Shown here one piece after another: positions 1-36,996 of a stretch of 36,996 bases of DNA. Both the position numbers and the translations under genes were made by a program. The stretch is taken from contig JAHEJO010000009.1 of NCBI GenBank assembly GCA_024638805.1, positions 1 through 36,996 of the forward strand. Direction: 5' to 3'. The notes below the pieces were generated by a model. The model saw only the letters and a list, made by a program, of their open reading frames with translations. It was not told the DNA's origin and ran no database searches. Origin of the DNA: Acidimicrobiales bacterium. Its GTDB lineage: Bacteria; Actinomycetota; Acidimicrobiia; Acidimicrobiales; SZUA-35. Numbering within the stretch: the first letter of the stretch is position 1; each line of letters begins with the position of its first letter.

Positions 1-268
1 GTTTGACTCGGCCGGCGATCTCCCGCTGCTGGCTGAGCATCTCCCTCAGCGAGGCCGCCGACCGCATGGCCCCGGTCACGTGGGCGACGAGGTGGCGGAC
101 GGTCCACCCTTCGCAGTCGGTTGGTCGATCCCAGTCGGACTCGGCGAGAGTGTCGACGACATCGGCAAATCGTGCGTACGCGACAGCTGCCAGCGCAGTT
201 CCTTCGCGATGGTCGATGGGTTTCACCGTCGGACGGATCGAGTCGGTGTGTGCGGTGGTGGTGGTCAT
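1..268 (-). CDS. Maleylpyruvate isomerase-like (MDMPI_N/DinB_2) protein, C-terminus beyond window
   Basis: Leftward gene whose 3' part lies outside the window; 89 codons are visible. The start ATG (266-268) overlaps the stop of the upstream TetR gene as ATGA, and AGGAG sits just upstream inside the TetR gene, so translation is coupled. The visible part has the hallmark of the mycothiol-dependent maleylpyruvate isomerase N-terminal domain: WDRPTDCEGWTVRHLVAHVTG at about residues 47-67, with the His of LVAH in the place of the first metal ligand of the family. Such proteins are typically mycothiol-linked S-transferases or isomerases of the cytoplasm. The substrate cannot be read. Co-transcription with a TetR regulator suggests an inducible detoxification or catabolic role (inference). 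Confidence 0.8.
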   Translation of the reverse strand, partial: MTTTTAHTDSIRPTVKPIDHREGTALAAVAYARFADVVDTLAESDWDRPTDCEGWTVRHLVAHVTGAMRSAASLREMLSQQREIAGRVK

Positions 269-888
269 TTCCTACTCCTGGTTGTTGTTCTTGGGTTCTT
301 GCTTGGTTCGGTGGGTGGCACCCCGGCGTGGTCGCAGAAGAGGTCCACGACGTCGTCGAGTAGGCGGGCCCAGCGGTCACCGCCGGGATCGTTGGAAATC
401 TGCTGACTGGTGAGGCCCGTCAGGATCGCCGTCCACAGGTCGAGGTGGCGCCGGTGGGAGACTCCGGCCGACGCCAACTGCGTCTCGAGTCGTTCGAGCC
501 GATCGGTTGCCAGGGCGTAGGTCTCGGGGGAGGGTTCGAACCCCGGAAGCGTCCGCTGGAACAACAGCTGGTAGCGCACCGGGTCCGACGTGCAGAATTC
601 GAAGAAGGCCTGGGCGCCGGCCCGGAAGTCCTCCCGGGTCAGGTCGTCATCGGGCAGGAAGGACATGTGCTCACCGAGCTCGATCTGCCCCTCGGCGAAC
701 ATGGCGTCGTAGATGGCGTCCTTCGATGCGAAGTAGGAGTACAGGCTCGGTGCCCGCATGCCGACCCGCCTGGCGAGCTCTCGCAACGAGAGGCCGGCCA
801 GCCCTTCTTGGTGGCACAGCTCCCATGCGGCTGCGAGGATCTCCCGCCGGGTTTCGGCTCGGCGACGGTCGATCGGTCGTTCGGACAT
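265..888 (-). CDS. TetR/AcrR family transcriptional regulator
   Basis: A 207-residue regulator. The N-terminal helix-turn-helix lies at about residues 15-60 (ETRREILAAAWELCHQEG, then LSLRELARRVGMRAPSLYSYF), the classical TetR_N signature; the rest is a helical ligand-binding domain resembling the WHG type. I chose the ATG at 886-888. An in-frame GTG at 907-909 exists, but it lies inside the inverted repeat at 903-934, which is better read as the operator. The downstream MDMPI-like gene overlaps the stop by 4 bases, so regulator and enzyme form one unit. The operator about 15 bases before the start implies autoregulation. The ligand is unknown. Confidence 0.9.
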   Translation of the reverse strand: MSERPIDRRRAETRREILAAAWELCHQEGLAGLSLRELARRVGMRAPSLYSYFASKDAIYDAMFAEGQIELGEHMSFLPDDDLTREDFRAGAQAFFEFCTSDPVRYQLLFQRTLPGFEPSPETYALATDRLERLETQLASAGVSHRRHLDLWTAILTGLTSQQISNDPGGDRWARLLDDVVDLFCDHAGVPPTEPSKNPRTTTRSRK

Positions 889-902
889 CTGATTCGGTGA
901 AT

Positions 903-934
903 CTAACACTGAGCGAAGTATCGAACAGTGTTAG
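903..934. promoter_or_regulatory. Inverted repeat, probable TetR operator
   Basis: CTAACACTG (903-911) and CAGTGTTAG (926-934) are perfect 9-base inverted arms separated by 14 bases. The repeat sits directly upstream of the TetR gene and about 85-90 bases before the divergent SRPBCC gene. Position and symmetry fit a TetR-family operator that could control both directions. Binding by this regulator is inferred. Confidence 0.7.
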
Positions 935-1017
935 GTGAGATGTCAAGTGGTTTGTTTGGTCTCGCCGCTGTCGTCGCACGATGGGGCTGTCAGATGTGCA
1001 ACGATGAAGCCGTGCCC

Positions 1018-1416
1018 GTGGGCAAGACCAAGGATGCCGGCTGGCAGATCGGAGTGTCGTTCACGATCGACCAGCCCACCGCACACGTGTGGGATCGGCT
1101 CGTCTCCCTCGACGGTCTTGGCCTGTGGCTCGGCGACGGCGTCGAATTGACCGGCCGTCCCGGCCAGCCATATCGGACCGCTGACGGGACCCGTGGCGAG
1201 GTCCGCAGCTACCGGCCGAACGACCGAGTTCGGCTCACGTGGCGCCCCGATGGTTGGGATCACGAGACGACGGTTCAGGTCGCCCTCGCCGACAAAGGCG
1301 CCAAGACGGGAGTCCGGTTCCATCAAGAACGACTCGGCAGCGCCGAGGAACGGGAACGGCAGCGCCTTCACTGGAAGGACGTCGCCGAGAAACTCCGGCC
1401 CCTGCTCGAGTCGTGA
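1018..1416 (+). CDS. SRPBCC/AHSA1-like START-fold protein
   Basis: A protein of about 132 residues of the SRPBCC (Bet v1/START-like) superfamily, closest in look to actinobacterial AHSA1-type small proteins. The order is N-terminal VGKTKDAGWQIGVSFTID, then HVWDRL, then a beta-rich stretch ending in an amphipathic C-terminal helix (ERERQRLHWKDVAEKLRPLL). Family members I recall begin MGKTKDAGW, so I chose the GTG at 1018; the ATG at 994 is an in-frame alternative that adds 8 residues. No strong ribosome binding site separates the two. The fold makes a hydrophobic cavity for small ligands; no catalytic function can be read. It is divergent from the TetR gene and may share its operator. Confidence 0.75.
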   Translation: MGKTKDAGWQIGVSFTIDQPTAHVWDRLVSLDGLGLWLGDGVELTGRPGQPYRTADGTRGEVRSYRPNDRVRLTWRPDGWDHETTVQVALADKGAKTGVRFHQERLGSAEERERQRLHWKDVAEKLRPLLES

Positions 1417-1457
1417 GATGCCTCGGGAGACGTCGGTCCGGTGGAGACAACCGCAGC

Positions 1458-2720
1458 TCAGGGGAGCAGGTAGGACAGTTCGGCCGCCAGGACGTCGTAG
1501 GAGAAGAACTTCCTTCCCAATTCGAAGTTGACGTCGGTGATGTCGTCTCGAAGGTCCGGATCGGTCAGGACAGCTCTCATCTCTTCGACAGCATCGTCGG
1601 TCAGGTTGTTGTCCTCGATTTGCACGGTTCTGAAACCCTTCGAGCCGATGTCGGGCCAGTACACCGGCTTGTAGTTGTTGACGAAGATCGGCACCCGAGC
1701 GGCCAAGGCCTCGACGAAGGCGTTGCCGAACCCCTCATAGCTGCTGAAGTAGGTCATGGCGTTGGCGTTGGCGTAGGCGTCGGAGAGCGAGAAGAGCGCC
1801 GGGCCTCCGTTGCCACTCGAGCGCTTGTTGGTGAAGCGGTCGGCGACGAAGTGGAACTTGTCCGGTCTCTTCGATCGTGCCGCCTGTTCCTTCAGTTCCT
1901 GGAGATACTCCCCGTTCAGATCGTCGGTTGCGGTGCCGGTCAGCACCAGGTTGACGCGGGGGTCGTCGAGGCGGTCGACCAGATCGATCGCGGTCTGAAT
2001 CCCCTTGCGTCGGACGATCCGGGTGATCTGGAAGAGGAGGATGCTGTCCGGCTCGAATCCGAGCGATGCGCGCAGGGTGCTGCTGAAATCGTCGGGTTGG
2101 CCGAAGCCGCTCCTGAAGTCCATGACGTTGGGAATCATCACCGAGTTCATTGAGCGTTCACGAGCAAGCGATTCCTGGCAATAGGAGTTGATCACGATGT
2201 GAGCGAGATTCGGCAGGTCGGGAGGGAAGCACTCATCGATGATCGCCTGAACGCCCGTGTAACGGGTCGTGTAGCGATCGCCGCGTTCCCAATGGAAGTC
2301 GTGGTCGTGAGCAAAAGTCGGCATACCCGTTGTTTCGACAACCCGCTTCAGGGCCATCCCCATGGTGAGGTGACAGGGCAGGGTGGTGCTGTTCTCGGTG
2401 ATGAGCACGTCGATGCCCGTCGCCTCGATCCACTCGAGGACCTTTGTCTCTATGTACTGGGCGTCATGCTGGAGACGGGCCACGAGCTCGATCTCATCCG
2501 CGTCCTGCATGAAGAACGCATCGTTCTGCTCGCGGACGGTCGCAGGGTGGGAGAACGCCAACTCGGGTAGCACGGTCGCGTAGGCGCACGGACCCTCGAG
2601 CTCGCCGGTGAGGACATGAGGGACGTGGCCCAGATCGCTGAGCACCTCCATCCACTTCTCGGTTTCGAGGGCGACACCGTCGATGCCCCCGATGCGGCCG
2701 ATCACAATCCCGATATTCAT
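1458..2720 (-). CDS. GT4-type glycosyltransferase (GT-B fold), locus gene A
   Basis: A 420-residue glycosyltransferase. The N-terminus (MNIGIVIGRIGGIDGVALET) is a Rossmann-like acceptor domain with a Gly-rich first loop. An unusual motif, HDHDFHWERGDRY, lies at about residues 138-150. The C-terminal domain has the donor-binding TRIVRRKG (about 233-240) and the GT4 EX7E motif in SSYEGFGNAFVEALA (Glu about 329 and 337). There is no signal peptide or membrane segment, so it should act in the cytoplasm with a nucleotide-sugar. ATG 2718-2720 was chosen; a GTG at 2742-2744 would add 8 residues without a ribosome binding site. It is divergent from the glycosyltransferase pair that follows. The sugar and acceptor are unknown. 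Its long HDFHWE-type motif is shared with the second gene of the locus. Confidence 0.85.
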   Translation of the reverse strand: MNIGIVIGRIGGIDGVALETEKWMEVLSDLGHVPHVLTGELEGPCAYATVLPELAFSHPATVREQNDAFFMQDADEIELVARLQHDAQYIETKVLEWIEATGIDVLITENSTTLPCHLTMGMALKRVVETTGMPTFAHDHDFHWERGDRYTTRYTGVQAIIDECFPPDLPNLAHIVINSYCQESLARERSMNSVMIPNVMDFRSGFGQPDDFSSTLRASLGFEPDSILLFQITRIVRRKGIQTAIDLVDRLDDPRVNLVLTGTATDDLNGEYLQELKEQAARSKRPDKFHFVADRFTNKRSSGNGGPALFSLSDAYANANAMTYFSSYEGFGNAFVEALAARVPIFVNNYKPVYWPDIGSKGFRTVQIEDNNLTDDAVEEMRAVLTDPDLRDDITDVNFELGRKFFSYDVLAAELSYLLP

Positions 2721-2763
2721 AGTTCGATTTCGGACCTTAGTCACTGAACATTTAGCTCTGGTA

Positions 2764-2773
2764 AACCTAGGTT
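2764..2773. promoter_or_regulatory. Perfect palindrome in the divergent glycosyltransferase promoter region
   Basis: AACCTAGGTT is a perfect 10-base palindrome in a short stretch between the leftward and rightward glycosyltransferase genes that is more AT-rich than its surroundings. A regulator site serving both directions is possible. Only its symmetry and placement support this, and a 10-base palindrome can occur by chance. Confidence 0.3.
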
Positions 2774-2819
2774 GAATTGCGGATCAGCGGTGGTCGCGCA
2801 GAAACGGGGGCACGCGTCA

Positions 2820-4526
2820 GTGAAAATCGATGACTTGAAGGGGCGAGAGATCGAAGGTGGCGACTCGATCACCGAGGTGCTCGATGATCTTGCCCGTCGA
2901 GCAGAGCCCGTCTCGCCGGCGTCCATAGGTGAGCGACTGGCTCGCGGGGTCGGTTTCTGCACCTTCGCCTTCGACATCGACGGCGTATCGATGGAGGTCG
3001 CCAAGTACGCGCGCTGTTTCGAGGCGATCTCGCCGGGCCTCCCGGTGCACTGCATCGCAGGCACCTTCGCCGACAAGGCCGACGTGGTGTTGGACCCCAC
3101 ATGGCATCGGTTCCGACTGCTGGGGGCCGACGGGTGGGACAAATGGGACAACGGAAGGTGGTTTGCTGCGCTTTTCTACAAGGACCTGCCGCCCAACAGT
3201 GATCTGTCAAGCTGTCTCGCACGAGAGATGTGGCGACAGGCGATCGAGTTGGCCGAACTGCTCGTCATCTACATCGAGGAACACGACGTCGGTATCCTGT
3301 TCCCGGTCAACACCAATTCGAATCCTGGAAACCTTGCGTTCGCACTGGCGATCGTTCTCGCCGCCGAGGTGACCGGCACCCCCGTCATCAACAACAACCA
3401 CGATTTCTATTGGGAGGGCGGCAAGGAGGGGTGCAAGAGAAGACGGGGCGAAGCGCCAGGACCGCGCGACCACTTCTTCCGCAACCACGACAACGAGGCC
3501 TTCTTCGGATTGTTCCAGCGGATCTTTCCGTGGAACGGACGGCGCTGGGTACAGGTCAACATCAACAACGCTCAGACCCGGCGACTGATCGACCGTTTCC
3601 ACTTCCGACCCGAGAACGTGTTCACGATCGGAACCGGGCTGGCCCCGGAGTACTTCGAGGCCTGCACGCCAGCACAGAAGCGGGAGTCCCGGCGACGTAT
3701 GGCTCTGGTCCTGGGTGGTGAGCCGGCCATCGAACCGACCCCGGTGGCGCTGTTTCGGGAACACATCGGGTCGTGGATGCAAGAGCAGCGTCCGGTGGTC
3801 TGTGGTCTCCAGGCCGGTGAGACGCTCGACATCGCCGCTGATGGCGCCCTCTACCTCCTCCAACCAACCCGGGTCGTGGATCGCAAACGGGTCTGGTACG
3901 ACTGGGATCTGATCGCAGCTCTGTTCGACTATCCGCCGTTCCGTGACGCGTTCGAGCGGCGCACCGAGCTCACGCTGACGCTGCACGTCACCGGACCGGT
4001 TCCACTGGAACATCGCGCCTGCCTCGAGCAAATGCTCGACCACTACGAGGCGGTGCTGGCCAGGGTTCCCGAAGCGATCGGGCGGCGGCTCTTCATGGCG
4101 CTGTCCGTTGGTCGGCAAACCAGCCACAACATGGCGGAGGCGTTGCGGATGGTGGACATCTATCAGCTGTCCGATCTCGTCCTCTTTCCCAGCCTCACCG
4201 AAGGACGTGGCTTGCCGATCCCCGAATCGGCTGCTGCCGGCGTGCCGATCGTGTGCAGTGAGTACGAACCCAAGTCGGTGTTCGACCAGGTCGTCGGCGC
4301 CGACCTCCCAACCGATCAGCAGATCCGCTACACACCGTTTCCCGACGCAGCCTACGGCGAGGAGATTCTGGCCGATGTCACCGCCTTCCTTCTCGATCCG
4401 GCCAGCGGGATGGAACGCATCGAGCACAACCGGCTGGCGGTCAAAGGACGGTTCTCTTTCGATGCCCTCAGCGGGACGTTCGCTGAGATTCTGCGTGCTC
4501 TCGAAATCGAACGGATCGATTCGTGA
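2820..4526 (+). CDS. Large GT4-type glycosyltransferase, locus gene B
   Basis: A glycosyltransferase of about 568 residues, well above the usual 350-430 for GT4. The N-terminal half carries GFCTFAFDIDGVSMEVAKYAR and, at about residue 194, NNNHDFYWEGGKEG, related to the HDHDFHWERG motif of the divergent gene. The C-terminal donor domain has LLQPTRVVDRKRV and an EX7E motif in LTEGRGLPIPESAAAG (Glu about 461 and 469). The extra length lies mostly between the two halves, around a helical region after VFTIGTGLAPEYF. The start is uncertain: GTG 2820 (after a GGGGG run), GTG 2790 and TTG 2772 are all in frame. The stop overlaps the next start as TGATG. Cytoplasmic, donor and acceptor unknown. Confidence 0.8.
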   Translation: MKIDDLKGREIEGGDSITEVLDDLARRAEPVSPASIGERLARGVGFCTFAFDIDGVSMEVAKYARCFEAISPGLPVHCIAGTFADKADVVLDPTWHRFRLLGADGWDKWDNGRWFAALFYKDLPPNSDLSSCLAREMWRQAIELAELLVIYIEEHDVGILFPVNTNSNPGNLAFALAIVLAAEVTGTPVINNNHDFYWEGGKEGCKRRRGEAPGPRDHFFRNHDNEAFFGLFQRIFPWNGRRWVQVNINNAQTRRLIDRFHFRPENVFTIGTGLAPEYFEACTPAQKRESRRRMALVLGGEPAIEPTPVALFREHIGSWMQEQRPVVCGLQAGETLDIAADGALYLLQPTRVVDRKRVWYDWDLIAALFDYPPFRDAFERRTELTLTLHVTGPVPLEHRACLEQMLDHYEAVLARVPEAIGRRLFMALSVGRQTSHNMAEALRMVDIYQLSDLVLFPSLTEGRGLPIPESAAAGVPIVCSEYEPKSVFDQVVGADLPTDQQIRYTPFPDAAYGEEILADVTAFLLDPASGMERIEHNRLAVKGRFSFDALSGTFAEILRALEIERIDS

Positions 4527-5647
4527 TGCACATCTGTTTCATCGAGGACACGACACTCCACGGCGGGACGCAGATCTGGGTCTCCGAAGCGATTCGGGAC
4601 TTCACCGCCAAAGGGCATGAGGTCACACTGCTCACAGCAGCCGGTGGTTTCAACGCAACCGACGGGGTCACCACCGCAGCCCGCGTGGTGACCTACGACT
4701 TCGACGAGGTCGTAGCCGAAGACGCCCGTCACCGCCAGATCTGGATCGATGCGCTGCAACAGACCGACGTCGCGTTGTGTACGGTGCACCCTCCACGGCA
4801 AGGTTTCCATTGCTCTCGGTTCGCGGCAGCCTGCATCTCCGAGGCCAACCTTCCGACGGTCCTGGAGCCGAAGACCGGCACGATCGTGCCCGACTATCTT
4901 CGGGAGTTCTACGCCCCACCCGAGGACATCAACTACCAGGTGATCTCTATCACCGACTTCACCCGCCGCTACCTGATCGAAACCTACCGGGTCCCGGCCG
5001 AACGGGTCAGTCTCGTCTATCAGGGAACCGACATCGCCACCTTCACCCCCGAGCCCGAGAGGGCCGAGAAAGCCAGGCGCCGCTACCCGGTGCCGGCCGG
5101 TTCGTTTCCGGTGTTGGGAAGTGTCGGATCGTTCGAAGCGAGGAAAGGTCAGTTCGGCCTCCTCGACGCCGTGGCACGTGTCAAGGAAACGATCCCATCG
5201 GTGCATCTCGTGCTCGTCGGCGACGGGCCTGACGAAAACGCACTGATCGAACACGTCGCCGAGCTCGGCCTCACCGACCACGTCTCGTTCTTCCCGTTCA
5301 CCCGGGAACCGGTCTACGTCTTCGAGATGCTCGACGTCCTCGTACTGTCGAGCACGCACAAAGAAGGCCTGCCCAACGTGATCCTCGAGGCGATGTCGAT
5401 GGGGCTGCCCGTCGTCTCGACCAGGCTGGCCGGCACCCCTGAAGTCGTGCATCACGGATCCACCGGCCTTCTCGTGACGCCCGGCGACGTCGACGAACTC
5501 GCCCGAGCTATCGGACAGCTCGGCTCCGACCCTGACGTGTGCCGGAGCATGGGTGATGCCGGCCGAGCGCTGATGGAGGAATCGTTCGACAAGCAACATC
5601 AGTTCGATGCATTCCTGGACCATTTCCGGGCCGTTCTCGGCCAATAG
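4526..5647 (+). CDS. GT4 family glycosyltransferase, locus gene C
   Basis: A 373-residue canonical GT4 enzyme. The N-terminal acceptor domain starts MHICFIEDTTLHGGTQIWVSE. The central linker has VSLVYQGTDIATFTPE. The C-terminal donor domain has GSVGSFEARKGQ (basic donor-phosphate residues) and STHKEGLPNVILEAM (EX7E, Glu about 280 and 288), followed by GLPVVSTRLAGTPEVV. The ATG overlaps the stop of gene B by one base (TGATG), so the two are translationally coupled and likely act in one pathway. No membrane segment. The first Gly loop, TLHGGTQIWV, resembles glycan-assembly GT4 enzymes, but the product is unknown. Confidence 0.88.
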   Translation: MHICFIEDTTLHGGTQIWVSEAIRDFTAKGHEVTLLTAAGGFNATDGVTTAARVVTYDFDEVVAEDARHRQIWIDALQQTDVALCTVHPPRQGFHCSRFAAACISEANLPTVLEPKTGTIVPDYLREFYAPPEDINYQVISITDFTRRYLIETYRVPAERVSLVYQGTDIATFTPEPERAEKARRRYPVPAGSFPVLGSVGSFEARKGQFGLLDAVARVKETIPSVHLVLVGDGPDENALIEHVAELGLTDHVSFFPFTREPVYVFEMLDVLVLSSTHKEGLPNVILEAMSMGLPVVSTRLAGTPEVVHHGSTGLLVTPGDVDELARAIGQLGSDPDVCRSMGDAGRALMEESFDKQHQFDAFLDHFRAVLGQ

Positions 5648-5704
5648 GCACCGTCGACAGAGCGCCAACGGACCGATGGCGCCCGGTTGCCCTTCTTGGC
5701 CGAG
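5636..5704. terminator. Nested inverted repeats between converging genes
   Basis: CTCGGCCAA (5636-5644) is complementary to TTGGCCGAG (5696-5704), enclosing an inner hairpin GCGCCA (5662-5667) / TGGCGC (5677-5682). The structure begins at the end of the glycosyltransferase gene and lies in the 136-base convergent gap before corA. It could fold in both directions, but there is no T-tract, so termination is only a guess. Confidence 0.3.
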
Positions 5705-5783
5705 CGGACCCACACGAGACCGGCGATGGCCGACGCCTGATCGGGCAGCCCGACGAGGGCCGGTACTCGACAGCGTCGGTGCC

Positions 5784-6755
5784 TCACAACCAGCCGCTGG
5801 CGCGAAAGGACCGGTGCAGCACAGCAGCGATGAACAACATCACGACCACGATCGCGCCGAAGCCCCACGCCTCGGTGGCCCAGGGGATCCGGGTGAAGTT
5901 CATGCCGAACGTGCCGGCGATCAACGTGGGAACGGCGGCAACCGCCACCCACGCCGAGATCTTACGCATGTCCTCGTTCTGTCGCACGCCGACCTGGGCC
6001 AGGTTGGCGTCGAGGACGCTCGACAGGAGCTCCCGGAACGATGCCACCAGCTGGTTGGTTCGGACGAGATGGTCGTGCACATCGTGCAGATACTCCGACA
6101 GTCCATGGTCGATGTAGCGGCTGTGACCTTTGGACAGCCGCTCGAGGGGATCGAGGAGCGAGGCGACCGCCTGTTGGAACTCCAGGACCTCCCGCTTGAG
6201 GAAGTAGATCCGCTCGACCGGATTGAGCCTGGCTTCGGAGAACACCTCCTTCTCCAGCTCGCTGATGTCCTTGTCGAGACCATCGACGACCGGCTTGTAT
6301 CCGTCGACGACCGCATCCAGGATTCCGTAGAGGACTGCCGAAGGGCCCAGCCCGAGCAGGGCGGGATCAGATTCGAGCCGTCGCCGCACGGCGCTGAGCG
6401 GCGACGCGGCGCCGTGGCGGACCACGACGACGAAACCCGCCCCCAGGAGTACGAGGATCTCGCCGAACTCGACGATCTCCTGGTCGTCGAGATAGCGAGC
6501 GGTTTTGAGCACCACAAGGATTGAATCGTCGTAGAGGTCGAGTTTGGGGCGCTGATGTGCGACGAGGGCGTCCTCCACGGCCATCTCGTGGAAATCGAAC
6601 TCGGTGGTTGCGTCGGCGAACTCCTCTTCGCTGGGTTCGTAGAGGCCGAGCCAGACGAAACCGCCGGTCTTGTTGGCGACCTCGCGGGAGCCGAGGATCG
6701 GTAGGGCTGCCCCTTGGCGCGACCCGTCCTTGTAGACGGCACAATCGACGATCAC
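5784..6755 (-). CDS. corA: CorA family magnesium/divalent cation transporter
   Basis: About 323 residues, the usual CorA size. A large cytoplasmic alpha/beta domain is followed by a long coiled helix (about residues 150-260, including LVRTNQLVASFRELLSSVLDANL) and two C-terminal membrane helices. The first membrane helix ends in the family-defining GMN motif (about 284-286, GTFGMNFTRIPW), and the periplasmic loop contains WATEAWGFG. The protein ends in a basic tail (HRSFRASGWL). The GTG at 6753-6755 was preferred to an upstream start that would add a proline-rich leader. It should form a homopentameric channel that imports Mg2+ or Co2+ or, in the ZntB-like branch, moves Zn2+; sequence alone does not separate these. 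It stands alone, with no M-box-like leader recognised. Confidence 0.9.
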   Translation of the reverse strand: MIVDCAVYKDGSRQGAALPILGSREVANKTGGFVWLGLYEPSEEEFADATTEFDFHEMAVEDALVAHQRPKLDLYDDSILVVLKTARYLDDQEIVEFGEILVLLGAGFVVVVRHGAASPLSAVRRRLESDPALLGLGPSAVLYGILDAVVDGYKPVVDGLDKDISELEKEVFSEARLNPVERIYFLKREVLEFQQAVASLLDPLERLSKGHSRYIDHGLSEYLHDVHDHLVRTNQLVASFRELLSSVLDANLAQVGVRQNEDMRKISAWVAVAAVPTLIAGTFGMNFTRIPWATEAWGFGAIVVVMLFIAAVLHRSFRASGWL

Positions 6756-6835
6756 TCGGTCATTGTGGCACCTCGGTGCGGGGCTCGGGGGTGGAGGCCC
6801 GTATCCCACCCCTCACCGTGCGCCGCGGCCGACGA

Positions 6836-7300
6836 TCAGCCGCCGAAGAGTTGGTCGGCCTTGGCCTTCAACCGCTGTTCAGCCCCGTCATCGTGCGAAC
6901 CGATGTGGGACCAGTGGATCGTGCCCTCACGGTCCAGGAGAACGGTCCAGATCTGTTGTTCGTCGGCGAGCCCGGCCTGGCGCAGGAATCGTCCCCGGTC
7001 GGTGTACACGGTGATCGTGCGGGACCGCGTTCGCGGGTCGGGGATGCCCGAGCGCATGCCATTGTCGATCCACCATCGGATCGGGCCCGGGAATCGAACG
7101 AGCAACGGTACTTCGTAGACAGCGAGCCCCGGGTACTTGCTCTCGACGTCGCCGAGACGCTCGATCCACTCGTCGATCACCTGCTGTTGACGCCGGAGGA
7201 AGGCGACGAACACCAGGTTGGCTCGCCCCTCCAGATCGGCGGGAATCGTGTAGTGCTGCGCGCTGAGCGACGAACCCTCCAGCACGGGGAAGCGGCTCAT
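6836..7300 (-). CDS. Thioredoxin-fold (redoxin/ATP10-like) protein without cysteines
   Basis: A 154-residue protein with a redoxin-like layout: NLVFVAFLRRQQQVIDEWI in the beta-alpha unit where a CxxC would sit, then YEVPLL, then a late beta pair TVLLDREGTIHWSHIG with the thioredoxin-fold GxIxW pattern. It resembles AhpC/TSA or the mitochondrial ATP10 fold. The whole protein contains no cysteine, so it cannot do thiol chemistry. The ATG overlaps the stop of the ABC permease gene as ATGA, so it is the third member of the exporter operon. A scaffold, chaperone or ligand-binding role with the exporter is inferred. No signal peptide is seen. Confidence 0.65.
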   Translation of the reverse strand: MSRFPVLEGSSLSAQHYTIPADLEGRANLVFVAFLRRQQQVIDEWIERLGDVESKYPGLAVYEVPLLVRFPGPIRWWIDNGMRSGIPDPRTRSRTITVYTDRGRFLRQAGLADEQQIWTVLLDREGTIHWSHIGSHDDGAEQRLKAKADQLFGG

Positions 7301-8952
7301 TGTTGGCGAAGATCCCGTCGGTCGAACAGCAGGACCGACGCCACGAGCATGATGGCGATGAGGGTGGTGAGCAGGGCGGCATGGCCCCAGTTCATGCCGT
7401 TGATGAGCGGGTCACTGCTCAGGTAGTAGTAGTTCGGCGTCCACTTGGCGTAGCCGGCCATACGAGCGCTCAGAGGTAGAAACGAGTTGAGGAGATGCGA
7501 CGCCAAGGCGAGCCCGATCGTGCCGTAGACCGCGATCTTGGTCTGCCCGGTGGCGGCGCTGAGCAGAAGTGCGAACGCACCGAACAGGAGGCCGAGCAGG
7601 GTGACGAGGATCGAGGTGGCGGCGATTCCGGCGATGCTCATTCCCAAACCGGACACGATCGAGGCGACGGCAACGCCGGCGAAGGTGGCGAGCCCGACGA
7701 CGGCGGCATAGAGCACCATGGCGACCACCTGGTTGAGCACCACCGTCGAGCGCTCGATCGGGTTGGCCAGCAGTAGTCCGATCGTGTGATTTGCCTCCTC
7801 GCCGGCCAGGGCTCGGGCACCGATGACGATCGTCACGATCATGATGGCGATCGGTGCCATCAGCGAGAACGTCTCGATCTGGAAGAAGCCCTCCGGGGTG
7901 GACATATCGCCGCCGCCGGCGATGGCGATGAGGGCTTCGGGCAATTGCTCGCTCATGCTGGCAAGGTCCGCCTCGATGGCGCTGTACATCGGTCCGAGCA
8001 TGACCCCCATCACGGCGAACATCGTCACCGACACCACGATCAACAGCCCCTGATGTTCCGACGCCGTTTTGATCCACAGCCTGGAGACCCGCGTGGATCC
8101 GGCAAGTCGATCGACCATCCGGTTGGTGGCGGGGTTGGCCCGGAGCCGATCCAGGACCGTCACCCCCGAACTCTGGCCTCGGAGATCACGCCGGTTCACA
8201 CCGACGACCGCCAGGACTCCGAGAAGCGCACAACCGGCCAGGAGAACCGACAGGTGGCCCCAGTCGACGCCGTTCACGAGCGGGTCGCTGGCGTTGTAGT
8301 AGTACCAGGGAAAGACTCGGGCCAGATCGGCCAGGCTCTCGATCAAGGGCAGCAAGCCGACCGCGAAATACGAGAGCACCATCACGCCGGCGGTGGCACC
8401 CGATGCGAGCGATCGGTTGCCGGTCCACCCGCCGATGGCGGCGGCCATGAAGCCGTAGAAGATCGAGTTCACGCCGAGGTGCAGCATCATGGCCCCGACG
8501 TGGGTCTGGCCGATCTCCACGTCGAGGAGGGCTGGGATCCCGAGGCCGGCGGCCCAGAGGACGACGGTGACGGCGGCGATCAGCGTCACCATGGACGTGA
8601 TCTTGGAGACCAGCACGTTGGTGCGGCTCTTCGGATTGGCGAGCAGCAGCCCGATCGTCCCGCCGCGTTCCTCGCCTGCGATGGCCGCAGCACCCATCGA
8701 GATGGCCAGCCCGGCGAGGGTGAGCGCCCCCATGGCGCTGAGCATCACGTTGTAGGAGAGGCTGGCGGCGTCGGCGCCCTCTGGGATCCCCATCAGCTCT
8801 CGCAGGCTCTGCGGTAGATCGGTGTAGATCGACAGGTCGATGTCGCTGTAGACGGCCATCGCATACAGCATGAAAAGAGCGAGGACCGACGTGGCGATCG
8901 TCATGCCGAGTCTGCGGTCGCGGATCGTTTTGGCGTAGATCGTTGTCAACAT
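7297..8952 (-). CDS. ABC-2 type exporter permease, internally duplicated
   Basis: A 551-residue integral membrane protein with about 12 predicted helices in two homologous halves. Each half has the same landmarks in order: an N-terminal entry helix, GEERGGTIGLLLANPKSR / GEEANHTIGLLLANPIER, a block of hydrophobic helices, FPWYYYNASDPLVNG / TPNYYYLSSDPLING, and a final VNRRDLRG / FDRRDLRQ. The family is the large polytopic permease of actinobacterial antibiotic-type ABC exporters (TnrB-like). The ATG overlaps the ATPase stop as TGATG, and its stop overlaps the redoxin-like gene as ATGA. With its ATPase it should export a hydrophobic or amphipathic compound; the substrate is unknown. Confidence 0.85.
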   Translation of the reverse strand: MLTTIYAKTIRDRRLGMTIATSVLALFMLYAMAVYSDIDLSIYTDLPQSLRELMGIPEGADAASLSYNVMLSAMGALTLAGLAISMGAAAIAGEERGGTIGLLLANPKSRTNVLVSKITSMVTLIAAVTVVLWAAGLGIPALLDVEIGQTHVGAMMLHLGVNSIFYGFMAAAIGGWTGNRSLASGATAGVMVLSYFAVGLLPLIESLADLARVFPWYYYNASDPLVNGVDWGHLSVLLAGCALLGVLAVVGVNRRDLRGQSSGVTVLDRLRANPATNRMVDRLAGSTRVSRLWIKTASEHQGLLIVVSVTMFAVMGVMLGPMYSAIEADLASMSEQLPEALIAIAGGGDMSTPEGFFQIETFSLMAPIAIMIVTIVIGARALAGEEANHTIGLLLANPIERSTVVLNQVVAMVLYAAVVGLATFAGVAVASIVSGLGMSIAGIAATSILVTLLGLLFGAFALLLSAATGQTKIAVYGTIGLALASHLLNSFLPLSARMAGYAKWTPNYYYLSSDPLINGMNWGHAALLTTLIAIMLVASVLLFDRRDLRQQ

Positions 8953-9878
8953 CAGACCGTCACCTCACCTTCGGCGGCCGCGTCGCGGTAGTAGGTGAGG
9001 AAGATCTCCTCGAGGTCAGCTTCGCGGGTGTTGATGTCGACCACGTCGTACCGCTGGGCAACCGCGGTGAGCAGCGTCGCCATCTTCCCGTCGAAGGACA
9101 ATGTGGCTCGGTGGTTGTCGACGCTCACATCACGGACGCCGGGAACGGCCTCGAGGACTCCGGCGTCGACCGGGGAATCGAATTCCAGATCGACTCGCCG
9201 CATCGCCTTGGTTCGCAGGTCCGAAAGGTACTCGACCGCCACCAGGTGACCGTGACGGATGATCCCGACCCTGTCGGCAACCCGTTGGACTTCGGACAAT
9301 GTATGGCTGGAGAGGAAGACCGCACGGCCTTCGCTCGACACCTCTCGGACCATGGCCTGGAACTCGCGCTGGACCAGCGGGTCGAGCCCAGTGCTGGGCT
9401 CGTCCATGATCAGCACCTCCGGGCGGTTCATGAACGCCTGGATCAACCCGACCTTCTGCCGGTTGCCGCTGGAGAGGTCGCCCACCTTCTTCGACAGATC
9501 GGCTCCGAGCCGGTCGCTGAGTTCGGCGACATAGCTCCAGTCGACACCGCCCCGGAGATTGGAGAAGAAGGTCAGGGTGTCGTGGCCGGTCAGGTTCGGG
9601 TACATGGCCAGGTCGCCGGGCACGTAGCCGATGTGCCGACGGATCTCGACCGAATCGTGGTGACTGTCCAGGCCCAGAATCGTCGCCCGCCCGGCGGTGG
9701 GCCGTATCTCGTCGAGGACCGTACGGATCATGGTGGTCTTGCCCGCCCCGTTCGGCCCGAGGAACCCGTAGACCTCTCCGAGACGCACCTCGAGGTTGAC
9801 GTCGACGAGTGCAGGGAAGTCGCCGTAGTGTTTCGTCAGAGCCTCCGTCCGGAGTGCGGCGGTGTCGGTCTCGTTCAT
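8952..9878 (-). CDS. ABC exporter ATP-binding protein (DrrA-like)
   Basis: A 308-residue ATPase: Walker A GPNGAGKT (about residues 41-48), signature LSSGNRQKVG (about 135), Walker B VLIMDEPSTGLD (about 155-166), and H-loop SSHTLSEVQRVADR. The position usually held by the Q-loop glutamine reads IGYVPGD, a variant I recall in this exporter branch. A C-terminal domain of about 90 residues (SPVDAGVLEAVPGVRDVSVD, then LEEIFLTYYRD) is typical of DrrA-like exporters. The ATG at 9876-9878 has GAGGGA upstream and was preferred to an upstream in-frame start. It is the first gene of the exporter operon. It powers the permease encoded downstream by ATP hydrolysis on the cytoplasmic face. Confidence 0.9.
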   Translation of the reverse strand: MNETDTAALRTEALTKHYGDFPALVDVNLEVRLGEVYGFLGPNGAGKTTMIRTVLDEIRPTAGRATILGLDSHHDSVEIRRHIGYVPGDLAMYPNLTGHDTLTFFSNLRGGVDWSYVAELSDRLGADLSKKVGDLSSGNRQKVGLIQAFMNRPEVLIMDEPSTGLDPLVQREFQAMVREVSSEGRAVFLSSHTLSEVQRVADRVGIIRHGHLVAVEYLSDLRTKAMRRVDLEFDSPVDAGVLEAVPGVRDVSVDNHRATLSFDGKMATLLTAVAQRYDVVDINTREADLEEIFLTYYRDAAAEGEVTV

Positions 9879-9925
9879 CACATCGGGTCCCTCTGTCAGG
9901 GTGGCAGGGCGCACAGCCAGAATTG

Positions 9926-9931
9926 ATACTA
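9926..9931 (-). promoter_or_regulatory. Candidate -10 element of the ABC exporter operon
   Basis: On the minus strand TAGTAT (complement of 9926-9931) lies about 47 bases before the ATPase start in the only upstream gap of the operon. No good -35 TTGACA is visible at the right distance. Weak support. Confidence 0.3.
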
Positions 9932-9996
9932 GATCTCGCCGGTGTTCTGGTTCGCCCAGTATCCCGACCCCGCCGCCGACCGACGAGGGCCTTTCG

Positions 9997-10446
9997 TCAG
10001 ATGTTGCCTGTGGCGGCGTCGAGGTCGGCGAGGAAGCCGGTGAAACCCTTCGTCAGCTGCCGATCGATCATCCCACCGATCAGGTTTCCGACCGGGCCGA
10101 ATCTCGGGTCGTAGGCATAGGTCACTTGGATGGTCGTGGGCCAGTCACCGCTGTCGCCCACGAGCTCGAAGGTGACCAGTGCTTTCTTGATCGGGAGTTT
10201 CGTCACCGAGTCGATGCTGATGACCAGTCTCGTCTCGGGTTGCCATTCGCGGATCGTCTCTTCCAGCGTTCCGGCAGGCGCGAGGTCGCAGTGGCGGGTT
10301 GCGCCGACGCCGCCGATCGCGTCGCCGGTCGAATACGACTCCTTCACGCCATTGTTCCATCTGGCGATGTTGGGGAAGTCCGCCAGCACGTCCCAGACCG
10401 CGCTCAACGGCGCATTGATTTCCCGGCTCACATGGATCGACCGCAT
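9997..10446 (-). CDS. SRPBCC (polyketide cyclase/START-like) protein
   Basis: A 149-residue protein with the full SRPBCC pattern: MRSIHVSREINAPLSAVWDVLADFPNIARWNNGVKES at the N-terminus, then TRHCDL, then a long C-terminal amphipathic helix (GGMIDRQLTKGFTGFLADLD). The ATG at 10444-10446 was chosen because the conserved fold begins there; an upstream in-frame start adds 13 residues of poor character. The fold encloses a hydrophobic pocket and covers lipid binding, cyclase and aromatase roles; this one cannot be assigned. It lies upstream of the ABC exporter operon in the same direction, separated by about 120 bases. Confidence 0.75.
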   Translation of the reverse strand: MRSIHVSREINAPLSAVWDVLADFPNIARWNNGVKESYSTGDAIGGVGATRHCDLAPAGTLEETIREWQPETRLVISIDSVTKLPIKKALVTFELVGDSGDWPTTIQVTYAYDPRFGPVGNLIGGMIDRQLTKGFTGFLADLDAATGNI

Positions 10447-10548
10447 GCGGGGACGATACGGCGTCGCGGAGCGTGTTCGAACCATCCTGATCGTTGGACT
10501 TGCCCCGTAGCCTGATTCGCTCCACCCCGGACCGCGCCGATCGGCGTA

Positions 10549-12099
10549 TCAGTACCAGGCGTCGGGCATCGACTCCTTGCGGCCAGCGACGAAATCGATC
10601 AGTGCGTCGTCGATATCGCGGTCGATGGCCGGTGGCTCGTACTCGGCCAGCATTCGTTTCCATTCGAGGTTGGCGCGTCGTTGGCTGTCGAGACCGCCGT
10701 CGTCGGTCCATTGCTCGAACGAGTCGGTATTCGCCATCGCGGAGTCGTAGTTGGCCGTTTCGAGGTTGTCGAGCGTATGACGGGTACCGAGGAACGCAAC
10801 GCCGGGTCCTGCCTCGCGGTAGGCCTCGGATCCGAGCTGGTTGTCGTCGATCGTCAGCCCGTCGATGAATCGGTGGATCATGCCGCAACGGTCGAGATCG
10901 ACCACGAACTTCTCGTAGCTCATCGTCAGCCCACCCTCGAGCCAGCCGGCCGCATGGATGACGTAGTTGGTTCCGGCGAGGATTCCGGCGGTCATGGCGT
11001 CGGCCGATTCCTGCATCGCCTGGGCGTCGACCGTCTTCGATGCGGTGTAGTGGGCGCCGCACCGCAGCGGCAGCCCCAGGCGACGGGCGAGCTGTCCTAT
11101 CGCGAAGGTGGCCAGTACCGACTCCGGCGTGCCGAAGGTCGGCGCGCCGGACTTGAGATTCATCGTGGTCAGGAAGTTGCCGTACACCATCGGTGAGCCC
11201 GGCCGCACGAGCTGACTCAAGGCGATGCCGGTCAGCGCCTCGGCGTGGGCCTGCGCAATCAGCGCCGGCTGAGTGACCGGACCCATCGCCCCGCCGATGA
11301 TGAATGGGGAGATCACGCACCCCTGGTTGGCGCGGGCGTAGATCTTGAGAGCTCCGCTCATCACGTCGTCCCACACGAGTGGGGAGTTGACGTTGATGTT
11401 TCCTTGGACGACGCAGTGATTCTCGACGAAGTCATCCCCGAAGACGATTCGGGCCATGTCGATCGAATCCTCGGCCCGTTCAGGAGCGGTGACCGAACCC
11501 ATGAACGGCTTGGTGGACCAGCGCAGGTGGGCGTAGACCATGTCGAGGTGGCGCTTGTTGACCGGCACATCGACCGGTTCGCATACCGTGCCACCGGAGT
11601 GGTGCAGCCACGGGGACATGTAGGTGAGCTTCACGAAGTTCTCGAAGTCCTCGAGCGTCGCGTAGCGCCGGCCACGGTCGAGATCGGACACGAAGGGTGG
11701 GCCATAGGCGGGCAACAGGACGAGGTTGTTTCCACCGATCGGCACGATTCGGCCGTCCCGTCCGTGCATCTCGAAGTGGGCTGGGGCGGTGGCGCAGAGA
11801 GCTTTCGCAAGTCCCGGCTCGAATCGGACCCTCACGCCGTCCACTCGGGCGCCGGCGTCGCTGAAGAGCTGGAGCGCCTCCTCGTCGCCGAGGAACTCGA
11901 CACCGACCTCATCGAGAATCCAATCGGCATGGTTCTCCAAACCGTCGAGTTGTGCGTCGTCGAGTAGCTCATAGGTCGGTATCCGACGCAGCGGGACCGG
12001 CGATCGGCCTGGCGCCGGCCGTGCGGCGGCCCGCCGTTGGGCGCGAGCGACGCGACCACCACCCCTTCGCCCCGGCCGAACGGAAGAGTCCTGTGTCAC
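10549..12099 (-). CDS. Trimethylamine methyltransferase (MttB) superfamily protein, non-pyrrolysine
   Basis: About 516 residues, the normal MttB size. After a basic, disordered N-terminus (RPGRRGGGRVARAQRRAAARP) come RIPTYELLDDAQLDGLENHADWILDEVGVEF and the TIM-barrel regions GGNNLVLLPAYGPPFVSDL, GSVTAPERAEDSI, QGNINVNSPLVWDDVM, ISPFIIGGAMGPVTQPALIAQAHAEALTGIALSQ and GAPTFGTPES. The reading frame has no internal TAG, so it is a pyrrolysine-free member like glycine-betaine:corrinoid methyltransferases. It probably demethylates a quaternary or tertiary methylamine onto a corrinoid protein or an unknown methyl acceptor; no corrinoid protein gene is in the window. GTG at 12097-12099 was chosen; GTG at 12115-12117 is an alternative. 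Divergent from xylA. Confidence 0.85.
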   Translation of the reverse strand: MTQDSSVRPGRRGGGRVARAQRRAAARPAPGRSPVPLRRIPTYELLDDAQLDGLENHADWILDEVGVEFLGDEEALQLFSDAGARVDGVRVRFEPGLAKALCATAPAHFEMHGRDGRIVPIGGNNLVLLPAYGPPFVSDLDRGRRYATLEDFENFVKLTYMSPWLHHSGGTVCEPVDVPVNKRHLDMVYAHLRWSTKPFMGSVTAPERAEDSIDMARIVFGDDFVENHCVVQGNINVNSPLVWDDVMSGALKIYARANQGCVISPFIIGGAMGPVTQPALIAQAHAEALTGIALSQLVRPGSPMVYGNFLTTMNLKSGAPTFGTPESVLATFAIGQLARRLGLPLRCGAHYTASKTVDAQAMQESADAMTAGILAGTNYVIHAAGWLEGGLTMSYEKFVVDLDRCGMIHRFIDGLTIDDNQLGSEAYREAGPGVAFLGTRHTLDNLETANYDSAMANTDSFEQWTDDGGLDSQRRANLEWKRMLAEYEPPAIDRDIDDALIDFVAGRKESMPDAWY

Positions 12100-12356
12100 A
12101 GGTACATCTTGGAGCACGTTCCGGCGTCGTGCCGTGGTGATCGCACGATACGTGACCCGGGGCTTTCCGAGCCCGAGGGCTTCGAGCCTGGGGGTGGTGA
12201 CTCGACGGTCGGGCCTGCGCCCCAGAACCCCCCTGCTGCGAGGAACCCGCCGTGGGGCCCCCTCGACCGGCTACAGCGCTGGAGCTCGGCTGACCTACTG
12301 TTGGGGATCACCGCAGCGCCCACCGCATGCGGCGTCATCCACCGAGGAGCCGACCG
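12100..12356. promoter_or_regulatory. Divergent intergenic region between mttB-like gene and xylA
   Basis: About 257 bases without a coding signature. It must hold the promoters of the leftward methyltransferase and rightward xylA. It contains a short hairpin AGCCC-GA-GGGCT (12170-12181) and further GC-rich partial repeats of it (GAGCC). No clear -35/-10 pair was recognised. GAGGAG at 12344-12349 is the xylA ribosome binding site. Confidence 0.4.
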
Positions 12357-13697
12357 ATGACCGCCCCGTTCTTCCCCAACATCGAATCCATCTCCTATGC
12401 GGGACCGGACAGCGATGACCCGCTGAGCTTCCGTTGGTACGACAGGGACCGGATCGTGGCCGGACGCCGCATGGAGGATCACCTGCGCTTTGCCGTCGCC
12501 TACTGGCATTCCTTCGCCGCCGACGGCGCCGACATCTTCGGCGCCGGCACATTGGATCGACCCTGGATCGCCGGCGAGCGCTCCGGAGCGATGAGCCCGA
12601 TGGCCGCCGCCGAGATGAAACAGGACGCCGCCTTCGAGTTCTTCGCCAAGCTCGGAGTTCCCTATTTCTGCTTCCATGACGCCGACATGGCCCCCTTCTC
12701 GGGAGAGTTTCGCGACGATGCGGCCGCCCTGGCGGCGATGGTGGACCGGGCGGCCGGCAAGATGCACGAGACCGGGGTCAAACTGCTCTGGGGGACCGCC
12801 AACCTCTTCACACACCCTCGGTATGCGGCCGGAGCGGCCACCAATCCCGACCCGGAGTTGTTCGCTCGAGCCGCCGCGCAGGTGTGCGCGGTGTTGGAGG
12901 CGACCCATCAGCTGCAGGGCGAGAACTATGTCCTGTGGGGCGGTCGCGAAGGCTACGAGACCCTCCTCAACACCGATCTCGGACGCGAGCACGCTCAGAT
13001 GGCCCGCTTCCTCCACATGGTCGTCGAACACAAACACCGGATCGGATTCGACGGGACGATCCTGCTCGAACCCAAACCATTCGAACCGACCAAACACCAG
13101 TACGACCACGACACCGCCACCGTGTTCGCCTTCCTTCAGCGGTACGACCTCGTCGACGAGATCAAGGTCAACGTCGAGGTGAACCACGCGACCCTGGCAG
13201 GATACGACTTCCACCACGAACTGGCCTATGCCGTCAACGCAGGCATTCTCGGATCGGTCGATGCCAATGCCGGCGACGATCGACTCGGCTGGGACGTCGA
13301 CCGGTTCCCGGTGTCGGTCGAACAGATGACGCTCGGTGTGTACGAGGTCCTTCGAGGCGGAGGTCTCGGTTCGGGCGGGTTCAACTTCGATGCGAAACTG
13401 CGCCGTATGTCGATCGCCCGCGACGATCTCTTCCACGCCCACATCGGCGGCATGGACACCGTTGCCCGGGCTCTGCTCGCGGCGGCGTCGCTATTGGAGA
13501 GCGACGAACTCGAATCCTTTCGGCGAGAGCGCTACGCCGCATGGGACGGTGAACTCGGCCAGCAGATCCTCGATGGAAAGATCGACCTGCCGTCGCTGCG
13601 GGAACGGACTCTGGAGCTTCCCGACCCGATCTCGGTCTCGGGCCGTCAGGAGATGCTCGAGAACCTCGTGGCCCGCCACATCGAACGGACCCGCTGA
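12357..13697 (+). CDS. xylA: Xylose isomerase, class II
   Basis: A 446-residue enzyme that converts D-xylose to D-xylulose in the cytoplasm. It lines up almost end to end with E. coli XylA: LRFAVAYWHSFAADGADIFGAGT, FFAKLGVPYFCFHD, GVKLLWGTANLFTHPRYAAGAATNPDPE, ENYVLWGGREGYETLLNTD, VVEHKHRIGFDGTILLEPKPFEPTKHQYDHD, NHATLAGYDFHHE, SVDANAGDDRLGWD and the C-terminal GRQEMLENLV. The metal-binding Glu, His and Asp residues of these blocks are present. The length and the N-terminal region mark the longer class II type, not the roughly 390-residue class I of Streptomyces. ATG 12357 is fixed by GAGGAG seven bases upstream. xylB follows after two bases. Confidence 0.97.
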   Translation: MTAPFFPNIESISYAGPDSDDPLSFRWYDRDRIVAGRRMEDHLRFAVAYWHSFAADGADIFGAGTLDRPWIAGERSGAMSPMAAAEMKQDAAFEFFAKLGVPYFCFHDADMAPFSGEFRDDAAALAAMVDRAAGKMHETGVKLLWGTANLFTHPRYAAGAATNPDPELFARAAAQVCAVLEATHQLQGENYVLWGGREGYETLLNTDLGREHAQMARFLHMVVEHKHRIGFDGTILLEPKPFEPTKHQYDHDTATVFAFLQRYDLVDEIKVNVEVNHATLAGYDFHHELAYAVNAGILGSVDANAGDDRLGWDVDRFPVSVEQMTLGVYEVLRGGGLGSGGFNFDAKLRRMSIARDDLFHAHIGGMDTVARALLAAASLLESDELESFRRERYAAWDGELGQQILDGKIDLPSLRERTLELPDPISVSGRQEMLENLVARHIERTR

Positions 13698-13699
13698 TC

Positions 13700-15142
13700 G
13701 TGACGGACCGAGCCGGTGCGTTCGTCGCCGGCGTCGACTCCTCCACTCAATCGACCAAGGTCGAGATCCGCTCGGTCGACACCGGTGAGGTCATCGCCGT
13801 CGGAAAATCGTCCCATCCGGTAACGACACCGCCGGTCAGCGAGCAGGATCCCGAGTCCTGGTGCCAGGCGCTCACAGATGCCTTCGCCCAGATCCCCGAA
13901 CACGTGCTGGGCGGTGTCGCCGCGATGTCGGTCGCCGGGCAACAACACGGGCTCGTGCTCGTCGATGCCGACGGTCGATCCCTGCGGCCGGCCAAATTGT
14001 GGAATGACACACAATCGGCGCCCCAGGCGGCTGCGCTCGTCGACCGGTTGAGCCCTCACGGTTGGGCCCGGGCCTGCGGATCGGTGCCCGGTGCGGCGTT
14101 CACGATCACCAAACTGGCGTGGGTGGCCGAAAACGAACCTGGCCTTCTCGATCGGGCGGCCCGCATCATGTTGCCCCACGACTACCTGACGTGGAAGCTA
14201 TCGGGTCGCCACGTCACGGACCGAGGCGACGCGTCCGGCACCGGCTGGTGGTCGCCGACCACCGGTGAGTACCGAACCGATCTCCTCGACCTCGTCGAAC
14301 CGAACCTCCTCGATCGGTTGCCCGAGGTCCTCGGTCCCGCTGACCGGGTCGGGGGATCGACCGTGGCCACGCTCGGACTCGATGGCGTCGTCGTCGGGCC
14401 GGGCACGGGCGACAACATGGCCGGGGCACTCGGCCTCGGCCTCCGCCCCGGCGACCTCGCGGTGTCGGTCGGAACCTCCGGCACCGCTTACGCCGTCAGC
14501 GAGTCACCGACCGAGGACCCCAGCGGCGATGTCGCCGGCTTCGCCGACGCCACCGGCAACTTCCTGCCCCTGGTCTGCACGCTCAACGCCACCAAAGTGA
14601 CCGATGCGTTCCGGCGGCTGCTCGGGGTCGATCACGCCGCGTTCGACGCGCTGGCCTTGGCGGCCGGGCCCGGTGCGGGCGGCGTGACTCTCGTTCCCTA
14701 TCTGGACGGTGAGCGCACGCCAAACCGACCCGGCGCCACCGGCATTCTGACCGGTCTCCGCTCGGACGTGAGCCGGGAGCAGCTGGCACGAGCCGCTTTC
14801 GAGGGCGTCGCCTGCGGTCTGCTCGACGGGGTCGACGCCCTCGCCGCGGTCGGTGTCCCGCTCGAAGGACGGTTCTTCCTGCTCGGCGGCGGTGCCAGGT
14901 CCGCCGCCTACCAACGCACGTTCGCCGACCTGTCCGGTCGCAGTCTGATCGTGCCCGACGCGAGCGAGGTCGTCGCCGCCGGCGCATGCGTGCAGGCTGC
15001 AGCCGTCCTGACCGGCGACCGCTTCGACGACATCGCCGACCGGTGGCATCTCGGAGCCGGCCTCACCGTCAGGCCGGATCCCGACGGCGTCGCCCGGTCC
15101 GACTCGATCCGTCGGAAGTACGCAACCGTCCGAGCCGATTGA
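13700..15142 (+). CDS. xylB: Xylulokinase (FGGY family)
   Basis: A 480-residue FGGY kinase that phosphorylates D-xylulose to xylulose-5-phosphate for the pentose phosphate pathway. N-terminal domain: VAGVDSSTQSTKVEIRS (phosphate loop), AMSVAGQQHGLVLVDADG (the GQQHG motif of xylulokinases), LWNDTQSA. C-terminal domain: GTGDNMAGALGLGLRPGDLAVSVGTSGTAYA (FGGY adenosine/phosphate motif with catalytic Asp in GDN), YLDGERTPNRPGATG, and LLGGGARSAAYQRTFADL. The GTG start lies two bases after the xylA stop, so the pair is an operon. Length is usual for the family. No transporter or XylR-type regulator is adjacent. Confidence 0.95.
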   Translation: MTDRAGAFVAGVDSSTQSTKVEIRSVDTGEVIAVGKSSHPVTTPPVSEQDPESWCQALTDAFAQIPEHVLGGVAAMSVAGQQHGLVLVDADGRSLRPAKLWNDTQSAPQAAALVDRLSPHGWARACGSVPGAAFTITKLAWVAENEPGLLDRAARIMLPHDYLTWKLSGRHVTDRGDASGTGWWSPTTGEYRTDLLDLVEPNLLDRLPEVLGPADRVGGSTVATLGLDGVVVGPGTGDNMAGALGLGLRPGDLAVSVGTSGTAYAVSESPTEDPSGDVAGFADATGNFLPLVCTLNATKVTDAFRRLLGVDHAAFDALALAAGPGAGGVTLVPYLDGERTPNRPGATGILTGLRSDVSREQLARAAFEGVACGLLDGVDALAAVGVPLEGRFFLLGGGARSAAYQRTFADLSGRSLIVPDASEVVAAGACVQAAAVLTGDRFDDIADRWHLGAGLTVRPDPDGVARSDSIRRKYATVRAD

Positions 15143-15490
15143 CATCCGGTCAAAGGTCGACCGACCTCTCCAACGAGCCGAGCCGAGCCGCAGCGGACCC
15201 GACGTGGAACGCCGACCTGGTTGTCGGCAAGAACCTGTTCGCCGGCCACTGCAACGATGCGGTCGAGTGGTGGTGGCCCGAGCGGGTCGTGGCAGCGCAA
15301 TGTCGTTGCAGCACAATTGCCGATCTCGACCGGAAGCCTGGACGTCCTCGATCCGACTCCCGCCCCCGATCAGGCCCCGACGACGGTCCGGGCCGTCCTT
15401 CGGAGCGGTTCGGTGAGTACGGACCTCGGGGAGATCGATGTGGGTGATCTGAAGCTCGTGAACGACGGCTACAACTTCTTCGCCGGTTGA
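15139..15490 (+). pseudogene. Frameshifted coding remnant after xylB
   Basis: After xylB, good codon bias (GC-rich third positions) runs in one frame through PTWNADLVVGKNLFAGHCND to VVAAQ at about 15300, then continues in the next frame from a second VVAAQ through LPISTGSLDVLDPTPAPDQ to LVNDGYNFFAG and a TGA at 15488-15490. The switch point is a 16-base imperfect tandem duplication (15286-15317). Removing one copy restores a single frame of about 111 codons from a TTG at 15139 that overlaps the xylB stop. I do not recognise the protein. The 3' end overlaps the convergent phosphatase gene by about 22 bases. It may be a recent pseudogene, or an expressed short protein ending soon after the shift. 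Confidence 0.5.
15286..15317 (+). repeat. 16-base tandem duplication that shifts the reading frame
   Basis: Copy one is GTCGTGGCAGCGCAAT (15286-15301) and copy two is GTCGTTGCAGCACAAT (15302-15317). They differ at two third-codon positions, and each encodes VVAAQ in its own frame. Sixteen bases is not a multiple of three, so the copy moves the downstream frame by one. Confidence 0.8.
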
Positions 15491-17892
15491 ATCGAGCGTT
15501 GCTTTCTACGGCGCTCCACTCGCAGATCGGCGAAGAGGGGGAGATGATCGGATGCGGTTCGGGTCAGATGTGTATGCGGCACCTCCACGTGGAGGATGTC
15601 GAGCGAATCGTCGATGAAGATGTGGTCGATCCGGGCCAGCGGCCAGCGGCCTCCCCAGGTTCGACGGGGGCGATGACCGTCGAGACCGATCTGGACATCG
15701 GTGAGATACCGGCCGATCGAGCGGCAGGTCGGGAATCCCGGGCCGGCATTGAAGTCTCCGCACAGCACCAGGTGTGCATCCGATGGGACCCCGCCGAGCC
15801 ATTCCGGCCCGATCAGGGCCTCAACCTGAAGGCGGCGTTCCCGCGGGTGGACGCTCAGGTGGGTGTTGATCACCGTGTAGGTGACATCGCCGGCATCGAT
15901 CTCGACCTGGACCGCCCCGCGGGGCTCCAGTTCGGGGTGGCCGTCCAGCTGCGGGAGTGAACCGGTGCGCACGACCCGCATCGGCAACCGGCTGAGTATG
16001 GCGTCGCCGAACTGTTCCTCGGCGACCGCATAGGTTGGGTGGAAATGAACGATCATGCCGAGATGGCGAGCGATGGCCTCCGCCTGGTCGATTCCACCGG
16101 TCTGGCTACGGCCGACGTCCAGCTCCTGCAATGCGACCACGTCCGGCTCGATCCTGGCGATCACACGGGCGATGCGTTCGGGCGACAGTGTCCCGTCGAG
16201 GCCGATGCAACTGTGCACGTTGTAGGTGACCAGACGTAGGGTGGTGCCATCGTGCTGACGGCCCCACCGATCGACCGGTCGGTTGGCGGCACCCTCGAGC
16301 AAGTGCAGGGCGGCGCGGCGAAGATCTCCGGCACGAAGGGGCGTCGCGCCGTCCCAGTCCAGGGCGGTGTCGGCTGGAGCGCACACGAACGCCCTCGTCT
16401 CACGAGGTCCGGGGCCGGCGTGGGAGCCGTTTTCGTGGGTGAAGCTGACCGGCGGTCCCGAAAGGCGCCAACCGGACATGACGAGCTCGCCGGCATCGGG
16501 ATGATGACAGATCCCGACCAGGTCGCGGGCGGCCTCATCCAGATAGGGGTGATCCGATCCGAGGATCGCAGCTGCCTCGTCGGGGAGACGGCGGGTACCG
16601 CCAGCGGTCCAGGCGATCGCCGAACGGTTGCCGTCCGGCGCGAGGATCATCGGTACGTCAGCACGATCGACCAGGTCTGTGGCCATCGCCGAACGTTGTT
16701 CGTCCGTCAGCGGTTCTGGCAGGTAGATGTGGCCGAGCGGGCCAAACGCGGTGGTGGTGGCTTTCTGAGGATCCCACCACCGAGGTCTCAGCTCCAGACC
16801 CGGCACGATGGCCTCGGCGAGTCGCGAACCGAGCATCATCGCACGCTGACCCTGGACGCCTTCACGTGGTTCGGGAGAGGTCTCGTGCTCGATTCCGTGG
16901 CGAGCGAGCACCTCGCCGATGGCTTCGCCCACCAACCGACCGTGGATCGATTCGTAGGGTTCGGTTCGTTCCTGCCCGTGGTCTGAGAACACGAAGACGT
17001 CGTAGTGGCGGGCGTCGCTGCGACGGGCTCCGCGAACCAGCCGGCCGATCACCCGATCGATCCCTCGGAGTGCCCGCAGCGCGTCATCAGAACCCGGCCC
17101 CCGGCGATGGGCCCACTCGTCATAGCCGAGGAGGTCGAGATGGATCACCGGCAGGCCCCTGGTCATGTCGATGATGGCGAGGGTGGCCAGAGCTTCGCGG
17201 AGCACCACGCTGACCCCGATCCGGGCCTGAAGGAACCGAAGTTCCTCGCCGAAGGGCTGACCTTTCCTCACCGCCTCGAGAAGCTGGGGAACTCCGACCA
17301 GCAGTTCCGCGCCGGCGAACGCCGTCGCACGAACGGCGTCGAACCCGTGGGCGAGGACCACTCGGGGCAGGTGGCGGGGGCGCGACGCCTGGAAGAGGTC
17401 GCCGTAGCCGAGCGTGGCCATCGAGAATCTTGTCACGGCCGCACCGCCGCGGTAGATGTTCCCGTAGGAGCTTCCGCCGTCGAGCAGCCCGCGGCCGTTG
17501 AGGCCGGCCTCGATCGTGCTCGCTGCGTCCCGATCCGACATACGAAAGACCCGTCCGGTCTTCCTGTGGACGAAGCCGTATGCCGGCACCGCGCCCTCGC
17601 ACCCATAGAAAAGTTCGGCCTGAAAGGCGGGAGTCGATGACGGCACGCCGGCGTAGAGCGGAGCAAGGCGGTACGGCTCGCCGGCTCGGAGGCGGGCGAG
17701 GTTCGGCATCAGCCCGGATTCACACGCCTGGCCCAGCTCGTCGAATCCGAGCCCGTCGATCTGGATCAGGAGTACACCCTGGGTGCCCGACGTCGTGTCG
17801 GTCCCGGGTCCGTTGGCCTTTGCGGACCCCCAGCGGTGACGATCGACCGAACGCCTGACCCTCCGCCTCCACCGCTCCACCAAATCGATCAC
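15469..17892 (-). CDS. Fusion: alkaline-phosphatase-superfamily domain + endonuclease/exonuclease/phosphatase domain
   Basis: An 807-residue, two-domain metalloenzyme. Residues about 38-535 are an alkaline phosphatase/nucleotide pyrophosphatase-type domain: metal ligand Asp46 in IQIDGLGFDEL, likely nucleophile Thr87 in PSSTPAFQAE, LDLLGYDEWAHRRG (Asp258, His262), FSDHGQE (Asp304, His305) and FTHENGSHAG (His486). Residues about 550-795 are an EEP domain (DNase I/sphingomyelinase fold) with all signature residues: VTYNVHS (Asn558), LQELDV (Glu590), NTHLS, CGDFNAGP, RIDHIFI (Asp756) and SDHLPLF (His783). No signal peptide or membrane helix is evident; the N-terminus is strongly basic. GTG start at 17890-17892. 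Expected to cleave phosphodiesters, possibly in two steps; substrate unknown. Confidence 0.85.
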   Translation of the reverse strand: MIDLVERWRRRVRRSVDRHRWGSAKANGPGTDTTSGTQGVLLIQIDGLGFDELGQACESGLMPNLARLRAGEPYRLAPLYAGVPSSTPAFQAELFYGCEGAVPAYGFVHRKTGRVFRMSDRDAASTIEAGLNGRGLLDGGSSYGNIYRGGAAVTRFSMATLGYGDLFQASRPRHLPRVVLAHGFDAVRATAFAGAELLVGVPQLLEAVRKGQPFGEELRFLQARIGVSVVLREALATLAIIDMTRGLPVIHLDLLGYDEWAHRRGPGSDDALRALRGIDRVIGRLVRGARRSDARHYDVFVFSDHGQERTEPYESIHGRLVGEAIGEVLARHGIEHETSPEPREGVQGQRAMMLGSRLAEAIVPGLELRPRWWDPQKATTTAFGPLGHIYLPEPLTDEQRSAMATDLVDRADVPMILAPDGNRSAIAWTAGGTRRLPDEAAAILGSDHPYLDEAARDLVGICHHPDAGELVMSGWRLSGPPVSFTHENGSHAGPGPRETRAFVCAPADTALDWDGATPLRAGDLRRAALHLLEGAANRPVDRWGRQHDGTTLRLVTYNVHSCIGLDGTLSPERIARVIARIEPDVVALQELDVGRSQTGGIDQAEAIARHLGMIVHFHPTYAVAEEQFGDAILSRLPMRVVRTGSLPQLDGHPELEPRGAVQVEIDAGDVTYTVINTHLSVHPRERRLQVEALIGPEWLGGVPSDAHLVLCGDFNAGPGFPTCRSIGRYLTDVQIGLDGHRPRRTWGGRWPLARIDHIFIDDSLDILHVEVPHTHLTRTASDHLPLFADLRVERRRKQRSIQPAKKL

Positions 17893-18009
17893 TACGACCG
17901 GAGAGTACCGTTGTGCCGCCGCCGGATCGATTCGCTCCTCGAATCGACGTCGTCAGCCCCTCTCATGACACAATCGGCGGCGTCCATGGCGCCGTCGAGA
18001 GGAGCATCG

Positions 18010-18840
18010 TTGAATCAGCCAACATCGCGGAATTCGAGCGGCCTCGGGGCCCGCTCTCCCTCGCAAGGGATGTCCACTGGAATGCCGGCGCAGATCGAAC
18101 CGGTCATCGCGGATCCGCCTTCTTGGGATCGCCGACCCGTCCTGAAACAGCAGTGGACCGAGCTCGCCTATCTCCACTGGCGGTATGAACCCGCCGACGT
18201 GCAGCGCCGTCTACCCGCCGGCGTCACGGTCGACACCTTCGACGGGTCGGCTTGGGTCGGACTGATTCCGTTCGAGATGCGCAACGTCCAGCTGGGATCA
18301 ACGCCGCCGGTTCCATTCTTCGGCAACTTCATCGAGATCAATGTGCGGACCTACGTCACCGACCCGCTCGGCCGGCGGGCGGTGTGGTTCTTGTCTCTCG
18401 ATGTGCCGAGATCGGCGATCGTGGCCGTGGCCCGCACCCTGTTCGCCCTTCCCTACTGCTGGGCGGAGGCCGATCACCAACGAGATGGCGACCGGCATCG
18501 ATACCGGATGACCCGGCGCTGGCCCCGAGGCTCCCGCCCGAGCGCCGACATGAGCTTCACCGTCGGCGATCCGATTCCGGAGGGTGATGTCGACGAACTC
18601 GAACACTTCCTGTGCGCCCGATGGGCGTTGCTCACCATGCGTCGCCGGCAGCTCTTGTACGGCCGAGTGCATCACCCCCGCTGGCCGCTACGACGAATCG
18701 AGGACGTCGACGTGGAACAGGACATCATCGAATCGGCCGGGCTCCCCAGCCCCGAGGGCGCGCCCCATACCCTGTACTCTCCCGGCGTCGACGTTGAGGT
18801 CGCCTGGTTCGAAGAAGTCCTGGACGAGGAGGCACGATGA
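18010..18840 (+). CDS. DUF2071 (YqjF-like) protein
   Basis: About 276 residues with the DUF2071 core: LKQQWTELAYLHWRYEPADVQRRLPAGVTVDTFDGSAWVGLIPFEM, then FIEINVRTYV, VWFLSLDVPRSAIVAVAR, and WALLTMRRRQLLYGRVHHPRWPL with a late SPGVDVEVAWFE. The family (Bacillus YqjF) has no established activity. The start is uncertain: TTG at 18010 follows GAGAGGAG at a good distance and was chosen, while ATG 18070 and ATG 18082 fit the usual family length of about 240-250 better. Its stop overlaps the next start as ATGA, so it heads a three-gene coupled operon with an SDR and a membrane protein. Confidence 0.8.
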   Translation: MNQPTSRNSSGLGARSPSQGMSTGMPAQIEPVIADPPSWDRRPVLKQQWTELAYLHWRYEPADVQRRLPAGVTVDTFDGSAWVGLIPFEMRNVQLGSTPPVPFFGNFIEINVRTYVTDPLGRRAVWFLSLDVPRSAIVAVARTLFALPYCWAEADHQRDGDRHRYRMTRRWPRGSRPSADMSFTVGDPIPEGDVDELEHFLCARWALLTMRRRQLLYGRVHHPRWPLRRIEDVDVEQDIIESAGLPSPEGAPHTLYSPGVDVEVAWFEEVLDEEAR

Positions 18841-19544
18841 CCGGTCCGACGCGGGGAGAGGAAGCCGGTGGTATGAAAGGTCGGTCGGTTCTCATCCTGG
18901 GGGCGACCGGCGGGCTCGGCTCGGCAATCGCCGCCGACCTGGCCGAACGTGGCGCCCTCCTCACGCTCGTGTCCCGCCGGCAGGATCGATTGGATAGCCT
19001 GCCCGTTCCCGGCCGGCGGCTGGCCCTGGATCTGAGAGACCCTGACGCGTGCCAGCTCGCCGTCGATGCTGCCATCGATCATTGCGGTGGTTTGGACGTC
19101 GTTGTCAACGCTGTCGGTGTCGTGGCGTTCGGGCCCATTCTGGAGTTGTCGACCGACGCGATGGAGGAACTGTTCCTGACCAACACCTTCATACCAATCC
19201 TCCTGGCCAGGGCGGCTCTGGCCGTGATGAACGACGGCGGGGTGATCGTCAACATGCCCGGGGTGATCGCCGAACAGAACCTTCCCGGGATGGCAGCCTA
19301 CGGCGCGTCGAAAGCCGCCGTCCGGTCCTTCGATGAAGCCCTGTCCCGTGAAGCTCGGCGCCGCAAGATCCGGGTGATCGATGCCCGCCCGCCACACACC
19401 GAGACCGGTCTGGCCGATCATCCTGTCGAGGGCCAGGCCCCCAAGATGCCCACCGGCCTCAACCCTTCTGCGGTCGCTGCGACGATTTGCGCCGCCATCG
19501 CCGGCGATACCACCGATCTGCCGAGCACCGCGTTCGTGCCGTGA
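18837..19544 (+). CDS. Short-chain dehydrogenase/reductase with altered active site
   Basis: A 235-residue classical-length SDR. The coenzyme-binding loop GATGGLG is near residue 22, VSRRQDR follows beta-2 (Arg pair suggests NADP preference), LDLRD carries the adenine-ring Asp, and the YGASK motif (YxxxK) is present. Two usual features are changed: the NNAG motif reads NAVG, and the catalytic serine position, 13 residues before the Tyr, is Gly (VNMPGVIAE in place of the usual VNISS). It may therefore reduce poorly or have another role. Both ends overlap neighbours (ATGA with the DUF2071 gene, TGATG with the membrane-protein gene). Confidence 0.85.
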   Translation: MTGPTRGEEAGGMKGRSVLILGATGGLGSAIAADLAERGALLTLVSRRQDRLDSLPVPGRRLALDLRDPDACQLAVDAAIDHCGGLDVVVNAVGVVAFGPILELSTDAMEELFLTNTFIPILLARAALAVMNDGGVIVNMPGVIAEQNLPGMAAYGASKAAVRSFDEALSREARRRKIRVIDARPPHTETGLADHPVEGQAPKMPTGLNPSAVAATICAAIAGDTTDLPSTAFVP

Positions 19545-19966
19545 TGACCATGCTGGTCGTCGGCGCCGCTGCGACGTGGGCGATGGTCGGCTTGATCTGG
19601 ATGGTGCAAATCGTTCATTACCCGATGCTGGCGGAGTATTCGGCGCTGGCACCGTCGACAGCTGCGGTCGGTCACCAGCGACGGATCAGCTGGGTCGTCG
19701 GCCCGCTGATGGTCGCCGAAGGCATCACCGCGTTGGTGCTTCTCTTCGACCGACCGGCGACGATGGGCGCGGCGAGTGCGTGGCTGGCGGCAGGTCTTCT
19801 CGGCGTCGCCCTACTGTCGACGGTCCTCGTCCAGGTGCCGCTGCACAGCCGCCTCGCCGGCGGCCACGACGCGGAGGCCGCTCGCAGACTCGTGGCCACC
19901 AACTGGGTTCGGACCGTTGCGTGGACCGCCCGCGGGATCGTGTTGGCCCTGGTCCTGGTGAACTGA
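19544..19966 (+). CDS. Small four-helix membrane protein, unknown function
   Basis: A 140-residue protein with about four hydrophobic helices (residues about 2-22, 45-65, 72-92 and 122-139). Polar landmarks near the membrane look conserved: VQIVHYPMLAEY, GHQRRISWVVGPLMVAEG, VQVPLHSRLAGGHD and TNWVRTVAWTARG. I recall similar uncharacterised actinobacterial membrane proteins with these His/Arg-rich loops but no function. The ATG shares one base with the SDR stop (TGATG), completing the operon. A large-loop inverted repeat with a short T run begins at its stop codon. Confidence 0.75.
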   Translation: MTMLVVGAAATWAMVGLIWMVQIVHYPMLAEYSALAPSTAAVGHQRRISWVVGPLMVAEGITALVLLFDRPATMGAASAWLAAGLLGVALLSTVLVQVPLHSRLAGGHDAEAARRLVATNWVRTVAWTARGIVLALVLVN

Positions 19967-20043
19967 ACGGCGACCGCGCCCGCTTCGAACACCGAGGTGC
20001 GAATCGAATCCGGCTGAGCTGGGCCCGACCCGGTCGCCGTTTT
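19966..20043 (+). terminator. Long-loop inverted repeat with T run after the DUF2071 operon
   Basis: AACGGCGACCG (19966-19976) is perfectly complementary to CGGTCGCCGTT (20031-20041) and is followed by TT, giving TTTT at 20040-20043. The 54-base loop can fold further. It starts at the last base of the operon's stop codon. It is a plausible intrinsic or protein-assisted terminator, but the loop is unusually long. Confidence 0.5.
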
Positions 20044-20167
20044 GCCGGTACCAACGGCACTGTTAGTGTGGCCCGAAGCGGGGTTCGTAGTGGCCTGGTT
20101 GCAGTCGGGGATCACGTCACAGATGCGGATCCGTCAGACACCGCGTGAACCCGACGAAAGGATCCTC

Positions 20168-21022
20168 GTGAACATCTCCGACGCTCTCGCAGCGACACCC
20201 GTCTCGAGCCTCGACCTGACCCGACACGTCCAGGTCCGACCCGATTTGACGGTGGCCGACACCATTCGGGCCATGTCGGCCGCAGCGCGATCGTGCGCCT
20301 GTGTGGTCGATGGCGAGGACCTTGTCGGTATCTTCACCCAACGCGATGTGCTCATGCGCGCCATCGGGCGCAGTCGCAGCTGGGATCTTCCGGTCAGTGA
20401 GGAAATGACGAGATCGGTTCGCACGATGCCGAACACCGGGTCTGCATTCGATGGCCTCGCCGTCATGAACGACTGGTGGGTCCGCAGTGTCCCGGTGGTG
20501 GACTCCGACGACCGCTTCGTCGGGAATCTTTCGTTCTACGTCATCATGAGCACGATCGCCGGCCTCGTCGCCGAGCACCTCGGTGACCCCGATCTCGAGC
20601 AAGAGGCACGGCACAGTCTGACGTTGGTCGATTTCACAGGGCTGCACACGAGTTCGCCGGTGATCGTCGGACTGCACGAGTCGGTCGAGGTTGCTGCCCA
20701 CCAGATGAAGAACCGCGGCATCGGTTCGGTTCTGGTTGTGGATGGTCGCGGAAGCCTCGCCGGCGTGGTGACCGAGTTCGACCTACAGATGAAGGTGGGC
20801 TGTGACCACGCCGACCTCTCCGAGCTCGAAGTGCAGGACGTGATGACACCGCATCCGGTGGCGTTGGCCGCGCGCAGTCCGATCGCAACAGCGATCCGCG
20901 AGATGGCCGAGCGTGGCTTCTCCCACCTTCCCCTTCTGGGTGAGTCGGGTAAACCCGTCGCTGTAGCTTCCTTCAGGGATGTTGCCGCGTACGTCGAGGC
21001 CAGCTTCCACGCCATGGACTGA
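20168..21022 (+). CDS. Four-CBS-domain protein (two Bateman modules)
   Basis: About 284 residues made only of CBS domains: CBS1 about 8-70 (LTVADTIRAMSAAARSCACVVDGEDLVGIFTQRDVLMRAI), CBS2 about 78-140 (AVMNDWWVRSVPVVDSDDRFVGNLSFYVIM), CBS3 about 160-215 (VEVAAHQMKNRGIGSVLVVDGRGSLAGVVTEFDLQMKV) and CBS4 about 222-282 (VMTPHPVALAARSPIATAIREMAERGFSHLPLL). Such proteins bind adenine nucleotides or S-adenosyl ligands and act as energy or ligand sensors; the partner is unknown. GTG 20168 follows AAAGGA at the right distance, so it was preferred to an upstream in-frame start at 20042. A DUF1971 gene follows after 8 bases. Confidence 0.85.
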   Translation: MNISDALAATPVSSLDLTRHVQVRPDLTVADTIRAMSAAARSCACVVDGEDLVGIFTQRDVLMRAIGRSRSWDLPVSEEMTRSVRTMPNTGSAFDGLAVMNDWWVRSVPVVDSDDRFVGNLSFYVIMSTIAGLVAEHLGDPDLEQEARHSLTLVDFTGLHTSSPVIVGLHESVEVAAHQMKNRGIGSVLVVDGRGSLAGVVTEFDLQMKVGCDHADLSELEVQDVMTPHPVALAARSPIATAIREMAERGFSHLPLLGESGKPVAVASFRDVAAYVEASFHAMD

Positions 21023-21030
21023 CGGCAACG

Positions 21031-21336
21031 ATGACTGACGACGAGTTACCCGCCGGGCTCGAGCTGACCCGCACCACAGCCGTCTTCGATCAACACACCG
21101 TTCCGCCGGGGCTCCTGGCCGCCCACCGCGTAGCCGAAGGGTTGTGGGGACGGTTGGTGGTCCACTCCGGTGAGCTCACCTTCGTGTTCGAGGGCGAGGC
21201 AGACGAGCCCCGACGGGTCGGCGCCGGCGAACACGTCATCATCCCTCCAAGCCGTCCCCACCATCTCGAGCTCACCGAACCGGCGACGTTCGTGGTCGAA
21301 TTCCACCGACTCCCGGCCGAGAGGCCCTCGGTGTAA
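21031..21336 (+). CDS. DUF1971 family cupin-like protein
   Basis: A 101-residue single-domain protein. The N-terminal LPAGLELTRTTAVFDQHTVPPGLLAAHRVAEGLWGRL and the ending VIIPPSRPHHLELTEPATFVVEFHR match the DUF1971 family, a small beta-barrel of cupin type that is sometimes fused to the tellurite-resistance methyltransferase TehB. Possible metal ligands are His in AAHR and the HH of RPHH. It starts 8 bases after the CBS gene and is probably co-transcribed with it. The biochemical role is unknown. Confidence 0.8.
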   Translation: MTDDELPAGLELTRTTAVFDQHTVPPGLLAAHRVAEGLWGRLVVHSGELTFVFEGEADEPRRVGAGEHVIIPPSRPHHLELTEPATFVVEFHRLPAERPSV

Positions 21337-21471
21337 GGAGGGCTTGGCCGACCCATTCGACCAGCTCAGACCAGAATGGCATGACCGGCGGTGACCGCCA
21401 TCCACCCCGGTCGAGTACTTCTTCGAGCGACGGCTATGACCGAAAGAGGCGTATCAACGACTGAACTGGCC

Positions 21472-21530
21472 TAGACTCACCGATGGGTATGCCGCGTTGG
21501 CCTGCTCAAATCGAAACGAGAGTGGAATCA
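21472..21530 (+). promoter_or_regulatory. Candidate promoter and leader of the cold-shock gene
   Basis: TAGACT (21472-21477) is a fair -10 hexamer that would start transcription near 21483. An ATG lies exactly at 21483, in frame with the cold-shock protein, so the transcript could be leaderless and add 16 residues. Otherwise 21483-21530 is a 48-base leader. GTGGA just before ATG 21531 is a weak ribosome binding site. The rest of the gap from 21337 shows nothing I recognise. Confidence 0.4.
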
Positions 21531-21728
21531 ATGCAAGGCACAGTCAAGTTCTTCAACACCGAAAAGGGCTTCGGCTTCATATCGCGAGAGGGAGGGGACG
21601 ATGTCTTCGTCCATTACTCCAACATCGCGGGTGAAGGCTACAAGTCCCTGGACGAGGGTCAGCGGGTCGAGTTCGACGTCGCACCCGGCCGCAAGGGTGA
21701 AGAAGCCCAAAACGTCCGACCGGTCTGA
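21531..21728 (+). CDS. Cold-shock protein (CspA family)
   Basis: A 65-residue single OB-fold protein: [17 protein letters not shown] with RNP1 KGFGFI (residues about 12-17) and RNP2 DVFVHY (about 24-29), then [14 protein letters not shown], all typical of the CspA family. It binds single-stranded RNA and DNA and acts as an RNA chaperone in the cytoplasm. ATG 21531 gives the standard N-terminus; the in-frame ATG at 21483 would add 16 residues. A strong terminator follows 19 bases after the stop, so the gene is monocistronic. Confidence 0.95.
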
Positions 21729-21747
21729 CAACCAGACACGTTCACTG

Positions 21748-21776
21748 ACGCCGCCGGCCCAGGCCGGCGGCGTTTG
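21748..21776 (+). terminator. Intrinsic terminator of the cold-shock gene
   Basis: A perfect 12-base stem, ACGCCGCCGGCC (21748-21759) with GGCCGGCGGCGT (21762-21773), with a two-base CA loop, is followed by TTTGTCGTT. Very stable and well placed after the cspA-like gene. Confidence 0.85.
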
Positions 21777-21910
21777 TCGTTCTCGCTTTCCCGGCGCGCT
21801 CGCTCGGCGCTCATTGCAGGTTCGTTTACGTGTCATCGAGCAGCTTTTCCCCAGCTGGAGCAACGGCTAGGGTTCGCGCGGAGTGCTGGACTACCGATTT
21901 GAGGTTCTTT

Positions 21911-23371
21911 GTGAGAAAACTGCTTGCTCTTCTATTTGCACTTGCCATGCTGGCGGCTGCGTGTGGGTCTGACGACAGCGGCAGCTCGTCCGAAACCACG
22001 GCGGCTGCATCCGAAACCACGGCCGCTGCATCCGAAACCACTGCCGCATCGGACGATTCGGCCGCATCCGATGATTCGGCTGCCACCGAAGCCATCGACA
22101 TCCAGATGTGGATCGCCTTCAGCGATGATGCCCGACTGAATTTCACCAAGGACCGTGCGGCGGAGTTCAACGCCAAACAGCCCGGCTACAACGTCGTGGT
22201 GACGTCGTTCGATTCCTACAACACCGTCTTCGAGCAGGCCCAACTAGCCATCGATGACGGCAACCCGCCGGAGATCATCCACTTCTTCGAGGCTGCTACC
22301 CAGGAGGCGCTCGATGCAACGGACAGCAACGGCGATCCGATCTTCAAATCGGTCACCGAGGCGGTTGCCGGGCGAACCGAGATCCTGGGTGAGCCGGTCG
22401 TGCTCGATGACGTCGTCTCGGCCGCGACGAAGTACTACACGATCGACGGATCCCTGTACTCGATGCCGTGGAACACCTCCTCCACGGTCATGTTCTCCAA
22501 CATGGACATCCTGAACGCTGCCGGAATCACCGAACCGCCCACCACATGGCAGGGCATCGAAGAAGCATGTGCTGCGATCCTCGCTCTCGCCGACGCTCCG
22601 GACAACTGCATCACCTGGCCCAACCACGGCTGGTGGTTCGAGCAGGCGATGGGTCAGGCCGGCCAGGACCTGGCCAACAATGACAACGGCCGGTCCGGCC
22701 GTGCCACCGAGGTATTCCTCAACTCCGAGCCGGCCATCGAGTACATCCAGTGGTGGAGCGATCTCGAGGACAGCGGCGACTACGTGTACACCGGTACCCA
22801 GCGGGACTGGGCCGGAACCGCTGCCGCCTTCAGTGCCCAGAACGTGGCGATGCTGATGTACTCGTCGTCGGACGTGACCATCATCACCGAGGACGGGGCC
22901 GCGAACGGTTTCGAGGTCAAGACCTCCTACATGCCCTACGACGGGGATCGGCCCTACGTCGGCAACCTGATCGGAGGCGCCACCCTGTGGATGGCAAACG
23001 GATTGACCCCTGAAGAGGAAGACGGCGCTCTCGCCTTCATGAACTTCTTCTCCAACCCGGACAACGCCGCATTGTGGCATCAGGTCACCGGCTACATCCC
23101 GATCACCAACGCAGCGACCGATCTGCTCGAAGTCGAAGGTTGGTTCGAGGAGAGCCCGAACTCAGCGGTTGCCTCGGCCCAGCTCAACGACGCCGCCGAT
23201 ACGCCTGCATCGACGGGCGCGTTGCTCGGCAACTTCGTGGCCATTCGTGATGTCGTGACCATTGCGATCGAGGACATTCTCGTCAACAACGTCGACGTGA
23301 AGACCCGCATGGATTCGGCCCAGGCCGAGGCTCAGCAACAGCTGGACGACTACAACGAGCTGTACGGCTGA
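21911..23371 (+). CDS. Extracellular solute-binding lipoprotein of a sugar-type ABC importer
   Basis: A 486-residue lipoprotein of the family 1 extracellular solute-binding type (UgpB/MalE-like). The signal peptide VRKLLALLFALAMLAAAC ends in a lipobox with the lipidated Cys at about 18. A low-complexity linker rich in S, E, T, A and D (about 20-60) tethers it to the membrane. The mature part has IQMWIAFSDDARLNFTKDRAAEFN, YNVVVTSFDSYNTVFEQAQLAID, SLYSMPWNTSSTVMFSNMDIL and NLIGGATLWM. GTG 21911 follows GAGG at a good distance and starts the signal peptide, so the upstream in-frame start is rejected. It binds a sugar or glycerophosphodiester outside the cell and delivers it to the permeases encoded next. 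Confidence 0.92.
   Translation: MRKLLALLFALAMLAAACGSDDSGSSSETTAAASETTAAASETTAASDDSAASDDSAATEAIDIQMWIAFSDDARLNFTKDRAAEFNAKQPGYNVVVTSFDSYNTVFEQAQLAIDDGNPPEIIHFFEAATQEALDATDSNGDPIFKSVTEAVAGRTEILGEPVVLDDVVSAATKYYTIDGSLYSMPWNTSSTVMFSNMDILNAAGITEPPTTWQGIEEACAAILALADAPDNCITWPNHGWWFEQAMGQAGQDLANNDNGRSGRATEVFLNSEPAIEYIQWWSDLEDSGDYVYTGTQRDWAGTAAAFSAQNVAMLMYSSSDVTIITEDGAANGFEVKTSYMPYDGDRPYVGNLIGGATLWMANGLTPEEEDGALAFMNFFSNPDNAALWHQVTGYIPITNAATDLLEVEGWFEESPNSAVASAQLNDAADTPASTGALLGNFVAIRDVVTIAIEDILVNNVDVKTRMDSAQAEAQQQLDDYNELYG
21989..22084 (+). repeat. Short tandem repeats in the lipoprotein linker
   Basis: Two nearly identical 21-base units beginning TCCGAAACCACGGC (21989-22009, 22010-22030), an 18-base shortened unit (22031-22048) and two 18-base units encoding SDDSAA (22049-22066, 22067-22084). 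They encode SETTAAA and SDDSAA repeats, a flexible acidic tether that could vary in length by slippage without changing frame. Confidence 0.75.
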
Positions 23372-23386
23372 TCCACCCTCGTCGCC

Positions 23387-24736
23387 GTGGGGATCATCTC
23401 TAGTTTTCTGCTCGCTGCGGCGATCGGCGTCCTCTCGTTTGGTTACCGGACCAAACGAGAGGTCGCCCTGGGTTTGGCCCTCGGCATCCTCGGAGCGTCG
23501 GTGATTCTGGCCGCTCTCGACTTCTGCACGTTCGCCTCCGATGCCGAGTCGACCGAGGGCGTGATGGGAGTCGGGCTTGCGGGTGCGTTCGCCTGGATGT
23601 TCGGCTCGGGGACCAAGGCCATCCTTCGAAAGCAGGAAGCAGCGGGCCTGGGCAGCGGCGAGATCCGGACGGGGACCTTCAGGCTCGGCTGGTACTGGCC
23701 GTGGCTGCTGCTTCTGCCGACGCTGGTGATCCTCGTCTTCTTCCTGTATCTCCCGGCCTACCGAACTTTCACGTTGTCGACCAAGCTCACCCGGCTCGGT
23801 GCTCCTCGGGTCGGTGAGCGGTGTCTCAGCAACTTCTCCGAACTGCTGGTGCCGAGCCCAGCGGTGGTCGTTGCGCTACCTCTGGCTTCGATCGGTCTGA
23901 TGTGGGGCATCGGACTCTGGCACAACCGGGCCGAGCCGGGCTCGTTCGCCCACGGGTTCAGCGGGGCGATCAGGCCGTTCGGGATCGTGATCTTCCTGTT
24001 CGCGATCTACTACATCTTCGAAGACGTCGATGGCGGCTATCGGCAGATCTACTTCAACACGGTGATCGTCTCATCGGCCATCGTCGTGGTCAGCATGGTC
24101 GCGGGGTTGGGTTTGGCCTACCTGACGTACGGTTATGTCCGCGGGATCATGGTCTACCGAACGCTGCTGATCTGGCCGTATGCAATCTCTCCACCGGTGG
24201 CCGGAATCCTGTTCTTCATGATGTTCAACGCCACGGGCGGCATATTTGCGGCTGTCGCCGACAACTGGTTTGGCTTTGACTTCCCGGACTACGCACGCAA
24301 TGCCACGTTGGCGCGGATCACCATCGTTCTCGCGTCGGTGTGGAAACTGCTCGGCTACAACCTCCTGTTCTTCCTCGCCGGGCTCCAGACCGTTCCCCGT
24401 GAGCAGATCGACGCAGCGGCCATCGACGGGGCCAACTCCTTCCAGCGGTTCCGCAAGGTCATCATGCCCGCCCTCGGCCCGATCGCCTTCTTCCTCCTCA
24501 TCACCAACCTCACCTACTCGTTCTTCGACATCTACGGAACGATCGATTTCCTCACCAAGGGGGCGCCCGCAGGGGCCACCTCGGTGGCGATCTACGAGAT
24601 CATCCGGGTCGGGGTCGACAACGGCGACCTCGGAAGGGGAGCGGCACAATCCGTCGTGCTGTTCCTCGCCGTCATCGCGTTGACCGCGTGGCAGTTCAAA
24701 CAGTCTGAAGGGCGGATCAGCTATGGCAGCGCATGA
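23387..24736 (+). CDS. Sugar ABC transporter permease (MalF/UgpA-like) with N-terminal extension
   Basis: A 449-residue inner-membrane permease. The last about 230 residues are the classical MetI-like domain with the coupling motif EQIDAAAIDGANSFQRFRKVIMPAL (EAA loop). Before it are about 105 extra residues with three hydrophobic helices (SFLLAAAIGVLSFGY, ALGLALGILGASVILAAL, MGVGLAGAFAWMF). A further hydrophobic segment pair (VVVALPLASIGLMWGIGLW, FGIVIFLFAIYYIF) lies where the usual first periplasmic loop leads to helix two. The GTG start lacks a ribosome binding site and follows the lipoprotein gene by 15 bases, so translation may be coupled. Substrate as for the binding protein. Confidence 0.88.
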   Translation: MGIISSFLLAAAIGVLSFGYRTKREVALGLALGILGASVILAALDFCTFASDAESTEGVMGVGLAGAFAWMFGSGTKAILRKQEAAGLGSGEIRTGTFRLGWYWPWLLLLPTLVILVFFLYLPAYRTFTLSTKLTRLGAPRVGERCLSNFSELLVPSPAVVVALPLASIGLMWGIGLWHNRAEPGSFAHGFSGAIRPFGIVIFLFAIYYIFEDVDGGYRQIYFNTVIVSSAIVVVSMVAGLGLAYLTYGYVRGIMVYRTLLIWPYAISPPVAGILFFMMFNATGGIFAAVADNWFGFDFPDYARNATLARITIVLASVWKLLGYNLLFFLAGLQTVPREQIDAAAIDGANSFQRFRKVIMPALGPIAFFLLITNLTYSFFDIYGTIDFLTKGAPAGATSVAIYEIIRVGVDNGDLGRGAAQSVVLFLAVIALTAWQFKQSEGRISYGSA

Positions 24737-25589
24737 TCATCATCGCGGATTCTCTCTTCATGTCGGCAAGCCCGGTCTGATCAAGGGCCGAACCTGGCCG
24801 ACCCATCTCGGTCTGTGGATCGCCATGCTCGTCATTCTGTTCCCGTTGCTGTATGCAGCGCTGATCTCGACCCAGACCAACGCCGAGATCTTCCGCTTCC
24901 AGCTCACGCCGGGAACAGGTCTGGGCAAACACTTCGATCAGGTGTGGAACGATCGGGCCCTCGATCGGCTCATGTGGAACTCCCTGGTCCAGGCCACCAT
25001 CATCACCGTGGCCAAAACGGTACTGTCGCTGCTGGCCGGCCTGGCGTTCGTCTACTTCAACTTCCGGGGCAAGTGGCTGGTCTTCTTCTTCGTACTGATC
25101 ACGCTGATGATGCCGACCGAGGTGATGATCCTCGCATTGTTCCGCATCGTGTCCGATCTCGGCTGGAAGGACACGATGGCCGGTCTCACCGTGCCCTTCG
25201 CTGCCTCGGCGACGGGGGCGTTCCTGTTCCGGCAGCACTTCGCCAACCTTCCGCGCGACCTTTCGGAGGCCTCACAGATCGACGGTGCCTCACCGTTGCA
25301 GTTCCTGTTCAAGATCCTGATCCCGCTGTCGTGGAACGTGATCGGCGCGCTCGCCGTGATCCAGTTCGTTTTCGTCTGGAACATGTACCTCTGGCCCGTG
25401 CTGATCATCTCCGATCAGGACAAACAGGTGGTGCAGGTCGGCCTCCAGGGTCTCCAGACCCTCGACACCGGTTTGAGCTTCGGGCCCCTGATGCTCGCTG
25501 CCCTCATGGTCTCGATTCCGCCGGCGGTCGTCTTCCTCGCGCTCCAGAAGCCGTTCATGGCAGGGTTCGCCCTCAGCGCCGACAAATAG
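24723..25589 (+). CDS. Sugar ABC transporter permease (MalG/UgpE-like)
   Basis: A 288-residue permease of the MalG/UgpE type with about six helices. The N-terminal cytoplasmic stretch precedes LWIAMLVILFPLLYAALIST. The MetI domain follows with NSLVQATIITVAKTVLSLLAGLAFVYF, the EAA motif EASQIDGASPLQFLFKILIPLS, and a C-terminal QKPFMAGFALSADK. The ATG overlaps the end of the preceding permease gene by 14 bases. The operon (binding protein, two permeases) ends here; no ABC ATPase gene is present in the window, so the pair probably shares a distant MsmK/UgpC-type ATPase (inference). It converges on the glutamine-synthetase gene with 18 bases between stops. Confidence 0.92.
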   Translation: MAAHDHHRGFSLHVGKPGLIKGRTWPTHLGLWIAMLVILFPLLYAALISTQTNAEIFRFQLTPGTGLGKHFDQVWNDRALDRLMWNSLVQATIITVAKTVLSLLAGLAFVYFNFRGKWLVFFFVLITLMMPTEVMILALFRIVSDLGWKDTMAGLTVPFAASATGAFLFRQHFANLPRDLSEASQIDGASPLQFLFKILIPLSWNVIGALAVIQFVFVWNMYLWPVLIISDQDKQVVQVGLQGLQTLDTGLSFGPLMLAALMVSIPPAVVFLALQKPFMAGFALSADK

Positions 25590-25607
25590 TGGCCCAGGGT
25601 CGAGCGC

Positions 25608-26960
25608 TCAGATCTGTTCGAAGTAGCGCGTGCGTTCCCAGTCGGTGACCGCGGTCTGGAACGCCTCGATCTCGGCTTCGGCGAAGCGGCTGTAGTGTTC
25701 GACGACATCGGGTCCGAACGTGCGTGTTGCGATGTCGCTCGTTCTGAAGTGGGCGAGTGCCTCCTCGAGGGTCGAGGGCACACGAGGAAGATCGCCGGCT
25801 GAATAGACGTCGCCGCTGAACATCGGCGGTGGGTCGATCCGTCGTTCGATCCCTTCCAATCCGCTGGCGAGGGCGGCGGCGTAGACGAGATAGGGGTTGC
25901 AGTCGGCGCCGGGGATCCGGCACTCGATCCGAGAGCTCGGCCCCTCGCCGACCACCCGGAAGCCGGCGGTGCGATTGTCCTGTGACCATGCCAGGCGGGT
26001 CGGAGCCCACGACGCTTCCCGAAACCGTTTGTAGGAGTTGACCGTCGGTGCGTAGCACAGCATGAAATCCTTCGCATGAGCGATCCAGCCGCCGAGGAAC
26101 CATCGGAAGGTGTCGCTGTGACCGCCGTTGGCGTCGACGAACACGTTGGTGTTGTTCTCGGTGTCCCAGAGGCTCAGGTGGATGTGGCAGCTGTTGCCGG
26201 CTTCGGCGGTGAACGGCTTGGCCATGAAGGTGACGCTCACCCCGAGTCGGTCGGCGAGCTCCTTCATGGCGTGTTTCATCACCGCGTGCCGGTCCGCCAT
26301 GGTCAACGCATCGGTGTAGCGAATGTTGAGTTCGTGCTGACCGCGCCCGGCTTCGCCTTTGGAGTTCTCGACCGGAATCCCGGTGTGGCGCAGTGCCCGG
26401 CGGGCCGCACCTACGTAACCCTCCACTCGCGAACCCTGCAAGAGGTGGTAGTCCTCGATGTACCAGCCGGCTGCCCGCAGGTCGGCGTAGCCCCGCTCGT
26501 GAGCTTCCCGGTACGAATCGTCGTAGAGGAAGAACTCGATCTCCGATGCTGCCTTCGCCTCCAAGCCGAGGGATGCCGACCTGTCGAGCTGGCGCTGGAG
26601 GATCGAGCGGGGCGCCACGCCAACGGGCGCATGGGCCTGGTCGTCGACCACGTCGCAGAGAACGATCGCTGCGCGGTCGGTCCAACCGGCGCGGGACAAC
26701 GTGGCGAGGTCAGGGACGAGATGGAAGTCGCCGTAACCCTTCTCCCAGCTGGCGAATCGGTAGCCGGTGACCGGTTCCATCTCCATGTCGGTGGTGAGCA
26801 GGTAGTTGCAGGCGTGCGTGCCGCTGCTCAACCCGTCCTCGACGAAGAAGTCGGCGTCGAAGCGTTTGCCGAGCAGTCGTCCGTAATGATCGGTGAAGCC
26901 GACGATCACCGTGTCGATCTCCCCCGATCGGACCAGCTCGATCAGCTCGTCAGTAGTCAT
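25608..26960 (-). CDS. Glutamine synthetase family ligase (PuuA/GlnA-like)
   Basis: A 450-residue ATP-dependent ligase. The beta-grasp N-terminus (TDELIELVRSGEIDTVIVGFTDHYGRLLGKRF) is followed by the catalytic domain with its metal and substrate motifs: KAASEIEFFLYD, NSKGEAGRGQHELNIRY, FMAKPFTAEAGNSCHIHLSLWD, APTVNSYKRF, APTRLAWSQDNRTAGFRV and RIECRIPGADCNPYL. The length and motifs fit the gamma-glutamylpolyamine or type III-like branch instead of classical GlnA; it makes a gamma-glutamyl amide from glutamate plus ammonia or an amine. ATG 26958-26960 was chosen over an upstream TTG. No polyamine genes lie beside it. It converges with the ABC importer and is divergent from the lipoprotein leader region. 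Confidence 0.9.
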   Translation of the reverse strand: MTTDELIELVRSGEIDTVIVGFTDHYGRLLGKRFDADFFVEDGLSSGTHACNYLLTTDMEMEPVTGYRFASWEKGYGDFHLVPDLATLSRAGWTDRAAIVLCDVVDDQAHAPVGVAPRSILQRQLDRSASLGLEAKAASEIEFFLYDDSYREAHERGYADLRAAGWYIEDYHLLQGSRVEGYVGAARRALRHTGIPVENSKGEAGRGQHELNIRYTDALTMADRHAVMKHAMKELADRLGVSVTFMAKPFTAEAGNSCHIHLSLWDTENNTNVFVDANGGHSDTFRWFLGGWIAHAKDFMLCYAPTVNSYKRFREASWAPTRLAWSQDNRTAGFRVVGEGPSSRIECRIPGADCNPYLVYAAALASGLEGIERRIDPPPMFSGDVYSAGDLPRVPSTLEEALAHFRTSDIATRTFGPDVVEHYSRFAEAEIEAFQTAVTDWERTRYFEQI

Positions 26961-27035
26961 AGGTGCGTGACCGTAGCCGCCGGGACCCGGAGCCGTCGTG
27001 CCCGACAAGCGATGACGTCCCGGGAACCGATCGGT

Positions 27036-27191
27036 ATGAGCTGTCGTCGTAACGGTGTGACACTCCGCATCTGCCCGTCTGCCATCGCCCTGCTGTTGCT
27101 GGCGGTTTCGTGCGGTCCCGAAACCGCCGGGCCAGGAAGTCCGGCGCCGACATCACCCCCAGGACCCGATCGGGTCATAGGACCGTCCGGG
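27036..27191 (+). pseudogene. Orphan lipoprotein leader, truncated gene relic
   Basis: Reading rightward from ATG 27036 gives a basic start (MSCRRNGVTLR), a hydrophobic core (CPSAIALLLLAVSC) ending in a lipobox LAVSC with Cys at about residue 26, and a Pro/Gly/Thr/Ser-rich linker (GPETAGPGSPAPTSPPGPDR). This is a textbook lipoprotein N-terminus. From about 27192 the frame merely runs antisense to the MscS gene with no domain of its own. It looks like the 5' remnant of a lipoprotein gene whose body has been lost, or a very short lipoprotein. No ribosome binding site is evident. Confidence 0.4.
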
Positions 27192-28175
27192 CTACGGGTC
27201 TGCCGGCTTCTCCGCTCGCTGGCTCCGCATGGGTCGGCGAAGCTGTCGCGCCCGGCGCTTGACCTGGGTGGCGCGGTCGTCGAGACCCGGTTGCTGTGTG
27301 TGCACTTGCGCCGGAATCTCGGTGTACGGGGCGGCGACACTCGGTTCGCCTCGCCACATGGTGAGCTGCGGGAAGGCGATCGTGATCCCGGCGATGGCGA
27401 ACGCCTGATGAATCGCGATCACGAGGTCGTGGCGGGCGGCGAGCTCGGCGGGGATGTCGCTGGCATGCCAGTACAGCACGGTAATCCCGATGCTCGAATC
27501 GCCGAATCCGTTGACAGTGACCGCCGGCGGCGGGTCCGCAAGGACTCTCGGCACGCGGGTGAGCGCCTCCTGGATCGTTTGAGTGGCGAGCTGGAGGTCC
27601 GTGTCGTACGCGACACCCACGTCCAGACCGCTCCGCCGAGCCGGCTCGCGGGAGAGGTTGACGATCACATTCGAGACGACATTGGAGTTGGGGATCCTGA
27701 TGGAGGTGCCGTCGAGCCCCTTCAGAACGGTCGTGCGGGAATCGATATCCGCGACGATCCCGAGATGGTCATCCAGCCGGACGGTGTCGCCGATCGTGAA
27801 CGGTCTGCGGGCCTGGAGGATGACTCCGGCGATGAAGTTCTCGACGAGGCGCTGCAGGGCGAGCGCCAAGACAAGGCCGCCAAGACCGAGGGCTCCAAGG
27901 AGCGGCCCGACCCTGACGCCCAGGATCGTGAGCGAGTAGAACAGCCCGATCAGGAAGATGACGTAGGCGATCAAGCGGCTGGCGATGATGGAAGCGAAGC
28001 CGGTGCCCATACCGTGAGCGATAAGCCGGCGCAGGATCCGGTTGGTGAGGACGGCGAGGAGAACGGCGCCGAGGAGGACCGCTCCGGCCCGTACCCAGTC
28101 GCTGCTGGTGAGCGGATCGACGACGATCTCTTCGGTCGTCACCCGGATGACGTAGAAGGTGGTCAGCGTGGACAT
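27192..28175 (-). CDS. Small-conductance mechanosensitive channel (MscS family)
   Basis: A 327-residue inner-membrane channel. It has hydrophobic helices near residues 25-45 and 65-90, then the pore helix GPLLGALGLGGLVLALALQRLVENFIAGVIL with its Gly/Ala pattern. The beta domain follows: RRPFTIGDTVRLDDHLGIVADIDSRTTVLKGLDGTSIRIPNSNVVSNVIVNLS. A C-terminal alpha/beta domain ends in IAFPQLTM, and a basic tail of about 50 residues is added. It opens under membrane tension to release solutes on hypo-osmotic shock. ATG 28173-28175 was chosen over an upstream in-frame start. It stands alone, next to divergent sugar-acid genes. Confidence 0.92.
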   Translation of the reverse strand: MSTLTTFYVIRVTTEEIVVDPLTSSDWVRAGAVLLGAVLLAVLTNRILRRLIAHGMGTGFASIIASRLIAYVIFLIGLFYSLTILGVRVGPLLGALGLGGLVLALALQRLVENFIAGVILQARRPFTIGDTVRLDDHLGIVADIDSRTTVLKGLDGTSIRIPNSNVVSNVIVNLSREPARRSGLDVGVAYDTDLQLATQTIQEALTRVPRVLADPPPAVTVNGFGDSSIGITVLYWHASDIPAELAARHDLVIAIHQAFAIAGITIAFPQLTMWRGEPSVAAPYTEIPAQVHTQQPGLDDRATQVKRRARQLRRPMRSQRAEKPADP

Positions 28176-28233
28176 GAACTCGTGAACAGTGTCGCACCGA
28201 AACGATGCTCCGCCTCGCCGATTCCACAACGGT

Positions 28234-28239
28234 TACAGT
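28234..28239 (+). promoter_or_regulatory. -10 element implying a leaderless 2-hydroxyacid dehydrogenase mRNA
   Basis: TACAGT ends 7 bases before the GTG start at 28247, so transcription from it would begin at or next to the start codon. No ribosome binding site is present, which agrees with leaderless translation. The -35 is not recognisable. Confidence 0.4.
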
Positions 28240-28246
28240 CAAGATC

Positions 28247-29236
28247 GTGCGGGTCTTCCTCACCCACAACCCCGAGGATCTCGACGCCTATTACAGCACT
28301 GCACTACCCCAGCTCGAGGCTATCGCCGAGGTCGTGCGCAACCCGGTCGATCACGATCTGAGCACCGCCGAGTTGATCGAGGAGGCCGCCGGGTGTCAGG
28401 TCGTCGTGGCCCACCGCGCCACGCCCGCGGAGGCCTCGCTTTTCGATGGATCGCCCGATCTGCTGGCGTTCCTCCGCTGTGCGGTCGACATCAGCACCGT
28501 CGATGTCGACGCGGCCAGCCGGAACGGGGTGCTCGTGGCCCGGGCGGACAAGAGCTTCGTGGCCTCGACCGCCGAACTCGCGCTGGGTCTCCTTCTCGAC
28601 ACCGCCCGCAACATCAGTGCGTCGACGATGGACTACCAGCTCGGGCGCCCACCGCCCCAGCGCGCGGGACGCCAACTCCGGGGACGGACGGCCGGGATCA
28701 TCGGCTACGGGTCGATCGGTAGCTATCTGGCCGATCTGCTGCTGGCCCTGGGCATGCGGGTGCTGGTCTGTGACCCCTACGTGAGGGAGGTGTCCGACGA
28801 TGTTCTCCTCGTGGGCCTCGATCGGTTACTGGCCGACGCCGACGTCGTCTTCCCGTTGGCAACTGCAGAACCCTCGACGGCCAACTTGATCGGCGCTGCC
28901 GAGCTGGCCGCGATGAAGCCGGGTGCAACCTTGATCAATGTGTCGCGTGGCGAACTCCTCGACGAACACGCGGTTGGCGAGGCCTTGGACAACGGAGTCC
29001 TGGGTGCCCTCGGAATGGATGTCGGCCGAGCTCCCGATCAGCGACCGTCGCCCGGCCTGGTCGCACGACCGGGCGTGGTGGCCACCCCCCACCTCGGAGG
29101 TCTCACTCCGGAGAACGCCAACGCCCAGGCGGCCAGCAGCGTCGAGCAGGTCCAGGCCATGCTCGCCGGTTCCATGCCGCCTCGAACCGTCAATGCCGAC
29201 GCTGCCACCCGTCTGCTGGCCTTCTGGTCACGATGA
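28247..29236 (+). CDS. D-2-hydroxyacid dehydrogenase family NAD(P)-dependent oxidoreductase
   Basis: A 329-residue two-domain dehydrogenase. The NAD-binding domain has GRTAGIIGYGSIG (GxGxxG, near residue 155) and the acidic CDPY after beta-2. The catalytic Arg lies in LINVSRGELLDEHAV and the His in VVATPHLGGLTPENANAQ. In place of the DVFxxEP loop that holds the catalytic Glu of phosphoglycerate dehydrogenase there is GMDVGRAPDQRPSPGL. I recall this DVGRAPDQ variant in a subfamily found next to amidohydrolase genes. It probably interconverts a 2-hydroxy and 2-keto acid. GTG 28247 fits the fold start. Its stop overlaps the amidohydrolase ATG as ATGA, so they are coupled. Confidence 0.88.
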   Translation: MRVFLTHNPEDLDAYYSTALPQLEAIAEVVRNPVDHDLSTAELIEEAAGCQVVVAHRATPAEASLFDGSPDLLAFLRCAVDISTVDVDAASRNGVLVARADKSFVASTAELALGLLLDTARNISASTMDYQLGRPPPQRAGRQLRGRTAGIIGYGSIGSYLADLLLALGMRVLVCDPYVREVSDDVLLVGLDRLLADADVVFPLATAEPSTANLIGAAELAAMKPGATLINVSRGELLDEHAVGEALDNGVLGALGMDVGRAPDQRPSPGLVARPGVVATPHLGGLTPENANAQAASSVEQVQAMLAGSMPPRTVNADAATRLLAFWSR

Positions 29237-30066
29237 ACGCCGGACCCCCTGATGGCGAGATCGCTCTCCCGCCGGGGGCCTGTGACGCCCACATCCACTT
29301 CTACGATGGCGCCTTCGCCGCGGCGCCCACCACGATCCTGCGTCCCCCGGACGCGACGCCCGATGACTATCGACCCGTTCAGACCGGGGTCGGCTTGGAA
29401 CGACTGGTCGTCGTCCAGCCGACCACCTACGGCCGGGACAACAGCTGCCAGCTCGAGGCGATGGCCCACTTCGGTGGCAATGCCCGCGGGGTGATGGTCG
29501 TGGATGATCGCACGCCGGTCGGCGAACTCGAGAGGCTGACAGAACTGGGGGTCTGTGGCGCCCGCTTCCACATGCTCCCCGGCGGGGCGGTGCCCTGGGA
29601 CATCCTGGAGCTGGTTGCCCAACGGATCGTCCGATGGGGTTGGCATATCCAACTCCAGCTCAACGGCAGGGATCTCGAACGACATCGCGATCGTCTGCTG
29701 GGGCTGCCGGTCCAGGTGGTGGTCGATCACGTCGGTCGGTTCATGCCCCCGGCCGGTGTGGATCATCCGGGTGTCCGGGCGTTGTTGGATCTGCTCGACA
29801 CAGGGCGGGGTTGGGTCAAGCTGTCGGCACCGTATGAGTCGTCCCTGACCGGTCCGCCCGATTACGGCGATGTTGCCGTTCTCGTCGATGCGCTGGTCGA
29901 CCGCATCCCCGAACGGCTGGTGTGGGCCTCCAATTGGCCTCACCCGGGCCAAGCCGAGCCACCCCGAGTGGAGGATCTGTCGGCCATGTTGGGGCGGTGG
30001 TTGCCCGATCCCGGTCTTCGAGAGCAGGTGCTGGTCGACAACCCTGCACTGCTGTACGGGTTCTGA
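29233..30066 (+). CDS. COG3618 amidohydrolase, lactonase or D-galactarolactone isomerase-like
   Basis: A 277-residue TIM-barrel protein of the amidohydrolase superfamily (Amidohydro_2). Motifs in order: GACDAHIHFYD (HxH after beta-1), TPDDYRPVQTGVGLERLVVVQPTTYGRDN, GARFHMLPGGAVPW, VVDHVGRFMPP, LSAPYESS and ERLVWASNWPHPGQ. The pattern matches D-galactarolactone isomerase and 2-pyrone-4,6-dicarboxylate lactonase relatives as I recall them. It is expected to open or rearrange a sugar-acid lactone. The final position, Asp in most of the superfamily, is Asn here (SNWPH). Coupled by ATGA to the 2-hydroxyacid dehydrogenase gene and followed by a sugar-dehydrogenase-like SDR. Confidence 0.85.
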   Translation: MNAGPPDGEIALPPGACDAHIHFYDGAFAAAPTTILRPPDATPDDYRPVQTGVGLERLVVVQPTTYGRDNSCQLEAMAHFGGNARGVMVVDDRTPVGELERLTELGVCGARFHMLPGGAVPWDILELVAQRIVRWGWHIQLQLNGRDLERHRDRLLGLPVQVVVDHVGRFMPPAGVDHPGVRALLDLLDTGRGWVKLSAPYESSLTGPPDYGDVAVLVDALVDRIPERLVWASNWPHPGQAEPPRVEDLSAMLGRWLPDPGLREQVLVDNPALLYGF

Positions 30067-30125
30067 CGTCGACCACCGTCGACAGGGTTTGAGGTGTCGG
30101 CCCCTCTGTCGGGAAGAATGGCGAT

Positions 30126-30920
30126 ATGACCGAGAACTCCGGATCGCACACACCGAGGTACGCGTCCTACCCATCGCTCGCCGACAGGACGGTCTTCGTC
30201 ACCGGAGGGGCCAACGGCATCGGACGAGCCATCGTGGAGCAGTTCGTCGGTCAGGGAAGTCGCGTGGGCTTCGCCGACATCGACAAGGCGAAGGCTGAGG
30301 AGCTGCTGGTCCGGTGTAGAGCCCGGACCCTTCGGCATCAGCCCCGGTTCTACCACGTCGACCTGGTGGACATCTCCGCCCTCCGGGAGGCGATCGGGGC
30401 AGCGATCCACGACCTGGGCGGCATCACCGTGCTGGTCAACAACGCCGCCAGCGATGACCGGCACGCCTGGGATGAGATGACGCCCGAGTATTGGGACGAT
30501 CGGCTCAACACCAATCTGCGGCACTACTTCTTTGCCATTCAGTCGGTTGCACCTTGGATGATTGCCGCCAGGAACGGCTCGATCGTGAACATCGGGTCCA
30601 GCAGCTACATGATGCAGGAGGACTTCTTCCCCGGCTACGCGATCGCGAAATCGGGCGTGGCGGGCATCACCCGGACGATGGCTCGTACGTTTGGTGAGCA
30701 CAACGTTCGGGTGAACACCGTGTTGCCCGGCTGGGTCGCCACCGAGCGACAGCTCACCAAATGGTGGACCCCCGAAGGAGAGGAAGGAACGCTGCGGGAT
30801 CAGGCGATCAAACGCCGGATCTACCCGAACGAGTTTGCCCAGTTGGTGTTGTTCCTGGCCGCTGATGACGGTGCCGCCTGTACCGCCCAGGAGTTCCTGG
30901 TCGACGGCGGAAGGTTCTAG
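30126..30920 (+). CDS. SDR oxidoreductase resembling Caulobacter D-xylose 1-dehydrogenase
   Basis: A 264-residue SDR with an intact active site: TGGANGIG coenzyme loop, ADIDKAK with acidic residues selecting NAD, NNAASDDRH, IGSSS with Ser 13 residues before the Tyr, and GYAIAKSG (YxxxK). The pattern YPSL...VFVTGGANGIG, NNAASDDRHAWDEMTPEYWDDRLNTNLRH, WWTPEGE, VLFLAADD and FLVDGG tracks the Caulobacter xylose dehydrogenase block by block from memory. It likely oxidises an aldose at C1 to its lactone with NAD+, upstream of the lactonase-like gene that precedes it. GGGAAG lies before ATG 30126. Confidence 0.85.
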   Translation: MTENSGSHTPRYASYPSLADRTVFVTGGANGIGRAIVEQFVGQGSRVGFADIDKAKAEELLVRCRARTLRHQPRFYHVDLVDISALREAIGAAIHDLGGITVLVNNAASDDRHAWDEMTPEYWDDRLNTNLRHYFFAIQSVAPWMIAARNGSIVNIGSSSYMMQEDFFPGYAIAKSGVAGITRTMARTFGEHNVRVNTVLPGWVATERQLTKWWTPEGEEGTLRDQAIKRRIYPNEFAQLVLFLAADDGAACTAQEFLVDGGRF

Positions 30921-30995
30921 CGCAGTCCCGGTGCAGTTCGGTGGCCGCCCTGCACACCGACGCCGTCGACTGCCGCCGTTGACTACTGTCGGCCC

Positions 30996-31580
30996 ATGGA
31001 TCCACTCGAACTTCTCGACACCGCCCAGGACAAAGCCATGGTTGTCATCGGATCGGTCGGTGGCGACGATCATGACAAGCCGTGTCCGTGCGAGGGCTGG
31101 GACGTCGCCATGTTGCTCGACAAGATGGTCACGTCGGCTGCGCTGTTCGCCGTGCTGTGTCGAGGTGAGCAACCGAGCCCGGACCTCAACCTCCTCTTCC
31201 CGACCGAGATCGGCCGTCATGATGCGTCAGCTGCCTTCTCAACCGCTGCGGCGGATTGTCTCGACTCGTTCCGCAACAGCCGACTCGAGGGCGAGATGAT
31301 GGGACCTCTCGGGGTGATGGTTCCCCGTCGGGCCGGACTGATGGTTCGGGCGATGGATTGCACCCTCAACACCTGGGACCTGGCGGCTGCCATCGGGCAA
31401 GAACACGGCATCGACGAAGCGCTCGCCGCACCACTGCTCGAGTTCGCTCACGGCTTCCTGCCCAAGGTCCGTCAGAAGACCGATCACGTACGCTTCGGCG
31501 AGCCAACAGCTGGCTCGGGTGACGACGCCTTGAGTCAGCTCGTCGCGCTGTCGGGCCGAGATCCGTCGTGGACTCCCTGA
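30996..31580 (+). CDS. TIGR03086/MDMPI-like protein with degenerate metal site
   Basis: A 194-residue DinB-superfamily helical-bundle protein like actinobacterial TIGR03086 proteins: LLDTAQDKAMVVIGSV, KPCPCEGWDVAMLLDKMV, RAGLMVRAMDCTLNTWDLAAAIG. In the mycothiol-dependent maleylpyruvate isomerase the zinc ligands are one His after the CEGW motif and a Glu-x3-His pair before WDLA. Here those positions read Lys (LLDKMV), Asp and Asn (DCTLNTWDLA). The fold should be kept but Zn binding is doubtful. ATG 30996 begins the first helix. It follows the sugar-dehydrogenase gene by 75 bases and may be a separate unit. Confidence 0.8.
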   Translation: MDPLELLDTAQDKAMVVIGSVGGDDHDKPCPCEGWDVAMLLDKMVTSAALFAVLCRGEQPSPDLNLLFPTEIGRHDASAAFSTAAADCLDSFRNSRLEGEMMGPLGVMVPRRAGLMVRAMDCTLNTWDLAAAIGQEHGIDEALAAPLLEFAHGFLPKVRQKTDHVRFGEPTAGSGDDALSQLVALSGRDPSWTP

Positions 31581-31723
31581 TCGATCGCTCCCGCGTGCAC
31601 TGCACCCACTAACAGGCCCCCTGAGCTGGGCGAACCGACCTCGGGTGACGCCAGGAGCGGACTTGGCGTGACCGATCACATGTCCACCAATCCGACGGTT
31701 CGGGGCCCGGATGCTTCGGATCT

Positions 31724-32899
31724 CTACGGCCGGGTGGAACGCAACGGCGTCGTGTGGGAGCGACCGTGCCGGTCGGCTGTGAGCCACTCGACGATCGTGT
31801 CGATGACGGGTGCATCGTGCAGCAGGTCGAGATGGTGCACGCCGCCGACGACGTGGACATTCGCCGGCTCGAGATGACGCGGCCGAGTGCTGCTCGCAGG
31901 CCGCACGACGAGATCACCGACGATGGCCCCGAAGGGATGGGCCGGATCGGAGGTGATCACGCCGGCGACGAAGTGCCAGTGGATCTTGGCCGCTGACGTC
32001 CCGTCGAGAACGGCGGCCAATTCGACAGCATCATGACGGTGATCGACGATCTCCCCGTGGCGGAGGTCCTGCACCCCTTGGCTGCGGGTGTTGAGAAACT
32101 CCGCCAGGGGCCTGGTCTGGGGTGCGACCCCGAGACCGAGCGAGGCGGCGTGGACCAGCTTCTCCAGTGGCGCCCCCCGGTGGGGGGATCCGATACTGAC
32201 CACATCGTGCAGGTCGTGAATCCAGGCGTGTCCGGCATCCCGGCCGGCACGAAAAGCGCTGTTGATCACGAGACCACCCATCGAGTAGCCGACGAGGGCG
32301 ATCGAGCGCACCGGGACCGGCCAATCGCAATGGATCTCCTCGAGCAGTCTGGAGAGCTCCGCTCCGTTGTCGTCGATGCTTCGTCCGCTGTTGTAGCGGA
32401 CGGTCAGCGGTGTGAGGTCCGGTTGCTCGGCCAGCGCATCGAGGAGTCCGCGTTGGCCATGAGCGCGGTGCCAGCATGTTTCGTTCTGAGCGAATCCGTG
32501 GACGAGTAGCGCTAGGTGTCCGGTTGCCGGTTCAGTCGTTTCGATCGGTGAGGAGTCTGACGTTACGGCGCTTCTGCAACGATCGAGAAGTGTCATGGGG
32601 GTGTCGAGGCGCTCGTGATGTCGACCGAGCGCATCGCCCCACAACCCGTTGAGGACGGCGACCGCAGAATCTGCGGTAGACCATTCGGCCGTCACATGGT
32701 TGTCGAGGGCAGCACCGAGCATCGACGTCCCGGCTCGTATCGAGCCGTACACCGAGCGCAGCATCAGGTCGTGGGCGGGCGCAACGTCAGCGAGTAGCCC
32801 GGCTGCGGTGATCCAGGGTTGTGCGATGGCGCGATGCATACCCTCCACCGGATCGAGCACACGTTCGACGACTAGGGCAACTACGGATCCGAATCTCAT
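31724..32899 (-). CDS. Alpha/beta hydrolase (lipase/esterase-like)
   Basis: A 391-residue protein. An N-terminal helical region of about 125 residues (GSVVALVVERVLDPVEGMHRA, then VTAEWSTADSAVAVLNGLWGDALGRH) precedes an alpha/beta-hydrolase domain. The domain has an oxyanion strand LALLVHGFAQNETCWHR, the nucleophile elbow VGYSMGGLV (Ser), IGSPHRGAPLEKL typical of PGAP1- and lipase-like proteins, VAGVITSD, and a late GGVHHLDLLHD supplying the catalytic His. It should hydrolyse an ester or lipid; no signal peptide is clear. The start ATG has no good ribosome binding site. Leftward, downstream of the MarR gene. Confidence 0.85.
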   Translation of the reverse strand: MRFGSVVALVVERVLDPVEGMHRAIAQPWITAAGLLADVAPAHDLMLRSVYGSIRAGTSMLGAALDNHVTAEWSTADSAVAVLNGLWGDALGRHHERLDTPMTLLDRCRSAVTSDSSPIETTEPATGHLALLVHGFAQNETCWHRAHGQRGLLDALAEQPDLTPLTVRYNSGRSIDDNGAELSRLLEEIHCDWPVPVRSIALVGYSMGGLVINSAFRAGRDAGHAWIHDLHDVVSIGSPHRGAPLEKLVHAASLGLGVAPQTRPLAEFLNTRSQGVQDLRHGEIVDHRHDAVELAAVLDGTSAAKIHWHFVAGVITSDPAHPFGAIVGDLVVRPASSTRPRHLEPANVHVVGGVHHLDLLHDAPVIDTIVEWLTADRHGRSHTTPLRSTRP

Positions 32900-32929
32900 T
32901 TCGAGCGAGGTCCACCTTTCTGGTCGGAC

Positions 32930-32963
32930 CCGCAGGCTCTACCGACATCACGTCGGCCTGCGG
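32930..32963. other. GC-rich hairpin upstream of the hydrolase gene
   Basis: CCGCAGG (32930-32936) pairs with CCTGCGG (32957-32963) around an inner stem CCGAC (32942-32946) / GTCGG (32952-32956) with an ATCAC loop and a small bulge. It lies between the MarR unit and the hydrolase start. Without a T-tract it could be an untranslated-region structure or a weak terminator. The rest of 32964-33028 shows nothing I recognise. Confidence 0.4.
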
Positions 32964-33028
32964 TGGCGCTTGACCTCAGGTTAGGCCACGAGTGCGGCAA
33001 CCGGAGCCACCGGCGCTCGGGTTGCGAT

Positions 33029-33199
33029 TCAGGTCTGGGCGACGAGAGCCGCAAGGCGATCGGGTTTGTCGTGCGAAAGATCGGCGAGAACGGCTCGGTG
33101 CTCGGTCGCCATCGCGTGGGAGTCAAGGTCAGGGACGACGGTGGACAAACGATGCACGCTCTAGGCGGCGAGGTCGCTGTCGATCCTCGGTTCGCTCAT
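33029..33199 (-). pseudogene. Small ORF after marR interrupted by an amber codon
   Basis: ATG 33197-33199 overlaps the MarR stop as ATGA. The frame reads MSEPRIDSDLAA, then TAG (33161-33163), then continues in the same frame for 43 codons (starting SVHRLSTVVPDLDSHAMATE) to TGA at 33029-33031. Both parts have GC-rich third positions, so coding character spans the amber. Alternatives are a nonsense-mutated gene, a separate 42-residue protein from GTG 33155-33157, or readthrough. I do not recognise the protein. The coupled start suggests it once belonged to the MarR unit. Confidence 0.45.
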
Positions 33200-33723
33200 G
33201 ATCGGATCTGATGGTGCGGGTCGTCATGGGAGTCGAGCAGGTGGCGCAGAGCGAGCAGAAGCTGGTCGAGCGCCATATCCCCGAGGGGTTGGAGGAACTC
33301 GCGGTGTGACTCGGCCACCGTCCGGTACATGGCGTCGGCCATGTCCTGGGCGGCCGGGGTCAGGCTGATGAAATGGGAACGACGGTCCGAGGGGTTGTCC
33401 GTGCGGCGGATGTGGCCATGCTGCTCGAGCCGGTCCATGCGGTTCGATGTCGCACCCGGCGTGACCTTCAGGCGGTGAGCGATCTCGCTGATCTGAAGCC
33501 CCGGTGGCCGAGCTCGCCGCAGCAACGACAGTGCCCGGTAGTCCTCCATGCCGGTCACTCCCTGACCGGCGAAGGCGCGCAGGAGCCGGGTCTGTGCTGC
33601 GGTCAGGATTCGGGCGGTTCGGCCGAGCGCCAGCGAGATCTCGGCGAGCCTGGGATCGACCTCCGGCACGATCTCGGCCCAGTCCGAGGCGGCCGAAACT
33701 GCGAAGTTCGTCGAGCGGGTCAC
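33196..33723 (-). CDS. MarR family transcriptional regulator
   Basis: A 175-residue winged-helix regulator. After an N-terminal dimerisation helix (LAEISLALGRTARILTAAQTRLLRAF) comes the DNA-binding domain: EDYRALSLLRRARPPGLQISEIAHRLKVTPGATSNRMDRLEQHGHIRRTDNPSDRRSHFISLTPAA (about residues 60-125), with the MarR wing DRRSH. C-terminal helices close the dimer. GTG start at 33721-33723. It is divergent from a small secreted-protein gene and overlaps a downstream amber-interrupted ORF. It likely represses its own unit in response to a small ligand (family knowledge); no clear operator palindrome was seen. Confidence 0.9.
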   Translation of the reverse strand: MTRSTNFAVSAASDWAEIVPEVDPRLAEISLALGRTARILTAAQTRLLRAFAGQGVTGMEDYRALSLLRRARPPGLQISEIAHRLKVTPGATSNRMDRLEQHGHIRRTDNPSDRRSHFISLTPAAQDMADAMYRTVAESHREFLQPLGDMALDQLLLALRHLLDSHDDPHHQIRS

Positions 33724-33766
33724 GAAAGGCGGTATCGGCGGCTAAAGGTCGGCGGTTGAATATCCG

Positions 33767-33772
33767 TAGAAT
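33767..33772 (+). promoter_or_regulatory. -10 element implying a leaderless small secreted protein mRNA
   Basis: TAGAAT (33767-33772) ends 5 bases before the GTG at 33778, which fits a transcription start at the start codon. No Shine-Dalgarno is present and no -35 was recognised. Confidence 0.4.
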
Positions 33773-33777
33773 GATCC

Positions 33778-34011
33778 GTGCATGGTTCTCCGTACAACTA
33801 CCTACTTCCCGAAGCGCTCGATCGTGTCCGCGGCCGGGCGATTGCCGGGATGTTGGCGGTCTTGATGATCCTGGCCGCCTTCCTGGTGTTCTCGGCCCCG
33901 GGAGATGCCGGCGCCCAACCGCGAGACGGCCGATGGGCCGTGACCCGCAGCGGTGTGGTCGACATGGGTGGAGGGATCCAGATCTCGGCGCTCAGCGTCG
34001 CTCGACCCTGA
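33778..34011 (+). CDS. Small secreted protein, unknown function
   Basis: A 77-residue candidate. After about 20 polar residues comes a hydrophobic signal segment (RAIAGMLAVLMILAAFLVFSAP, about residues 20-41) with a possible signal-peptidase site in GDAGAQ near residue 47. The predicted mature part is about 30 residues, RDGRWAVTRSGVVDMGGGIQ and onward. GTG 33778 agrees with the leaderless -10 just upstream. It lies divergent to the MarR gene, and its stop is 21 bases from the converging membrane-protein gene. No family recognised; it could also be a single-helix membrane protein. Confidence 0.45.
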   Translation: MHGSPYNYLLPEALDRVRGRAIAGMLAVLMILAAFLVFSAPGDAGAQPRDGRWAVTRSGVVDMGGGIQISALSVARP

Positions 34012-34032
34012 CGCCCGCTGGATTCGCACTTC

Positions 34033-34695
34033 TCACCGATCCTCGTCGAGACCCACCTGGTCGATGTCGCCGCCGCGCAGATCTCTCGCTGCAAGCTCGC
34101 GCATCTGCTGATCCAGACGGCGGTTGAGGGTGAGGAGACGGCCGATGATGGGCAGCACGACGAGGTTCGCACCGTGGAGCAGTCCGATGATCAAGAGGAT
34201 GCCCCCCAACCGGATCAGGTTGTGCTGCACCTGCTCGGCCCCCACGGTTGCGGTCCACGTGCGTGGACGATCGATCGTGGTCGTGAACAGTATGTAGGCG
34301 CTGAAGATCAGGTAGTAGGCGAAGTCGGTCAACACGATGAAGCTCTTGCCCGTACTGGGGTTCGAACGGAACACGTCGGCGGCATAACTCCGGCCGAACC
34401 TCTTGATGAAGGGCCCCAGTATCAGGGCGATCGCCGTCAGCGCGGCGAAGGCGAGGATCTCCAATATCCACCAGTCCATGCGAGGTTCTCCTTGTCGGTA
34501 GACGAATGCGGTGAGCAGGATGGCCATGGATCCGACGGCCGCGGCGGCAACGGAGGCACCACGGCGCCGCCCGGCTCGGCGACCTCGATCGGCGTCGATA
34601 CCGGCCTGAACCCGTTCGAACAGGTCATCGGAGGGACCGACGCGAGCTCCCACCGCTTCCATGGCAATGCGTAGCTGATCCTCGACCTTGCTCAT
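34033..34695 (-). CDS. Membrane protein coupled to the ECF sigma factor, possible anti-sigma factor
   Basis: A 220-residue protein. The N-terminal about 45 residues are cytoplasmic (MSKVEDQLRIAMEAVGARVGPSDDLFERVQAGIDADRGRR), and about four helices follow (about 50-66, 74-95, 120-140 and 160-185), with a charged C-terminal tail. The ATG overlaps the sigma-factor stop as ATGA. The position and the short N-terminal helical domain before the first membrane helix fit a membrane anti-sigma factor. The zinc-binding HxxxCxxC of the ZAS family is absent, so the role is inferred from context. An in-frame GTG at 34702-34704 is an alternative start. Confidence 0.65.
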   Translation of the reverse strand: MSKVEDQLRIAMEAVGARVGPSDDLFERVQAGIDADRGRRAGRRRGASVAAAAVGSMAILLTAFVYRQGEPRMDWWILEILAFAALTAIALILGPFIKRFGRSYAADVFRSNPSTGKSFIVLTDFAYYLIFSAYILFTTTIDRPRTWTATVGAEQVQHNLIRLGGILLIIGLLHGANLVVLPIIGRLLTLNRRLDQQMRELAARDLRGGDIDQVGLDEDR

Positions 34696-35219
34696 CCTTG
34701 CCACCCCCCGTCGTCATCGGTGAGCCCTACGGTCCTGCGCAGGCTCGCCAGGCCACGTTTCAGGTGAGTCTTGACCGAGTTCTGAGACAGCTCGAGAGTT
34801 GTGGCGATCTCGGCGACGGGCAGATCGAGCAGATAGCGCAGTGCGACACAGTCACGCTGGCGGCGGGGCAGGCTACGCAGAGCACCGAGGAGCACGTCGT
34901 GCTCCTCGGTGATGCCGATCGTTTCATCGACCCCGCCCGAATCCAGATCGTGCACTCGCATGACGTGGCGCATTGACAACAGACCTCGGCGGTTGTGATC
35001 CCGGGCCAGGTTCAGCACGATGGACCGGAGGTAGGCATCGGCACGATCGGGGTTGTTGATCCGGTGGAGTGATCGAGCCAGACGGATGAACGCTTCCTGG
35101 ACGATGTCTTCCGCGGCGTCGCGGTGATCGACGAAGAGACGTGCGAGTTGGACGAGTTGGCGCGCATGTTCCTGGTAGAGCCCTGCGATGACCGCATCGG
35201 GGTCAGACCACTGGCTCAG
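34692..35219 (-). CDS. ECF (sigma-70 family) RNA polymerase sigma factor, apparent CTG start
   Basis: 175 residues if started at CTG 35217-35219. Region 2 spans about 14-75 (LYQEHARQLVQLARLFVDHRDAAEDIVQEAFIRLARS, AYLRSIVLNLARDHNRR). Region 4 spans about 107-165 (LLGALRSLPRRQRDCVALRYLLDLPVAEIATTLELSQNSVKTHLKRGLASLRR), with the helix-turn-helix LPVAEIATTLELSQNSVKTHL. In this frame there is no ATG, GTG or TTG between the upstream stop and residue 68; a GTG at 35016-35018 would delete region 2. A strong GGGAGGTGA precedes the CTG. SigE/SigM-like size (150-200 residues). It directs transcription of a stress or surface regulon and is probably controlled by the coupled membrane protein. Confidence 0.85.
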   Translation of the reverse strand: MSQWSDPDAVIAGLYQEHARQLVQLARLFVDHRDAAEDIVQEAFIRLARSLHRINNPDRADAYLRSIVLNLARDHNRRGLLSMRHVMRVHDLDSGGVDETIGITEEHDVLLGALRSLPRRQRDCVALRYLLDLPVAEIATTLELSQNSVKTHLKRGLASLRRTVGLTDDDGGWQG

Positions 35220-35225
35220 GTTCTG

Positions 35226-35235
35226 CTCACCTCCC
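35226..35235 (-). promoter_or_regulatory. Strong Shine-Dalgarno that fixes the CTG start of the sigma factor
   Basis: On the minus strand GGGAGGTGAG (complement of 35226-35235) carries the GGAGGTGA core, about 7-10 bases before CTG 35217-35219. It is among the best ribosome binding sites in the window. The only standard codon it contains, GTG, opens a frame that stops four codons later. Confidence 0.7.
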
Positions 35236-35370
35236 TGCGGTGAAATACAATCCTCCCACAGCCTTACTGACGTGCGCCCGGCTACTTCCGGGTGACCGCC
35301 TCACCGGGTTGCACTCGGCTCGGTTGGTGATCGGCGGGGATGATCGCCGCCGCCTCAGCCAAAGCACACC

Positions 35371-36996
35371 TCAGGATCTCGTGTCGGCGGAACCGTCGGG
35401 CCGGCCCTGCTCTGCGGGTACGGCTTGGCTCCTTGCCCTCTCACCCTCGGGCACATCATCGAGCCCGGTGAGCCGCGGCAGAAGGAAGCCGAGCCTCATG
35501 ATGGCGAGGCCGATGACGAAGAAGAGGCCGGCACGCCACAGCGCGTCGACCTCCTGGAGGTCGACGGTGAGAAGTTTGCCGACGGTGAGGGCGAGCACGC
35601 CCAGACCGGCGGCACCGAACCGGGGGATCTTCTGCGTCGCTCCGGTCACCAGGACCACGGTGCCAACGATCGCCCACGACACCGAGACCGCTGCCTGTCC
35701 CTGGGGGAGGTGGACCAGGACCGAACCCAGCCAGGTGAGCACGAACACCAGAACGGCCGCTTGAGTAAGCTGCTGAAGTTCGCGCTGCCGGGTCTCCCAG
35801 CCGGCAACCGCCAGCGCTGCCATGATGACAAGATGGGCGAAGTCGTCAGCGATCGGGGCGTCGACCGACCAGGCCTCGACGGTCGCGACGGCCAGATATA
35901 CCGCCGAGATCCCCGCGACGATGGCCGCGTTGACGTACACCCTGAGGTTGTCCGAGAGCGCTCTGGCGAGGAACACCAGACCGGCGCCCTGCACGGCGAG
36001 GCCGACAAACGCAACCGTCGTGGAGAAGAGCTCGGCCAGGGCAATCGACAATGTCACGCTGGCGGCGATGGCGAGTGAGACGACATGGGCCGGCTTGATC
36101 CACGCTCGGGCGCCGAGGGCCAGCAGTGCGAACGCGGCGGCAACGGCCATCCCCGTGGTTCCGACCGTCGTATCGTCTTCCCAGATATCCAACGCGATCG
36201 CGATGACGACCAACGTCCACGGACCCACGATGGAAGCGAGCTGGATCTCCAGTTGTTGCCACAACGTCGTCAGATCTCCGATGCTGGGGACTCGGACGAA
36301 TGATGCGACCAGGAGCGCAGCGCTGAGGAGGGCCATACCCTCGTGGGTTCCGCTCTCGGCACTACCGGCCAGTGCGGCGACAGCCACGAGTCCTGCGCCG
36401 TGGGTGAGGAGGCGGAGCCCGAACCACGCGCGGTCGAGTGAGAGGACCATCGCCACCGCGACCAGCGCTGTGATCCACGCCCAGCTGGGCATGAACCGGA
36501 GTTCACCCTCGGCGACCACGAACCAGCTGACCAGCCCCCCGGTGATCGTGGCGGCGCCCACCCACTCGGACGGGACGAGCCGGGCCAGGATGTAGCCGGA
36601 CAGCCCGATGAACACGATGCCGAGGTAGGCGGTCGTGTCACTCGTCTGGTCGACGAAGAGATCCGACGCCACGGTCGTGTACAGCGCGACGACCCCACCG
36701 GAGCACAGTGCGTGGGTCCACGGGGCTCGGGTTGGCCGGAGTCTCCACCCGACACCGATGAGGGCCAGCGACACGGCGAGCGCCCCGACCAATTGCAGCT
36801 CAGGGCCGATCCAGTCGCGGCGGATGGCGGTGGAAAGGGCGAACCCGATCGCCAGAACCACGAGGCCGACCCCGCCCCACTTGAGAACGACCTCGCTCTC
36901 GAGGACCAGAGGCGTACGTTCGGTCGGGGAGACGACGGAGGGACGGACCGGAGGCGGGGGAGGCTGGCGTGCCGGGATCTGTCCGGGCGCCGGCGG
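35371..36996 (-). CDS. DUF2339 multi-pass membrane protein, N-terminus beyond window
   Basis: The gene enters from the right edge and ends at 35371; at least 541 residues are visible. A proline-rich segment (PPAPGQIPARQPPPPPVRPS) precedes VLESEVVLKWGGVGLVVLAIGFALSTAIRRDWIGPELQL, followed by about 14 or more hydrophobic helices and a charged C-terminal tail. The Pro-rich linker leading into KWGGVGLVVLAIGF is typical of DUF2339 membrane proteins as I recall them. The function of the family is unknown. The frame is open through to base 36996, so the internal GTG at 36859-36861 is not the true start. Separated by about 150 bases of non-coding DNA from the sigma factor. Confidence 0.8.
   Translation of the reverse strand, partial: PPAPGQIPARQPPPPPVRPSVVSPTERTPLVLESEVVLKWGGVGLVVLAIGFALSTAIRRDWIGPELQLVGALAVSLALIGVGWRLRPTRAPWTHALCSGGVVALYTTVASDLFVDQTSDTTAYLGIVFIGLSGYILARLVPSEWVGAATITGGLVSWFVVAEGELRFMPSWAWITALVAVAMVLSLDRAWFGLRLLTHGAGLVAVAALAGSAESGTHEGMALLSAALLVASFVRVPSIGDLTTLWQQLEIQLASIVGPWTLVVIAIALDIWEDDTTVGTTGMAVAAAFALLALGARAWIKPAHVVSLAIAASVTLSIALAELFSTTVAFVGLAVQGAGLVFLARALSDNLRVYVNAAIVAGISAVYLAVATVEAWSVDAPIADDFAHLVIMAALAVAGWETRQRELQQLTQAAVLVFVLTWLGSVLVHLPQGQAAVSVSWAIVGTVVLVTGATQKIPRFGAAGLGVLALTVGKLLTVDLQEVDALWRAGLFFVIGLAIMRLGFLLPRLTGLDDVPEGERARSQAVPAEQGRPDGSADTRS

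Follow-up and report, generated by a model that had tools for sequence, protein, structure and literature searches.

A fused AP–EEP phosphoesterase of an Acidimicrobiales bacterium with a tentative role in membrane lipid or glycolipid metabolism

The stretch of DNA analysed here (36,996 nucleotides, hereafter the window) is one contig of an Acidimicrobiales assembly that comprises 2.79 Mb in 213 contigs and is 84.6% complete. It carries on its reverse strand a single unbroken open reading frame of 807 codons (Table 1), present in one copy in the assembly. The frame starts with GTG, a start supported by the homologues, whose beginnings (MI[DG]R.E..) share its alignment column. The N-terminal part of the product matches the Phosphodiest family of the alkaline phosphatase (AP) superfamily (PF01663, residues 40–316, E = 2.4e-11, 44.2 bits against a Pfam cut-off of 23) and the C-terminal part matches the full length of the Exo_endo_phos profile (EEP; PF03372, residues 555–783, profile positions 1–225 of 225, E = 2.1e-21, 77.1 bits against 24.5). 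The EEP domain also displays a partial PGAP2IP-type match (PF23226, residues 556–693, 35 bits against a cut-off of 27), the general EEP profile being the better match overall, and exonuclease III models reach 24.7 bits on the protein, far under their cut-off of 99. Read by eye, the N-terminus of the protein shows no apparent signal peptide.

Table 1. Features of the fusion gene and its product in the window
Feature	Coordinates	Strand	Basis
AP–EEP fusion gene, 807 aa, GTG start	15469..17892	−	open frame; homologue start column; 35 other full-length fusions
Residues 1–25, cationic amphipathic helices MIDLVERWRRRVRRSVDRHRWGSAK	17818..17892	−	model, low confidence; anchor role inferred
Residues 37–535, AP-superfamily domain, NPP type	16288..17784	−	PF01663; model; invariant residues
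Residues 175–245, AP-domain insert of two long helices	17158..17370	−	model; hydrophobicity
Residues 536–550, interdomain linker	16243..16287	−	low pLDDT; alignment variability
Residues 551–795, complete EEP domain	15508..16242	−	PF03372 full profile; model; invariant residues

The gene is flanked by an FGGY kinase gene and a divergent DUF2071 gene, with no glycosyltransferase next to it and no phospholipase D (PLD)/cardiolipin synthase gene beside its EEP-coding part. Further away, the window contains a trimethylamine methyltransferase (MTTB) family gene (10549–12117, reverse strand, E = 2e-212). The open reading frame at 26076–28361 was considered as a glycosidase-like partner and rejected because its translation bears no such resemblance and the window genome has no match to the GH15-like family described below; nor does this genome encode a close homologue of the GT4 glycosyltransferase found in relatives.

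The first-pass annotation had described the protein as a fusion of the two domains, and the fusion is genuine. Besides the unbroken frame, 35 further full-length copies with the same domain order were found in separate genomes of Acidimicrobiia, Gammaproteobacteria and Omnitrophota, and GC3 is even along the gene (0.773 in the AP half and 0.788 in the EEP half), which rules out an assembly artefact. In a scan of the collection, full-length homologues were 70% identical in another Acidimicrobiia metagenome-assembled genome (L002), 46% in Methylobacter (L003), 44% in a gammaproteobacterium (L006) and about 41% in two Omnitrophota (L004 and L005). Profile searches of genome sets at E ≤ 1e-50 returned matches in 33 of 285 Omnitrophota genomes (about 27 of them combining AP and EEP in a single frame, five having EEP only), 9 of 321 genomes of the gammaproteobacterial class, 3 of 121 of the family of the Methylobacter genome and 2 of 345 of the class of the window. 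Neither 148 near relatives nor a sample of 296 genomes from the window's phylum yielded another full fusion. The fusion is patchily distributed. In a tree of 34 sequences, the window protein groups with that of L002 (support 100/100) and the gammaproteobacterial fusions group with one another (90/94); the two actinobacterial proteins fall next to a single Omnitrophota sequence with weak support (78/95); the gene has likely been transferred between phyla. A scan of IMG/VR with two short peptide patterns yielded no viral relative, and no plasmid record covers 80% of the fusion, the best plasmid matches being single EEP genes.

We saw no fusion that is naturally split: an apparent division into two genes at L114 was rejected, as the break sits in assembly runs of N. 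A third actinobacterial copy (L124:2744–5125, forward strand, genome G1124), 48% identical in the AP and 63% in the EEP domain, lies downstream of genes that, read by eye, resemble TrkA-type potassium-uptake regulators. In the family of the window genome, a 120-residue frame (L013:1489–1848, reverse strand, G027) resembles both ends of the window protein, its start corresponding to residues 107–136 (87%) and its end to residues 736–805 (73%); it is either a remnant that lacks about 600 codons in frame or an assembly chimera.

Residue conservation was scored over 36 aligned fusions, that is, the window protein and the 35 other full-length copies. In the AP domain, Asp46, Thr87, Asp258, His262, Asp304, His305 and His491 are present in all 36; so are Asn558, Glu590, His678, Asp713, Asn715 and Asp756 of the EEP domain, and Asp782 and His783 are kept in all 35 fusions that are ungapped at that place. 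From sequence, Thr87 is the predicted nucleophile of the AP domain, with Asp46, Asp304 and His305 as one predicted set of zinc ligands and Asp258, His262 and His491 as the other. Both catalytic sets had earlier been read as intact, and the residues then named are all conserved save one: His486 is a histidine in just 2 of the 36 fusions, which rules it out as a zinc ligand. The third ligand of its set is likely His491, judging by its position and invariance.

An AlphaFold2 model of the window protein built with 34 sequences has a pLDDT of 86.4 and a pTM of 0.88. Residues 37–540 of the model align with Xac NPP (Z 24.1), ENPP5 (Z 24.2) and ENPP4, ENPP6 and ENPP7 (Z about 24), the AP domain being about 14–22% identical to solved NPPs, and its matches take in nucleotide pyrophosphatases. 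Residues 548–796 align with 4ruw (Z 30.7), TDP2 (about 25) and human neutral sphingomyelinase (24.5), with CNOT6L and nocturnin as further matches. ENPP6, ENPP7 and neutral sphingomyelinase are lipid-cleaving members of the two folds. Sequence, invariant residues and predicted structure agree that two unrelated metal-dependent phosphoesterase folds reside in one chain, as the first-pass annotation had it. The AP domain has the fold, the Thr nucleophile and both zinc-ligand sets in common with the nucleotide pyrophosphatase/phosphodiesterase (NPP/ENPP) family (PF01663), to which the window protein adds a two-helix insert and the C-terminal EEP domain. The linker between the domains drops below pLDDT 50 at residues 538–544 and varies among the aligned fusions.

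Two features of the protein may point to a membrane. At the N-terminus, helices 2–16 and 18–25 are modelled with low confidence; residues 1–34 have a helical moment of 0.78 and a net charge of +5, and the helices are a possible membrane-surface anchor. The insert in the AP domain forms helices 175–209 and 214–245 in the model, and the maximal KD19 of the first exceeds 1.6 in 31 of 34 sequences; in the window protein it is 1.27, i.e. weakly hydrophobic. We infer that the N-terminal amphipathic helix and the AP insert attach the window protein to the membrane on its inner side.

The gene neighbourhood in relatives was counted by tblastn over 35 loci. The common operon reads VTT/DedA, GH15-like, GT4 and, last, AP–EEP, with gene ends that touch or overlap. 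Of the 35 loci, 28 have GT4 in the same chain as AP–EEP or directly upstream, and L096 has it about 4 kb downstream, giving 29 in total; the GH15-like gene is present at 26. At ten loci, all from Omnitrophota, GT4, AP and EEP form one chain; those of the chains that were included in the tree belong to a single clade (96/99), whose ten members also comprise two without the GT4 fusion. The best curated NCBIfam models for GT4 are alpha-monoglucosyl-diacylglycerol synthase (133 bits, cut-off 400) and glucosaminyl-phosphatidylglycerol synthase (123 bits, cut-off 480), so that it is nearest to models of lipid glycosyltransferases yet under every curated cut-off. The GH15-like partner (760 residues) has no Pfam or NCBIfam match; its model (pLDDT 80.8, the first 100 residues being unreliable) has the glucoamylase-type (alpha/alpha)6 fold, with dextran dextrinase (Z 32.3) and a bacterial glucoamylase (Z 31.1) as matches. 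L003:4211–6634, L005:4426–6708 and their homologues form a conserved family of 750–770 residues, and GT4 accompanies it in every case here. Only three loci (L005, L094 and L096) contain an alpha-amylase/branching-enzyme (GlgB-like) gene. A supposed fusion of GT4 to the glycosidase at L106 was rejected, the long frame being an over-extended ORF. Both GT4 and GH15-like neighbours are absent at the two other actinobacterial loci, L002 and L124, the latter cut by a contig end; at L002, an inorganic pyrophosphatase gene (7077–7685, forward strand) shares 4 bases with the 3′ end of the fusion gene. Since the window genome lacks the GH15-like gene and a close GT4, the operon evidence comes from relatives at 40–46% identity and may not transfer fully.

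Related EEP domains also stand alone in Omnitrophota and rhizobia. At L107, L108 and partly L110 (Omnitrophota), a stand-alone EEP gene adjoins a cardiolipin-synthase-like gene (PLDc_N/PLDc_2), accompanied by the GH15-like, VTT and GT4 genes of the fusion operons. At L107, the gene directly downstream of GT4 (11051–11932) encodes a GtrA/DPMS transmembrane domain joined to a PqiA domain. The EEP protein of Rhizobium lentis, 51% identical to the window EEP domain, has PLD-like and LPG-synthase-domain genes as neighbours, a layout that matches ybhP-clsB-ybhN of E. coli, the identity to YbhP itself being only 24%. These loci indicate that this EEP subfamily occurs together with enzymes acting on phospholipid headgroups, by cleavage or by transfer; the AP domain seems to occupy the position held by PLD in the sister operons. 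As genomes G464 and G702 carry both kinds of locus, the swap is not strict.

Several known systems share parts of this arrangement. In the rhizobial EEP–PLD–LPG-synthase locus and in YbhP-ClsB-YbhN, whose kind of PLD partner recurs in the Omnitrophota sister operons, EEP is a separate gene beside a PLD gene, whereas in the window it is fused to AP; that layout is confined to the stand-alone EEP relatives. The nearest actinobacterial relatives of the window AP domain, at 27–34% identity, are Holin_4_2–Phosphodiest fusions of Actinomycetota, which have an N-terminal domain of four transmembrane segments and no EEP domain; L042, L043, L044, L049, L009 and L012 display this Phage_holin_4_2–Phosphodiest layout, L042 with a Yip1 domain in addition. 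PlcP is a metallophosphoesterase with a different fold. In PlcP–Agt, a phospholipase adjoins a diacylglycerol glycosyltransferase and serves lipid remodelling (PMC4796936), as a phosphodiesterase adjoins GT4 at 28–29 of 35 fusion loci and not in the window. In gpgSDF of P. aeruginosa, the glucosaminyl-phosphatidylglycerol operon, a GT4 enzyme acts on phosphatidylglycerol and adjoins a predicted flippase (PMC12713373), an analogous layout with a deacetylase where the fusion operons have phosphodiesterases; its GT4 model is the second-best, far-under-cut-off NCBIfam match given above. The window EEP domain passes the cut-off of the GlcNAc-PDase/PGAP2IP (Cwh43) group, the known members of which have sugar-linked phosphodiesters as substrates or function in GPI-lipid remodelling; PGAP2IP clusters with GlcNAc-PDase, an enzyme that takes phosphocholine off GlcNAc (PMC10704324). 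Unlike the two-domain window protein, GlcNAc-PDase has a single domain and is secreted. We found no account of the AP–EEP architecture or of its operon in the open-access literature; it may be annotated elsewhere. Both domains belong to known families; what is new is this variant arrangement.

Combining these findings, we tentatively favour, at somewhat less than an even chance, a two-step phosphodiesterase that is cytosolic, associates with the membrane and serves lipid or glycolipid metabolism by feeding or recycling a glycolipid pathway. Held on the inner membrane by its amphipathic helix and helical insert, the protein would use its AP domain, with the Thr nucleophile and two zincs, to cleave the phosphodiester at the headgroup of a phospholipid or phosphoglycolipid in the membrane; EEP, which depends on Mg2+, would then attack the AP product or the second ester bond. 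The joint outcome would be either the release of a diacylglycerol-like acceptor for GT4 or the recycling of a phosphoglycolipid that GT4 had made, and in the lineage of the window the protein would work without an adjacent GT4 or glycosidase. The AP domain is put on the PLD-like step because a cardiolipin-synthase-type PLD replaces it in sister operons, and this order, AP before EEP, is the weakest step of the mechanism, resting as it does on the swap. Autotaxin (ENPP2) of the NPP family is a lysophospholipase D. Since each fold has diesterases as well as monoesterases among its members, either domain could act first. That the two are functionally coupled is supported indirectly by their fusion with both sites intact across three phyla, the split at L114 lying in runs of N. 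Consecutive cleavage of a diester and then a monoester on one substrate, as first suggested, is a plausible proposal, and of the phospholipid, cyclic nucleotide or polymer proposed alongside, a lipid or lipid-linked glycan best suits the conserved neighbourhood.

Several observations stand against a lipid substrate: GT4 and the GH15-like gene are absent at all three actinobacterial loci, GT4 scores under all curated cut-offs, the insert helix of the window protein is weakly hydrophobic, and the GH15-like and, at a few loci, GlgB-like neighbours suit glycan metabolism too. NPP enzymes cleave nucleotide substrates as well. The main rival is a glycan or alpha-glucan enzyme, in which the NPP domain would hydrolyse NDP-sugars, limiting GT4, and the EEP domain would remove phosphodiester substituents of sugars, the operon making and trimming an oligo- or polysaccharide. 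This reading, which we consider unlikely, is based on the glycosidase partner with its glucoamylase-type fold, the three GlgB-like genes and the PGAP2IP-type match of the EEP domain combined with the GlcNAc-PDase precedent (PMC10704324). It is countered by the VTT/DedA and PLD/cardiolipin-synthase neighbours and the hydrophobic insert, which point to membranes, by the restriction of GlgB-like genes to three loci, and by the lack of an apparent signal peptide, in contrast to the secreted GlcNAc-PDase.

Somewhat less likely again, the two domains could be functionally independent enzymes with different substrates, their fusion serving to co-express them or to bring both to the membrane. The low-confidence, variable linker, the stand-alone EEP relatives of Omnitrophota and rhizobia, and the attachment of the nearest actinobacterial AP relatives to a four-segment holin-type domain would suit such an arrangement; the absence of natural splits argues against it, and so may the pTM, which suggests a defined arrangement of the domains in the model. 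A stronger form of the lipid proposal, a phospholipid-to-glycolipid converter that would be fullest as the GT4–AP–EEP chain of Omnitrophota, has the phosphoesterases strip the headgroup, GT4 cap the lipid, DedA move the product across the membrane and the GH15-like enzyme trim it; we rate it as rather improbable. Turnover of nucleic acids or signal nucleotides by an NPP and a TDP2-like or nuclease-like EEP is very unlikely, as the resemblance of EEP to TDP2, CNOT6L and nocturnin and of AP to nucleotide pyrophosphatases is offset by the low exonuclease III scores and by a neighbourhood devoid of nucleic-acid genes and dominated by glycosyltransferase, glycosidase and membrane proteins.

If the favoured role in lipid metabolism is true, AP–EEP proteins would turn over membrane lipids with a pair of non-homologous phosphoesterases instead of PlcP or PLD, a route that would be present in relatives of methanotrophs, other Gammaproteobacteria, Omnitrophota and a few Acidimicrobiia. 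Furthermore, because EEP here shares a chain with another phosphodiesterase and, in some cases, with the glycosyltransferase, these proteins would offer a handle on the role of the EEP partner at cardiolipin-synthase loci, that of YbhP and its kin.
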